A stretch of DNA of 64,000 nt from Epichloe hybrida. Its lineage: Eukaryota > Ascomycota > Sordariomycetes > Hypocreales > Clavicipitaceae. The notes below the pieces were generated by a model. It did not search any database. It worked only from the letters and a program-made list of their open reading frames with translations, and was not told where the DNA came from. Within the stretch, counting starts at the first letter, position 1. The number at the start of each line of letters is the position of its first letter. Position numbers and translations under genes: made by a program. The DNA lies in assembly GCA_019022495.1 (NCBI GenBank), contig JAFEKR010000018.1, positions 372,001-436,000 of the forward strand. Direction: 5' to 3'. Below, piece by piece: positions 1-64,000 of this stretch.

Positions 1-1561
1 CTGTGGTTCTCAGACGAGGACACGCCGGAAGATCGTAAAATCATCACCAAGTTAGACTTGCTAATTCTCCCATTTGCCCTGCTTTCATACTGGACAAAGT
101 ATATCGACCAGGCAAACCTCAGTGAGTCTAGCTAATGAATTTCCTCGCAGTATGGACTAATGTATCATGTATTGGGGACAGACAATGCCTACGTATCTGG
201 TCTAAAGGAAGACCTTGGATTTTACGGAAATGAACTCGTTCGACTGCAAACCATTTACGCTGTTGGCGCTGTTGTCGGCCAGATTCCGTTCATGTTCCTG
301 TTTCCTCTGGTTCCCATGCACTGGCTTGTTCCGATACTGGATGTGGCATGGGGGCTCTTCACAATATTACAATACAGATCCACCTCGTTTACCGAATTAG
401 CAGCATACCGGTTTCTCATTGGGTGGTTCGAGGCAAGTGATTTAAAGCTTCGTATAACAAACCCGCGTGGTGCTAATGGTTGTACCAACAGGCAACATTC
501 TTTCCCGCAATGCATTTTATACTCGGGTCATGGTATCGCGGTGACGAGATTGCCAGAAGAGGCGGCATTTTTTACGTGGGAAACACGTTGGGGACGCTTA
601 CTGCTGGCCTCATTCAGGCTGGCGCATCTGCAAGACTCGATGGTAAACACGGCCTGGCCGGGTGGCGATGGATGTACATCATCTGCGGCGTGATTACCAT
701 CCCAATTGGTATCCTCGGTTACATCTTATTACCTGGAACGCCCAACAAGCCAAACCTCCTCATTCTATCCGAGCATGATCTTCGTGTCCGCAAGGCGCGC
801 TTACAAGGTGCTGGACACACCATTTCGTCTGAGAAGGTCACACTACGAGCCTTGAAACAGCTTGGTGGAGATTTGCAGTTTTGGATGCTACTCATGCTAG
901 ACGTCTTTTACTGGAATGCGAGCTTGAACGCATTCACAGGTGGATATCTGTTGTGGCTCAAAAGCCTAGGCCGCTATTCGAGAGCAGAAATCAACGCGCT
1001 TGGTAGCATAATGCCTGCAGTTGGTATCTTCTACACCCTCTCCATATGTTTTGCTTCCGACTTGCTCATCGGGCCAGCATGGGCTATAACGGCTGCTCAC
1101 ATGTGGAACATCTCTGGCCTAGTCATCCAGATTATCTGGCAAGTCCCAGAGGCGGCGCTGTGGTTTGCATTCATCACGACATTTTCGTCCGTGGCCATGT
1201 CGAGCGTTCTGTATGGATGGATCAACGATCAGCTGCGTTCATCTCCAGCAAAACGGTCATTTACCTTGGTTCTAGTCAACATTGTGGCACAGTCGACAAC
1301 TCTGTGGACTCAGTTATTGGTCTTTCCCACATCCGAAGCACCGAGGTTCGCGAAAGGGTATTCCTTCGTTTTGGGAAACGCCATATGCCTGATAGTATTG
1401 GCGCATGCCGCAGAAAGACGGCTTCGACGGCAGCTGTAAGTTTCCTGGTTGATCTTTGACGCTTCATCAAGTTGCTAATATATTTTAGACTCCAGGTCAA
1501 CGCCAATGAACCGTTGTCAATTGATGCTAGAGAGATCCGTGCTCCCGTCCAGCATGGTTAG
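1..1561 (+). CDS. MFS permease, allantoate/pantothenate (DAL5) type, 5'-truncated by window edge
   Basis: This is the 3' part of a major facilitator gene that begins before the window. The exons that read through are 1-121, 182-432, 492-1435 and 1489-1561. The join at 121/182 gives the family motif NLNNAYVSG. The second intron (433-491) starts with GC, not GT; only that choice gives the expected WFEATFFPAM join. The last intron (1436-1488) adds a short hydrophilic tail ending QHG-stop; without splicing the ORF stops at 1438. Motifs typical of the anion:cation symporter (DAL5/TNA1/FEN2-like) branch include KYIDQANL, a GWRWMYIICG stretch and multiple hydrophobic helices. Proteins of this branch import small organic anions or vitamins across the plasma membrane; the substrate cannot be told from sequence. 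The family is secure, the substrate unknown. Confidence 0.85.
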
Positions 1562-1758
1562 ACCAACTGCTTGGGCGACATTGTCATCTCTAGGCAAGCT
1601 CCGTAGTATAGGTATAAATCTGAAGCATTTCCATTGACAAGCGCATTTTAGACTCCTCTGCATTTGGTTCACGTAACCTTTCCATAATAATTAAGCTACA
1701 TCCCTACAACCTGATACTGTACCACACTCTCTTTCTGCCTCATGACTATTCAGCTCCA

Positions 1759-2022
1759 TTGCTTCATGCGCCGCTTCAGTTCGTCGCAGCCAGTTGCGCG
1801 AAAGCCTTTATCATTGTCGACGCCCTTGATGAATGCCAAACGGCCAATCGCTGCCCATCAGAACTCCTGGCGCGTATTTTCGGTCCCCAAGCCAACAGCG
1901 TAACAAACTTCTTTGTAACGTCACGGGGCCTTGCAGACATGGAGATGGAGTCAAATCTAACCCATGACGAGAGGTATTGGCCATCAATGAGCATGTGCGC
2001 AGATATCTTGAAGGCCACTTGC
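1759..2022 (+). pseudogene. Relic of a NACHT-domain (NLR) gene
   Basis: An open stretch with no start context of its own reads FIIVDALDECQ followed by LLARIFGPQA and NFFVTSRG. These are the Walker B / sensor region signatures of fungal NACHT NLR proteins (usual forms: hhhDALDEC and hhhTSR). The Walker A part, the helical half of NACHT and any repeat domain are missing on both sides, so it is a fragment. Fungal NLRs act in heterokaryon incompatibility and non-self response. It lies directly before a HET-like fragment, between two transporter genes. Confidence 0.55.
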
Positions 2023-2160
2023 TGAGCTGACCGAGGCCATTAACTCCATGTTTGGGTGGTATCGGTCCTCGCGCATCTGCTACGCGTTCCTGAGCGATCT
2101 CGCCATCGATGCCTCCGCCAGTGAATCCGACCCGAGTCAGCTCTCGGTGCGCATCGTGAA
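2020..2160 (+). pseudogene. Relic of a HET-domain gene
   Basis: In one frame the bases read AELTEAINSMFGWYRSSRIC followed by YAFLSDL. This matches the central HET-domain pattern (AEL.EAINSMF.WY....CYAYL.D) of fungal heterokaryon-incompatibility proteins. No upstream HET start and no downstream WTLQELIAP-type block is visible, and the frame is overlapped by the end of the NACHT-like fragment. It is therefore a short decayed piece, not a working gene. Confidence 0.5.
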
Positions 2161-2370
2161 CAGCGACATCTGGCCCGGTGTGAACGAGACGCCATTCCAG
2201 TTCGCGCCCCCAAGTCATCGTCGGATGACGGCCCGGAGAGAATATCCATTCTGGGCTACCACATGTGGCTCTCCATCCAGCCGATGACGCAGAAGAACGG
2301 GATGCCGTACCATCTCGTCTTTGTAGATTGGAAGGGGAAGAGCTTGAGTGTTTGGCACAAGAGGTAGGTC
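2150..2370 (+). other. Unrecognised coding-like fragment after the HET relic
   Basis: A stretch reads IVNSDIWPGVNETPFQFAP, then with a one-base shift at a run of C continues SILGYHMWLSIQPMTQK and YHLVFVDWKGKSL up to a possible donor GTAGGT near 2364. It looks like real protein sequence but I do not recognise the family. It may be a broken piece of a further gene joined to the NLR/HET debris. From 2370 to 2828 I see no gene. Confidence 0.3.
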
Positions 2371-2828
2371 AAGCCAGGCGACTGCGTGTAGCATCAATCA
2401 ACGTTCTGGCTAGGCTCGACTCGGGGGATTGTGAAGTTGATTTTGGATTTTGGATTTTTTTCACGCCTTCTCGCGCATCAAAGTTACTTCTTGTCAACGT
2501 AGCATCCAAAGTTTGCTTCATGTCTCGAATCTTTGATCAAGAGTCGTTAAGGACGTCGCATTTCATGCACTCTCTTAAACTACGTAGTCTTTTGACTAGT
2601 ATACAATGGGTAGAGTACGTCAACAATGGGTGCGATCCGGATATCTTTCCAAGTTGGGCACCAAAAGCGAGGGATGAAATGGTGCCACGATGGTAGTCCT
2701 TGACATTCATTTTGTCAATTGAGGAAGAGCATGTGCCGTAATCAACGATCACGATCAGGTCGGCAATGCCATAGCGTCATGGATTATCATCATCGATTGA
2801 ACTTGTTTATTCTCCTCCACGTGCGTTT

Positions 2829-5618
2829 TTACTCGTTGGTCGGACAGTGGTCCAGGTTCCCATCGGCGTTGTTCCCCCACCATTGAGGGAACGGCACAGT
2901 CCTTCCTCCAGCACCAAATACGGCAAAGGATAAGATAAAGAGCACAAAGAGACTGGCGCCGTCGAAAGCACCCGTGACCAGGTTCATGTAGTCCCTGAAG
3001 ATGCGCGGCTTGTAGTTGCGCAGGTAGAACTGCGCGAAGAAACCTGTCAAGGTCCAGCTGACAATGACACAGGTTTGTGACTGATTGTAGGGAATGTAGC
3101 CGGAGTATTGAAGTAACTGGGGCATATTGATTTCCGAAAGAGCGAAACCCTTTATTCTGGGGATGAACTTGACGAGTGCAGAGTCAGCATAGGAAGCGAG
3201 AAAATTCATGGGCCGATGATTCCACCTACGTATGTGACAATCCGGTGAACAGTCACAATACCAGCCCCTACGGCTAAGCCTATTGGTACCATATAGTACC
3301 TGCCTCCAGAACCGTAAAGGTACTTGGCCAATGCCCACGATGTCGCGTTGGTGTTGTAGGATTGGATAGTCGCACCGCTCCAAGCAGCGCTACCGTTCGA
3401 ATTGGCGAGGAGATCTCTATTGGTTTCGACAATGGAAATCATAACGGCGTAGTTGACAAACCCACCAAGGATGGTGCCATAGATCTGGGTGAGAAACATG
3501 ACGCGAGGGGGGATTTTGACTATTGTCCGTGGTCAGCACCGCACGCTACTCACAGGCGCGCACTCGAGGACTCGGGAAGGACATACGATATTCTCCCATC
3601 TTCAAGTCCGCGCAGAGATTGATGCAATTGGCAATCACGTTATGCGACCAAGCAGAGAAATACATGTTACCAATCGGCCGTCCAGGGATCATCAGGCCCG
3701 CCAACATCTTGGACAAATTATTCGTGGCAATACCATTGCCATAGCGAGCATAGAGAATGGAACTCTATCGAAGCGGGTTTTTTCACTTCATTTCAGCAGA
3801 GTGTACTTTGTCATCAGTGTTTTAACATTCAGTAAGGCAGACTCACGAGAGGGGCTAAAATTATTCCAATCAAGAGAGCCATAATGTACGCCCAAGCAGG
3901 GAGCGTGATGTTCTCTCGGATGACAACAACGAGGCCGAGAATGAAGCTGAGCACCAGAACGATGATATACCACCACCAAGGTGCGTCTTTGTAGTGCTTC
4001 AACATATGCGAATGATGTCGATCGTCGTATTGTCCAGCCTTGGCGCTCTTATATGCCTTTACGAAATCGCCGCCCCAGAACAGGACACAGTGGGCGATCA
4101 AAGCACCAATCTGTCATTTGTTTAGCACCTCTTCGAGTGAGATTCAGTCAACGGACATGACACGTACAGCAGCATTCGCCATGAACATGGCATAGGCAAA
4201 AGTACCTGTCAAACGGGGAACACCGAGCTTGGCAAATATAGTCTTATCGAGAACACCCCCGGCAAAGACCTGTGCGGTGGGGTATGACTTGCCGCTGGCA
4301 GTTCGGAGTCGTGTAGACATGAAAGGCTGCGCTTTGGCATCCCATACATTCGTATAATAAACGCCGAGCATCGCCAGAATGCATATCAGGAAGCCAAGAG
4401 CCTGGTGGACTTGCAGCTTGAGGGGCAGCGATGTCTGGGCTGAGGTAATCTATATGAATGCCTCGGTCAGTTTCAGTAGTCTCGCGAGGAACGGAAGACC
4501 ACGATGGTCCATGGAGGTGGTTCCTTACGTATTGCCAATCAAGAGACACGGTAAAAAGGCCTAGCCCTTCGTTATTGGTGGCGCCGCCAAACAAGTTTGT
4601 AAGTGTGGATGCCTTGTCTCCCGTCGCATTCATGGAAGCCAAGCAAGGAATTGAGATGGAATTGAGCCACGGGAAAATGTAGGCGGGGAAGACTTCATAG
4701 ACAGCCATGCCGATGAAGCTGTACCAAAAGACACGTAGTGGCTTGGAACTCTTCAGGTCTTGCCAGTGCAATCCCTGGAGGGTCTTGACCGTGGGAAGAT
4801 TGCTCCAGTACACGGATTCGACATGCCAGACGCAAATCGGGCGAACGATGCCGCAAATGCCATAGCCAAATAGACCGATTGAGATGACACTCAAGACAAC
4901 GGTATTCGCGCTGAGCGGCAAGTCGTAAAACAGGTCCTGTGCGGTGAAAACAAAAATGCTTGCGGCCGCATTCGAGGCAGATGTAGCAGTGATGGAACAG
5001 ACTGCGTGCTCTTTGAGGTTCCATGGACCGGGATTGATCAAGCGGGCAAGCCGAATCAAGGGAGGTAGTTTGCCCTGGCCGCCTTGTTGTCTCCATCGAG
5101 CCTCTTGGAGGTCACCTCGAGGAAGGACAGACGCCCATGCTTTGCCGACAAAGTAGGCGATGAGCACTATGAAGGTTCCAGAAATAGTGACCTGGGTTGG
5201 TTTGAACTACGTGCAAAAGAAGGTCAGAATCGTATCGTTCTCGAAAGTCGACCACACTTACTGTATAGATCTGGCTCATCACAGCCTGAAATGCAGACAG
5301 ACACGAGGCGATTACGATACTCCGAAACGTCAGAGCAGGCTCGAAATCGTCTCTCAAGGGTAACAGGTGCTGCGCTGCATCGTAGCCGGTAACAATGATT
5401 GCATCCTCGTTGTCCGGGTCTCCCTTCTTCTCGTCATTGTAGGACAAACCCTGGCCTGTTTTGACGTCTTGTTCCAGGATATCATCGTCGGTGGTCACAG
5501 CGTCGTTGCGAGACTTGTCGATCTTGTCGTTGACAAGTTCAGCTTGATGGCTTGGAAGAGCGAGAGCCTTGCCCTCGATGGCATCAAGGCCTCCGAGGAC
5601 GATGTTGTCAGTGGCCAT
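2829..5618 (-). CDS. OPT-family oligopeptide transporter with a one-base frameshift
   Basis: Seven exons on the minus strand: 5618-5262, 5206-4529, 4449-4168, 4110-3847, 3765-3587, 3519-3230 and 3167-2829 (stop). Joins such as IYT/FKPTQVTISG, DWQY/ITSAQTSL, GEYLKIPPRVMF and HRIVTY/FIPRIKGF recreate OPT family sequence. The family signature NPGPWNLKEHAV, the SLDWQY block and the C-terminal EINMPQLLQYSGYIPYNQSQ region are present, with many membrane helices; about 795 residues, usual for Isp4-type OPT proteins. These move small peptides or metal chelates across the plasma membrane. All exon phases agree except exon 3765-3587, which has one base too many. At about 3719-3721 the reading ARYGNGIATN runs into a stop, and NLSKMLAGLM continues in the next frame. 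As written the product stops near residue 542. Either a young pseudogene or a sequence error. An upstream in-frame ATG at 5660 is less likely as start. Confidence 0.85.
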
Positions 5619-5660
5619 GATTCGGGACTGCAAAAGAGCCAGACGAAGACGAGACTTCAA

Positions 5661-6399
5661 TTGCTGCCCATAATTCAGTTCAAACGCTCGAAAAGCCTTT
5701 CTCGACGGGCTATTTCAAGCATTCCGCGCGGAGGTCGCATCCAACGCCACGTCGTGCTAAACCTCCGCTATCATCCATGTTTGGCGATGTCGCAATACAA
5801 CCTCTGCTTTGTGTTATTGGTGGCTCCCGGGTTTCCCGTGATAAGCAGGCCCTTGCCAAGCCTTGCAACATGGCGAAACTCGTGTTGATCCATCCACATG
5901 CCACGGGAGGAGCTGCAGGGACTTTTGGCTGCAGAATCTCAGCCAACACGATTTCAAGCTTTGCCATTGGTGTCGCTTCCGTGGCGCTTCCAATCCGTCC
6001 GAGCACGCCACTTTTGAGATTGGTTAGCTGCTCACAAGCCCCATTCGCAGCAAATCAGAGGCGCCTGCGTGCAGCTGAGTATTGATAAAACCTTCAGCCT
6101 GATACCGACGACCAGGTGTTTTTATCCATCGCCTCTGGTCACGGCTTGGGCTGGCGGATGCAAACAATAATACAGACAAATAAAGATTGATGGAAAGACG
6201 TGGTGGCGTCAAGGACTGGGAAGATGGGAAGAATCTCTTCAATGTATTTGCATTAAAGTGGGACCAAATTGTCCCCCGCGAGGCGAGGCTGCGAGCCCAG
6301 CCAGCCAATCGGCTCTCGCTCTCTCTCTCCTTCCTGTGTGGGAAAACACAACGGGCACCGCCGTCACTCTTCTCTGTATTACGAGAGGCAGACCCAGTC
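5661..6399. other. Divergent intergenic region (OPT / dioxygenase)
   Basis: About 740 bp between two divergently transcribed genes, expected to hold both promoters. I see no conserved ORF, RNA gene or strong repeat. The dioxygenase frame stays open upstream to 6187, but that stretch is low-complexity and Ser/Leu-rich, which favours the ATG at 6400. Confidence 0.4.
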
Positions 6400-7854
6400 A
6401 TGACACAATCCAAGGCAGCCAAGCGAAAGAGAAAGGCGCAGGTACAGGCCGAAGCCTCTAAGAAAGTTGCCAGGACATCATCCATCGTCACTCCGCCGCC
6501 GGACGGCGCACAATTCGAGCCGAAGAATCTGCAAACCGTCATCTCCGACGAAGAGCTCGACATCACCATCGAGACCCTGACGGAGCTGGCACGATATCCC
6601 AGCCTCACCAAATCAAAACTATGCAAAAATCTCCGAGTGGCCGTCTACGACTTTCGTCAGTCGTGCAATACGGGGCTCAATGCTGCAGAGGGCGCCAATC
6701 TCACGGCCCGCGTCACAGCCGCGCTTGCGGACGAAAAGTATCTCGAGGCCAAGATTCTACTCGCCGAGATGAGATTGCGAGGCGAGGAACCGAAGCTTGG
6801 CGCGCTGTGCCGATGGGTACGTGATCTCGATGTCGTCACACAGCCCAAAGGTGCCAGCATTGTCAACCCCGACAGGCCAGCCAAAGAAAGGGAGCTTCTC
6901 GAGGTGCTCGATGCCGTTCTTCGGGTCAGCTGCTCCATCGACTACAGTAGCGCCGCCAAACTTCCATCCGAGTCATCACCACACATCGCTTTGCAGACGA
7001 CGTGGGATTTGCGGCCGCACACGGAACCTCTGCAGATTTACGAATCCGTCTTGGACAAGTCGATCTTGTCTTCCGGGCCAACCTCTCCACCATCCTCCCT
7101 CCGAGTCATCGAAACGACGCCCGGACACCTTCGCAGGCCACCAAATCACCACCCTGCTATTCTGTACACCTCGGAGCCGAACACTGTCCATCTGTCACCG
7201 GACCACGGGCCGATCACACTTCATAAACACCCCAACGTCCCAAATCTCAGCCTGGCCACGAATGTCCTTTCTCCCGAAGAATGCAGGGCCGTCATTGCTG
7301 CTGGGGAGAGTGTCGGATTTCTCCCCGATGCTCCGGTTCGCGAGGGCGAAGACACCAGTGTCCTAGCACACAACTTTTACTGGATTTGCGACACCGCCTT
7401 CCACGACAAGCTTTGGGCACGCATGGCCCCCTTCGTCCCCGCGTCCTTGAACGGCCGCTTGTCTCGTGGGCTGAACCGACGATTCCGCGTATATCGATAT
7501 GTTCCCGGCGCTGAATACCGTTGTCACATCGACGGAGCTTGGCCGCCATCGGGCATCCGTCCAGACGGCACCTATGTGTACGACTCATCGCCAACTGAGA
7601 GGAAGCAAAGCTCCCTGTTCACTTTTTTGTTGTATCTCAACGATGAGTTTGAAGGGGGCGAAACGACCTTCTACATGCCCGCCACGCGGGAGGGGACGCT
7701 CAACGCGTATCCCGTTCGGCCCGTGATGGGCGCCGTGGCTGTGTTTCCCCACGGAGAGAGCAGAGGCGCATTGTTACATGAGGGCACGAGTGTCAGAAAA
7801 GGAGCCAAATACATTATAAGAACAGATATCGAGTACGATGTAGAACCATCATGA
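6400..7854 (+). CDS. 2-oxoglutarate/Fe(II) dioxygenase, prolyl 4-hydroxylase-like
   Basis: Single exon, 484 residues from the ATG at 6400. The N-terminus is basic (KAAKRKRKAQ), which may be a nuclear signal. The C-terminal third carries the P4Hc fold residues: RVYRYVPGAEYRCHIDG gives the HxD iron ligands (H376, D378). FTFLLYLNDEFEGGETTFY is the core strand motif. LLHEG supplies the distal iron ligand H460, and K470 in KYIIRTDI is in place to bind the 2-oxoglutarate carboxylate. All catalytic residues are present, so it is expected to be active. The substrate is unknown; fungal relatives are usually annotated simply as oxidoreductase domain proteins. It converges on the CAP10 gene. Confidence 0.85.
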   Translation: MTQSKAAKRKRKAQVQAEASKKVARTSSIVTPPPDGAQFEPKNLQTVISDEELDITIETLTELARYPSLTKSKLCKNLRVAVYDFRQSCNTGLNAAEGANLTARVTAALADEKYLEAKILLAEMRLRGEEPKLGALCRWVRDLDVVTQPKGASIVNPDRPAKERELLEVLDAVLRVSCSIDYSSAAKLPSESSPHIALQTTWDLRPHTEPLQIYESVLDKSILSSGPTSPPSSLRVIETTPGHLRRPPNHHPAILYTSEPNTVHLSPDHGPITLHKHPNVPNLSLATNVLSPEECRAVIAAGESVGFLPDAPVREGEDTSVLAHNFYWICDTAFHDKLWARMAPFVPASLNGRLSRGLNRRFRVYRYVPGAEYRCHIDGAWPPSGIRPDGTYVYDSSPTERKQSSLFTFLLYLNDEFEGGETTFYMPATREGTLNAYPVRPVMGAVAVFPHGESRGALLHEGTSVRKGAKYIIRTDIEYDVEPS

Positions 7855-8151
7855 AAGCAAGTATACACAAAGAATTGACATGATTCATGACATCAAAAGC
7901 CTGTTTGGTTTTGACCTTTTTTTTCAGTCGTGGTTTCAGCAGCTGCATCCGCAGTCGTCATGACAGTGTCCCTGGCCGCAGGGCACTCCCGTGTTGCATG
8001 CAGTTCTGCCAACGAATCCCTGCACCAAAGCCTTGCCTCAGAGCACCAGCGTAACAGACATTGAAGCCAGGAACCTCATCTAAAAAATAAAAAGGCTGTT
8101 TCAAGGTCGGTGCTTAGTGTCCGTGTGAAGATTTTAACTGGCACTGCGTGG
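7855..8151. other. Short intergenic region between convergent genes
   Basis: About 300 bp of 3' flanking sequence between the dioxygenase and the CAP10-like gene. No further feature seen. Confidence 0.4.
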
Positions 8152-10068
8152 CTACAGCGACGCCGGGTTTCCACCCGGCAGATCGAAACCTATCACAGCC
8201 CGGTCATCGTCAATGACCCTTGCGTACCTAATCACTGCTGTCAATATCGAGCACCAAGAAGTGATGGGGAGGGGGGCCAGCAGAACGCACTCGAGAAGTA
8301 ATCGAAAGAACCAGGCTTCCAAGTCGACTTTCCTCACAGCTTTTCCAGCCCACTCTGTACTAGTCTTTGCCATGGCCTCGGCCTTTTCGCCAGATGCATC
8401 GTAGTAGCGCACGAGCTCCAACCAGTCATGGCCTCGCATGCTCACGGGCACATAATGCACCCAGGGTCTGAGCCATTCCCGATGCCACTCTTGGAACAAA
8501 GCCTGCTTGAACACCAGACTGCGACTCCTCAAAAACGCATAGAAGCGCCCGCTGAAGGCGTTGCCGTCCATGTCAAGAAGGAACTTGTAACCCCAGGCAT
8601 CTTGCATATCGACCATGTCCTTGACCCCGAAATACTTAATCTGGGATTGACAATCACCCGGGTCGCATTGGCCGACGTGGGAGAAGCGCACGTCGGCGAG
8701 ATGTTCAAAGTCGCTGCGATTGACCTCGCTGACGGCCCATTCGGGCCTGTCGACACGCCCGCGGTTCACAACAACCTTGGCGCGAGCGCCATGGTTGATC
8801 TTTCGGACGAGACGCTGGCGATGATGACGTTTCCAGTTGCCGTCGCGGCTGAATCCGCCCGTGGTAGAACCCCTCCAGTATAATCGGTCTTGCTTGTCGG
8901 CCCACGGAGGATCCCTAGTTTCGCTATAGGCCACCTTTTCGGCCCAGTACCATGGCGACGGGTAGATGATGTCGCTGTAGGAGGAGATTTTGGATTGGGA
9001 GAATATCGGGAACAGGTCGTGCGCGACGACGTAGCCGTTGGGCATGTCGAAGAAGCCGAATGTCGTGCTGAGAGAGGGACTCAGACATATGTCAGCCATG
9101 GCAGACGAGTTGTAGACGAAACCGGCGTCCGTGGCGGCGTATTTCTCGGCGTCGTCGCCCAGGCCATCGTCTTCCAGTATTCGCGCCGCGCTGTCCGGCG
9201 GGCAGGACATCCTCGAGGTCGTCCACGTCGGCTGGTGGGCGGCGGACCGGAACCGGGTGCGCCTTGTTTCCTCGAATCGCTGGCCGCCTCCCAGGTCGGG
9301 AACGTTGGTGGAAAAACGGTTGATGGGTCGTGGATTGGCGCGAGACGCCGACATGTCCACTGTCTTTGCTCTGTGGACCAGCCTCGCGAGGTCGTCGTGC
9401 TGAAGCACGACCCGCGGCTCGTCGTGTATGTTGAAGGCCAGGTCCATGTCCGGCAGATGCTGGATGAACTTTCCCATCATGTCGATTGTCGCGAGATGCT
9501 GCCACTCGGCGCCGCTGGGGTTCTCGACAAAGGCGACCTTGTGCCCTCGGATGGCGATGCCGATGAGACCGTTGCCGTGGCCCAGCGCCTCCCTCGCGCG
9601 ACCTCGTATCGTCTTGGGGCTCAGACCCCAGAACGGCGTCATCAAATCATGGATCGTGTCAAACTCGTCAATCAGTCGAACCTCGTTCTCTTGCGCGAAC
9701 TCGAACCATTTGTCGAAGCGCGGAGGCGGGGGCAGTCCATATCGCCTGCGATATTCCTCGACTGCCTGTTCCAGGGTCTTTGATTGTCGACGGAGGGTAT
9801 CGTTGAACTCCCGGTGTGCCTGTTCCGAAATGTACTCGACGGGATGTGTGTCGTTGCTGGGAATGGTTCGCGGCTTCGTGAGGTATCCGATGCCATCGGC
9901 ATCTTCGCTTGGCTGTTCCGTCGGCGCTGCCCAGCTCGACGGGGGCTCTGGCGAGTCCGCGTGGACAGCGTTTCTACCCCATGTTTGATGGAGACGAAGT
10001 GAGATGACAACAAGCACAAATAGCAGGAACAGGATGAGCGGGCGTCGTCTTGCGAAGATTCGACCCAT
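8152..10068 (-). CDS. CAP10-like glycosyltransferase (type II membrane protein)
   Basis: Two exons: 10068-8291 and 8227-8152, 617 residues. The N-terminus has a basic stretch followed by one hydrophobic helix (LILFLLFVLVVISL), the signal anchor of a Golgi type II enzyme. The C-terminal half carries the CAP10/GT90 blocks RLYWRGSTTGG, a Gly-Phe-Phe-rich region, and KFLLDMDGNAFSGRFYAFLR followed by WVHYVPV. GT90 enzymes transfer xylose or related sugars onto capsule, wall or secreted glycans. The intron (8228-8290) is 63 bp, a multiple of three, and contains no stop, so the unspliced frame is also open. The spliced form (RLLLEYARVIDDDR) matches family C-termini better. No role can be assigned beyond the family. 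Confidence 0.85.
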   Translation of the reverse strand: MGRIFARRRPLILFLLFVLVVISLRLHQTWGRNAVHADSPEPPSSWAAPTEQPSEDADGIGYLTKPRTIPSNDTHPVEYISEQAHREFNDTLRRQSKTLEQAVEEYRRRYGLPPPPRFDKWFEFAQENEVRLIDEFDTIHDLMTPFWGLSPKTIRGRAREALGHGNGLIGIAIRGHKVAFVENPSGAEWQHLATIDMMGKFIQHLPDMDLAFNIHDEPRVVLQHDDLARLVHRAKTVDMSASRANPRPINRFSTNVPDLGGGQRFEETRRTRFRSAAHQPTWTTSRMSCPPDSAARILEDDGLGDDAEKYAATDAGFVYNSSAMADICLSPSLSTTFGFFDMPNGYVVAHDLFPIFSQSKISSYSDIIYPSPWYWAEKVAYSETRDPPWADKQDRLYWRGSTTGGFSRDGNWKRHHRQRLVRKINHGARAKVVVNRGRVDRPEWAVSEVNRSDFEHLADVRFSHVGQCDPGDCQSQIKYFGVKDMVDMQDAWGYKFLLDMDGNAFSGRFYAFLRSRSLVFKQALFQEWHREWLRPWVHYVPVSMRGHDWLELVRYYDASGEKAEAMAKTSTEWAGKAVRKVDLEAWFFRLLLECVLLAPLPITSWCSILTAVIRYARVIDDDRAVIGFDLPGGNPASL

Positions 10069-11183
10069 CGCGAGTTGGCGCGTGCGAGTTTCTCACACCA
10101 GACGACCCAGAACGACCCGGCGAGGAATCTTTGCCAGACGACGATCAGCGGTCCGTCCAGCATAACCCTCTGATGTACTCCGTAGCGCTCTGACCAGAAC
10201 AAGGTTTTAGGGGGGGCGCCGTATTTCCCGAGGTTGTCATTACAGTAACAGTAACAGGGATTTCTGAGCCATTGTGCATGACCAAAGGTGACTTGCAGAG
10301 GTGTGGGCCAATCAGGCTTCACCAGATCCGGGGTTGCTGTTTCAGTTGTGGGTTCGGACGAAAGCCCCACTATAAGACCGCTGTAACGGTGCAGGTCCAC
10401 AGGGCAGGCAAGTGCGGGCAAACTCCGCTTGATGAATGCCACCAGTATTATCTGACAAAGTGAGTCGACACAGCTTGATCAAGAGGGAAAAACCAGCTGG
10501 TTCCGCTTCCTTCCTAGAACGAGCTCCCGAGCAGTGACCGCTTTCACGTACTTACATAGCTTCTGAGCCTCAGTGAGCAATCCTTAGCCGCCCTTCCCTG
10601 AGTTGTGCAAGTAGTGCCAGATCTAATTAGTGCACATGTCCTTTTCCACATCCCGGAACGACTTGCTCATATTTGATATGTGAGAACCTCCGTGTGCGGG
10701 ATATCCATCTCGTTCTCTGCTCCTCCCGCTAAAGTCACGGCCAAGACGAAGATATCCGCCACATCTTCAGCGAACTCCCATGACTCAATACAGTTTCGGT
10801 ATTCTCGGTACGGAGCAAACATTGAGCTAGTAATATTATGGTGACTACATTGAGCTGCGAATGATGCACACACAGGAAAGCCATGTTGGGAAATGCTTCC
10901 AGAAACCCCGGTTTGGATTTAGAAGCCTATCGACGCGGACGGGTTATGTACATTCTACGCAATTAGCCTAAATTAACAATGTGGGGGTTTCCGATTTTCC
11001 AATGTAGCAGCGTTTTTGCCAAACCATCTACTGTGCCATCGTAGTCTGCCCCTAAACACTGAACTTGGCTAGAGTCTCGTCTCCATCGTATCTATCGGTC
11101 GGTACTGGCTCATAGCAAACAACACATCAAAATCTACCGGGACGCCCCACAACAACCGACAAATCGAAATCCCATCAAACCAC
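10069..11183. other. Divergent intergenic region (CAP10 / kinase)
   Basis: About 1.1 kb between divergent genes. Small open frames occur on both strands but none resembles a known protein, and no tRNA or repeat was recognised. It should contain both promoters. Confidence 0.35.
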
Positions 11184-13394
11184 ATGGCCAGCCTTGGCGA
11201 CGCCGCAACTCACTACTCAACGACCCGACAGAATGCTATCGAAGATGCGAACAAGATGCAGGCGTCGGTCCTGTCAGAGTGCGCTGCTTCGGGAAAAGAA
11301 CCGCCGCCCTATCACTTCTCGGAACTCATTGGTAAAGGCAGCTTCGGCCGCGTCTACAAAGCTCGGCACCCCCCCTCGGGGAAACTTGTCGCGATCAAAG
11401 TCATCAATATCGAGATCGGAGATGCCGAGTCGGGCACCAACACGCTCGGTGACATACTGAAGGAGATCGAGACGTTGAAGCTTCTCGGCGACACGGGAGC
11501 CAGGAACATCAACACCGTGCTGGATGCTCTTCTCCTCGGCCATCGGGTGTGGATGATCACGGAATACTGCGCTGGCGGCAGCGTCTCGACGCTCATGAGA
11601 CCAAAGGGTCATCTACCCGAGCAGTGGATCATCCCGATCCTTCGCGAGGTCGCCGAGGCCATCTACTGGACCCACAGGCAGGGCGTCATTCATCGAGACA
11701 TCAAGTGCGCCAACGTTCTCGTCACGGAGGAGGGAGGCGTGCGGCTGTGCGACTTTGGCGTGGCTGCCATCGTCACGACCAAGTTTGACAAGCGGAGCAC
11801 TTTCACGGGGTCCCTTCACTGGATGGCGCCTGAACTCTTCAACCCCGCGGTGCAATATGGTACCGAGGTGGACATTTGGGCTTTTGGCTCCATGGCGTTC
11901 GAGGTCGCCTCGGGGCTGCCGCCCAATGCCGGGTTCCGAGATATAAACCGGTTCGGAACCTACCTGAAGTGCCATCAACCCAAACTCCAGGGCGAAGAGT
12001 ACTCGGCCGGTCTGAGGGACTTGATCGATTATTGTGTCGTGGAAGATCCGGCGCAACGCCCTGCCATTGAGCTGGTCCAGCTCCACCCGTACATCTACGA
12101 CACCGGTGCGCAGTATCCGACCGTGTCGCTGTCGAAGCTTATGCAGGCGTACAAGCTTTGGGAGGCTCAAGGCGGCAGCAGGCTGTCCCTCTTCTCTGCC
12201 GGTGGCGCGCAGATGGAAGCTGATTCTTCAAGCCCAGTAGATCCCGGAAACGAGTGGATTTTCAGCACCATGGATGATGTTGATGAGCTTCCGGGTCCGG
12301 GGCAAGACTCTTTGCAGTTCGTTGCCGACGCTTATGATGCAACCATCGGTCCGCCATCGAAACAGCCACGAACACGTCGCCGGCGCGTGCCATCGTCTAA
12401 TCAGCCACCCGTTGCGCCATTGGAGAAGCTTTTCGACCCAAATACGCTGACGGACTATCAAAGCAATTCACGACAGTTTTACGGTGAATTTGGATACCCA
12501 CTAGCTTCTGATCTGCCTCTCCGCGACAATTCATCAACGGTTCGTGTTCGAGAGTCATTGATTGACCTCGATGCTGCGCTTGGAGTCGATGAGTCTTCGC
12601 ACATGAAGGGCCGTGGGATTCCAGCAAGTCAGGCGACAGATAGTGCGCCGTCTGTCAACCGCCGTAGGACACTGGAGTGGAAATTTCCAACGCCTCTCCA
12701 GAACCCCGACCTTGAACCTCAATGGAGTGCATCCCCGTATCTGGCAACGGGGGTAAGTGATGTCACTGATGTGCCTTGGGGTTTCTCTACCGACAACCGC
12801 GCTTCGACCGCAGCAAGTCTGATTGATCTTGATGCCAGTCTGCCTCGGCAATATGAGCAGGCTTCGCGTAGTCCGGTCATAGCTCAACCTGGGGCTCAAG
12901 AAGCCAATGGCCGTGATTCCACATTCAGTCTTATTGACCTCGATGATGGTTTACCAACGGGACTGATTGTTGACTCACGCCCATCAACGGCGGGTTCAAA
13001 TTGTGCATCATCATTCTCGGAGCCAATGCCCTTTGGCCTTGAGCATCATACTCGTAGCCCAGGCTTGCTACAGCCTACCTATTCCGTCACGGCATCCGTT
13101 CATAGTGGTGACCACGACGGCAAAGCAGAGCCTAGACTCGATTCGCCTGAGCAGCAGCGTGATAACTTAGGGCCTGAAGAAGATAGTTCGACAGCGCTGG
13201 CGGCGTCGTATCTAAATAGTCCTCTGGGGATGAACCACGACTTACCGCCGCCTCCCGCGCCGCCTGCATCCAATGTGCTGGAAGGCCATGCCTCAGGAAA
13301 CGATGTGAAGGGGGAACTGTCGCGTTTGATCACTAGTTTGAGAGATCATTTGACCATTGTTAGCAAAGCAATGGATGATCACTTTGAACAGTAG
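11184..13394 (+). CDS. Ste20/GCK-like serine/threonine kinase with three clathrin-box-like motifs
   Basis: Single exon, 736 residues. The kinase domain spans roughly 42-300. It has the glycine loop IGKGSFGRVY, the ATP lysine K72 (VAIKV), the catalytic HRDIKCANV with D172, DFG at 190-192, and GSLHWMAPE typical of the Ste20 group. All catalytic residues are present. The rest (about 330-736) is acidic, Ser/Pro-rich and probably disordered. It repeats the motif SLIDLD three times (458-463, 545-550, 582-587), each followed by A/D, a small residue and L. It ends in a short helix. Germinal-centre kinases act in septation, polarity and stress signalling. The orthologue cannot be named safely: the tail is too divergent. 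Confidence 0.85.
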   Translation: MASLGDAATHYSTTRQNAIEDANKMQASVLSECAASGKEPPPYHFSELIGKGSFGRVYKARHPPSGKLVAIKVINIEIGDAESGTNTLGDILKEIETLKLLGDTGARNINTVLDALLLGHRVWMITEYCAGGSVSTLMRPKGHLPEQWIIPILREVAEAIYWTHRQGVIHRDIKCANVLVTEEGGVRLCDFGVAAIVTTKFDKRSTFTGSLHWMAPELFNPAVQYGTEVDIWAFGSMAFEVASGLPPNAGFRDINRFGTYLKCHQPKLQGEEYSAGLRDLIDYCVVEDPAQRPAIELVQLHPYIYDTGAQYPTVSLSKLMQAYKLWEAQGGSRLSLFSAGGAQMEADSSSPVDPGNEWIFSTMDDVDELPGPGQDSLQFVADAYDATIGPPSKQPRTRRRRVPSSNQPPVAPLEKLFDPNTLTDYQSNSRQFYGEFGYPLASDLPLRDNSSTVRVRESLIDLDAALGVDESSHMKGRGIPASQATDSAPSVNRRRTLEWKFPTPLQNPDLEPQWSASPYLATGVSDVTDVPWGFSTDNRASTAASLIDLDASLPRQYEQASRSPVIAQPGAQEANGRDSTFSLIDLDDGLPTGLIVDSRPSTAGSNCASSFSEPMPFGLEHHTRSPGLLQPTYSVTASVHSGDHDGKAEPRLDSPEQQRDNLGPEEDSSTALAASYLNSPLGMNHDLPPPPAPPASNVLEGHASGNDVKGELSRLITSLRDHLTIVSKAMDDHFEQ

Positions 13395-15185
13395 CGGGTG
13401 TGACTTTGTAGCACTGTGAGTGGTATTGATTGGCACATCATCTTCGTACTGTTCCAAATGAGATGCTTTGTCAACGTCTCTATTAATCGCGGTCGTCGCG
13501 ACTCAAACAACACAGACCCGATCATTTTCGTGCCAAAGGTCAGGCACGCCACGGTGGGGTGAAAAGAGCTTGATGGTGAGGCCGTGACTTCCATTACCCC
13601 GTGGCCGAAATCACGCTAAAAAAAAGTGCGATTCCACCCTGCGACGCCTTATCCGACAATCGCGACGTCCTCCGTGGTTTGGCGGCATTGGCGGCAGGCC
13701 TCGCCCACGTGAAGTGCCATGTTGTTTTGTGGCGCGGGAGTTGTGCAAAAGGCACTCTTTCCCAGTTTAGTGCGCCTCTTACCACAGTGGCCAGGGTATT
13801 GTTGGAAGAGATGGCCACAGATGCTGCTGTAGAAAAGATACCATCCGCAATGGCACCCAGCAGGACCGGACGGGTTTTGAACCCGATTCTGGGAGACGGT
13901 TTCACCGATTTGGCTGGGAGTGATGTTTGCCGGAGCCTGGCGGTGAGCCATGGCGAGAAAAGGTATGTGGGGGGGGGGGGGTTCGGGACTTGTTGGTGAA
14001 GACTGAAGAGCAAGGACTTGAAGCGTCGCTCGAACTTAGAGTTAAGGAAGAATTTGTTGTTGCTTGTAACGAGGAAGGAAGCTGTGACTCATGGTTCGCC
14101 ATGCATTTGTTTGCTTTGCCGCATGCCTGTGAATCACGTGCAATATCCCTGTGTTTGTGCGCGAAGCCAACTTGCAACAAGCTCAGCTGCCTCCTGCCTT
14201 TTCGCGAGGGCCACCGGGTTTTCCGATTCCGATATGGTGATCCGCCTTGCGCACACGTGACTAGCTGGTAGCTTTGCCTTTGTACTCCTGAATGTATGTC
14301 CCACATTCGGAAATATGGCCAAGATGCAAAAACATGCGGAGAATAGATTAGTCAATTTTGCCGTCTTGGGCGGGGCGGGCCCCGTACAGGCTCGCGTCAC
14401 TGTCTCGCGTCACTGTCTCGCGTCACTGTCTCGCGTCACTGTCTCGCGTCACTGTCTCGCGTCACTGTCTCGCGTCACTGTCTCGCGTCACTGTCTCGCG
14501 TCACTGTCTCGTCATGATGAGTGGGAACTGATCGCTTCGGAGCTTTGAAGCACAAGTGAGAAGATGCGAGAAGATGGAAAAAATGAAGAGGGGCAACAAA
14601 CACGGTCACAGAGGAAGGGGTAATCGTGTCAAATTTTTTGACGTGAGTAACATCAGTTCATGCTGTGAGTAACGCCAATTCATGCTGTGAGTAAAACTCG
14701 AACGGATTTGAGTTTGACTGCGGTCACGAACCATGACTCTTGCGCTAACGAAGCCACCAAGTTAATCGCTAACTTTGCTCTTACCTCGCAGCCCTCTGTA
14801 TTTATAACCTTAAAGCTTATTCCTATATTAGGTTTTATTCCCTTCCTGCCGTCTAATGGGTGGGAACTGACAGACCAACGGCCGTATGTTTTCCCTTCAC
14901 TCATCAGTTGTTCAACCTGTCACCAAGTCGCCTTGGCCAGTCTTGGTATTTACCACTCAAGGAAAGCGCATGACTGTGGTTGTTTTGTTGCAATATGATA
15001 CTAAGAGCGAAGATTTTAGTGCGTGAAGATTAAGGTGATATAGCCTTTGAGCCAATTTAGGTAGGTTTGCGCCCGCATAAAAAAGACAAACCTAATACTT
15101 AGTTTAACCTTAAAAGCGAGTTCTTCCCGTGGCTATATAAAGCTCAGTCGCCAAGGATCAGGTCCCATTCCATCTACAGGAATCG
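13395..15185. other. Repeat-bearing intergenic region at the left edge of the accessory island
   Basis: About 1.8 kb. 13.6-14.0 kb has overlapping open frames on both strands with no recognisable product. 14.39-14.51 kb is a perfect 13-bp minisatellite. 14.64-14.70 kb holds short imperfect repeats of the type CATGCTGTGAGTAA. From about 14.75 to 15.15 kb the sequence turns AT-rich with TTA-rich strings resembling decayed (RIP-like) DNA. No gene is supported. Confidence 0.4.
14391..14507 (+). repeat. 13-bp minisatellite, nine perfect copies
   Basis: The unit CTCGCGTCACTGT is repeated nine times head to tail without a mismatch (117 bp), then breaks into CTCGTCATGATGA. The lack of divergence points to recent expansion. 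No spacers, so it is not a CRISPR. Confidence 0.95.
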
Positions 15186-17291
15186 TTGGAGAGTAATTTC
15201 GATTCTATTCTGAGACATCAGTGCTTTCTTGTTTTTATTTCTGAAAGTCGCTTTCCGGAAAGTCACACAAACATTCTAGGTTCCAGAGAAGAGGCAGAAA
15301 CTCCCAAGACTACGAATTCGGCTATTTGGCGCACCACTCACATTGACTTTTGCCAGTCGCCTCTTTTATCAAGCGGCTCATCAGATATGGCGGAGGTACC
15401 ATACTTGCTTAGGCAGAGGGACTTCTTTGAATCGCGGTCCAGCGGCGTTCAAGGTGTTCCTTCGCTTTACCCGCGTCACGGAATTAATTCACCAGCGGTG
15501 CCAGTTCTGGAAGCAACACCAGCGGTGCCAGTTCTGGAAGCAACACCAACGGTGCCAGTTCTGGAAGCAACACCATCTGTCATTTTGGAGCACTCAGCTA
15601 GTGTTCTAAAATCAGCCACATCCGTCCATACCACATCCGTCCATACCAAGCGCCTATGTGAACGAACGCGATTAGCTTTCAGCAAAATCAGGGGCAAGTT
15701 TCTCAGCGCAAGATCCATGTTATCGCGTCGAAACGCACCCGGTAAAGATGTTCCAGAGCCATCTGCTACAATGTCTGGCACACCTACGAGGCGAAGCATT
15801 ACGAGCCAAGAGCCATCTGCTATGATATCTAGCACACCTACGAGGCGAAGCATTACGAGCCAAGAGCCATCTGCTATGATATCTAGCACACCTACGAGGC
15901 GAAGCATCACGAGCCAAGAGCCATCTGCTGCAATGTCTGGCACATCTACGAGGCGAAGCATCACGAGCCATGAGAGTTCACAGTGCGCATTTCCTCTCAT
16001 GTCTTTGCCCAATGAGATGATACTACAAGTTATGTGTTGTCTACCTCCAATGTCTTTATACAGCCTCCGTCACACTTCGTCCATATTTATGGCGTTTTTT
16101 GATTTAAAATTGTTCAAAGCGTACCATCAACAATCTACAACACTCCGCAACCACATGAGTTTTGACCTACAGAAGTTATGCGACGCGGAAAAGAACGTCA
16201 TTGCCGGCTATTTGCACCACAGTATGTATTGCAGCTCATGTATCGCGGCTGGAGAGGCTGGAATTATTGAAGAGAGATTAAAGGCGCTGCGCCGGTTGCG
16301 ATACTGTGACGGATGCAAACGAGAACACTCAAACGCTCTTTTCTTCCCCGAGGATGGCGAAGAACATGGTGGCACATCTGGTAGCGGAACATGTATGGGA
16401 CGACTCGGACATTTTAAGCCTTGCGATCATCATTCATGCAAGTCCGTCACATGGCGGGATATCGAATGGCACGCCCAGTTCGGATGTTTCATATCTGCAT
16501 GCATGGACCGGTCACATGAGCCCGAGTTTGAATACATACATAGTTTCTACCAGGGTGGAAGTGCCTTCCCAAGGCTCGTGGCAATCCGTAGATGGGAGCT
16601 TCCCTCCATCTTCGGCCTAGGATATGGGTGGGATATACCTCTCCTTACAGTCAACTATAGGACTGCCCCCCCTCTAGCCGACATTAAGGAAAAAATTTCC
16701 AAATTGCTCGAGAATGCCTTTCAAAACCATAGGCTATGCCGGCACATCTCCATCCAGAAAGAGATCCGGAATTTTGTTGAGTCTGGCATCTGCAGTTGCT
16801 TCAGGAAATATGGGAATATCAGTTGTCATGATTTTCTCGAAGGCTGTCAATGTGGAAGGCAAACGACTCTGCAGTGTCGTGTTTGTGGTGCTGTATACAT
16901 GTGGCTCTACTTCTCCGATCGGGTGATTATATCGATGCGGTATATTTGGACCATTCAAAGGCCGACTAGTCTTGGATGGCTGGGCTTGATCAACAAAGAA
17001 AAATTCTTCACCGCATACAACAAGCATGTTCTTTGGTGTGATAAGGGAGATTGCCGTACTAACAGAAATGCACTATGGGAAACACTAGTGAAAGAGAATG
17101 GCAGGAGGGAGGCGTACCAAGTTCTAGGTGGGAGTCGTAGGGAAGGTCTCGACGTTGAAGAGGCATTGGCCGTGTCCCAGGGCGACCCCGAGAGTGTCTG
17201 GTTTGACGTTTCAAATGAGGATTACACCGACGAATGGGATTGTCGAGAGGTGTGGAAGGCATCCCAGCTAGGGTCTCTCCGTAGCTGGTGA
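15186..17291 (+). CDS. F-box protein with two in-frame tandem repeats, lineage-specific type
   Basis: Single exon, up to 701 residues; an internal ATG at 15387 is an alternative start (residue 68). Residues about 269-308 (FPLMSLPNEMILQVMCCLPP and onward) form an F-box, the SKP1-binding module of SCF ubiquitin ligases. The C-terminal half is Cys/His-rich (CSSC, CDGCKREH, GCFISAC) without a named domain; similar F-box proteins occur as expanded families in ascomycetes. Between the start and the F-box lie two coding minisatellites: a 9-residue unit (PAVPVLEAT) three times and an 18-residue Ser/Thr-rich unit four times. It sits directly upstream of the micro-exon locus A and on the same strand. 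The F-box call is fairly secure; the target is unknown. Confidence 0.7.
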   Translation: MESNFDSILRHQCFLVFISESRFPESHTNILGSREEAETPKTTNSAIWRTTHIDFCQSPLLSSGSSDMAEVPYLLRQRDFFESRSSGVQGVPSLYPRHGINSPAVPVLEATPAVPVLEATPTVPVLEATPSVILEHSASVLKSATSVHTTSVHTKRLCERTRLAFSKIRGKFLSARSMLSRRNAPGKDVPEPSATMSGTPTRRSITSQEPSAMISSTPTRRSITSQEPSAMISSTPTRRSITSQEPSAAMSGTSTRRSITSHESSQCAFPLMSLPNEMILQVMCCLPPMSLYSLRHTSSIFMAFFDLKLFKAYHQQSTTLRNHMSFDLQKLCDAEKNVIAGYLHHSMYCSSCIAAGEAGIIEERLKALRRLRYCDGCKREHSNALFFPEDGEEHGGTSGSGTCMGRLGHFKPCDHHSCKSVTWRDIEWHAQFGCFISACMDRSHEPEFEYIHSFYQGGSAFPRLVAIRRWELPSIFGLGYGWDIPLLTVNYRTAPPLADIKEKISKLLENAFQNHRLCRHISIQKEIRNFVESGICSCFRKYGNISCHDFLEGCQCGRQTTLQCRVCGAVYMWLYFSDRVIISMRYIWTIQRPTSLGWLGLINKEKFFTAYNKHVLWCDKGDCRTNRNALWETLVKENGRREAYQVLGGSRREGLDVEEALAVSQGDPESVWFDVSNEDYTDEWDCREVWKASQLGSLRSW
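15492..15572 (+). repeat. 27-bp coding minisatellite (3 copies)
   Basis: Three copies of a 27-bp unit encoding PAVPVLEAT / PTVPVLEAT, residues 103-129 of the F-box protein; a partial fourth (PSV) follows. In frame, so copy-number changes would not break the protein. Confidence 0.9.
15756..15971 (+). repeat. 54-bp coding minisatellite (4 copies)
   Basis: Four copies of a 54-bp unit encoding EPSA-(T/M/A)-M-(S/I)-S/G-T-P/S-T-R-R-S-I-T-S-Q/H, residues 191-262 of the F-box protein. Each unit is Ser/Thr-rich with a TRRS basic site, so it could be a phosphorylation platform (inference). Copies 2 and 3 are nearly identical, suggesting recent duplication. Confidence 0.9.
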
Positions 17292-17610
17292 GGGAATCGA
17301 AGGATACCAAGATGTCTACTGGTGCATGGAATGTTTTCATGAAACCTGATATAATGTCAGCAGGAAAGATTGCAAATTTCAAAACTATTAATATCACAAC
17401 AGTCACCACGTTCGACTCCCGCATTGAATCATTTCTTGCAGAAAAGGACAAGATAGGTAGGTCATTTAGGACAATGGCACGACATAGCATGCGAGAAGTC
17501 GTAGAATCGTGAAAAGATGCTATGCTAAAATATACTCCAGCAATAGCAATGTTATGAATGGTACTCATGCTCGAGGATTTGGAAGCCGTCAAGATTGAGC
17601 GAAAAGGTGT
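17292..17610. other. Spacer between F-box gene and micro-exon locus A
   Basis: Three hundred bases with no supported gene. It must carry the 3' end of the F-box gene and any promoter of locus A. It shows no visible similarity to the promoter-like block shared by loci B and C. Confidence 0.35.
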
Positions 17611-19199
17611 TTGGGAGGAAAATTAGGTCCCGCAAACCCATCCTTTACTTTGACAACTTGTCCTGGCACTCGTGTGTCCTGCTTTACAGCTGGCACACAA
17701 ACCTTGGCGAAACCAGACAAGCCCTCCACACTGTCAAATACGGAGCACATATTCTTCCTGCAGAAGTTTTTACACCAACGAGCAACAAAAACAAAAACGA
17801 CAACGAAGACGAAGACGAAGACGACCATGACCACAACAACGTTTTACGAAAAACTATTAATAGCCAGGGCAATTATTGCCATTATTGTCACCGTTGTGGG
17901 TGCTATTATTTCTTATTTCGGCACTACGTGGGCTTAGGAGGCCAACGAGCGCGCCAAAGAAAAACGGGGTACGTGTGAATGACTACTGCTCTCTATTACA
18001 CTACTAACATTAAGATAGTGGAGGAAAGGAAGCAGCATGGTATTTATAGTCCATGTGTCCTAAGTACTTCATGATTACTAAACTTAAATAGTCGAGAACA
18101 TGTTGAAGCGTGGTATGTAAAACCATTCCCTTCTTTGACATCCAATACTAACACTCTATACCTCAAATAGACGAGGAGAGGGAGAAGCGCGGTACGTTTG
18201 AGTTGCTATTGCTCTCTATGACAATACTAATATCAGATAGGGGAGGAGAAGAAGAAGCGCGGTACGTGTGAATTGCTATTACTCTCAGTAACACTACTAA
18301 CATCAGACAGAGGAGGAAGAGGAGAAGCGCGGTACGTGTGAGTTACTATTACTCTCTATAACACTGCTAATATTGGACAGGGGAGGAGAGGGAGAAGCGT
18401 GGTACGTGTGAGTTGCTATTGATCTCTATAACACTACTAATAATAGACAGGGGAGGAGAGGGAGAAGCGTGGTATGTGTGAATTACTACTACTCTCTATA
18501 ACACTGCTAATATTAGACAGAGGAGGAGAAGGCGAAGCGCGGTATGTAAAAACCACGTCTCTTTAGCATTTTTAAACTACTAATATAAGGTAGCCGAGGA
18601 AGTTCTCAAGCGCGGTATGTAAAAACCACGCCTCTTTTTAGTATTTTTCAACTGCTAATATAAGGTAGCCGAGGAGGTTATCAAGCGCGGTATGTGTACG
18701 TTTCCGTTCCTTTATGTCATAGTGTTAACATCGCCTAGGAGAGGAGGTGGAGAAGCGGGGTATGTATATATTTCTACTCCTCTCCGATGAGCGTGTTGCT
18801 TATTGAATATTAGGGGAGGAGCGGGAGGACTTCCGTCAAAGGAAGATAGCGGCGGCGTGGGCGCAGGCGAAGCGCGGTACGTATATATTTCTACTCCTCT
18901 CCGATGAGCGTGTTGCTTATTGAATATTAGACGAGGAGCGGGAGAAGCGCGGTACGTATATATTTCTACTCCTCTTCGGTGAGCGTGTTACTTATTGAAT
19001 CTTAGACGAGGAGCGCTGGGATTTCCAGCAGAGGAAGGCGGCAGCAGCGAAGGCCGCCCTCGCAGCGGCAGCAGCAACACCGTTGCCTCCGCCGACCCTG
19101 CCGCCCCCGCCGCCACCGTCGACGACCTCCAGCGCGACTGGTCACGGCCGAGGAGGGGGTTCGATGTCTCTGACATCGAAACCACTCTGGCGCCCTTAG
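17611..19199 (+). CDS. Locus A: micro-exon gene encoding a membrane segment plus an array of charged heptads
   Basis: First exon 17611-17968 encodes a Lys/Thr-rich stretch, one hydrophobic helix (AIIAIIVTVVGAIISYF), an in-frame TAG at 17935-17937, then EANERAKEKR. Micro-exons follow at 18019-18039, 18092-18112, 18171-18191, 18241-18261, 18311-18331, 18381-18401, 18451-18471, 18521-18541, 18594-18614, 18669-18689, 18739-18759, 18814-18876 and 18931-18951, then a last exon from 19006. Every micro-exon is 21 nt (one is 63) and phase 1, with GTACGT/GTATGT donors, mostly CTAAC/CTAAT branch sites and TAG/CAG acceptors. Units read VEERKQH, VENMLKR, DEEREKR, GEEKKKR, EEEEEKR, GEEREKR (twice), EEEKAKR, AEEVLKR, AEEVIKR, GEEVEKR. 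Phase 0 and phase 2 meet stops; phase 1 does not. The last exon (DEERWDFQQRK then Ala- and Pro-rich) stops at 19199 in phase 1. A stop shared with loci B and C lies at 19217-19219 but in another frame, so a shift may exist there. Function unknown; coding status needs RNA data. Confidence 0.55.
18019..19005 (+). repeat. Tandem exon-intron array (about 70-75 bp period)
   Basis: Thirteen head-to-tail units, each one 21-nt (once 63-nt) exon plus one 49-58 bp intron. Neighbouring introns are often near copies of each other: 18262-18310, 18332-18380, 18402-18450 and 18472-18520 form one group. 18542-18593 and 18615-18668 form a second. 18760-18813, 18877-18930 and 18952-19005 form a third, almost identical. 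The array therefore grew by duplication of whole exon-plus-intron units in several rounds. Confidence 0.85.
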
Positions 19200-19208
19200 A
19201 CGATGGAC

Positions 19209-19469
19209 GTGTTGAATAGGGAGACAAATCACGGTAAAAAATAACACCCGGGGAGAAGAGGCAGGCCAATCCACGATAAAAATAACGCCATAGACGTGTT
19301 GAATAGGGAGACAAATCACGCTATAAAAAAACACCCGGGGAGAAGAGGCAGGCCAATCCACGATAAAAATAACGCCATTGACGTGTTGAATAGGGAGACA
19401 AATCACGCTAAAAAAAAACACCCGGGGAGAAGAGGCAGACCAATCCACGATAAAAATAACACCCGTGGA
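19209..19469 (+). repeat. 87-bp tandem repeat, three copies
   Basis: Copies start at 19209, 19296 and 19383, each beginning GTGTTGAATAGGGAGACAAA and containing an ACACCCGGGGAGAAGAGGCA block. They lie at the 3' end of locus A. Single divergent copies of the first part occur after loci B (about 22650) and C (about 24060, inverted). Confidence 0.9.
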
Positions 19470-19750
19470 TGTACAACCACGAAAAAAACGCTGCAGTTAA
19501 GATCGAAGATGATCTTGCCGCTGGGGGAGGTTGCGACATCACCCAGCCCGGGACAGGTCACAGTCCCAGGCTGGCCCGGTACCACGGGTCTGTAGGTCAG
19601 GCGCCTCGTCAGTATATACGCGCACCTTGTCCGGGTCTAGTAGCCACATTATTTGGTGAAGCAAAAGCAGCCCCTTTACCATGCTCGCCTTGCCAGTAGC
19701 TGGTATAAAACGATGTCACCTCAAATATGCTCCTCCTTTTCTCCATACAG
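19470..19750 (+). repeat. 3' flank shared by the micro-exon loci, copy at locus A
   Basis: This stretch contains GTACCACGGGTCTGTAGGTC and AGCAAAAGCAGCCCCTTTAC. It is recognisably repeated at 22690-22950 behind locus B, and its first part, inverted, at about 23940-24030 behind locus C (shared AAGATCGAAGA block). Where A has C the B copy often has T (for example CCGGGTCTAGTAGCC against TTTGGGTCAGTAGCT), a transition-biased divergence. Confidence 0.7.
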
Positions 19751-20060
19751 CAGCAAGTCTCGACGGAGGCCAGATAACACCCAAGACTCAAACGAACAGT
19801 TTCAACACTACGTCATGCTCGGCCATCTCATCGCCAAGACTGCAGCAGCAGAATTTTCGAGCGTCTCTCTCCTCTTCCGCCTCGAAAGATGCAGTCCTCG
19901 ATACCGAAACCATCGAAGTTCATTCGAACAGTCAGTCATCTCGCTCTATGCATACGACGTCTCGAACGTATTCGTGTTCAAACTCTGCCTTGAATAGCCA
20001 CATTCTTCATCGTAGCCATCTCTCATCTTGACAACCTTTTTCCATCATTAACTCAATTGT

Positions 20061-20240
20061 CTCTGCTAGAAGTCCGACGCATCAGGACTCTAGCTCGTCT
20101 TGACAAGTTTCGAACATCTTCATCGCCTCTACTAGAAGTCCGACGCATCAGGACTCTAGATCGTCTTGAAAAGTTTCGAACATTGAACATCTTCATCGCC
20201 TCTGCGAGAAGTCTGACGCATTATCACTCTAGCTTGTCTC
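20061..20240 (+). repeat. Imperfect 66-76 bp tandem repeat, about 2.5 copies
   Basis: The unit holds AGAAGTCCGACGCATCAGGA and a CGTCTTGACAAGTTTCGAAC block, repeated at about 20061, 20127 and (decayed) 20200. An ORF crosses it but has no recognisable product. From 19751 to 20545 I see no supported gene. Confidence 0.75.
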
Positions 20241-20545
20241 CCTCTTTCTCCAGAGGTAGCACACGCCATCCAAATCGAGGTTCCGGCAGCCCTCACTGCG
20301 TTCAAAAGATTTCCCACCTTTCTAGCAAGAGATAGGCACTGTCCATCGTGAGTTGATAAGACTTGACATAACTGAATTAGGATGTCTTGTAATCAGGTAA
20401 TTGAACTCTTTGTACTAATGCATTCATTCTTCTTCATTCAGGCACCCACCTACACTTTGGTTTGCCGAAGGTCGCTCCTGTAGCGGAGCCCAGTCACACT
20501 CTGTTCTCGTGTATTCAAACTCAGAAACTACTACTTTCTTCTAAA

Positions 20546-20868
20546 ATGGTGAGCACTATTCAATGTCTTACAGCTAGTCCTGTCGCTAACGCTGCAAATC
20601 AAAGCTGTATAATTCCTCGGTGCAATTCGATACCGATTCAGGCGCCTGGCAGCTGGCTGCGCCGGATGAGCATGGCAAGAAAGAGCATAACAGGTCCCAT
20701 GAGTATACAATCAGACATTTCATTGGAAAGTCTTCGTGGAAGGATGCACTTTTGCCTTGGCGACGTGTTGAAGGAGGGGGAAATAGGGGGAAGTACGGAT
20801 CCGTAGCTATGGAAAGAGGCAGGTGTGGGAGGAAGCGGATGTGGGAGGAAGCAGTTCGATTGAGCTAG
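20546..20868 (+). CDS. Possible small hypothetical protein with a start-codon-only first exon
   Basis: An ATG at 20546 is followed at once by a donor (GTGAGC). A 56-bp intron (20549-20604) has a CTAAC branch site and ends AAAG. The second exon 20605-20868 then reads LYNSSVQFDTDSGAWQLA, then KSSWKDALLPWRR, and ends at TAG; 88 residues. I do not recognise it. An unspliced alternative frame from 20462 is also open. It lies between loci A and B in the repeat island. Confidence 0.3.
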
Positions 20869-21187
20869 AACGCGAACGCAAATAACAAGTTACTATTGCT
20901 TATTCTAACATGGAACATGGTACTAATGCGCATATACTAAAGAGTGCTTCAATGAATATACCACGCGGATAAAGCCACTGAATGAACTCAGCTCTTTGAT
21001 CGAACCGCTGACAATGCGGACGTACAAAACTTTTGGCCTGTTACTGCAGACGCTGATGGAATTTCTCGCCTCTCTGGAATTTCGATTGGTGTAGTGATGC
21101 CCCACCTCGCCTCGCTTCGCCCCACCTGCCTCGCCTTTCTCCCGCCTGTCTTTCCTCATTTCCTGCCCTACACTTATTACAATTCTT
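20869..21187. other. Spacer upstream of locus B
   Basis: About 320 bp with no gene seen; it includes a short CCTCGCC/CCCACC-rich tract near 21105-21140. Confidence 0.3.
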
Positions 21188-21275
21188 GGAAAGAGGTGAA
21201 AAACATTTGCCCATAAAAATCTTCCACTTTAGAAACGCAACAACTACAACAACACAACCGCACTATCATCACATC
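21188..21275 (+). promoter_or_regulatory. Promoter-like block of locus B, shared with locus C
   Basis: The sequence runs GGAAAGAGG, then TTTGCCCATAAAAATCTTCC, then CAACACAACCGCACTATCAT. The same order of blocks occurs inverted at 25693-25611 before locus C. The CATAAAA/CATAAAT core may be a TATA-like element. The first ATGs follow about 60-65 bp after the end of the block. Confidence 0.5.
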
Positions 21276-21335
21276 GCCGCCGCTACCACCACCATTAGCA
21301 ACAACAACAGCTGCAGCCACAACGACGACAACGAC

Positions 21336-22662
21336 AATGGCACTAACGTGCCTGGTACCGCCAGCTCCTGCTGGTGACTAGAGCTAGCACTAGCACTAGC
21401 ACCAGCACCAACACCAACGCTAACACTAATAACAACAACAACAATGCCCCCATTGAGAAACCCAACCTGCCCAGCGGCACCAGCCCTGGCCCCAGCAACA
21501 GCACCAGCAGCAACAGCACCAGCAGCATAAGCAGAAGAAGGGTCGTGGGAGGAGACCTGCAAAATGACGTTGCAACACGCACAAATTAGTGGCCAGTCGG
21601 CTGCGCCTCTTTTTTCGTGCAACAGTCATTTCCGGCGTTCAAATCCCACTAGATTTCAGGCGTCTTCAAATTCTAGTGGGATCTGAACGCCCACAGGAAC
21701 GCCCTAGTAAGACGCGGTATGTTAAGTATTTAATAATAAGTAAAGTCATTATTATTATATTATGCTAACATTAGGAAGTCAATGAAGTGGAAAAGCGAGA
21801 TATGTCAACTTGACAGTCGAAGAGATTGAGAAGCGTGGTATGTTTAATTTCTTTTTTTCCCCCACGCTCCACTAGCGTGTGTGTGCAGCTCCTCCCTTCG
21901 CGATAAACACATGGATAACACTCAATAGGGGAGGAAAGCGGCGGATGAGGCGGCGGATGAGGCGGCGGATATGGCGGCGGCCAAGGTCGCCCGGCACGCA
22001 GCAGCGGATCCAAAACATGTCCGTAATTTAGCTGCTCATGCCGGGCGGCTTTGATTTCCAGTGGGAGTTCAACGCCCACTAGAACACAGAAGCGCGGTAT
22101 GTCAAGCCCTTGTTTCCCTACGTCGCACGTATATACTAACCTTAGACAGAGGAGGAACGGCAGAAGCGCAGTATGAAACCCCCCCCCCTTTACTATGACT
22201 ACCTTGGTAACATTTTTTCAATAGAGGAGGAAAAGCAGAAGAGGCGTATGTACAGCCCCTCCCTACCATGACTACCTTGGTAACACTCTTTCAATAGGAG
22301 AGGAGCGCCTCGACTGGCTCGAGAAGAGGCTGAAGGCCTCGGTATCAGCACTTTCTCCGCCCCTGCCGCCCCGGCCGGCCGCCCGGCCACTGCGCCCGCT
22401 CCTCCCACTGCTCCCGCTCCCCCTGCCGCCGCCAGAGCCTCAGTGCCGCCAGCTTCAGCACCGCCAGCGGCAGCACCACCTCCCACCCCGCCACCGCCCC
22501 CGCCGGCCCCGCCGCCAGAGCCTATCCCCTTCAGCTAGGCTCGCAGACAGCCGCACGTGCGGCAGCCCGGGCCCGCCGCGCCGCCAATTCTCCGGCAAAC
22601 GCCGTCAAAGGCCCATCTCGGGCACAATCTTTCCGGCTTTAAAAGCAACACGTGTTGAATAG
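21336..22662 (+). pseudogene. Locus B: decayed copy of the micro-exon gene
   Basis: The same parts as locus C can be traced: an MPPLRNPTCPAAPALAP-like leader, SWEETCKM, then FKF-TAG-WDLNAHRNAL ending at donor 21717. A VNEVEKR unit follows whose downstream intron is cut down and lacks its GT. Next come VEEIEKR (21817-21837) and an Ala/Asp-rich exon from 21929 (KAADEAADEAADMAAAKVAR, other frame). EEERQKR (22150-22170) and a unit at 22225-22245 precede a last exon from 22298, REERLDWLEKR, Pro-rich, ending ALKATRVE at TAG 22660-22662. Several TAA/TGA/TAG stops and frame breaks lie in the first half, so I call it a pseudogene. The second half is still open in phase 1. Confidence 0.5.
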
Positions 22663-22689
22663 GAAGACAAATCACGCTAAAATAACACC

Positions 22690-22950
22690 CGTGGATGTAC
22701 AACCACGAGAACAAACGACGGTCTTCCGCAGCATAATTACGACATCACCTAGCAGGTCACAGTCCCCCTCGGCTAGGCCTGGTACCACGGGTCTGTAGGT
22801 CAGGCGCCTTATTACATGCGCGCACCTAATTTGGGTCAGTAGCTATATTATTCAGTAAAGCAAAAGCAACCCCTTTACCACGCTTGCCTTGCTAGTAGCT
22901 AGCAAAAAAAAATATTATCTTAAGCATGTTCCTTCTCTTTTCTATGCATT
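22690..22950 (+). repeat. 3' flank shared by the micro-exon loci, copy at locus B
   Basis: Diverged second copy of 19470-19750, containing GTACCACGGGTCTGTAGGTC intact and the AGCAAAAGCAACCCCTTTAC block. Differences are mostly C-to-T or G-to-A relative to the copy at locus A. Confidence 0.7.
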
Positions 22951-23939
22951 CCCGTGAAAAATCGGTAAAGTCCGACCTGACTCATTCGTCCTTCCATTTT
23001 TTTTGCCTCAGCCCGATCTGGCCTGAACAACTGGGGAGGCGTGAAGTCGTTGATGACCCAAACCACGAATCTGGTACCACTTGTACGGCGAAACAAGAAA
23101 TTGAAAACGATGGAATTTGATTTTATAATTTTTTTTGGGGTCATTGGTTGTGGCTAATGCATCTAATTTATAAGTGACAAAAAAAATACTAGCAGTACCC
23201 CGCTAGTTCAACGATTAACAACCTAGTAATGAAAACGAAAAGAATGATAGCGATTATGAAAGCGAGAATAGCGATAGGACTATCCACCATGAAGATACTG
23301 ACTTAGCATCTTACACTCGGCTGATGAGAAATGTGCTCTATTTACAAATGTTGTAGCCATGCCACAGAAAGGTGCCTCGTCGCTTGAGCAACCGCTTCTC
23401 CCATCGGTCAAAGAAGATGAGACAAAAGCACTTTGATCATCGTGGCTACCTACCAAGCGCCGGGATTGGTATCGAAAGCTGCGGCGATCTTGTGGGGAGG
23501 CTATGATATGCAGCGTTAGCGACTAATTCTGTCGCGAAACATTGGATGATCCTCACAATAATCGAGAACAGTAGACATAAAAGAATGTGATTAGTCGAGT
23601 TTCGCTAATGGCAGCTCTACGACAAGACGGAGCACTGGTCTCGGCAACAAGGACAGCCTCGTGCGAACCAAAGTGCTTGCGGGTGTCCGAATAGAAAAAC
23701 CATGGATTCCTAAGTGTATCAGTACGAAGAGTCCAAAGGAAATGTAAACCAGGTCTTTTGACTTTCGTTGACTTACAAGAGACGCCTACCCCTTGCCAAA
23801 GAGTGGAAACTTTTTGGAACATATGGCTGTCAAGGACAGATCATGCCAGAAACTGATCGAGAAGTCGTGTGTATAGATTGAGATGACGCCGCAGTCTTCC
23901 AAGAAACGTAGTTTTGAGACATAGTCGCTCGATGGCTAG
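22951..23939. other. AT-rich stretch between loci B and C
   Basis: No gene supported. A short acidic reading (NENEKNDSDYESEN near 23220-23270) may be a relic. An 89-residue minus-strand ORF (23822-23553) has no recognisable features. Confidence 0.3.
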
Positions 23940-24060
23940 ATGTTAGCATGCTGCGGCGAGACCGTCTTCGATCTTAGGTACACAGGGGTTTTTTTTTTCG
24001 TGGTTGTACATGCACGGGAGTTATTTTTTATCGTGATGTGCTGCCTATTCAACATGTGTT
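23940..24060 (-). repeat. 3' flank shared by the micro-exon loci, copy at locus C
   Basis: Read on the minus strand it runs GTTGAATAGGCAGCACATCA, then GTACAACCACGAAA, then AAGATCGAAGACGGTC. These are the counterparts of the sequence after locus A (19209-19530), only the first part being kept. Confidence 0.6.
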
Positions 24061-25547
24061 GCTTTTAGTGCCAGGGAAATTTCGTCGAGACAGGCCTAGG
24101 GCGACCTTGGCCTCGGCGGCGTTGGTGGTGGTGGTACTGCTGCTGCTGCTGCCACGCGAAGCCTCTTGTCTAGCCAGTTGGAGTGCTTCTCCTCTATTGA
24201 AAGAATATTACCAAGGTAGTCATGGTAAGGGAGGGCTATATACACTAGGCTTCTGCCGTTCTTTATCTATCTAAGGTTAGCATATACGTATAACGCAGGG
24301 AAACAGGGGCTTGACATACCGCGCTTTTCCAGGGCCATCTCGTGGGCTTTCCAATCCCACTAGAATTTAAACCCCCCGAAAATGACCGAAGTAAACGCGA
24401 TAATAATGGCCGGTATCATATTGCAGGTCTCGTCCCACGAGCCTGCCTTGGCTGCTACTGCTGCCCTCTTGTCCAGCCAGTCACGGCGCTCCTCAGCTAT
24501 TGGAAGAATGTTACTAAGGTAGTCATGGATTCATGGTAAGGGGGGGCTGTACATACCGCGCTTCTACTGCTCCTCGGCTTCCTGCTGTTAAAATAATGCA
24601 ACAATAATAGCTTTACTTATTATTAAATAATTAACTTACCACGTTTTGCCACGGCGTGCTTGTGGGCTTTCCAATCCCACTAGAGTCGGCAAAGCCCAGA
24701 ACCAATCACCCAAACCGCGGAGATAGCAGCCACTATGGCTGTTGCTTTTGCTGCTGCTGTTGTTACTGCTGCTGCTGTTGTTGCTGCTGCTGCTAGGCAG
24801 GTCCATAGCAATGGTAGCATCTTTGGTGTTGGCGTTGGTGTTGGTGCTAGTGTTAGTGCTAGTGCTATTTCTGCTGCTACTGCTGCCCTCTTGTCTAGCC
24901 AGTCATATTGCTCCTTAGCTATTAGAAGAATGTTACCAAGGTAGTCATGAATTCATGGTAAGGGGGGGCTCTGCATACCGCGCTTCTGCCGTTCCTCGAC
25001 TATCTAAGGTTAGTATATACGTGCGACGTAGGGAAACAAGGGCTTAATATACTTCGCTTTTCGATTTCGTCCGCTTCCTGCTGTTAAAATAATGCAATAA
25101 TAATAAATTTACTTATCATTTAACACTTAACTCACCGCGTCTGTCCAAGGCAATCGTGTAGAGGGTCCAATCCCACTAGAATCGGACCCCCCCGGTTACA
25201 GCAAGCCACAAGAAAGTGAGACCGGCCATTACGGCCATTGTGATACCCTGTGGCATCTGCCACGACGATGCTGCGGTTGCTGGTGCTGTTTCTGCAGCAG
25301 CTGCTGCTGATGCCAGGGCTGGTGCTAGGCAGGTCCACGGTAATGGTGGCATTTCTAGTGTTAGTGCTGGTGTTGGTGCTGCTTTTGCTGCTGCTGCTGC
25401 TTTTGCTGCTGCTGCTGCTTTTGCTACTGCTGCTGTTTTTGCTGCTGCTGCTGTTTTTGCTGCTGCTGTTGTTTTTGCTGCTGCTAATGCTAGGGCTGGG
25501 GCCGCTGGGCAGGTCCATGGCAATGGTGCCATTTTTGATGTTGGCAT
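24045..25547 (-). CDS. Locus C: inverted micro-exon gene with repeated membrane cassettes and in-frame TAGs
   Basis: Exons on the minus strand: 25547-25136, 25073-25053, 24999-24979, 24918-24640, 24577-24557, 24496-24320, 24266-24246 and 24193-24045. All internal exons are multiples of three (21, 21, 279, 21, 177, 21) and phase 1. Micro-exons read ADEIEKR, IEERQKR, AEEQ-TAG-KR and DKERQKP. Long exons start KEQYDWLDKRAAVAA or EERRDWLDKRAAVAA. They continue Ala/Thr-rich, then hydrophobic (ITMAVMAGLTFLWLAVTGGV; IPAIIIAFTSVIFGG), then TAG-WDW and 11 more residues ending KR or RR. The end reads ALKATHVE-stop, as in locus B. Phase 1 holds five internal stops, all TAG (25176-8, 24680-2, 24564-6, 24360-2, 24096-8), and no TAA or TGA. 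If TAG stops translation, the first exon alone gives a 123-residue Ala-rich protein with a C-terminal membrane anchor. Pseudogene, recoding or extra introns remain possible. Confidence 0.45.
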
Positions 25548-25610
25548 TTGCGTGAGCGTGAGCGTTGGCGTTGGCGTTGGTGTGTTGTTGTTATTCTTGT
25601 GGTGCCAGCG

Positions 25611-25693
25611 GTAGTGATGATGTGGTTGTGTTGCTAGAAATGTTACGTTTCAAGCGGGAGATATTTATGGGCAAATTCGTTCTGCCTCTTTCC
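25611..25693 (-). promoter_or_regulatory. Promoter-like block of locus C, shared with locus B
   Basis: On the minus strand the order is GGAAAGAGG, TTTGCCCATAAATATCTCCC, CAACACAACCACATCATCAC, matching 21188-21275. Conservation of non-coding upstream DNA between two rearranged copies suggests the duplicated unit included its promoter. Confidence 0.5.
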
Positions 25694-26561
25694 CGGCCTT
25701 GAAAGTGCAATAAGCGCTCCTCCTTCCGCCGCCGCCAAAAATCGTGCCTGCCAAGAACTTGCAAAACGGAACATGAGGAAGGAAGAGGAGGGGGGGGGGG
25801 CATGACATTTGCTACTGATGTGACTTTGGTCGTAGGAGAGATGGAACAGAGTGAAGGCCTTGCAAGATTCGTGCTACCTAGCGGGTGCGCAAACCCTGCC
25901 TAGTGCACACGTGACTAATCTGGTAGCTAGCTAGCCTCCTGGCCAATCCGCAAGACCCAAGGCTCATCCGAGGCTCCATCATGATCGCCCTGTGTCTGGC
26001 CTCTGTGCTCCTGACGGCTACTCTAAAGCAAGCCAGATCGGGCTGACACAAAGAGATGGACGAAAGATTGAGTCGAGAGTCGGACTGGTGTTACCGATGT
26101 TGTCCGGGGGTGGAATCTGGGTCGTCGCGGCGAGCCTGACAAGTTCACCGGGGGTTGAAACATTCACCTGGGTTGCTGCACGCAAGAGATGGGCAGCGGC
26201 GTGCGGCACGAAAGTGACTTGCCTGCCTGGCCTTGACGTTATCTTGAAGTACCAGGTGTCCTCGAGAGGCTCACATTTGCAAGCCGATGTGCTCTATAAA
26301 TTCCACTACAAAGGATGAATCGGGGTCTTGTCTTGCTCTGCTTGGACAGTCTCACACGAAATGAGTAGGAAACGTCGTAGCACGGCAAGATAATGTTTCA
26401 CAAATAGAAATACGCCTGGCTAGCTAATGTGATGTAGTTGGTAGTAATATACAAATGTAATTATTCCTTCTTCAGTGGCGGCATGCATGCCTCTCACCTC
26501 CGTCGAGTTAGTCTCCCCATGTATACATATACAATTGCTCCCCTCCCCTCCCTCCTCCCCT
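25694..26561. other. Right edge of the accessory island
   Basis: About 870 bp without a supported gene. It has a G run at 25791-25800. A CACACGTGACTAATCTGGTAGCTAG string near 25905 resembles one near 14250 at the other end of the island (shared CACACGTGACTA.CTGGTAGCT). Confidence 0.3.
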
Positions 26562-29500
26562 TCAGTTCATGTTCCCTTTTTCAATCACTTCCCTCAGCAC
26601 GCGTAATTTTTCCTCGGTCACGCGGATGGCCTCCTGAACTTCCCGCGCATCCATTCGCTCCCCTCGCAGCTTTTCCTCGACGGTGCGGTGCTCAATCGCT
26701 CGTTTTCGTCCGCTCGGCTGGTCGCGGTTCAAGCGGTCCATGCCAACTCGCTCTTCCAGCCACTCCCACAACTCGGAGTCCTGTCTCCTCCACATTTCCT
26801 CGTACGCTGCCTGTCGGTTTGGGCTATAGTAGCCACAGCCAATGTCTGGTCCATACGTCGAATTGAGCTTTGGAGTGGTACCAAAACCAAACCACATGGC
26901 AACGATGAGGCCCACCAGCAATCCGTACATGACATTTCCAGTAAGCAGTGGCTGCAGGACATCAACAAATGGCCCCAGGACGCTCCGCACCGGCTCTAGC
27001 GGACCCCAGTTCTGCTTTCCAACATCTGACTTGCTCGACTTTCCATTTTCCATGTCGTGAGTTGACTGCAGAGCCTTGCTTCTCTTCAGCCTTTTCTTGC
27101 CTTTCAAGTTTCCGTTGCTGCCCGTGCCAGACCGAGCGCGCGATGAAACAGCAGACTTGAGTGAGGCGAACAGCTCCTTGCAGTATTGTCCTTGACCGTC
27201 GTTGACATTTTTCTCGATTGTGCCTGGTTTTTTTTATTTTAATCCTTTTGGTTAGCATGTCCGAGGGTCTTCAAGATTGGATTTTATTAGCGCAAGCGGA
27301 GGAAACGCTGCCCACTCACCTTTAAGCCAACACTTTCCAGCCCATTCCACAGTACAATTGATTTGAACTCGGGTGGCGTTATTCTCAGCCCAGGACAGGC
27401 AGTATTTTGTTTTGGTGGTGAAGAGATTGCCGTATGGGACCTCGGGCGTCTGCGTGGAGACGCTCAAGTTGACAGCCTTTTCTAAATCAATCTGATCAAG
27501 GGTTTCAGTCACGACGCATTTGGTCTGTTTCGGCCCGATTGACCCGTTTAGCGGCTTGATGTAGGAGAAGGTTCGGGTTTTGTTGTCGCCAGTTAGACCC
27601 TTTTTGTCTTCCATCTGGATATCGGTGCATTTTTGTTCACTGGACAGCCACTTGTTCATCCAGACGACAGAGCCTGGGCCGAAGACAATATTGTATACTT
27701 TGCCCAGGGGGGCAGGAATGGTCTCATCGGCTAGAATCTTGTCATGATGCGATGCAGAGTCGCCGCAGTCGGTCGGTCCATGTGCAGCAGGTCCGGGGAA
27801 GTCGACAGAGCCACCCAGAGGTGATGTCGCAGCTTCCTTGGGCGGTACATCTGCTGTTGGCCCGTGTGTGGTAGTCATGGCTGAGGCTTTTCGCGACACC
27901 GACTTATCAGCGTCGGGTTCCATAGCCGTCATACCCGTTGACTGTGTCTCCAGGCGCTCATCGTGCTCTTCCTCGTCGTAGAACTCCTCGTCGTCATCGT
28001 CTTCGTCTTCGTCATCGTCTTCATCGGACAACTGTTCGGACCCGGATGCCTCTTGGGGTTCCGTTTCGGCCGCCTCCTGATCTGAGACGACCTTTTCAGT
28101 CTTGTCGCCGCCGGTTCCTTCCAGCTGGACACCGTTTAAAGTGCTTCTCAGGGTCGGGTGGCCCAATTTCCAGATGTTCACAATCAAATCATATGTGGCA
28201 TCTCTGCTCGTAAAGCTAGCGAATACGTGTTTCGCGTGGAGCGTAGAGATCATGAGCCCGTTCTTGAACAAGAGTGCAGTGCTCCGCTTTTCGACAGACA
28301 CAATTTCGTCAAAGCTCATGACCAGCGTTGTCGTCCAACCCAGAATATTGCTGCTGAAGCAGAGGTGACCTTCAGAAACGTACAGTCGCCCATGTGCGAG
28401 AATCTCTCGCTGGAGGGCACAGCTGTAATCTTCAATAAGATAATCATCGTCCGGTACACTCTTGAATAGGCTGTGAAAGTCCCGATTTCGCTTCTTGCTG
28501 GCAATGGCAAACCCGGTCAGTTTAGGCCCCCCAGGATTGCCGTTGGGATGCAAAGCGGCGGTATTGGCAGATGCGACGGCCGCGGCGATCGTCCCACTCG
28601 TCGTCACGGAGCTGCCTCGCTTCCTATGAGGCTTCATCGCGCTTCTCAGGCTGGACGATCTTTGGAATGAAGCCTTCACATCGGCTAGTTCCATCAGGGG
28701 AGGTGTTCGATCGCCGCTGGCGGACTCGACTAGCGACCGGGGGCGACTGGAGGATTCCGTGGGTAAGAAATCTCCATTGATTGTCTGGGGATCAGCCGGG
28801 GCAGATTCAGATCTCGTCCTTGTGTCCACAGCATCGGGAAACCTTGCAGCCGCCGGTGATGGGGCAGAAGGCTCAACCAGACCGAGGTGGCTCAGGCTCA
28901 AGTCTCCCGAGCCAAGGGTTTGGATAGCTGACTCTTTTCGGTCCATGGCGTCGTAGCTGCGACGCTCCGGTTCCGTGTCGACGTCGTTTACCAATGCGGA
29001 CTGGCTCGTAGCTGGAGACGCTTGGGATTTGTGGATACTGGTTCGGCTCTTATTGCTCCCGATGCCAAGTCCAGTGTTGGGAATGGTATTGCTTATCGAA
29101 TTGGCAGCGTTTTGAGCAGCAGATAACATGGACGAGAAAAAGCCAGTAGCGCTGGGAGTTGTCTCGCCACCAGTCTCATCGGTGGGAGTCAGTGGTGCGA
29201 TTGTGATGTGGGACAGCTTGCTGGGGCCAACTGCCGCAGAGCCCGATTTGCTTCTACGGTGGATGTTCATATTCGGCGCAACACCTTGGTTGCCATCCAA
29301 GCTTCCCCTCGGACTACTGCCATTAGTTGACGACTTTCCATTGGGGGGGCCCCCGAGCTGGGGGCGATCGATTCGGTCTATAGGGGTCGGCGGAGTATTC
29401 ACAATGACGGGAGCAGAGTTTTCGTCCTTCGGAGGTGTTCTGGGGGGCGCAGTCTGTATCTTGGGCGTGGGGGCCCGGCCCTTTCGATCGACGGAAGCTA

Positions 29501-30497
29501 TCTTGGCGGCTGCGCGGGGGGGCTCGGGGATTTGTTTTTGAAAGCCCAGGGATCCGCTGGACTGTGAAGGGTTCTTCGGCGACGAGGATTTGTCACTGCT
29601 GCTCCCTGCAGAGCGGCAGGTCTCGGCGGAAGTTTGCAAACAAGATTGAGAGTCGAGGTGTTGAGCCTGGACAACGGGGGATGACGTCGTCAAATAGCCG
29701 ATCAGGGACGGATGTGCAGATATTATGGCGGGTCGAGTTGGACCAGAGCTCGAAGCGGGTCTTGTTCCACTGGAGAGTCAGCTTAGCTTGTCACATAAGC
29801 AGACAATACGCTCGGTAAAGCAAGAGCTGCCTCGAAATAGTGAGATGATCAATTGGACTTTTCCCCCGGCAGGCGAACAGCGAGGGGTTTCATGATGTGG
29901 AGAATGGGGAAGCGTGAGGGTGTTTGGTCGTTTGCATGTACAAACAAGAACGGCTGAGACTAGCGCTGCGGCGATGGCTCCTGGCTCCTGGCTCCTGCGG
30001 GGCCATCTATGATGATGATGATTGAGCGACTGAGCAAGTGGTTCAAGTTTGGTGGAGTTGTGTCACGAGGCTGGACGGCTGGACGGCTGGATGGCTGGAT
30101 CAGGGAGGATCACCCCAATCGATAATTATGTATGGTGAAAGGGAAGCAAGACAAAGTAAAACAACCGAGTGGCTTACAGGTCTGCTGGCTCTCGGTCTGG
30201 TCCAAACTCGTTTGAGGCAAGGCTACGGTCGTCCACGTCGTCGTCCACGTCGTCGTTCACGTCGTCGTTCACGTCGTCATCAGCCACGTTGGTCGAATTT
30301 GCGTCATCGCTTTCTAGAGTCGGTTCGCGGTTGAACCGCCGCTGGCTGCTGCTCGCACTCGTACTGCGCGTGTCCTCGTCCTGGCCTGATGCCTCTGAAG
30401 CTCGCCCATTCTTCTCCTTTCTGCGTCTTCTTTTCGACGTGATCGATTTCGAGAAAAGCTTTCCGAGGCCATTACTGGCAGTGGTGCCGCCTTCCAT
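26562..30497 (-). CDS. GRAM and VASt domain membrane protein (Lam/Ysp2-type sterol transporter)
   Basis: Three exons: 30497-30178, 29769-27320 and 27223-26562; phases agree and give 1143 residues. The first intron is long (408 bp). The N-terminal 500 residues are Ser/Pro-rich and disordered, with Asp-Val repeats (about 85-100). A GRAM domain follows at about 530-640 (NRDFHSLFKSVPDDDYLIED, then LYVSEGHLCFSSNILGW), then a very acidic linker. A VASt domain runs from about 780 to beyond 940 (ETIPAPLGKVYNIVFGPGS, WLKGTIEKNVNDGQ). One membrane helix lies near 1019-1037 (VMYGLLVGLIVAMWFGF), followed by a coiled C-terminus. Lam/Ysp2 proteins sit in the ER at membrane contact sites and move ergosterol to the plasma membrane. 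Family assignment is strong; the exact paralogue is not decided. Confidence 0.88.
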
Positions 30498-31284
30498 GGC
30501 TGGGGACCTGACCCCTGGGCCCTGGCGGTGGTTGACGTGCACAGTCAGTCAGTCAGTCAGTCAGCTCGTGGACTCGTGGACTTGTGGAAGGCGCGAGGGG
30601 TTGCGAAATGGAACTGTGGCACGGGGATCAGGAACGAGGTCGAAACAAGACGAAGAGAATGAATGATTTGAAGAGCTAATAACAGCAGTTCCGAGGCGAA
30701 ATAATGGCAATACATAATGGGCCCCCCTGTTCCGGGAGTCCGGGCCTGCGCCAGGTGCATCCAGGCCTGGCTGGCTGGGCACTGGCACCCTGTTCCTCCC
30801 TCCTCCCTCCTCTCAGTCCTCTGTGTCTCATGAACCAATCACACGCCGGACGCCACCTGTCAGCATTGCATTGCATTGGCAGCAGACAAAATGGTCCAAC
30901 CGATGAAGCGGACACGCCACTGCTTTTGGATGCATTTTCACATCGACGGTAATGATAATAACACATGTGAACACCAGCTGGCCATGCCCTACGTAAATTT
31001 CCAGCCACAAAAGTAGTCCGTACGGCATAAGTTGTAGATGGATTATTAAATGGGGCGGCTACTTTATTCTAAGCGTACACTCAATACATAAGAGCACTTT
31101 GACTAGTATCAACCTCTATATGTATGTACATAGAGCTGATGGTAGCTGTTAGTGGTTAGTCCACACGGGGCATGATTTGTGCCCTCCCCAGTCCCACGTG
31201 ACGGGGCAGTAGCTGATATGCTTGGCCAATTGCTCCTGACAGCTTTGCAGAGCGCTCACATCTTCGCCATCTCCCACAGACAAG
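30498..31284. promoter_or_regulatory. Divergent promoter region (GRAM/VASt / MIT genes)
   Basis: About 790 bp between divergent starts. It includes a short CAGT microsatellite at about 30543-30563 next to the GRAM gene's start. A possible 3' splice site (CCCACAG) lies just before the MIT gene ATG. No other gene seen. Confidence 0.4.
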
Positions 31285-32841
31285 ATGGATTCATCGCCCA
31301 TCGTGAAAGCCCACGACCACGCGGCCGCGGCCGCCGTAGCAACTCGCCAGTCGGCCGATACAACCGTCGCCATCAACGAGCATACCCTTGCCGCCGGCGA
31401 GTTTGCCATCGCCGCTCGAAGCACGACGAGCGTCGAGGCCCTGCGCACACTCAAGTTACTCGAGGAGCACCACCGCCGACTCGCCGAGCTCCTGAAGCTG
31501 CCCCCCGAGCAGGTATCGCAGAACAGTGACGAGGATGTCAACGAGAAATCGTCGCTGAGCGAAAAGGGTGCAATGTCTCCAGAGAACATGCACTCCAAGA
31601 AGCTGCCAAGCTTGACACAGCGAGGATACTCTGGTCGGGACATGTCATCCTCGATTGCGAGCAACCTGGCTTCAGCGAGAGGAATCCGGTCCAAGTACCG
31701 GGGCCAGCCTCTCAGTCCCAGCGTTTCCAACGACCAGGCGCCTGGGAACGTCGAGCCGCACCTTCGGAGGGACGGGCCCAGATCTAAAATGCAGAGCATC
31801 ATCGACACACAGCCTGGCAAGCCGACATGGGTGCCACCGACATCCGCACCATCTCCAAAGACGGAGTCTCGCAACAACAAAAGCGCCGCGTCCTCACCGC
31901 GCGTAGACCAGATCACCGCCTCTGCTGCCGCAGCAGCAAAGGGAACGGAAGCAGAGGATGTCGGCTATGCTCGCTTCTACAGCACTTTCGGCAGCATCAT
32001 CAACAAGATATCGGCTCCTCTCGCATTTGCCGGGCTTCCTCTCATACAGGAAGAATCGACCTCGTCCGAACAGCCTGCCGAGCAGCCCGCCGAACCAATG
32101 CCGCCCCCTCCTAAGCGCAAGCCGTCTCATCCGGCGCCCACCTCGCTCAGCCTGGACCCGGACCTCTCCAAAATCTACTCCAAAGCCACGATGCGTGCCC
32201 TTGCCCGCGAAGGCCACGGTAGCGCTACCGATTCCTTTTATGTTGTCCCCACGTCCGGCCACACCATGTCGTATGCCAATATCCTCAGCTACGCGGAAAA
32301 AGAGAGGCGTCGGCTCAGCGCCTCCCACCACAGCGACACGGACCTACGCCACAACCCAGAAGACGAAGACGACGACTTTGTAGATGCTCGCGAAACACCC
32401 GTGCCCATGTCACCAGACGCGAGGCGCAAAATGGCGCTCTCCAAGACGGAAAAGGATCTCCGCAACACGATTGAAGAGCTGTCTCTCGAGAACAAGTCCC
32501 TCAAGGATATGCTGGACAACGTATCCAAGCGCCTCCACGCCTTCGAGGCAAGTTCCCAGCACTCGGCCATGGCCCTCGCCGAGAGCTACCGCGTCATGAG
32601 GCCCGGCTCACCCGGCGCGGTGCCCCATTCGGCGAAAAGCGGGCCAAACGAAGAAGCGCTCAAGCAGAAGACGCAGGACATGGAGGAGCAACTGGCTGCT
32701 GCGACGACGCAGATGGAGCGTCTAGAGAAGGACAATCGCAAAATGCAGAAAACCTTGGAAAAATACAGGGAGAAATGGGAAGTTCTCAAGGCCGGTGCCA
32801 AGGCGAGGCGGGAAGCGCAGGAGAGCGCAGAAGACGCTTGA
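31285..32841 (+). CDS. MIT-domain coiled-coil protein
   Basis: Single exon, 518 residues. Residues about 8-70 form a helical hairpin-like MIT domain (HDHAAAAAVATRQSADTTVA then LKLLEEHHRRLAELLKL), the type that binds ESCRT-III or microtubule-linked partners. The middle is Ser/Pro-rich and disordered. The C-terminus has two coiled coils (about 390-425, KTEKDLRNTIEELSLENKSL, and about 455-510). Known as an uncharacterised MIT protein in filamentous fungi. A role in endosomal sorting or autophagy is inference only. Confidence 0.75.
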   Translation: MDSSPIVKAHDHAAAAAVATRQSADTTVAINEHTLAAGEFAIAARSTTSVEALRTLKLLEEHHRRLAELLKLPPEQVSQNSDEDVNEKSSLSEKGAMSPENMHSKKLPSLTQRGYSGRDMSSSIASNLASARGIRSKYRGQPLSPSVSNDQAPGNVEPHLRRDGPRSKMQSIIDTQPGKPTWVPPTSAPSPKTESRNNKSAASSPRVDQITASAAAAAKGTEAEDVGYARFYSTFGSIINKISAPLAFAGLPLIQEESTSSEQPAEQPAEPMPPPPKRKPSHPAPTSLSLDPDLSKIYSKATMRALAREGHGSATDSFYVVPTSGHTMSYANILSYAEKERRRLSASHHSDTDLRHNPEDEDDDFVDARETPVPMSPDARRKMALSKTEKDLRNTIEELSLENKSLKDMLDNVSKRLHAFEASSQHSAMALAESYRVMRPGSPGAVPHSAKSGPNEEALKQKTQDMEEQLAAATTQMERLEKDNRKMQKTLEKYREKWEVLKAGAKARREAQESAEDA

Positions 32842-32964
32842 GAAATACTGATAATAAAAGTCGAGGGGCTCACGGACATGTCATTCCCCTCGTCCCACGC
32901 CATTGTTGCTTGCAACGCGTTGTCCATCAGTGATTTTCCCTTCTTGACTGCGCCCCCAACAGCC

Positions 32965-34518
32965 TCAATTCCACCAGAAGCTCACGCTAAAGCTGACACT
33001 CAGACTCCTCACGTAATGCCACCAGCCCATGGGAATCAACAACGTATCGCCCTCCCCCAGAATACATTCCCAGTACTCGGTCCCCTCCAACTCCCTCTTG
33101 GCCTGCCGCATATCCTCGGCCGTCACGCCCCCCTCCCCTGCGTCATCCCAGCCCTCCATGACGCCCACATCCAACGCACTCGTGTTGCTCATGTCGACGC
33201 CATGCTCGACCCCCCGCGGCCTCATCATCCCCTCGGCCCACGGAGGATACAGCCGCACGTACTTGGTGCCCACGACCTGCACCAGCAAGTTGTGATAGCC
33301 GTCGGTGTGAAGCGGCGTGATGGTCCGAGCCGGCCCAAACCACGCATTCAGCTGCGGCACCTCCAGAGCCGGCCGGTTCCTCTCCTCGTCAGTGGGATGG
33401 CGAGGGACGAGAGACCAGCAGAAGTCAGGGACGCAAACGTCGTTTCTCAGCGCGGGCATCTGGCGGAACAGGTTGTGCTGCGCGAGGTAGCCCGTCTGGG
33501 CGGCCGCTGTGTCGGCGTCGGCGTCGACGTACCGCGAGAGGAATTCCCCGAAAGGCAACATCTCCTGGCCCCAGCCGTCGTCGACGTAGCTGCGGCCTAC
33601 CTCGACGGGGACGAGCCTCCTCCCGAGGAATGTCCGGCTGAGGAGGTACCCGCGTGACTTCCACGGACGGTCCGTCAGCGCAGGCCAGGAGGATGCCAGG
33701 TCGGTGAATATGATGGGGCGGGGGGGTCGCGCCGCGTTCATGTATGTCTCGAAGGCGGCGAGGGACCAGCCCGTGTGGCGGGGACAGGACCTGTCCTTTG
33801 CGAGGGCCGGTCGACCGTGTGGTTCGTCGGGGGGGAACAAGTCGAGCAACCTGCTGTCATCCTCTTCAGAGGGCTCGGGTGGCTCGGTCGTGACCTTGAC
33901 TCGTTTCGGGGGCGGCGGCGGCGGTTGCTCCTCCTCGGTCTCAGCAGCAGCGCGAGATTCGGAATCGAGCCTCTCCAGCATCTCGATGGTCTTGTCGATC
34001 CACGCGCCGCCGAGGACGCCCGCCCCGCCCGCCGTGATGACGGCGCGGTCCAGCTTCTCCACGACCCCGTCGAGAACACGACGCGTGAGCCAGCCCGTGT
34101 TTTGCGGCGCGAGGCACCCGAGGATGTCGTCAAAGGTGGTCAGGATGAGCGTGTCCGTGTAGATTTGTCGCCAGTGGTGCGGCACCAGGTCGTACCGGTA
34201 CGCGTAGAACTTGGACGTGCTGATGGAGGCGAGGTCCTCGAGACGCTGTCGCAGGAGCTGCGCGTTGACGATTGGGCCACCGGGGTCCTTCTTCTCCTCC
34301 TCGTCCTTCTTCGTGACCGAGTCATGGATGCCCTCCTTCTTCGTGACCGAGTCGTGGAGTCTCACAAGCAAGGCAGCTTGTCGCCTGAGCAAATGATTCA
34401 TGGCAGCGCACTCGCCCTCGCCATCGAGCAGGTGTCCCCCCGTTGACACGGGCGCCGAGTCGACGAGCTCTTGCGCGGCGTCGCGGTACCATGATAGCAG
34501 TTCGCGTGCCGATGTCAT
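32965..34518 (-). CDS. JmjC/cupin-8 domain protein (KDM8/JMJD5-like)
   Basis: Single exon, 517 residues. The C-terminal half is a cupin-like JmjC domain with iron ligands H404 and D406 in PLHTDGYHNLLVQV and distal H501 in GWWHYVRSLS. WECILGEGDTLLIPMGWWHY is the typical last block of the JMJD5/cupin_8 group. These are Fe(II)/2-oxoglutarate oxygenases acting on protein side chains (arginine or lysine) or as peptidases; the fungal substrate is unknown. The N-terminal helical part has a duplicated peptide (HDSVTKK twice, about residues 55-71) and an acidic Pro-rich linker with a KRVK basic patch. Confidence 0.85.
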   Translation of the reverse strand: MTSARELLSWYRDAAQELVDSAPVSTGGHLLDGEGECAAMNHLLRRQAALLVRLHDSVTKKEGIHDSVTKKDEEEKKDPGGPIVNAQLLRQRLEDLASISTSKFYAYRYDLVPHHWRQIYTDTLILTTFDDILGCLAPQNTGWLTRRVLDGVVEKLDRAVITAGGAGVLGGAWIDKTIEMLERLDSESRAAAETEEEQPPPPPPKRVKVTTEPPEPSEEDDSRLLDLFPPDEPHGRPALAKDRSCPRHTGWSLAAFETYMNAARPPRPIIFTDLASSWPALTDRPWKSRGYLLSRTFLGRRLVPVEVGRSYVDDGWGQEMLPFGEFLSRYVDADADTAAAQTGYLAQHNLFRQMPALRNDVCVPDFCWSLVPRHPTDEERNRPALEVPQLNAWFGPARTITPLHTDGYHNLLVQVVGTKYVRLYPPWAEGMMRPRGVEHGVDMSNTSALDVGVMEGWDDAGEGGVTAEDMRQAKRELEGTEYWECILGEGDTLLIPMGWWHYVRSLSVSFSVSFWWN

Positions 34519-34589
34519 GATTTTATAGAACGGATATTTGGCTTACGTGCGTGCATGATGATGACGGCGCAGGCTCTTTGGGCATCGGA

Positions 34590-34760
34590 GAAGACGTTTG
34601 AGAGCCCGCTGATGACTGTAGGGAGAGAGAGAGTGAGGGCCCGCTGATGACTATGGTGATAGAGAGAGAGAGAGCCCGCTGATGACTGTATGGTGAGTGA
34701 GAGTGTGAGAGCTCGCTGATGACTATGGTGATTGAGAGACAGAGCGAGTGAGTGAGCGGG
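34590..34760. repeat. Imperfect tandem repeat in the JmjC gene's upstream region
   Basis: Four degenerate copies of a roughly 40-50 bp unit built of GCCCGCTGATGACT(G/A)T followed by a GA-rich run (GTGAGAGAGAGAG). It lies 70-240 bp upstream of the JmjC start codon, so it could be promoter or 5' UTR. The remainder up to 35230 holds no gene. Confidence 0.75.
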
Positions 34761-35230
34761 TGAGTGACGGAGTCCCCACAAATTATTCGGTGTTTCTCGA
34801 TGGCCGAATTGACGACGCGCAACCACACAAAGAGGGCAACAGACGCAAAGGGGACATGAGATTCAATATATGCTTTTTGTGCGTGAACCGGTGCAGGGAG
34901 GGGATCTGTCGCTGTCATTAGGGAAGAAGATGTATACGTTCAACGGCAAATAAGCATCCTGCGCATCTTTTCCATTACGGTCGTACTTCATTTTCTGAAA
35001 TAGACTCAGTCTTCTACGGAGCACGTGCAGACCTGTATGTGATCCTTGGACAAGACATGTGCCGCGAAAGAATCGCGCGTCGCAAGGGATTGTTTGCATG
35101 CATCTTCAATCGCGTCCGCCGTGACGAAATCAGTTGGTGTGCGATGCTGCTCGACATTGGACGAGCGCCCGCACACAACGCCAACAACGCCAACGCCACG
35201 TCCATCTGCCCACTTACACCCGCCCGTCCA

Positions 35231-37608
35231 TCAACATGTCCATACCCCTACGATCCCATCACGTCTACCTTCCACCATGTAGCCATCTCGTACACGTACG
35301 TGCTCCACCACAGCCGGCGTCTTGCCCTCGTCTGCCTCGACGATGCCCGCGCCGCAGTCCCATTGTCTGCCCTCGACCTTGTCGTACACTTTGACCACGT
35401 CCTCGCCCGCTGCGCTTACTATTCTTCTTGCGTCAAACATCATGCTTGTGATGGGGTTGTCGTACGCGTATGCGTCATATATGGCGCCTGTCCGGAGGTC
35501 CCATATCTGGAGGAGCGGGTTAGCCACCAAAACATGACGAGGACTGAATATGGCTTTGTACGTACTCTGATGCTCCTGTCCAAGCTACCAGTCACGAGAT
35601 GAACGTCGTCGAATTGCAAGCAGGTGACTGCGCCCGTATGTCCGACGAGGCTGCGATGCACATGGCCGCTTCGAAGATCCCACAGTCGCACCATGCCGTC
35701 TGCCGTTCCGCACGCCAAGGCAGTCTCGAACACCTGCAGAGCTCCCACAAAGCCTGCCGAACTTGACAAAGATCGGCCCGTTGCTCTCCAGGTGCCCTCA
35801 GAGGCGCCCGGGGTCGTCGAAGCCTGAGCAGCGGCCCACATGACGTCCAAGGTCTGGACACAGCGTCCCTTCTCAAGATCCCAGTGGCGAATCGTCTTGT
35901 CTGCAGAGCCCGAGACGAGAACATCGCCCCTGAAATGCAACGCGGTAACCTCATCCACGTGAGCCTCCAGCGTATACAGCTCGCACTCGTTCATGCTGCC
36001 TTCCGGGGGGTCGATGGGCTGATCGTCGGGGTTTCCAAAGGCGATGGCGTCCTCGTCTTCCTCCTCGTCCCTGCCGTAGCTGTTTCCGTGCGGGTCATAG
36101 CTTGATCGACTCAGATCCCACAATCGAATGGTAGCGTCCGCAGCGCCAGTAGCGAGTATATTATCTTCAACCTGCAACGTTCTCACCGACGCAGTGTGAC
36201 CGCCCAGAGTTCCAATGCATCTCCCGGCATTCAAGTCCCATACTTTGATCGTGTCGTCCAGTGCAGCAGACACCATGGTACCGAATGGCGCGTCGAAATC
36301 CAATGCAGTCACCGTGTCCTTGTGAGCCCGAATTTGCCGTATGCTGGAGCCAGGCTCAAAGTGTTCGTGGAGGATAGGCATCGACTTGCGGCGATGAACC
36401 TTCTTCGGTCTTTTGGTCGGGGTGGTGTTGGTCGAGTTTGGTATCTTTTCATACACGGATTGTGACATGAATCCGGGGTCGTGATCGTCTGCATCGCCTA
36501 CGAGATCAACCTCATCTCTGGTAGGGGTGTTTCGCGCAATGGCCTCTGCCTCGTCTGCTAGCGCTTGCGCGACTTCTAGGCGCCCTTCGACATCGATGAC
36601 TAGAATCTTGGTGGTCAGCTTTTTTTGCAAGCTCCCTTGGACCTGTGATATCAGGGGGGGGCAGATGAGTGAAACCGACTATCGTGTTCTAGCAGAGCCT
36701 CTTCCTGCTCCAGTCCGGTCAGTCTCTCAAGGATGATTTTGCGCATCCCCTGCAGGTTGGCCATCTTGTTGTCAATCTCGCGGATTTCACTACTAGCCAT
36801 GCCCTTTCGGATGCCCAGGAGCTCAAACTCGTGCAACATGGCTGCCTTCTCCTTTTGCACATGAGAAAGGCTGGCTGCGGGGTCCACAGATGTTGCCGAC
36901 TCCCTTTCGTCTAATAATCTTCTTCCTCTTGACACACGCCGGCGGTGCTTCTTGCCCTCATCCGTCATCTCGGGGAAGCTGGCCTGGAAACCCTGGAATA
37001 GCGAGTAAGGATTGTCATCCTCGGGGATTTTGGACAGCAGGTCGTCGGAGAGGAAGCTGACGGCGCGGTGCTGGATCTCGGCCGTGGACAGCTTGGAGCG
37101 CACAATTTCCGACGGAGTTCTTCTTGCCAGGGCAAAGACGCTGCGTTGAACAGACGGGCGTGTCAACTGCCGATGCACCTGGGCCATTGCTGTCTGGTAG
37201 TGATGCGCCGTGGCATCATGATTAGGCGCCATGAGATGGGAGGCCGTCGTGGTGACCTTGCGGCCGAATGCCTCCAAGCCACGGGTCTGTGTCACGTCAA
37301 TCACCATATTAGCAAAGCCGCAACCTTGAACGATGCAGCGTTGATGGCGGCCGCGAGTCGGTCGGTCGATGGAGGGCCAGGACGACTTCTTCGTTGTGCA
37401 GGCAGATGCAAACGCGGCCGAGTGCGAGTGCGGCTGTCACACGGCGGCGACCCGATGGATCTTGCTGCAAGGCAAGGTCATGCTGGAGAAGAACGGGGGG
37501 GTGGTTGCAGCCGCCGTCGATGGAGACCATAAAACGTACCGATATCATCGACTGCTCTTCATCGGCGTCGTCGAGGAAGTCATAGTGGCTATTGTCGTGA
37601 TCAGCCAT
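35231..37608 (-). CDS. MDV1: Mitochondrial division protein 1 (WD40 adaptor for dynamin Dnm1)
   Basis: Four exons: 37608-37540, 37286-36680, 36599-35566 and 35506-35231, 661 residues. The small first exon encodes [19 protein letters not shown] and joins in phase to [19 protein letters not shown], the conserved N-terminus of fungal Mdv1. A helical and coiled-coil middle ([26 protein letters not shown]) is followed by WD40 repeats from about residue 320 ([57 protein letters not shown]). Mdv1 links Fis1 on the mitochondrial outer membrane to Dnm1 during fission. The intron 36600-36679 has a weak donor (GTCGGT), chosen because it keeps phase and the expected EHD/IDVEGRL join. The 253-bp first intron is unusually long here. 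Confidence 0.88.
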
Positions 37609-37976
37609 GGCTAGATGGCCGACCGGGCAGTCCGTGGAATCAAAACGCGCGTGTTTGGCTGCACAATGGCTTCATGAGGTTCATGAGGCTTCCAGCCGTG
37701 GATGCGCGAGCCAAGGATTAATCCGCGGCCAAGTCCAATCAGACGGACCTCGACGGACCTCTCCCTTCTCTCCCTTCTCGCCCTTCTTCTGCTGGCGCAA
37801 GCTCGTGTGGGCCTGGCCTGTCATTGGCCGGCTGAATTAAATCCCGTTCGCGCGCACCTCATGCGCACCTCATGAGTGGTTTAATATGATTCTGCCAGGC
37901 CCGCAAATGCCGCTCGTCCTACCGAGCACAACCAAGTTATCTTTAAATCCCCTCATGTTTTCATAGATAGCCCACC
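37609..37976. promoter_or_regulatory. Divergent promoter region (MDV1 / chorismate mutase)
   Basis: About 370 bp between divergent starts, pyrimidine-rich (CTCCCTTCTC) around 37765-37790; no other feature seen. Confidence 0.4.
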
Positions 37977-38926
37977 ATGGATTCCGTGGTCGACATGAAT
38001 GATGCCTCAAAGGCACTGGACCTGTCCCGCATCCGCTTCCAGTTAATGTGAGTTACCGACCATGCCATGTGCTTCTGTTCAAACCCCGTTCTTGCGTGCC
38101 AGCCAACTAACTCGTCAACAGCCGTCTAGAAGACACAATCACTTTCCATCTCATTGAGCGAGTTCAGTTCGCTCTCAACCAGGTCCGCAATCTCCCATCT
38201 TCTCTCGCACACCGACTCACCAGTCGTTCCGAACCATCCGAGGCTAACACATCAAGAACACAGACCATTTATACTCCCGGTGCTCTCAAAATCCCCAATA
38301 GCAACCTCTCCTTCTTCGATTGGTACTTTTACGAACAGGAAAAGCTCCAGTCTCTCATCCGCCGCTACGAATCCCCCGACGAATACCCCTTCTTCCCAGA
38401 TGCCGTCCAGAAGCCGATTCTCAAACCGCTCAATTACCCCAAGATCTTGCACCCCAACACCGTCAACGTGAACGACAAGATCAAGAAAATCTACATTGAG
38501 AAGTTCCTCCCCGCCTTGTGCCCCGACTTTGGTCGCGAGGACCGCGGCGAAGCCCAAGAAAACTACGGCTCAGCCGCCACGTCCGACTTTGCGTGCTTGC
38601 AGGCCTTGTCACGAAGAATTCACTACGGCAAGTTTGTCGCCGAGTCAAAGTACCAGTCTGATCCGGAAAAGTACAAGCGTCTGATCAAGGCAAACGATCG
38701 CGCGGGCATCGAAGAGAGCATCACCAACAAGGCGGTTGAGAAGTCCGTCCTGGCGAGGTTGCGATTGAAGGCACTGACGTATGGCAAAGACCCTTCCATC
38801 TCAGACGGGGCCGAGGAACATGTCAAGATCAACGTGGATGCCGTGGTGGCCATGTATGAGGATTTTATGATTCCCTTGACTAAAGAGGTCGAGGTGGAGT
38901 ACTTGATGCAGAGACTAGAGGAGTGA
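37977..38926 (+). CDS. ARO7: Chorismate mutase (AroQ type)
   Basis: Three exons: 37977-38047, 38122-38182 and 38264-38926, 264 residues, the usual size of the fungal enzyme. It converts chorismate to prephenate at the branch to phenylalanine and tyrosine. The N-terminal helix ([18 protein letters not shown]), the conserved [51 protein letters not shown] and LNYPKILHP, and the C-terminal [14 protein letters not shown] all fit. The second intron has an unusual donor (GTCCGC) but a perfect CTAAC branch site and restores the family sequence. Yeast and Aspergillus homologues are activated by tryptophan and inhibited by tyrosine. Confidence 0.93.
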
Positions 38927-39022
38927 TGAGGAAATGATCCGCGGAGAGGTGTATGCCATCAATTTAGACTCGGAAATGGAACGAATAAACAACTTCCTAT
39001 TCGCTCCCAACGGCTCGACTCT

Positions 39023-39962
39023 TTAGTGTTTGTCATGTCTTGTGAGATTACTCTGACGGTTCGGTACTTTGAAGTGCTCAGCGATGGCCTTTTGCGCGGC
39101 CCTCAATTTGCCAGCTTCTATCAAAATCATATGTCCGGCCGTCTTGATTCCAACCTCCTGAAATGCTCGCTTACTATCTGCCGCAGCTTCATCCTCATTG
39201 GTGTATGTAAAGTTGCCATATGCCAACGCAAACTTGTGGAAAATTTCATCTTCCAGATGGAAGAAGAATGTCGTGCCCTCTTCTTCTGTACATCGAATGT
39301 TGACTCGACTTCCAGGTATGCTTTTGAGAGGATCAAATAATGCGAAAACTCGTAGGGCTCCTTGTCCTCCACCGCGGCCTCGATCTCGTCAATTAGCATC
39401 GAGTACAATGGCGGGGCAATTTCCGAGGGAATGTTGATGAGTCGCTCCGAGAGCACCAGACCAATGTGCTTGTCGGAATTGAGAAGATCGGCAATCATAG
39501 CCAACGATTCATTGGTTTGCGCCTTTTCCGTGAGGTACTTCAGCATTTGTTTCATGGGTTCCTTCTCTCGGTGGACAAGTGTGTTGAGCACGGTGAGCAC
39601 CACGTATGCGTCATACTCTTTGCCGTCCACCTTGACGGTCGACCCGATGGTTGGCTGGGAGAGAATGAGGTCTGCCAGAGCAGATGTGTTGATAAAACTG
39701 TGGTCAACATCGAATAGTTGCCGCATAAGCGACTTGACGCCGTGGAAGTCGATCTTGGGGTCGAAGTTGAACCATTCGAACTCTACTTGGAGCACGTCAA
39801 AGTCCTAGATCCGACGACAAGTCAGCAACTTGAGTCTGCGGCGCACATATGCAGGCGCGCGAAACCTACCTCCTCCTCGTCGACATCCTCATCTACCATG
39901 TCGGCGTCGGCATTGGCTGCCGGGGCGTCTTGGCCGTCCTCTCTTGATCGCTTTTTGCCCAT
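39023..39962 (-). CDS. BCP1: BCP1/BCCIP-family protein with an apparent one-base frameshift
   Basis: Exon 1 (39962-39870) encodes MGKKRSREDGQDAPAANADA and an acidic stretch; exon 2 starts at 39804 (DFDVLQVEFEWFNFDP). The BCP1 core is clear: FHGVKSLMRQLFDVD, SALADLILSQPTIGSTVKVD, ALAYGNFTYTNEDE and HMILIEAGKLRAAQ. BCP1 is a nuclear chaperone for Rpl23 and has a role in nuclear export; it is essential in yeast. Near 39285-39295 the frame breaks: EVESTFDVQ reads on out of frame, while EEEGTTFFFHLEDE and the rest follow in another frame. Adding one A in the GTACAGAAGAAG stretch would restore it. No plausible intron explains the shift. Given an essential role, a sequence error is the simpler reading. 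Confidence 0.88.
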
Positions 39963-40490
39963 TGTGATGGTGTGTATGTCGGAAACGAAATTCTGACGGA
40001 AACAATTCTGAAGAAACAGCAATCTCAGCGCCTCAGGCGGAAGCAAAGGCAAAGAGACGGCTTGAAATTTCGAACCCAGTCGGCTGCATGTAGCCCCGCA
40101 CTAGCCCCAGTTTGTTTTGGTTGAGCGAGTTGATGAGCGAGACGCTGAAGGCAAAAAGAGTAGGTACGTACACTCATCAAGGACTCGTAAATTCATAGCA
40201 GCAACCTTTACTCTGTCCACAGCCTTCCTGACAGCCTGCCTGGTACTTGCGTCACCTCACCACTGAGCTTCAGTGCAACGACGTCGTGGACAACAAAACA
40301 AGCTATTGGGCATAGCCGGCACGCAATGCTTCCTGGATAAAGCAATCCTTCACCGTCCCCCACCCCGCATTCTGAACTTCCACAAGTGGTCGGTCTGACA
40401 GACGTCACCGAATCACCACCACCACGACCACGACCATCACATCTCCGAGCCACAACCACGACACCACGATCCCTCGTCATCCCCGATACA
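39963..40490. promoter_or_regulatory. Divergent promoter region (BCP1 / VPS17)
   Basis: About 530 bp between divergent genes. The VPS17 frame stays open upstream to 40386 but that part is CCA/CGA-rich and unlike the family. No other feature. Confidence 0.4.
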
Positions 40491-42437
40491 ATGGACTATA
40501 GCGCCTCAATTGACGAAGCCGACGATCCAGCGGCATCCCCATGGGGAGACACCCCAAGCTTATCGCCCCGGCAAACGCGCGCTGGGCTCACTGCCGTTGC
40601 GAGTGAACCATCGAGCTCACCACTCCCATACAACCCGCTGGCTGCTGGCCTCGAGCACTCGCACTCTGGGAGTCAAGAAGGATTCCCAAGACCTAGCACA
40701 GCAACTACAGATGCAGCATCAGAAGCTGGCGATGCTGAGCAGTCCACCACACAGGGCTCGTCTCTAGCCGAGTCTGTGGAACAATCTCACCTCGGCGCTT
40801 CCCAAGAATCATCCCATCCCCATGAGCAAGCCGGCCATGCCCATAGACAAGCGCCGCTTGCCCAGAAGCAGCAGCAGCCTACTCCCCAGCCGCGATCTCA
40901 ATGGAAGCTACAAGCCAAGATCACAGGCCTGGAAAGAACCGGGAAGAAGGACCCGGTGCTCCGATTCGACGTCCACGTAGGGTCCACACATTGTCCCAAG
41001 TCTCATTCTTATACCCACGTAACATGTACTGACTCTTGAAAGACAAACCTTCCCTCCTTCAGAACAAGCCAGTATCGAGATGTCAGACGCCTTCACTCGG
41101 AATTTGTCAAACTCGGAGAACACCTCGTGTCCGCCAATCCCGAAGCCTTGGTCCCCGCCGTGCCGCCTCCCGTGACAGCAGCCGGTGCGGGCACGGACGA
41201 AGACGACAGCCGAGTCAAGGCCTTGATGCAGCGATGGCTCAACTACACCTGCAGTAACGAGACTCTCATGAGAGACGACGAAATGGTACTCTTTGTAGAA
41301 AGCGACTTCGGCTACAGCCCGCTGGTCAAGATGAAGCAGCCAGCTACGGGTGTGCGCAGAAAGATTTTGAAGCAATTTGCTCCCCCGCCTGATGACACCC
41401 CCGAGCTCGCTGATGCCCGTCCAACCGTCAAGCTATTCTACCTGGGCACCATGGATGCCGGCCACAAGGTAGACAAGATGGTGAAAGCACGAAGAGGTAA
41501 GAATTAGATCCATCATGCCACCACCACAATTCAGTCACAAACCCTCGAGTCCTAATCACCTCTTCGACCCCCAACAGGTCTCGGTCTTTCAGAGTCGGAC
41601 TACGGCGTCAAGCTAAGCAGCATGCACGTCCAGGAACCCCATCCCGGTCTAGCAAACGCCTATAAAAAACTCGGCCGAGTCATCCAAACCATGGGCGACT
41701 ACCACGCCGCGCAGGCCACCGCGCAGGCCGCCACCGTCGGCGACCCCTTCCAATACCACTCCCAAGACGCCTTCATCGTCAAGGAATCCCTCACGAACCG
41801 CCAGATCCTCATCCGCGACTTCCTCCAGTCCCAAGAAATCACACGGAGCAAGCTCAACGCCGCGGACCGCCTCAAAGCAAGTTCCAGCGTGCGCCGCGAG
41901 AAGGTCGACGAGGCCATCACGGCCCTCGACGACGCCCGGCAGGCCGAATCCAACCTGCACAGCAAGACGCATCGCGTGACGCACAATCTGATCCAGGAGC
42001 GCCGCAAGTGGTTCGCCAGGACGGCAACTGATCTCCGCGCCAGTATCCGCGAATACGTGCTTCGCGAAATCGAGGCCGAGCGCCGAACCCTGGCTCTCCT
42101 GGAGACTGTCCGCCCCGACATCCGCTCCATCGACGCCTCGGGCGGGCTGAGCCGTCTCGGTCGCGAAGCCCACCCTACTGCGCGCAGATCGAGCCTCGCC
42201 TCCAGCCAGGGTCCCAGGGGCGATGCGTGGAGTGGCGCCCCCCGTCGTTCGGACGCCACGCGGAGCACATCTGGTAGTTTCATGGGCAAAGTCCCCGAGG
42301 AGAATGAAGGAGTAAACGAGGAGACGATGGATCGTCACGTGGGGAGAATTTCACTTGGCGGTGCGAATGAAGAGGATGATGATGACAGAATTGATGCTAG
42401 GAATGCGGCGAGTCGTTTGGCAACGAGCACGTTTTAG
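40491..42437 (+). CDS. VPS17: Retromer sorting nexin Vps17
   Basis: Three exons: 40491-40976, 41043-41496 and 41578-42437, 599 residues. A disordered Ser/Pro/Gln-rich N-terminus (start MDYSASIDEADDP, typical) is followed by a PX domain from about 143 (KLQAKITGLERTGKKDPVLR; QYRDVRRLHSEFVKLGEHL). A BAR-type helical region occupies the C-terminal half (TRSKLNAADRLKASSSVRRE; RKWFARTATDLRASIREYVL). Vps17 pairs with Vps5 to bend endosome membranes in retromer-dependent recycling to the Golgi. The ATG at 40491 is preferred to an upstream in-frame one because it matches the usual N-terminus. Confidence 0.92.
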
Positions 42438-42887
42438 ACGGAACCGATCGAGATCCGACGTTGGTCAAGGGCGAGGGAAGGGAAGGTCTTGCGTCCCCAT
42501 CATTCATCTGGTAGAAGAGCACGTGTACATTTTTTTGCTTGAGGAGGAGAAGAAAAAAAGAATTGGAAGCGAGTCTACTAAAACTTGTGTATTCATGAAT
42601 CCTATTGTCCCCGTCGTTGTGTTGATGCGTCATTAAGTGTATATACCTGTATAACGTTGACACGTTAAATGTCGTTCAGTGTCTTGATGTCATTTAAAGA
42701 AGACAAGATATTGAAAAGAGAGAGAAGAAGAGGTAGTCGCGCAAGGAGGAGATGCTGGAGCTCTCCTCACACTTGCCCGTCGGTTGCCTGAAGGCGCAGC
42801 TTCTACGCGCCGCTTCGTGCCGTGTACCAGATCTACTTCCGTGCGTTCGTCATGGCTATACCCGTTTCCGGGCCGACACTGGTCTCA
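42438..42887. other. 3' flanks of convergent VPS17 and CSN6 genes
   Basis: About 450 bp with no gene; expected to hold both 3' ends. Confidence 0.35.
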
Positions 42888-44215
42888 CTATATCATAATA
42901 TCTCCGGCGCCAGGCATGTTGAATCCTGGAGATGCCAGGCATCCCTTCTCAAGCATGTCCCTCCCAGATGACGTCTTCGTCGCCTCCACGATGGCGAACT
43001 TCTTGCCAACTTCTCTGGCCACATTGATGCTTTGCATGACACTGTTCAGTAGGTTGGTGAGATTGGCATTGTTGGCTTCTCTCGTCATCTCTTCTTGGAA
43101 ATCGTCCACATTAAAGGGGACGACAAGGCCGAGCCTGTTAATGAGCGCCCGAATCTGGCGGAGAATGGGTAGCGACGGTGAGGTGTGGTCCAAGTCCATT
43201 CGTCCCGTGACAGAAGATTTCTCGTCGCCATTTGTATAGGATGGGGGCAGGCATTCCAGATACGTGGTGATGAGGCGGATGCGGGAGTGCAGCATCTTAA
43301 TGGCGTTTGCCTTGGCCGTCAAGGCAGCAATCATGGCATCTTCTTCCCTCGTAAGGTCCACGCTCGCATCATCGATTACGGCGGTCTTGCATCCGTCACC
43401 CTCAGCTTCTACCAGAGGCCGTTTGCCCTTGCCAGTAGACTCTATTGATCTCGATGGACGGTCCTCCTTGGAGCCTGTGGAAGCGGATGAGGCGTTACCT
43501 GCCCAGGCAGCCACGTAGTCCATGCTGATCATTTCGGTCTCGTCGGTTTCGACAACGTAGGGCACTTCACGAAATCGGAGGTGGTGTGTTGGTTCACCGT
43601 CCTGCATTTTCTTATCCCCGCCATCTTGCCCGCCAGACTTTCGGCCGTCGACTTCGTAAATTGTTTCGTAGATGGTGAGGGGTAGTTTCCCGCCAATGGT
43701 GATTATGGAGTTGGGGTCACAATCGAAAGCCAGAAAGGCAGCTGAATCGTTCCAGTTGTCGAGAATTTGATGGTGGATAGGGAGCTGGGCGGGTGTTGGC
43801 CCGGTTGGGGGCGTTAGGGTGTACCAGCCGACCAATTCTAGATTTCGGTCCTTGTGTACAGCAATCACTGTGAGAGGACGTCAGTTGCTGGTCTCGGTCT
43901 GCACAAGGGAAGTTTGGCGGATGTACTTTGCTCTAGTCTGGAGCTAAACTTCTCTACATCCAGTAGGTAGCCACCTTCCACCTCGGGAGCCCAGCTCACG
44001 TGGCAATCAAACGCAGCCTCCATGGTGATTTCGCGGCCATTTTGCTGGCCAAGGATGGCGCCAATGACGGGGCCTTTTTGCTCTCGCAGAGAGTGCCTCG
44101 TAAGGTAATCGGAGATGCTGAGGAGAACGAGCGGGTGCAGCACAGCCTGGAGTCGGGAGCTCTTGGATTGACTCGACACGAGAGGGTTGGGGTGCTTGGA
44201 AACGGTAGTTTCCAT
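42888..44215 (-). CDS. CSN6: COP9 signalosome subunit 6 (MPN domain)
   Basis: Two exons: 44215-43927 and 43867-42888, 422 residues. The N-terminal MPN domain begins VLHPLVLLSISDYLTRHSLR, then GPVIGAILGQQNGREITMEA, and continues MIAVHKDRNLELVGWYTL after the intron. It lacks the JAMM metal motif, as expected for CSN6, which is a structural partner of the catalytic CSN5. The signalosome removes NEDD8 from cullins and in filamentous fungi controls development and secondary metabolism. The C-terminal helix (LNSVMQSINVAREVGKKF) fits the family. An acidic, low-complexity insert (about 205-270) separates the halves. Confidence 0.9.
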
Positions 44216-45203
44216 GGCGATCGACCATGGACGGTATGGATGTGTGGTTGTGGTTGTGGTTGTGGTTGGGTGTGAGGATGGGCGAGTTATTCGATGCTAT
44301 TTGTTGAGCGCGTGCGATGCTGATGAGCGAAAAACACGAGTGGGATTGTATTCCAGTCAATGTGGGTTTTTGAGAGGAGGAAGGAAGGAGAGGAGAGATG
44401 TTGCAAGTTAGTTGGTGTGGATGCAAAGTTGTGAGTTGTAGTGATGCCCCGCCTGCCGCGGCATCATGTCACTCTATGCATATTACGACGGGTGGCTTCG
44501 CAGGTGGTTCATCTGAATCGTTTTAGGCTTAGTCACATCGCGGCTCACGGCTCGGACTTTCCCAACACGTTTCAACATCAGATCTTCCCCAAGGGTTTAT
44601 CCACGCAACCGATGTATACCAGGAAAGACTTTGGCAATGCTGGCGTTGGCGAGATCTATTTAGGAAAGAATAGCATGCCAGATGCCAAGCAACGCACGCC
44701 AGCCTGTTCTTTTTGACAACTTGAAGAAGATACTGACGCCGACCAACGAGGTACCCTAGAGAATGGAATAGTGATGCTTTCTACGGAGCAGCATGAGCGG
44801 TTCAAGGCACAGTTTGGCGCACAAACCTGCCTGGGCCAACAAACCCCTTCGCACGCCAAGACCCTGAATGAAGATCGGCCAGACAACCCCCCGGCTTGCC
44901 AGTGGGAAACCTCTACTTGCCAACACCATATAAAGCACGTCGAGTTCTTCTCCGAAGGATGCCCCACGAGTCGTCTATTGTATCGATTTGTTTGGTCTAT
45001 ATATTGCTTGCCGACACGATTCATCACAGGTCATCTGTTGTATCGGTTTGTATATCGAAATATGCTTGAAGACACCATAAAGCACATCGAGTTCTTTGCC
45101 TAATCATGCCCCGCGCGTCTAGTCTCCCTTTGCATTTCAAATACAAACGCTTGCATACCTAGTTCCCGACATTACACCACCGTGACTCTGCTGGCGGTGG
45201 CAT
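44216..45203. other. Intergenic region upstream of CSN6
   Basis: About 1 kb. It contains an imperfect direct duplication at about 44925-45125 (listed separately) and no supported gene or tRNA. Confidence 0.35.
44925..45125. repeat. Imperfect direct repeat, two copies of about 55 bp
   Basis: ACACCATATAAAGCACGTCGAGTTCTTCT at about 44927 recurs as ACACCATAAAGCACATCGAGTTCTTTG at about 45071, each followed by ATGCCCC(A/G)CG(A/C)G. Between them TATTGTATCGATTTGT and TGTTGTATCGGTTTGT also repeat. It may be debris of a small duplicated element. Confidence 0.6.
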
Positions 45204-47687
45204 CTACCCCCTGTTCTGAGTACCCATCCTCATAGCACTCGCCAACCTCTGCCTGGCACTCTCCTTCTCCCTGACGTTACTAGGCGAGTCTGCTCTCGAC
45301 GAAGGGTCATAGTATCTCTCGGAATCCTCCATGCCCACCTTCTGAGGTCGAGGGGGCGGCGGCGGCGGCGGCGCGTGGGACGGGGTTTGCTCCCGATCCC
45401 GCGCCGTCATATACAGCTGTTGGTCCCAGTTCTGTCCGGGCTGGTGACCAAGTGTACCATTGACATTCTGATGCGTCTCCTGCGTGGCCGGGACTCTGGG
45501 TCGCACCTCGCTGTGGGCTGGTGGGCGGACACGCTCTTCTTGGACCGAACGACGGGATTCTTGCGTCTGTCGAGGCTGTTGATGGGACTGCGACTGACGG
45601 AAGGACGGCTGCCGCTTCGGCTGTCGCACATCTTCTTCGTCGCTGTCTGCTGCATCCTCTTCTTCCTCTTCTTCGTACGACCTCAGGTCGCTTCTCATGG
45701 CAAGACTCGCGCAAATGTTGCGCGCCTCCTCAATCGCCTTCTTCTGCGCCTCGAGGGCAATTCTTCGATCGCGCGTTTCCTTGTTCTCTGCCGAGATGGA
45801 CTCGATAGTGCCGTCAGGCATTCTCAGAATCTCAATCGGGTTGAAGAGGCGAAGCATGCCGAGAAGCAGGTGCCGCTCTACGACCTGCGTGATGACGTTG
45901 CGTGTGAATATCCTGGCCGTAAGGTCGTAGTAGATGAGCATCTTCTCCAGAACCTCCTCTGCCTCCGAGTACGTGCCGCCGTTCTCGGTAGATTGCGCGC
46001 GCCACGTACGGAGGCGATCCTCGTACTCGGGATCATACGGCTGCACTTCGAGCTCCATGTCGTCCGTCAGGCGGTTCAGCTCCTTCTCGGCTTCTTCCAT
46101 GAGGTCTTTCATCTTCACTTCGAGGAAGTGGTAGCGGAGGGGGTCGCGCATTCGGGTGGGCCACACGTGGTCGATGACCTCGGCGAGGAACTCGTTGCAA
46201 ATGACACCCAGATTGTCCTTGTATTCCTGCGCCAGAACAGGCCAGTTGCGAGAGTAATCCTGAAACAAGATGTAGGGCGCACGCGGGTTCGAGTCCAGCG
46301 GCAACTCGTTGCCACGAATCTGCCTCAGCAGCGGCTCAACTTCTCGCTGGGCAAAGTCCTTCTTGGACTGGTCGCCCACGACGCCTGCGGCAGGCAACTG
46401 CTGCCCATTGACGGTTGACGCTGCAAAGTTGACCTTACGGCCCTGCTGTCTGAAGAGCCTTGAGAAGCGCTCGCTCTCCTCGCGGGCGCGGGCACGCAGC
46501 TTCTGGGGCGGTGTTCCCTTGGGGCTGGATTGCCTGGCGAAGAATTTCTCGCCAAACGGGTTCTTGTAGTTGCCGTTCACGGCGGGGGTAACGAGATTGT
46601 TCGACGCCGTGAAGAGCTCGCCCATCTCGAATCGCATCTCCTCAATGGTGTCCTTGGCGGAGCCCATGGCTTTAAGTTGACCGTCGCACCGCTCCAATGC
46701 CTGCTGAATCTGCCTTCGGAGGGACTTGACATGCTTTCCAATGTGTTTCTGCAGCTGAATACTCAGCTTTGCACGCAATGCCGCGATCCCCCACATTTGC
46801 GGCGGGAGAGCAGACCACCGTCCCCGGGTGAAGAACTCGGCCTCTCTGCGAGCGCGATCCTGAGGAGTGAACCATTCTTCACCAGGGCCAGGGTTCAGTA
46901 GCACATACCACCCGAGCTTGAAGTGGTTCTCGGGATCCTTATTCATGACAACCTCGATGAATTTGTCCTCGAGGCCGATTCGCTCCGTCATGTCAGGCTT
47001 GGTAAGCACACCAATTGTTCGCGAGCCCCTTGGATCAAAATATCGAGCTTTCTTCAGGATCGGTGCTTGAACGTAGTCATTGTTGCCGCCGATGACGGCA
47101 AGAATAATGGTGCGCGGGTTTTTCATGTATCGATCCGAGAGCGCCTCGATAGTCTGGATGTCCGCTTCGGACTGGTCTCTGTTGGCGACTCGCACGAGAC
47201 CAGGCAAGTCGACTAGCGTGAGAAGCGGCATGTCGGGTCCGCTCTTCTCCACGACGAGGATATCGCGGGCGGCAAAGCGTCCGGGTATGTCGCGCGGGGC
47301 GATGAGCCCAGTGGCATCACGCATCATGCCCTCAAACGACACGTCGCCCGTGACGTTGCCGCCGTACCGAAGCAAGTTGTTCTGTTCATTGTACGGCCGG
47401 TTCTTGTCCGGAATGATGGACACCTTCAGGCCCGACTCTTTGCTTCTTCGAAGTCGGATTTCCGTGGCGAAGCGCGTGCAGGCTCCTGCGTCTCGGGGAA
47501 ATGGCGTGCCGGAAATGGCTTCCAAGACGGAACTCTTCCCCGCGGACTGGTCGCCGACGACGACAATCTGTGGAAGTTTGACATTGTCGAGCTGGGCAAA
47601 CTGCAGCTGGTCGATGAGATCGAGCAATCCACGCTGTTCGTTGGCCAAACCCTGCGTTTCCAACGACGAGTCTATAGAGTGAGGCAT
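45204..47687 (-). CDS. Dynamin-like (Mx-type) GTPase
   Basis: Single exon, 827 residues. The GTPase domain has G1 GDQSAGKSSV (about 45-54), G3 DLPG (about 158-161) and G4 TKPD (about 227-230). A dynamin middle/stalk region and GED-like helices follow (VITQVVERHLLLGMLRLFNP). The last 150 residues are acidic, then Gln/Pro-rich and disordered (SHAPPPPPPPRPQ). No PH domain and no mitochondrial targeting. It belongs to the Mx-like dynamins that are multiplied in filamentous fungi, distinct from Dnm1 and Vps1; their roles are poorly known. Confidence 0.9.
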   Translation of the reverse strand: MPHSIDSSLETQGLANEQRGLLDLIDQLQFAQLDNVKLPQIVVVGDQSAGKSSVLEAISGTPFPRDAGACTRFATEIRLRRSKESGLKVSIIPDKNRPYNEQNNLLRYGGNVTGDVSFEGMMRDATGLIAPRDIPGRFAARDILVVEKSGPDMPLLTLVDLPGLVRVANRDQSEADIQTIEALSDRYMKNPRTIILAVIGGNNDYVQAPILKKARYFDPRGSRTIGVLTKPDMTERIGLEDKFIEVVMNKDPENHFKLGWYVLLNPGPGEEWFTPQDRARREAEFFTRGRWSALPPQMWGIAALRAKLSIQLQKHIGKHVKSLRRQIQQALERCDGQLKAMGSAKDTIEEMRFEMGELFTASNNLVTPAVNGNYKNPFGEKFFARQSSPKGTPPQKLRARAREESERFSRLFRQQGRKVNFAASTVNGQQLPAAGVVGDQSKKDFAQREVEPLLRQIRGNELPLDSNPRAPYILFQDYSRNWPVLAQEYKDNLGVICNEFLAEVIDHVWPTRMRDPLRYHFLEVKMKDLMEEAEKELNRLTDDMELEVQPYDPEYEDRLRTWRAQSTENGGTYSEAEEVLEKMLIYYDLTARIFTRNVITQVVERHLLLGMLRLFNPIEILRMPDGTIESISAENKETRDRRIALEAQKKAIEEARNICASLAMRSDLRSYEEEEEEDAADSDEEDVRQPKRQPSFRQSQSHQQPRQTQESRRSVQEERVRPPAHSEVRPRVPATQETHQNVNGTLGHQPGQNWDQQLYMTARDREQTPSHAPPPPPPPRPQKVGMEDSERYYDPSSRADSPSNVREKESARQRLASAMRMGTQNRG

Positions 47688-48484
47688 CTCGCGGCGCCTG
47701 TGTCTTGACGCCGGGTTGTGTGTTGTTGATGTTTTTTTGTTGCTGTCGTCGTCGTTGAGGTTCGTGTCAGTATGAGTCGACGATGGCGTGGGATGATGTC
47801 TCGATCAGTTAGTATATGAGGATTCAGTGTCCAAAGAGCCCATGTTTAGCCCCAAGATAGACCGAGGGACGAAGCGCTCTGTGTCGAGAGGAGCATAAAG
47901 AGGACATGGTGAAAGCCCCCGTTGTCAGACCTGTTTTATATGCATGACGTGGGCTGGCAAGGGTGGCGGGGCAGGAATTACGCGGCGGCCACGGAACGCG
48001 CAACGGTGAGACGGGGTGTGTGTGTGGCTGTGCGCATTGATGAACAAGCAAGAAATTGCCACACGTCATGCCGTCATGCCGTCCAAGTTGCGGTTGTGGC
48101 GGTGCCGTGGCTCGTACCCGTGTTTTCCGGTCCCGCTGAGGGCTGGAACTTGGCGAATGCGAGGGACTTGGGGTGGTCACTGGTAAGGTAAGCAAGTAAG
48201 TTGGGACTTGGAAAGAGGTCTCAGGACCATGTACGGGGCATGTGCGCTTCTATAGAATTCTTTGCAGGAAGTACGACATGAATAAAAAGGAGCTAACGTG
48301 CCGCCCCGTCGCGAGCAAACCGACATGCAGAGGATTCCTTCGGCTGGTACAAGGAGAAAGAAAATAATGTCAATATCGGTTGTGCCAGGCTTGGTGACAT
48401 GCAGTACAGTTGTAGTAGACACGGACGAAAAAAAAAGAAAAAAAAAAAGCCCACTTCTCTCGATTTTCTTCTACCAAGTTTCCC
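47688..48484. other. Intergenic region upstream of the dynamin gene
   Basis: About 800 bp between two minus-strand genes. It should hold the dynamin promoter and the 3' end of the quinate repressor gene; A-rich tract at 48428-48450. No gene seen. Confidence 0.35.
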
Positions 48485-51076
48485 TTACTCCGTCATGGTT
48501 TGTAGCCTACGACGCAGTTCCTCGGGATTGGATCGCCCATACTGGTCAGGGTAGTTTTCGAAGATTGCCCTCCTCATGACGCGTCTTGGCGCCCTTCTCC
48601 CGGTGAAGAGTTCAAACTGGGCGAATCCTTGGTCGGGGAGGAGGTCTAATCCGTCCATGGCGATCCACCCACGGCTTGCATTCTCCGTGGCTTGCCGCAG
48701 GAGTGGTGTGTTCAGGTTCTTGTAGCCGAGCTCGACAATGACGCCGCCCGTCTGGTTGGCGAGCCACGACGCCGGCAGCTTGAACTCTGGCGACGGCGCA
48801 TCGCCTATGGGATGCGTGGGGATGCAGGAGATGGCAATGGACGGCAGCCGAAACTGTGACTGCCACGACTCGCTCAGCTCGGTGAGGACTTCGAACTTGG
48901 TGTTCTTTCCTGCGCCGAGACCCTGGAACTCGGCCTTGTTCAGCAGCAATCGGAAGTGCTCCGCTAGCTTGTGTCCGTTGCTCAAGGTTCGGTTGTAGAT
49001 GGCAATGTTGCTGACGCCGACCTGCAGCAGTGCATAGACAGCGGCTCGGGCCATTCCTCCCGCGCCGATAATCAGCGCACATGTTGCTGGTCGGACGGCG
49101 TTGGCCGGAGACAGTCCTCGGCGGATGCAAGCTCGGATGCCGATCCAGTCCGTGTTCTCCCCGTACAGTGCCTTGACAGGTCCCGCCCGGCTCACGCCGC
49201 GGAAGAAGTCAGCACCCGTGGGGACTGACCCGTCCTCCTTGAGCTTGCGGATGGGGATCAGGGTGTTGATGGCTCCGATTGCCTGGGCGTGAGGACTCAG
49301 CGAGTCGGTCAACGTGATGAACTCGACCTTGAATGGCAGTCCGATAGATGCGCCGCCAAAGTTGCAATCCTGGATGAGATGCTTGACCTGGCTCAGCGAG
49401 TTTGTCGAGCGTGGCTCGTATCTGTGCGGGATGCCGCATGCTTCCAAGGCAGCGTTGTGCATTGCCGGGGACATGCTGTATCCGACGTTTGCACCAAAAA
49501 CGTAGAGCTTCATCGGGTCGAACAGAAAGCTTGCGTACAGGGCGCCGGTTGCGCTTTGTGCTGTGAGTTGCGGAGTTGCCTGACTCGCCGAATCCGAAGA
49601 GCCTGACCTGGGTGATACCGGTGTAAGCACCGAGTTCAGAAATGCCGAGTGTCTTCCCAATGGTCCTGAGTTGTATACGGTGATGGGAATGTGAGGACCT
49701 GGAAGCGCCTCGAGGACGGACCGGAGCCGAGCCACATCGAAATTGTCCTCGACAGATGAGGCAGGGCGGGTCAAGCGCACGACATCGCATTCCAACTGAA
49801 CTGCCCGTTGGTACCGAGCGATCCAGTCTGCGTGGTCCGAGAAACTGGTGGCCGACGATGCGGAATATTCTGCAATGAGCTTGGAGCCCCTCTTCAGCGT
49901 AGATAATTTGGAAATGGCTGAATCATCGAGCCTCAGGTCGATGGTCATCATATCGGGAACCAGTGATAATGCGTGCGATAGTAGGTCGAGATAAAAAAAG
50001 GTCGTTGTTGCGGATGAAGGATGGGGAAGATGGACATGAATAATGATTGGCAACACACTGCTCCGGCGTACCAAACCCACGGCCTCGGTGATTCGGTTGG
50101 CCATTCTGGTGTATTCGTCCAGGTATGTTAGGCTGTTGTTGCACTCCACGCCGATGCCATCGACGAGGATCTGGAAAGCATCAGCTCCAGCGGAATCATC
50201 CTCGATGTCGACACGACCGTCAAGTATGTCTCCGAGTGAAACAGACAAGGCGTATGTGTAGCTGCGGTGCTCCGTCGGAATGCTGGCAAGGGGGTATGCA
50301 GATTCAAAGAACGGAATGGTGCCGGGCGGGTATATCTGCGAGAGGAACCTGAGGAGATGTCGTTCTGCTTGCTTCAATGCCAGGTACGGGGGCAGGCCTC
50401 CTGGCGCCGAGACGCCGTTGGTTGTCTGCTCGGGCTCTGTCGCAACAGCTTCCGAGACGTTGAAAAACTCGAGATTGGAGCATGTGCGGAAGAAGGCATT
50501 GCTAGTGCGCCAAAAGGTATGCAGCTTGGTCTCGCATACTATCCTGAGGCAATCGCGTATTGCCTCTTGGCTTCGCATGACATGGACAACTGGATTTGTG
50601 GTGGCAAACTGACGCAAAAGACCTTGAACGCGGCGCTCCATCCATGAGCATACAATGATGCTGTCACGAGGGTTTTTCTGTAGGACGTTTTCCAGGACAT
50701 GGCCCTGTCTTGTCTGGCACTGGGCGGTGCCGTGGATTTTGCTGTACGCGTGGCTGGAGAGATTGGTGGCCCGTTGAAAGGAGGCTTCCATGTCAATAAT
50801 CTTCTTCTTCAATGCCGAGGCAGCCATGATTGCCAAGGTGGTCTTCCCGGCGGCGCGAACCCCAACCATGACGATGGATGCGTCGGCGGTAAACTTTGGC
50901 ATCTGGCCGTTGAAATGTGGAAGGCCGGGCGATGGAGCTCTCGGAGGGTCGCCGCTTGAACTCGCAAAGCTGTTCTGGGCGCGACATGTTGACGCGGATG
51001 CGTTTTGACGAGTGCCCAGCGAGGGCGACCGTTCGGCGGCCATGATCGTGGCTAATGATCGTTTGACACCTGCCAT
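48485..51076 (-). CDS. qutR: Quinate pathway repressor (QutR / Qa-1S)
   Basis: Single exon, 863 residues, with the three-part design of the fungal quinate repressor, which derives from the C-terminal half of the AROM protein. A shikimate-kinase-like domain carries the P-loop GVRAAGKTTLAIMA (about 72-85). A type I dehydroquinase-like domain occupies the middle (DWIARYQRAVQLECDVVRL, GPHIPITVYNSGPLG). A shikimate-dehydrogenase-like domain follows from about 535 (YSMSPAMHNAALEACG, GLPFKVEF, GENTDWIGI, IIGAGGMARAAVYALLQ). QutR holds the activator QutA inactive until quinate or its breakdown products are present. It is placed head to head with the activator gene, as in the Neurospora and Aspergillus clusters. 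Confidence 0.92.
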   Translation of the reverse strand: MAGVKRSLATIMAAERSPSLGTRQNASASTCRAQNSFASSSGDPPRAPSPGLPHFNGQMPKFTADASIVMVGVRAAGKTTLAIMAASALKKKIIDMEASFQRATNLSSHAYSKIHGTAQCQTRQGHVLENVLQKNPRDSIIVCSWMERRVQGLLRQFATTNPVVHVMRSQEAIRDCLRIVCETKLHTFWRTSNAFFRTCSNLEFFNVSEAVATEPEQTTNGVSAPGGLPPYLALKQAERHLLRFLSQIYPPGTIPFFESAYPLASIPTEHRSYTYALSVSLGDILDGRVDIEDDSAGADAFQILVDGIGVECNNSLTYLDEYTRMANRITEAVGLVRRSSVLPIIIHVHLPHPSSATTTFFYLDLLSHALSLVPDMMTIDLRLDDSAISKLSTLKRGSKLIAEYSASSATSFSDHADWIARYQRAVQLECDVVRLTRPASSVEDNFDVARLRSVLEALPGPHIPITVYNSGPLGRHSAFLNSVLTPVSPRSGSSDSASQATPQLTAQSATGALYASFLFDPMKLYVFGANVGYSMSPAMHNAALEACGIPHRYEPRSTNSLSQVKHLIQDCNFGGASIGLPFKVEFITLTDSLSPHAQAIGAINTLIPIRKLKEDGSVPTGADFFRGVSRAGPVKALYGENTDWIGIRACIRRGLSPANAVRPATCALIIGAGGMARAAVYALLQVGVSNIAIYNRTLSNGHKLAEHFRLLLNKAEFQGLGAGKNTKFEVLTELSESWQSQFRLPSIAISCIPTHPIGDAPSPEFKLPASWLANQTGGVIVELGYKNLNTPLLRQATENASRGWIAMDGLDLLPDQGFAQFELFTGRRAPRRVMRRAIFENYPDQYGRSNPEELRRRLQTMTE

Positions 51077-51833
51077 GATTGCGTTCGGGCGGAGGGCGGG
51101 AGAAGGACCCGGGCAGTGTCTTTTTCAATGAGGAATCCGGGAGAGACGGGTGAGACGGGTGAGGGGCCATTCCATGGTATTCATACAAAGGGTAGGAACT
51201 ACAGCGGCGGCTCGATCCGTGCCGAATCGTGCCATGTCCTGCTGAAGCAACTGCGCATGTTCTGTCTTGTCTTGCTCGCACGAGGTGAGCTGATTTCTGA
51301 TTTACTAAAAATAAGTCGGACGAGTTGGCCCCTCCACGCCCTCCACTCCCTCCACCCCCTCCGCTCCCTCCACCCCCTCCGCCCCTGGACAAGCATTTAT
51401 CCGCGCTGCCCACAGCCAATAGCATCATGCATCTGGCTTGGCCCAGTCAGTCTTGATGGAACCGGCACAGCGGCTTGGCTTGGCTGCTTGGCTGGGTTGT
51501 CGGTGACCAGTGACCACACGGTCAAGAGTCTCAAGACTTCAAGACTTTTTTCTCGACTCAGTCAGTCGTTCAGCATCGTGCCAACGTCGACTGCTACCTG
51601 CCATGCCGTGGGACCGCGCAGGCAGCTGTCGTCGACCGCCCGCTCTCAACCCCGGCCAGCCTCACATCGACGGGTTCAGGTTCACGTCGTTGACCTGAAG
51701 GCTGTCGGCGAGGGACTTCAGTTTCTCGTCCCCGAAAGCCCCCGGAAGCCCTCGGAAGCCCTCGAAAGCCCTCGGAAACCCTCGGAAGCAGCCCTCGGAA
51801 GCAGCTCTCGGAAGCAGCCCTCGATAGCCCGCC
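51077..51833. promoter_or_regulatory. Divergent promoter region of the quinate repressor and activator
   Basis: About 760 bp between divergent starts. It contains a pyrimidine-rich CCCTCC(A/G)C tract at about 51330-51385 and an imperfect GGAAGCCCTC repeat just before the activator ATG. I did not find a good match to the 16-bp QutA site consensus here. Confidence 0.45.
51738..51826 (+). repeat. GGAAGCCCTC-type short tandem repeat in the activator leader
   Basis: Seven or eight imperfect 10-15 bp copies ((G/C)GGAAGC(C/A)GCCCTC) end about 8 bp before the activator start codon, so they are probably in the 5' UTR. Confidence 0.7.
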
Positions 51834-54065
51834 ATGCCACAGAAACGGCGCGCTGGGGACACACCGGCATCCTCAAATGATCAGGGCGACGACGGGAAAG
51901 CCAAGAAGCGTCGCGTCTCGCTTGCTTGCGATGCCTGCAGAGCCGCTCGGGAAAAGTGCGATGGGGCGAGACCTCAATGCGGGACTTGCGTAGCTCTGGA
52001 TCGCGCTTGTCAATACACGCCCGCCACCAAGAAGAGGGGTGTACAAACCGGCTACCTGCGAACAATCGAGCTGTCCCTGGCCTGGCTATTCGACCAGATG
52101 CCCGAATCTGAACGAGCTCTCCACCAGCTGCTGGTCCAGACAGCCTCGGGTCGCAAGACTCGCGCATTGCTGGGCAAGGGCAGTGCCGGCCATCACTTGC
52201 AGAAAGTTTGGAACGAGACCCGGGTTCGCAAAGCAATCGACAGCATCCTATCCGACTCGCACAATGTACCCTCGGACAACTCTGATGATGAATCAAATGC
52301 TGGCCGTAATCGACCCGCAGTTGTCCCCCACGATGGAGGACGAGGTGTCGCTTCCACCTCGAGACTCACCGCCAGTCGGACAACCAGGACGATGACGATG
52401 ACAATGCATGAGCCGACGAGCACACCAGTCTCAGATACAGTTGTAGGTGCCGTTTTGAAGCTGCCATCTCATTGGAAGCGCTTGTTGAATGTTTACACAT
52501 CCTATACCCACTGCTGGTTGCCCATCGTGCGACCAGACGCCCTGCGCTCGCTCGCCGCATCGTACGGAGCCAACGGCGTACACGTGAATCTCGATGGGGA
52601 CCGCTCGGCATTTTCGCATCATTCCGAGCTATGGGCTGCACTAGCAATAGCGTCCTTCCAGGATGTCTCACATGCAGAGCACAGGCACTCGGCGGAGCTC
52701 AGCCCATCACATATCTTTCGCGTTGCCCGCAATCTCATACCCGGAGACGACGAAACATACGACATTCACAACATCAGTGCCATCATCTTACACTCGGCTG
52801 TCTTCATTGGAAGAGGGAATTTCTTCTCGGCGTCGTTGCTCCTCGGCAAAGCCGCGCGGCTCCTCAAACGACTCCAACACATTGCCTCGTCAATGCCACT
52901 CGATCCATACAACTCAGACAAGATACAACTCGACACAGCGGGCATTGCATGTTCTTTACTCGACACTTTGACTTCTCTGTCTCTCAATCAGCACGCCGTG
53001 ACAGAGGTCTGCGATACAGCAAGCACCCTTTCTCCGTCAACCGCCGAATTCTCCGGTTTCGACCAGGCGTGGCAGTCGGTGCCGAACGCAGATTTGCCAG
53101 AACATTCGCAGCCAACTGCACATGCGACAATGGAGCCGATACGAACTCTGATCCAGTTGCACGCCTTCACGACTGTTCTAGGCAGTATCCTGCATCCAAG
53201 ACTGCACACCGACGGGCAAGCAAGACCAGTCGGCCCCGAAGACCTGGTGCAGAAGCTCGACCCCCGCTTCCGCTACTGCAACTCGTTGATCTTCAGCAGC
53301 TCGACCCCGATGATTCCCTCGGCATTCCTCGTCAAGTTGTTTTTCTTGACAGCAACGATTGAACTGGCCTCGTGTCTCCGATCATCGCTTCTCTCCGGCT
53401 TCCTAGAGATGGTGGAATCGTGCTTTGCGAATTTCGGTGCAAGTCGAACGCCACCCGTGGTCTCCCTGCTTCTTCAGGTTGTGCAAAGGCGCGCAAGAGT
53501 GGATGAAATGAGCGAAGCCGAGCAGAGCAGCTGGCATTCGGCAGTAGGTAAGCTGCAAAACATATGGCAGGATAGTGCGGCAAACAGCTTTACTCCTGCT
53601 GCGGCGCCGGCGGTGCGCGCGGACGAGCTATTACCCCAACGGCAAAATCTGATACCACAGAAAACGTTTACCCCGATGCAAACAGTGGTAGGCCAGAAAT
53701 TTGATACCCATGCTCGACCCGGCGGCCCCCCCCAGGGTGGTGGCTTCGGGCTGAATGATTTGGCCGGGGATAAACACGAAGCCCGACCTCGCTTCGAATA
53801 TCAACCAGCAGTTCCGAATCCTGGCTACGCAGTCCACGAGGCCTCCTTGGCCGCACACCCTGGCGACGGCAGAGAAGATGCCCAGCCCGCTTTCCCCGGT
53901 GGTTACCGGATAAACCAAAGCTTTGACTATGACGCCCTGTTTGAGGATCTTGGCTCCATCGGTTACACAGACACGGTGGAAATGGATACGCGGTTCATGA
54001 CGAATCTGGGATTCGCACCGGGTTGTGACCTCGCTGAGATCTTTCAGGGGGATCTGGGAGTCTGA
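51834..54065 (+). CDS. qutA: Quinate pathway activator, Zn2Cys6 transcription factor (QutA / Qa-1F)
   Basis: Single exon, 743 residues. The zinc cluster CDACRAAREKCDGARPQCGT continues to CVALDRAC (Cys spacing 2-6-6-2-6, about residues 31-58), with basic KAKKRRV before it. It is followed by TPATKKRGVQTGYLRTIELS and LAWLFDQ, the linker and dimer region typical of QutA/Qa-1F. The middle holds the fungal-specific regulatory domain. The last 40 residues are acidic and aromatic (FDYDALFEDLGSIGYTDTVE), a likely activation region. QutA binds 16-bp palindromic sites upstream of the quinate genes and is inhibited by QutR. Confidence 0.92.
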   Translation: MPQKRRAGDTPASSNDQGDDGKAKKRRVSLACDACRAAREKCDGARPQCGTCVALDRACQYTPATKKRGVQTGYLRTIELSLAWLFDQMPESERALHQLLVQTASGRKTRALLGKGSAGHHLQKVWNETRVRKAIDSILSDSHNVPSDNSDDESNAGRNRPAVVPHDGGRGVASTSRLTASRTTRTMTMTMHEPTSTPVSDTVVGAVLKLPSHWKRLLNVYTSYTHCWLPIVRPDALRSLAASYGANGVHVNLDGDRSAFSHHSELWAALAIASFQDVSHAEHRHSAELSPSHIFRVARNLIPGDDETYDIHNISAIILHSAVFIGRGNFFSASLLLGKAARLLKRLQHIASSMPLDPYNSDKIQLDTAGIACSLLDTLTSLSLNQHAVTEVCDTASTLSPSTAEFSGFDQAWQSVPNADLPEHSQPTAHATMEPIRTLIQLHAFTTVLGSILHPRLHTDGQARPVGPEDLVQKLDPRFRYCNSLIFSSSTPMIPSAFLVKLFFLTATIELASCLRSSLLSGFLEMVESCFANFGASRTPPVVSLLLQVVQRRARVDEMSEAEQSSWHSAVGKLQNIWQDSAANSFTPAAAPAVRADELLPQRQNLIPQKTFTPMQTVVGQKFDTHARPGGPPQGGGFGLNDLAGDKHEARPRFEYQPAVPNPGYAVHEASLAAHPGDGREDAQPAFPGGYRINQSFDYDALFEDLGSIGYTDTVEMDTRFMTNLGFAPGCDLAEIFQGDLGV

Positions 54066-54975
54066 TACCGCTGTACAGCATGTGCTAAACTACGCGGACA
54101 CTTTAAGAGCGCCAATGTCAAACTCTTGAAGAATACATTCGACCTACCCTTTGTAATCGATCCACGGATGTCCGCGCAAGTCGTCTCGGACTTTCGGCTC
54201 GCAGTGCAAAAGAGTTGGATTTTTTTTTTTTTTTTTTTTTTTTTCATTCTTCTTTATTGTTAGCAATTTGCGGTTACCTACGGAGCATGTGTGCATGGAA
54301 AGGCTGGGAGGGAAAGGATAGGCAAATATATTCCAGAGGGGGCAAATGGTGGAACTGCCAGACCCAAGTCACCAACCAACTGATTGTGTCGATGATGTCG
54401 GGTTAAGCACGTTTAGTTTTGGCGACATGGGCTTGCTGATGAATGAGTTTCCGAGTTGCTTATGGACAGGGTCCTAGAGTTGTTTGTTAGGCAATCAAAA
54501 CGTACTTGCAGCTTCCCGTTGAAGGCATTCGAAAAGGTTGCCTGCCACCCCCCCCCTTCCCCCGGGTGCGAGTGCTGCAGGATATCAGGATATTTCCTCA
54601 TCCTTATCCCGAGCAGTGGCGCCCGAGCGAACGCCATGTTTTTTTCATTTTCCGTACCTCCCCGCACCCACTCCGGATTTTTGTGGCGTCGACGTCTCCA
54701 CTTGGCGACGGTTTTTTTTTTTTTGTCAAAGACCCGGGCCACGTGGATGGATGTATTGCCTGTCCTTGTCGACGACTGACGGACGACCACTTGTTAGCGA
54801 GCAGAGCAGTACGGAGTGAAGCACGACATATCGAAACCGATACCGCCGGATTTTTTTTTTAACTCCTAAAAGTCGCTTCCCGAGTCATAAGCCAGGTTGG
54901 CCTCAACTTTCAGCAAAAAAAAAAACTCGGCGAACGAAAACCCACCACACCAACATCGGAACCAAACACATCACG
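54066..54975. other. Intergenic region between activator and permease genes
   Basis: About 900 bp holding a 24-base T run (54220-54243), further T/A runs near 54712-54724 and 54850-54860, and the permease promoter. GGATATCAGGATATTTCC and CTTATCC strings occur near 54580-54610 but do not fit the QutA site spacing. Confidence 0.4.
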
Positions 54976-56795
54976 ATGAGCATCCTCTCGTTGAAAGAGG
55001 ACAGGCCGACGCCCAAGGCCGTCTACAACTGGCGCGTGTACGCCTGCGCGGCGCTCGCCTCGTTCGCATCGTGCATGCTCGGCTACGACTCGGCCTTTAT
55101 CGGCACGACGCTCGCGCTGCCTTCGTTCGTCAACGAGTTCGGCTTCGCGTCCCCCTCCCCGGCGTCGCTCGCGCTGCTCAAGCAGAACATCGTGTCCGTG
55201 TACCAGGCCGGTGCCTTCTTCGGCAGCCTGGCCGCCTACGCGACGAGCCACTTCCTGGGCCGGCGCAAGTCCCTCGTCCTGTTCACGCTCGTCTTCGTCG
55301 CCGGCGCGGGCACGATGCTCGGCGCGAGCGGCGACCGCGGCACCGGCCTCATCGTAGGGGGGAGGGTCCTCGCCGGCTTCGGCGTGGGCGGCTGCTCCAA
55401 CATGACGCCCGTGTACATCTCGGAGCTGGCGCCGCCCGCCGTCCGCGGCCGCCTGGTCGGCATCTACGAGCTCGGGTGGCAGGTCGGCGGCCTCGTCGGA
55501 TTCTGGATCAACTACGGCGTCAGCATGACCGTGGCGCCCGGCCGCGCCCAGTGGATCATCCCCTTTGCCGTCCAGCTCATCCCCGCCGGCATGCTGCTCG
55601 TCGGCGCCCTGTTCATTCCCGAGTCGCCGCGCTGGCTGTTCTCCAGGGGCCGGCGGCGCGAGGCCGTCGAGAACCTGTGCTGGATCCGTCAGCTCGACGC
55701 CTCCGACACGTACGTCGTCGAGGAGGTTTCGCACATCGACGACGACTTGGCCCGGTACCGACGCGAGGTCGGACCCGGCTTCTGGAAGCCCTTCCTGGCT
55801 CTCAAGGAGAGGCGGATCCGATGGAGATTCTTCCTCGGCGCCATGCTGTTTGTCTTTCAAAACGGTCAGTTCTTCCCTTCCCCCACCCGGAACTTGTTCA
55901 AAACTTGAAAAAGCAAAGCAAGCAAAGCGCAAAGCGCGCGCGCAAAAAAAAAAAAAAAAAAAAAAGCTGCCATGGCTAACCTTGGGCTCCAACTTCCCCC
56001 CCCTTTCTCTCCTCGGCAAAAGGCTCCGGCATCAACGCCATCAACTACTACAGCCCCACCGTCTTCCGCAGCATCGGCATCACGGGAACAAACACGAGCT
56101 TCCTCACCACCGGCATCTTCGGCGTCGTCAAGACCGTCCTCACCGTCGTGTGGATCCTCGTCCTCATCGACCACGTCGGCCGCCGCAACCTCCTCATGGT
56201 CGGGGCCGCCGGCGGCTCCCTCTGCATGTGGTTCATCGGGGCGTACATCCGGGCGGCCGGCGGCGGCAGCGGCGGCAACGGCGAGGGCCCGACCTCGGGA
56301 GGCGTCGCCGCCGTCGTCTTCTTCTACCTCTGGACGGCCTTCTACACGCCCTCGTGGAACGGCACCCCCTGGGTCGTCAACTCGGAAATGTTTGACCACA
56401 GGACGCGCTCGCTCGGGCAGGCCAGCGCCGCCGCCAACAACTGGTTCTGGAACTTCGTCATCGCCCGCTTCACCGAGCAAATGTTTGACGCGTGGGGCCA
56501 CGCCGTCTACTTCTTCTTCGCGTCGCTCATGATCCTCTCCGCCTTGTTCGTCTTCTTCTTCGTGCCCGAGACCAAGGCCGTGCCGCTCGAGGCCATGGAC
56601 CGCCTGTTCGCCATCAAGCCCTCGTGGCGCGCCAACAAGATGCTCATGGACGAGCTGGCCGCCGAGGACCATGCCTTCCGCCAGAACGCAAATAATGGGG
56701 TGCGGCTGGACGTCGAAAAGGTCGAGGCTGAGCAGATTGAGTCTTCGGTGAAGAAGGGAAACATCCTTTGCTCCAACCATGGTAGAGGTAGTTAG
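54976..56795 (+). CDS. qutD: Quinate permease (MFS sugar porter family)
   Basis: Two exons: 54976-55864 and 56023-56795, 553 residues, close to known quinate permeases. Twelve hydrophobic segments are expected. Family motifs include GYDSAFIGTTLALPSF in helix 1, GRRKSLVLF, GRVLAGFGVGG, PVYISELAPPAVRGRLVGIY, PESPRWLFSRGRR, the GSGINAINYYSP join across the intron, DHVGRRNLLM and PETKAVPLEAMD. It carries quinate (and perhaps shikimate) into the cell. The 158-bp intron contains a 21-base A run. The very GC-rich coding sequence explains long open frames on the other strand. Confidence 0.92.
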
Positions 56796-56916
56796 GTAGT
56801 AAAATTCTGCTCTTGGGCCTGAAAATTATTCATACACAACCGCTAGCCGCTCCCCTATTCCCCTTTAATCTGAAACTAGTAAGCGCCATCCATTCCCCAC
56901 CCCCCTTCCCCTTATA

Positions 56917-57888
56917 TCACAGCCTCGACTGCGATCTCTGCGCCACCTTGTCCCCAATCGCCTCCTGCACCTTTCCCACCGGCAGCTCGTCCAGCCCCCG
57001 GCCCGTCCAGTACTTGTCCTGCTCCAAACCCTGCCATATCAGCGCTTCCGTCCCCAAGATGACCTGCCAGCCCTTGTCTTGGGCAATGGCGCCCAGTCTC
57101 GTAAACGGCGTCGGGTTGTAGCACATGTCCAGCATGGCCCCCTTGTGCCCCCTTTGCCCCTTGTCCAGAAGCACCTCGGTCACCCGTCGCGCCCGCTTCT
57201 CCTCCTCGGTCTGGGGATCAATGTCCGGGATGCAGGCGACGACGGCGCCGGGTCCCTCGGCCGCCTGGGCCTCCTCGACGGTCGCCACGTGGCGGAGGGC
57301 GCGGCCGAACCCCCTCGAGGCGCAGTGGGCCATGACGGCCTCGACCTCGGTCCTGTCGCGGTTGACGAGATAGATGTCGGTGACGTGGATCCATTCCCGC
57401 AGTGCGTAGATGGCGCTCCTGGCGGCGCCGCCTCCGCCGATGACGAGAGCAGGGCGGTTATGCAACGCAGCCGACGGGTCGGAGACGTTGTGCTGGAAAG
57501 AGTCCCGGATGCCGACGACGTCGGTGTTGGTGCCGCAGAGGATGCGCTTGCCATGGCGTTCCCTGAGGAAGAGGGTGTTGCAGGCGCCGACATCGCGGCA
57601 CTCGGGCGTCATCTCGTCGAGGTGAGACAGGACGGCCACCTTGTTGGGCATCGTGACGGATGCGCCGTAGAAGGAGGGATGCCGGGCGAGTTGCAGGAAC
57701 TGCTGCATATCGGCCGAGTCGAGGAGTATCTGACCCCATTTCATGCCCAGGTGGTCATATACCAACTGGTGCAGGTACGGCGACAGCGAATGTGCAATCT
57801 TTTGGCCAAAGAGGAAGCCGTGGCGGTCCAGTCGCGCTGTTTGGTCCTCTATTGACGACATTTCAAAGAGCTGTGATTGTGTTTTCAT
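56917..57888 (-). CDS. qutB: Quinate/shikimate dehydrogenase (QutB / Qa-3)
   Basis: Single exon, 323 residues; MSSIEDQ at 57861 is an alternative start. Shikimate dehydrogenase fold: substrate serines in [16 protein letters not shown], catalytic lysine in [21 protein letters not shown] with the substrate Asp, nucleotide loop [15 protein letters not shown], then [11 protein letters not shown]. It oxidises quinate to 3-dehydroquinate (and shikimate to 3-dehydroshikimate), the first step of quinate use. It converges on the permease gene and is divergent from the presumed dehydratase relic, with a candidate QutA site in between. Confidence 0.92.
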
Positions 57889-58271
57889 TGCGTGTTTGGT
57901 TGGGGGGCTGTAGGGGCAGAGGACAGAATCATGAAAAAAAAAAATGAAAATGAAGAAGAAAAAAACATGTATTAACAGAAAAGTAGCCCGGGATGTGAAG
58001 CCAGCGCCAAGGAGGAAGACGAGGTATTCAAGTCCGGATTATACGATGTGTCATGTTCTGACTCCTGACCCCTGACTCCTGAACTCTGATGCCGCAAGAT
58101 AGCAAGGGTATTGATCAATGATCAACCTGGCAAAAGGTGGATGCATTCCGCGCCCGCGCCCCAGATTCCTGACACAAAAAGAGCGATCCCCGTCTCCTCG
58201 CCGCTCGGAAGCCTCGCGCTAGACGCGGCCCCACATCGGGATCTTTGCTTTGGACGTCGAATTCGAACCCT

Positions 58272-58287
58272 GGATAAAGTCTTAGCC
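58272..58287. promoter_or_regulatory. Candidate QutA/Qa-1F binding site
   Basis: GGATAAAGTCTTAGCC agrees with 13 of 16 positions of the known palindromic consensus GGRTAARYRYTTATCC. Both half sites are recognisable (GGATAA and TTAGCC). It lies 384 bp upstream of the quinate dehydrogenase start and 190 bp upstream of the dehydratase-like relic, where a shared site is expected. Confidence 0.4.
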
Positions 58288-58477
58288 ATGTGTGTGGAAC
58301 ATTCTTTCCCGATGCAAGGTCATCTGACGTGTGGCTCACGCATGGGGGGGGGGGCGTGTGCGTCTCGATATGGGTTTATTATCGTGGGAATTTGTCCCGT
58401 CGGGCGGGACAAGGTTTCCTCACCCGGATCCCACCTCCCTGAACATCTCCCATCCATCTCAAACCAAAGCAGACACA

Positions 58478-58607
58478 ATGGTTTGCAAGCCTATGCACCA
58501 TCTCCCTCGGCCGTGCCGCACCCGGCCACTCCCTCGGACACAAGCTCGACGTCTCGCGCATCTTCAGCGAGGCTGATGGCCGACTTGGGGCTGGCGACGG
58601 AGAGTGA
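58478..58607 (+). pseudogene. Probable 5' relic of 3-dehydroshikimate dehydratase gene (qutC / qa-4)
   Basis: After an ATG at 58478 and one frame break, the sequence reads CTISLGRAAPGHSLGHKLD, closely resembling the N-terminus of fungal 3-dehydroshikimate dehydratase (pattern: SMSLGR...GHS...KLD). The expected continuation (a Gly-Glu-Leu-Phe metal-site block) is absent, and the frame ends at TGA 58605. No dehydratase-like sequence follows up to the MSH4 gene. The intact enzyme opens the route to protocatechuate. Position beside quinate dehydrogenase supports the reading, but the match is short. Confidence 0.4.
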
Positions 58608-59122
58608 GTCGCTTGGAGAGAGTGCAGCCGATACTGTATGTGCAGTTCTCTTCGAGACCACCACACCCAGTCGCCGACATTGTACCAAAGGCATGTAGCG
58701 GCTGGAATCGCCAATTTTGGAAGAAGCCGGCGGCCTCATGACCATGGCAAACCCGTCAGCAGACCCCGCCACCGCGCCAAGACCCAAGGCAAAGTTGGAC
58801 GTCCGACTATATCTCGCTGTACGGCAATTATCTGCCACCTAGGACATGAGGGAATTTGAACCTCCGCTGACTTGTCCATAGATCAGCAGGCGACTCTCGC
58901 GCGGGGGGTTGGGGGGGGGCGTCGAGGCACAGCATTGTGTAGTTCGAGAGGTATGGCAACGAGTGGACGCATTTCAATACGAGCGACCCTTTGAGTAAAA
59001 TCAGGCCCCATCGTGCAGTTACATACATGCCACCGTTCTTTTTGGATTGTCAAGTAGCAAAGCAAAGCAAGTACGTTGGATTTGCCCAAGCCATCTCTTG
59101 TATCTGTCCTCCCACGCGCTTT
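58608..59122. other. Non-coding stretch between the quinate cluster and MSH4
   Basis: About 500 bp; no gene supported. A G run lies at 58903-58919. Confidence 0.35.
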
Positions 59123-61994
59123 TCAAGTGGATGCTGACACGCTCAACTCATTCATTCGCAGGATAAACTCCTCCTGTAGGCGCTTCAAATAGCCTGGCAG
59201 GATTTCGTCGTCGCCGTGCTCTGCCGCTTGTTTAAGAGTTTCGTAAAGATTGAGAACCAATTTGCGACGAGCCAAGACATTCCGAGCCTCTGGATTCTGC
59301 TGATTCTGCTGTCTACGCCGCCTGATCTCGCTCGCCACCTCTTCTGCACGTCGAGTGAAGTCTTCCGGAAACCCAAGAGATCTTGCTAAATCGATTCCAT
59401 AGTGCTCGGTGGTGTCAACGGTGCCCTGAGTGGCCTTGTACAGCATTGCCAGCCGCGGCATGCCATCATCCGACATTGTTTTTTTGGATGCCAGGTGAAG
59501 ACACACCACACCCGGACGTTTCTCAAGTACATGAACAAGGTCGACAAAGTGCGTGGCAAACCATACAAACGCTTTTGATTGAATCAAGGCCTCCGACATG
59601 GCAATGGCAATGGCCAGACCGTCCCGTGTGCTAGTTCCTCTCCCTAGCTCGTCTATGATCACCAGGCTTTTGTCGTCCACATTTCTCAGAATAAAGGCCA
59701 TTTCTCTCATCTCTACAGAAAAGGTAGAAAGATTCGCTTCCAAATTATCAGAGAGAGAAACGCGAGCAAATATATTGTGAATGAGCGAAAAAGATGCATA
59801 GGCTGCGGGCACAAAACATCCGACCTGTGCCATGATCTGTAACAACGCGGCGGCCTTGATGTATGTACTCTTTCCTCCCATATTGCATCCTGTCACAATC
59901 TGGAAGCCGTTCTGTTCGGTGGCATAATAGTCATTCGGTACAAAATCCTCATATAAGATCTAAACGGTTAGTTCTGCTGCAAACTGCGCGGGCTATAATG
60001 CATGAGCAAATACCTTGTCCAGCACAGGATGCCTGGCCGCCTTCATGGCAAACGCTCCCCTGAACTCTGGCCTAGTGTAGTCCCTCATAATTGTGAGGTG
60101 TGCAAAAGACGCCACCATGTCAAGAAGCGCCACGGACTCACACAGTCTAAATAGCTGAGGTGCTGACGCTCTGAGCATAATGATCAAGTCTTGAATGATA
60201 GCGTCACTGCGTGCGATTATTTCGTTGGAGATATCGGAAAGTCGGCCATTTAGTTTGATAAGCTGCATTGTCTGGCACTCGATGCCAGTCTGTTTTCTAA
60301 CAACGTTGATGAAAACGGCAGGTATCTCTCCAGCGTCGCGATCCATACTTTTAAGCCTGAGCCAATACTTTCGCCCATTGTCGAACTTCAAGGTTGTTTG
60401 TAACCCAATTTCTCCTGCGACATTTAAGTCAGATACACAACTTCTGCATAACTCTTTGGAGGGACGACGAACTCTCAACCTCTTGCACATGAAGGTGGAT
60501 CTCCTCCGTGAGCTCTTTGTAGGTTTGGCGTGCGACGTCGAGCAAGCCACTAATGCCAGCCTTGACTGCGAATATTCTTGCGTTGCGCATATCGAGTGGA
60601 GTTGACATAACGGTAACATCTGCTTCTATTATCGTTTGGATGCTCAGTAGAATTGGGTCGGATACGCTGGGATCGCAAATGTCACGGATTTTGAGCAACA
60701 ATGGGCTATTACATCCAGAAAGTGCCTGGTGGAGCTGTGGGATTGACTCGAGAAATGACTTGGTAACCAGGATGCGATTGATGTGTTCTTCGACTTGAGC
60801 TATCGTGGCCTTTTTGGTCAGTGTGATCATCTATATCTGATCAGCAAGGGGCTTGCGCACGGCTTGAACGGGCTGCTTCACCTTTGTGAGAACCCTTTCG
60901 ACGTCTGTAAAGTTTCCCAAAGCTAGGTACGATTAGTAATGCACTCAGTCAGAACTAATCTAACATGAATGACAAACCCGCTCGCACGCTGTGGAAAATC
61001 TCTTCCTCTCCAGTGAGCTCTTCCACGGCATCATACCGAGGTCCGATGAAAGTTTCATACTTGGTTGGTGGTTGTAGGATGTTACTTCTTAGCATGCGGC
61101 TTCCCATGGGCGTCAATGTCTGATTGAGTATCCCGAACAGACAATCCTTGGATTTGGGATTTCTGATGTTTTGCACTATCTCCAGGGACTGTAGTACCGA
61201 AATGTCAATCATCATCGTGTCCTCCGATGGGCGATATCGGATGCGCAGCGAATGTGGAGCGAATGTCACTGTAAAGGTTTGTTCAATGTATTTCATGGCA
61301 TAATGAAAGTCAGTGTCAAGGTGGTTATGTGCCCTTTGGATACCCTTACCGCTGCAAAAGAGCTTACGCTGTAGTATTTTCCATCCACAGCCACTTTGAT
61401 TGGGTCTATATCACTTCCAAAAGCCAGGTTGTGTAAGTACTCCAATCCATCTGTTTCAGACCATGCCGACCTGTCCATTAATTCGATTCGAGCGTCGGGA
61501 ATCAATTCGTTAACAAGAGTGAACAGAACATTATCTCTGATAGGAGGGCAGGCGGTAGACATGAAGACCATTCGAGAAGGGTTCGCCATTTGAAGCTTAT
61601 GGATCGTCTTGACGTAAGACTGGTTGTCGCATATCTGGCTCAGAGTGGCTTCGCCGAGTGTAATATTCACGAGGGCAACTCCAACCAAAGGTAAGACGCC
61701 CCGAGCTTCTCCTATTGCACAAACTACGGTTTGATCATCATTTGTGCCCAAAATCGTAGACAAAGTCCCGGGTCGAGACTTGCGACCAGACGCTGAGGTC
61801 GAAGGCCGTGAGACAGAACCGCGGGCATTCGATGTGGATGTTCGTGGCCCTGTGCTGACAAACGATCGAACTGTCCGAGCAGTATTTCTCCCTTCCGTTG
61901 AGCCCCGTTGCTGGGGACGTCCATCATGAAGTTCGGCATGGTTTTTGAAGTGACTCGACGCCGTCTCTAAAGCAGACCTTGAAGAGCGTTTCAT
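59123..61994 (-). CDS. MSH4: Meiotic MutS homologue MSH4
   Basis: Six exons: 61994-61350, 61296-60978, 60922-60882, 60830-60473, 60414-60014 and 59959-59123, 866 residues in phase. The MutS core is clear: IIDISVLQSLEIV-like connector, CLFGILNQTLTPMGSRMLRS, ILQPPTKYETF, GISGLLDVARQTYKE, and the ATPase part with Walker A TGCNMGGKSTY and Walker B SLVIIDELGRGTSTRDG. It lacks the mismatch-recognition N-terminal domain, fitting MSH4, which with MSH5 stabilises crossover intermediates in meiosis. Walker A has G in place of the usual S (NMGGKS against NMSGKS). The first intron (61349-61297) has a good donor (GTAAGG) and branch site (CTGAC) but ends in CC, not AG, if the MKYIEQTF join expected from the family is made. 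Confidence 0.9.
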
Positions 61995-62051
61995 TGTCAG
62001 GGGTGCTCGAGTTGCTCAGTCCGGCCAATTCCTGGTTCGAAGAAGACGGAC

Positions 62052-62459
62052 TTATGAGTAAAGGGTGATTTGGGCTGGTGGATTGATTGGGAGTTCAAGT
62101 TTGACTACATGGAAATGTTTCACAAGAGCAGAATCTATCGTTCGAGGCGAGAAAATATGGATGCAGTCGAGCAAATGCCAGGCAGTCGTGGTAGAGGGCT
62201 CCTTCCGTTGTAGATGGATTATTCCAGATCCGCCAAGCCAATCATTGTTTTGTTTGAGACCAATGCTTAGACAGCCAAAGTGCCTAAAACCAAGTGGATC
62301 CCACTCTCGATTGAGTGCTGCGGCCGCTGAAGCTCCGGATAACTTGTGCTGGCTCAACCGTCTGACGTACTGTAGCTTTTGGCCCAGTGCATCCACGGTG
62401 CAGCGTAACTCAAGACCAGGGCCGGGCAGGTTGACGAGCTGAATAGAAAATGGTTTCTG
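62052..62459 (-). CDS. Uncertain minus-strand coding stretch upstream of MSH4
   Basis: After a possible acceptor (CGCACAG at 62459) the minus strand reads KPFSIQLVNLPGPGLELRC, LQYVRRLSQHKLSGASAAAA, REWDPLGFRHFGCLSIGL and ends PPAQITLYS-stop at 62052. The amino-acid mix looks like real protein but I do not recognise it. A second minus-strand open frame (62866-62531, with NDPADPSLHTLVWASI) may be an upstream exon. A plus-strand Gln-rich frame (62596-62964) competes with it. The region sits in what would otherwise be the MSH4/RSA4 divergent promoter. Confidence 0.3.
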   Translation of the reverse strand, partial: QKPFSIQLVNLPGPGLELRCTVDALGQKLQYVRRLSQHKLSGASAAAALNREWDPLGFRHFGCLSIGLKQNNDWLGGSGIIHLQRKEPSTTTAWHLLDCIHIFSPRTIDSALVKHFHVVKLELPINPPAQITLYS

Positions 62460-62866
62460 TGCGAATGGAAAGTCTTGGGTTCAGGTTCATCCTCAAATCC
62501 ACTCGTCTCTCTATCGATGGCCACCATGTTTCACATCCTGGCAGCTGCTGCAGTACCCGAAATGGACATATTCGATACGTCTGAAGACCTGATGCTTGCC
62601 CAAACAAGCGTATGGAGCGACGGGTCAGCCGGATCGTTTAAATGTCCTGGCCCAGCTGCAATTACGGGTGGCTGCCATGTATGCCGTCCAGAACGAGGAT
62701 ACATGTATGCAGCGACAGAAGCGGCAAACTGCCCAAGACTCCAATAGGAAAGCTCTTGCCGCACAGAAACAATGGTCAGCGAGGCAACGGAAGAACCGAA
62801 TCGACCAGAACCAGGACTCCCAGCAGCTCTCCGGTGCTGCAGCAGAGCAACACCAGGCACTGACAC

Positions 62867-63279
62867 ACGATCTCGTGGTTTCCAACACCACCCACGCCCC
62901 CGAAGCTCTCATGCAGGAACCACATTTTCAGCTGGCAGACCCGGCTGGGGACATTCCTGGTTAAGACTTGCCGCAGTCCCAACAATTTCCCTGCCTACCG
63001 AGGAGGACGAGGGCTGATCGATGGAATCCTACATAAAATTTGGGTAGAGTATAGCCACAAAATACGTGGCATTCAAACGGGAAGAAAGCCGTATCATCGG
63101 GATCTGGATGTTAATGCATTTTTCTTAGTGGGTCAGGATGTCGTTCACCGCCTAAATTTTGTCAGAATTTTGCCGCCCCGCCGTCCCGCCACGAAGAAGT
63201 GGGTGTAATGGGCAAAAAAATAAATGCTTGGAGTTCCTTTTTATTACTGTTCCAGCACGAACTTTGGCAAATTGGCACA
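62867..63279. other. Upstream region of RSA4
   Basis: About 410 bp; no supported gene apart from the 3' part of the competing Gln-rich frame. Expected to hold the RSA4 promoter. Confidence 0.3.
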
Positions 63280-64000
63280 ATGGCGACTATCGTTCCCCCA
63301 CCTTCGAAACGGCAGCGCCGCGAAGATCTTGAACGATCAAGGCTACAACAAGATGTAACCACAGCTATGACCGGTCCAGCCGGCTCCTTCAAAGCTCGGT
63401 TCCTGGACGGCGACGGCAACCAAGCCTGCGACGTGATCGAGGTGCCCTTGGCAGATGCATCGGAGAAGAACCTGTCCCTTCTGCTGAATACATTGTTAGC
63501 AAGAGTCAGTTGCTTTCTCAGTCTGTAGACAGCACTTTTTTTTATGCCACTGACCTCTCCCCCCTCTACAGGATCGGGAAGAATATCTTCCTTACCGATT
63601 TCGTATCCATATTCCAGATTCCGACATAATCATCGACCAGTACCCGACAGATCTTCTGGAATTGTTGAGAAGTCATGGAATCGAGAATCCTTTTGAGACG
63701 ACCGTCACATTAACTGCCGAGCCACAGTCTGTATTCAAGGTGCAGGCTGTTACGCGAATGTCACATAGAATACCCGGCCACGGTGAGGCCATTTTAGCAG
63801 CGCAGTTTAGTCCAGCCACGAATACCCGTCTTGCCACCGGCTCTGGTGACAAGAGTGCTAGGATATGGAACACAGAAACTGGAACCCCGAAACACACTCT
63901 AAGTGGCCATTCTCATTGGGTCCTGTGTGTGGCATGGTCTCCTGATGGTCAGCGCCTGGCCACGGGCAGCATGGACAAGTCTGTCAGACTTTGGAACCCA
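63280..64000 (+). CDS. RSA4: Ribosome assembly protein 4 (Notchless/NLE1), 3'-truncated by window edge
   Basis: Exons 63280-63504 and 63572 onward. The N-terminus has MATIVPPPSKRQRRE, then the NLE domain (CDVIEVPLADASEKNLSLLL; REEYLPYRFRIHIPD). The first WD40 repeats follow (GHGEAILAAQFSP, TGSGDKSARIWNTETG, GHSHWVLCVAWSPDGQRLAT). Rsa4 is a WD40 protein on pre-60S particles; its NLE domain is pulled by the AAA ATPase Rea1/Midasin to release assembly factors. The intron donor is GTCAGT. The gene runs off the right end in the second WD repeat. Confidence 0.93.

Follow-up and report, generated by a model that had tools for sequence, protein, structure and literature searches.

The micro-exon array analysed here lies in a 64,000-nucleotide stretch of the Epichloe hybrida genome (the window, to which positions below refer) and probably belongs, with a rough probability of 0.55, to an orphan family of membrane proteins whose stalk has grown by exon-intron duplication and which would be translated only after UAG-to-UGG editing of the mRNA. 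Exon 1 of such a gene would encode the N-terminus and one hydrophobic helix, which we infer to be inserted into the membrane, while each symmetrical 21-nt exon would add, upon splicing, seven charged and probably helical residues, and the last exon would contribute an Ala/Pro-rich tail. Between helix and stalk stands a UAG codon in the predicted loop of an mRNA hairpin. Left unedited, the mRNA would yield no more than a short protein with the hydrophobic helix at its end; A-to-I editing would convert UAG to UIG, read as UGG, placing a Trp at the membrane edge, near other aromatic residues in most copies, with the stalk to follow. A UAG placed in a hairpin loop has the recognition features of A-to-I mRNA editing in Sordariomycetes, and by analogy the sexual stage is the likeliest time for such editing.

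Architecture of the micro-exon array and its second copy

The gene model built around the array is referred to as A1 and comprises the following features.

17827..17968, plus strand: A1 exon 1, with ATG, hydrophobic helix, TAG, EANERAKEKR and a donor after 17968
17935..17937, plus strand: UAG in the frame of A1, a candidate site of editing, whose adenosine has a hairpin-loop probability of 1.00 by prediction
18019..18951, plus strand: whole A1 array, 13 micro-exons and the 12 introns between them (exon model from sequence)
18019-18039, 18092-18112, 18171-18191, 18241-18261, 18311-18331, 18381-18401, plus strand: A1 micro-exons of 21 nt
18451-18471, 18521-18541, 18594-18614, 18669-18689, 18739-18759, 18931-18951, plus strand: A1 micro-exons of 21 nt, continued
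18814-18876, plus strand: A1 micro-exon of 63 nt, three heptads
19006..19199, plus strand: A1 last exon, with DEERWDFQQRK, Ala/Pro-rich tail and terminal TAG; the counterpart in the second copy, A1′, is in the same frame

Re-modelling from the sequence confirms the run of thirteen consecutive micro-exons (twelve of 21 nt and one of 63 nt) that a sequence-only reading of this DNA had described, and each of them is in phase 1 at both ends. The A1 model has 14 introns, every one of them GT-AG and 49-58 nt long. The splice signals had been called good throughout; in fact they vary, with a GTRNGT donor in 21 of the 24 modelled introns of A1 and A1′ and a strict CTRAY in 14 of the 24. Units 1-7 translate as VEERKQH, VENMLKR, DEEREKR, GEEKKKR, EEEEEKR, GEEREKR and GEEREKR, and units 8-13 as EEEKAKR, AEEVLKR, AEEVIKR, GEEVEKR, GEEREDFRQRKIAAAWAQAKR and DEEREKR. 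The proposed consensus of an x-E-E start and a KR end is thus slightly too strict: twelve of the thirteen units end in KR, the first ending in QH, and twelve start x-E-E, the second reading VEN. Both alternative frames are interrupted where they were said to be, phase 2 by TG|A junctions across 18111-18171 and 18470-18521, and the other frame by an internal TGA at 18104-18106. The heptad frame itself is open across the array, as claimed, but carries one TAG in exon 1. The extent first given for the locus, 17938..19199, contains the array but begins right after this TAG, and so omits exon 1, the in-frame UAG and its hairpin.

From the TAG to the DFQQRK of the last exon, the A1 stalk contains 82 E, K or R among 120 residues, and only 11 of the 120 are V, L, I, M or F. 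Judged by this composition, the a/d hydrophobic pattern of a classic coiled coil is absent, and a charged single helix fits better than a coiled coil with a hydrophobic core; of the earlier description of the units as coiled or helical, the second term is the one to keep and the first is doubtful. Skipping of any micro-exon would keep the frame, so that stalk length could vary by splicing too.

That the repeat might be satellite DNA was one of the concerns raised about it. The motif AAGCGYGGTAYGT has 22 matches genome-wide, 15 on C67, 6 on C84 and 1 on C100, and its reversed control pattern has 4. Since 21 of the 22 matches fall at two loci, the A1 repeat is not satellite DNA.

The assembly searched (79.9 Mb, 156 contigs) contains two diverged copies of the window region. 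The second, on C84, is collinear with the window both in the kinase gene upstream (94% protein identity) and in the downstream DNA (93.5% identity over a 3.6-kb match). It carries a counterpart of the array, A1′, consisting of nine micro-exons (seven of 21 nt and two of 63 nt) in the phase of A1, with a frame that is open past the exon-1 TAG and a tail resembling that of A1. Exon lengths, phase and frame are therefore kept between copies of 13 and 9 units, which bears out the view that the match of exon length, phase and protein period exceeds chance. The two copies differ in unit number by whole exon-intron units; because the units are whole and their exons symmetrical, gain or loss leaves the frame intact, and it is by such steps that the encoded stalk becomes longer or shorter.

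The 5′ ends of the two copies have fared otherwise. The flank is 90.8% identical up to window position 17787, and the array side about 82%; the N-terminal DNA between A1 and A1′ gives no blastn match and scattered identities only at the protein level. Despite these diverged N-termini, both copies have an ATG, a hydrophobic stretch and a TAG at the equivalent place. Upstream in the heptad frame, A1 reads MTTTTFYEKLLIARAIIAIIVTVVGAIISYFGTTWA, then the TAG at 17935-17937, then EANERAKEKR up to the first donor, and A1′ exon 1 reads MWESLPTAGEIFQFFWPPLTAAFAAFAAWLA, TAG, KTHQRNREKR. The hydrophobic stretch reaches a KD19 maximum of 2.81 in A1 and 1.26 in A1′. Single-sequence AlphaFold2 modelling of A1 exon 1, with the TAG as W, predicts one helix over residues 3-46 of 47 (pLDDT 87).

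Comparison of A1 with A1′ provides a view of the constraint acting on the array. The unit matching was made by the analyst and leaves out five A1 micro-exons and one A1′ micro-exon that have no counterpart. In the nine matched introns all 36 splice-dinucleotide bases are unchanged, for which P is about 0.005 if they changed at the intron rate. No stop results from the 31 substitutions in the eight matched exons, which is unremarkable alone (P 0.19), and these substitutions are distributed as pS 0.306 (12/39.2) and pN 0.111 (19/170.8; Fisher p 0.0035). This pN (19/171) is not lower than the intron rate of 62/454 (p 0.24), and constraint on the heptads is weak. The proposal of a coding gene with one heptad per exon accordingly gains a second copy and a synonymous excess, but not a rate of amino acid change below that of introns. 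In the neighbouring genes, pS between window and C84 is 0.11, with pN 0.035 for the kinase and 0.059 for the F-box protein. Raw counts of changes by codon position (8, 11 and 12 of 70 each) had given a reading of no constraint, which was abandoned when synonymous-site counting gave a pN/pS of about 0.36; this ratio coexists in the A1/A1′ heptads with a pN equal to the intron rate.

Sister copies and the A3 modules

The layout of a hydrophobic helix followed by TAG ahead of a charged segment is common to A1, A1′, A2′ and the three tandem modules of A3. The relevant features of the window are listed here.

21337..22545, plus strand: A2, decayed sister copy (right boundary approximate, by eye)
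21674-21676, plus strand: A2 junction TAG, in a predicted loop, 0.88
24045..25547, minus strand: A3 sister gene, 8 exons (four of 21 nt), three modules
25176..25178, minus strand: A3 module a junction UAG, in the triloop of a 15-bp predicted hairpin, 1.00
24680..24682, minus strand: A3 module b junction UAG, hairpin-loop probability 1.00
24360..24362, minus strand: A3 module c junction UAG, hairpin-loop probability 0.84-0.93
24564..24566, minus strand: A3 UAG within a heptad micro-exon (EEQ*KR), not in a loop
23026..26369, no strand: 3.34-kb A3-bearing stretch missing on C84 (presence/absence)

A2 is decayed. Its exon 1 contains 9 stops from the ATG onward, of the TAG, TAA and TGA kinds, a dispersed 50-bp repeat occupies the position of the helix, and the micro-exons and a Pro-rich tail persist as remnants. 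The C84 counterpart, A2′, has kept exon 1 and two further micro-exons; as read by eye, a 17-nt intron remnant and a shifted second module come after the third exon, and this frameshifted module has a loop score of 0.00.

A3 is the richest of the sister copies, each of its three modules consisting of a linker, a hydrophobic helix, TAG, a W-D-W-x5-A-x2-(K/R)-R segment and heptad micro-exons. In modules b and c, linker and helix continue the frame of the heptad exon that precedes them, for about 79 and 45 codons. The 1101-nt CDS model contains six TAG (five internal and one terminal, at codon 366) and neither TAA nor TGA, a condition that none of 2000 base shuffles reproduces. For A3 exon 6, AlphaFold2 (single sequence, TAG as W) gives a continuous helix over residues 2-56 of 58, with pLDDT 81.5. 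Two acceptors would need to be AAG; with acceptors this weak, and with one UAG that is not in a loop, A3 may have decayed in part. On C84, the matches that flank the missing A3 stretch lie about 10-13 bases apart. The 65 genome matches to A3 DNA were considered as a source of further family members; of 20 loci retrieved from among them, the 14 outside the two clusters were translated, and these look like CAG/GCA repeats in other genes.

In A3, every edit would open the next module. Conceivably, then, A3 functions as an editing ladder, in which the number of consecutive UAG-to-UGG edits sets the number of helices and stalks, a tentative proposal that we regard as rather doubtful. If true, membrane proteins of nested extent would come from one gene, duplication of modules would lengthen the ladder, and the two genome copies would differ by presence or absence of the gene, like fast-evolving conflict genes. 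Two family searches of a 5.8-billion protein set returned no homologue among the 4375 and the best 7983 candidates scored, respectively; the fast change, the presence/absence and the failure to find a homologue in these searches would fit, by analogy, a role in conflict or reproduction, like the one that small edited spore-killer genes have.

Among the six module pairs, the closest, A3c and A2′, is the sole pair in which constraint is seen. With the Trp/stop codon excluded, the stretch of codons following the TAG shows three synonymous changes against one nonsynonymous (p 0.01), and the linker, helix and post-TAG codons together give p 0.0055. The other five pairs, with pS 0.32-0.51 and pN 0.27-0.39, are either too diverged or unconstrained. 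This lack of clear constraint in five of the six pairs, like a rate of substitution in the heptads that is not under that of introns, weighs against editing.

In-frame UAG codons and their predicted hairpins

The layout, reading frame and stop type can be read directly from the DNA, and the hairpins predicted from it. All eight internal in-frame stops of A1, A1′, A2′ (first three exons) and A3 are TAG, a count that leaves out the decayed A2, with its TAA and TGA. The off-frame stops of the same models are 20 TAG, 20 TGA and 12 TAA; from the off-frame share of 20/52, eight TAG out of eight would arise by chance at about 5e-4, common descent ignored. Each of the six clean junction TAGs is preceded by a hydrophobic stretch (KD19 1.26-2.81) that ends 2-8 residues upstream.

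When the spliced sequence is folded with 25 nt on each side of the UAG, the adenosine falls in a predicted hairpin loop at all six clean junctions, with probabilities of 0.84-1.00 overall and 0.99-1.00 at A1, A1′, A2′, A3a and A3b; folding in genomic context gives 0.86-1.00 for the six. The UAG in the A3 tail is also predicted to lie in a loop (0.97-0.99, spliced), and that in the A3 heptad is not (0.22-0.24 spliced; 0.11 and 0.01 in genomic context). Seven of the eight internal stops therefore combine a predicted loop with U at -1, the heptad UAG being the exception. By comparison, the other UA sites of the same models (n=56) have a mean loop probability of 0.37. Counting both strands, the window contains 1024 TAG sites; a loop probability of 0.89 is attained by 18.8% of these, and 5.4% attain -13.7 kcal/mol as well. 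Flank shuffles that keep the TAG (1000 per site) do as well in 132 cases for A1, 114 for A1′, 2 for A2′, 1 for A3a, 4 for A3b and 20 for A3c. Since 132 and 114 of 1000 shuffles match them, the A1 and A1′ hairpins are ordinary on their own, and the junction sites are not independent, because the A3 modules and A2′ share ancestry.

A comparison of A3 with A2′ shows stop and hairpin moving together. Where A3 has TAG-TGG-GAT-TGG, A2′ has TGG-TGG-GAT-TAG, so that Trp and stop codons are swapped three codons apart; the hairpin opens at the first codon of this motif in A3 and at the fourth in A2′, the loop following the moved TAG. This is the one case in which a relative has a Trp codon at the position of a stop. 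The swap resembles that among PUK1 orthologues, for which the editing site is given as UAG-UAG, UAG-UGG or UGG-UAG in three species (PMC4817773).

The same codons could conceivably serve as 3′ splice sites in a micro-exon gene that undergoes no editing, with the hydrophobic stretch being intronic or belonging to another isoform. TAG is a legal acceptor, the heptads start directly after it, and the DNA just 5′ of it is hypervariable between A1 and A1′, in the manner of an intron. The other signals of an intron are scarce, however. The 250 nt ahead of each of the six clean TAGs contain a total of two GTRNGT donors: one, GTGGGT, precedes the A1 TAG by 39 nt, and the other, GTATGT, lies 194 nt ahead of the A3c TAG, where it already serves the preceding micro-exon as its donor, and joining there would break the frame. 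A CTRAY lies within 45 nt of one of the six junction TAGs. Given how poorly this compares with the modelled introns and their donor and CTRAY counts, use of the TAG as a splice site is quite unlikely. In addition, the in-frame run of A3 linker, helix and TAG with the preceding heptad exons speaks against introns here, and an acceptor would leave unexplained both the in-frame hydrophobic stretches at six sites and the hairpin that moved.

Repeat-induced point mutation would favour the change of TGG to TAG, and the stops might be seen as nonsense mutations of this or another kind in decaying genes, of which the arrays are relics. Consistent with decay are the heptad substitution as high as that of introns, the limited constraint seen for five of the six module pairs, the plainly broken A2 and the A3 TAG at 24564-24566 that has no loop. 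Genes in decay would hardly be expected, on the other hand, to have stops at the equivalent structural place in six modules and within predicted loops, and the models of A1, A1′ and A3 are free of TAA, TGA and frameshifts. The synonymous excess, which is found in A1-A1′ and in A3c-A2′ alike, and the retention of 36/36 splice-dinucleotide bases also argue against relics, and we consider this explanation unlikely.

Another possibility is a two-ORF design. The helix would then be encoded by a short upstream ORF, or be a small tail-anchored protein, terminated by the UAG, and the stalk would come from reinitiation at a Met within or close to the heptads, or from low-level stop readthrough. The appeal of this design lies in the Met codons located after the TAG, within ENMLKR for A1 and A1′ and within MALEKR for A2′ and A3c. 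A3a and A3b have no Met soon after the TAG, though, and in A3 reinitiation would be required repeatedly. Nor would reinitiation explain a stop inside a loop, and readthrough contexts are not known to place the stop in one. Such a design therefore seems distinctly improbable. Translation through an edited UAG, the reading preferred here, would join helix and stalk in one protein, and in A3 in each module in turn.

Comparison with known systems

MEG and bicycle genes, to which the array was likened at the outset, are architectural parallels. Bicycle proteins carry Cys-Tyr-Cys motifs, whereas the A1 translation is without cysteine and nothing here points to an effector role; the likeness consists in rapid evolution and in recognition by gene structure rather than sequence, as bicycle genes are described in PMC9168663. 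Schistosome MEG genes share runs of very short symmetrical exons (13 and 9 here, phase 1), but their exons are given as 3-81 bp and their introns as up to 5 kbp (PMC10526429), against exons of 21 or 63 nt and introns of 49-58 nt in the present case. With regard to the secreted product of MEG genes, the present sequence offers an N-terminal hydrophobic helix. A further comparison is with Trichoderma Xlr2, a transcription factor of a filamentous fungus with one regulated micro-exon (PMC11121469, 2024), which is a single exon rather than an array. The authors of that report state that functional micro-exons had not previously been described in filamentous fungi, and mention earlier micro-exon predictions and tests in S. 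pombe. Among the papers listed in searches of open full text, no fungal array of heptad micro-exons was found.

With respect to the stop codon, the closest known systems are the premature-stop-corrected (PSC) A-to-I edited genes of Sordariomycetes (PUK1, AMD1, CHE1; zao-1/zao-2 of OLD-ZAO). In these, a reading frame that is open in other respects is interrupted by a UAG, with U at -1 and a preference for hairpin loops, and relatives have a Trp codon at the equivalent place. Editing of this kind, by the accounts in PMC11156358 and PMC4817773, turns UAG to UGG, with U at -1 and in stable hairpin loops; in F. graminearum, 62.4% of editing sites are reported to lie in hairpin loops, with stable hairpins favoured (PMC4817773). 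The named PSC cases comprise a kinase (two tandem stops), an MFS protein, a DNA methyltransferase, regulators and zinc-finger factors. Unlike in these, the stop here separates a hydrophobic helix from a repeat stalk; it does so in several sister copies and, in A3, once in every module.

The spore killers offer a further comparison. Spk-1, a Neurospora-specific small protein, is predicted to have two membrane helices and contains a single edited site (PMC8092558), and rfk-1 of Neurospora is a driver undergoing RNA editing, according to a title cited in the same paper. Those parts of PMC8092558 that concern rfk-1 and Spk-1 do not mention repeats or micro-exons, and nothing here points to drive.

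If the editing reading is correct, the family would unite a fungal gene that gains one heptad with each 21-nt exon and a UAG that recurs in hairpins, features for which no joint description was found in the literature searched, and the length of a membrane protein would depend on mRNA editing. Because the stop stands at a structural boundary and the loop has moved with it once, the family would provide a natural test of the benefit of editing. Annotation software is likely to miss such genes twice, first by the size of the exons and second by the stop.

Components related to known editing systems were also sought in this genome. Ame1 belongs to the DUF726 proteins and acquired its role in editing within the Sordariomycetes (PMC11087585), and OLD-ZAO is reported to edit UAG in Neurospora during virus infection (PMC12754623). 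DUF726 genes are found in the genome, by domain only, and there are two places with an OTT_1508 deaminase domain. No known edited gene with its UAG, which would have served as a positive control, was identified among the kinase, methylase, deaminase-neighbour and DUF726 candidates examined. A TAG in a DUF726 gene (C69:687886 and two equal-scoring places) was rejected as an edited stop, since by eye it falls within an intron of 66 nt whose donor is GTAAGT. For PUK1, four of the 13 TAG-bearing kinase rows and one further match were translated; the stops at these five loci look intronic by eye, and no PUK1 was recognised. A motif scan of three stretches near the OTT_1508 deaminase for an OLD-ZAO pair revealed no convincing C2H2 gene, and the cytosine methylase family (RID is an example) has no stop within the matched domains. 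The F-box protein neighbouring the array, by which the fungus would probably be placed in the Clavicipitaceae or close to them, has ten matches, the best at 76%, and the seven that are named belong to Conoideocrella (59%), Claviceps, Pochonia and Metarhizium, which we take to be Clavicipitaceae, within the Hypocreales and Sordariomycetes.

Relatives of the array gene within and beyond the window

The genes compared in this section lie as follows in the window:
18019-18951, + strand: micro-exon array of the gene A1, with its last exon at 19006-19199
21337-22545 (right boundary approximate), + strand: A2, a decayed sister copy
24045-25547, - strand: A3, a sister gene with three modules

Comparison of the two copies of the region reveals that the second one, on contig C84, is without 3.34 kb corresponding to window positions 23026-26369, which include the entire A3 gene. 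The C84 matches flanking this missing segment are separated from one another by only about 10-13 bases. Within the decayed A2 is a sequence of about 50 bp (21575-21629) that matches at least 39 further places in the genome at 91-100% identity (39 other places among the 49 matches listed, with 40 of 121 candidates scored); it may represent one terminus of a mobile element by which the A2 helix was replaced. A relic of the A1 last exon, together with sequence 3′ of it, resides on contig C1 (locus L003, 139524-142618, around position 1501-1595 of the locus), where the array motif was not found.

Candidate editing machinery and paired gene matches in the assembly

A match to DUF726, the domain family of Ame1, at locus L050 (contig C69, 687886) runs through one in-frame TAG, and three places in the assembly score equally for this match. 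The TAG was rejected as an edited stop, as it lies inside an apparent 66-nt intron. An OTT_1508-like deaminase domain, the type employed by the OLD-ZAO editing pair of Neurospora, occurs at two places in the genome (C65, 344057-344233; C124, 1407372-1407551), with no convincing C2H2 zinc-finger gene detected next to it in the three stretches scanned. Many gene matches in the assembly are paired, some pairs having equal scores and others differing scores, and some come in threes with equal scores, a pattern as in a hybrid, dikaryon or unphased assembly.

Repeats around the array

Immediately 3′ of A1 is an 87-bp tandem repeat (2.9 copies, 19206-19460), of which more copies are present on C84, 3′ of the A1 counterpart. 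The neighboring F-box gene contains 27-bp and 54-bp repeats inside the N-terminal part of its reading frame (15490-15575 and 15755-15974). The lengths of all three units are divisible by three. A further repeat, at 14391-14511, comprises 9.3 copies of the 13-bp unit CTCGCGTCACTGT at 100% match.
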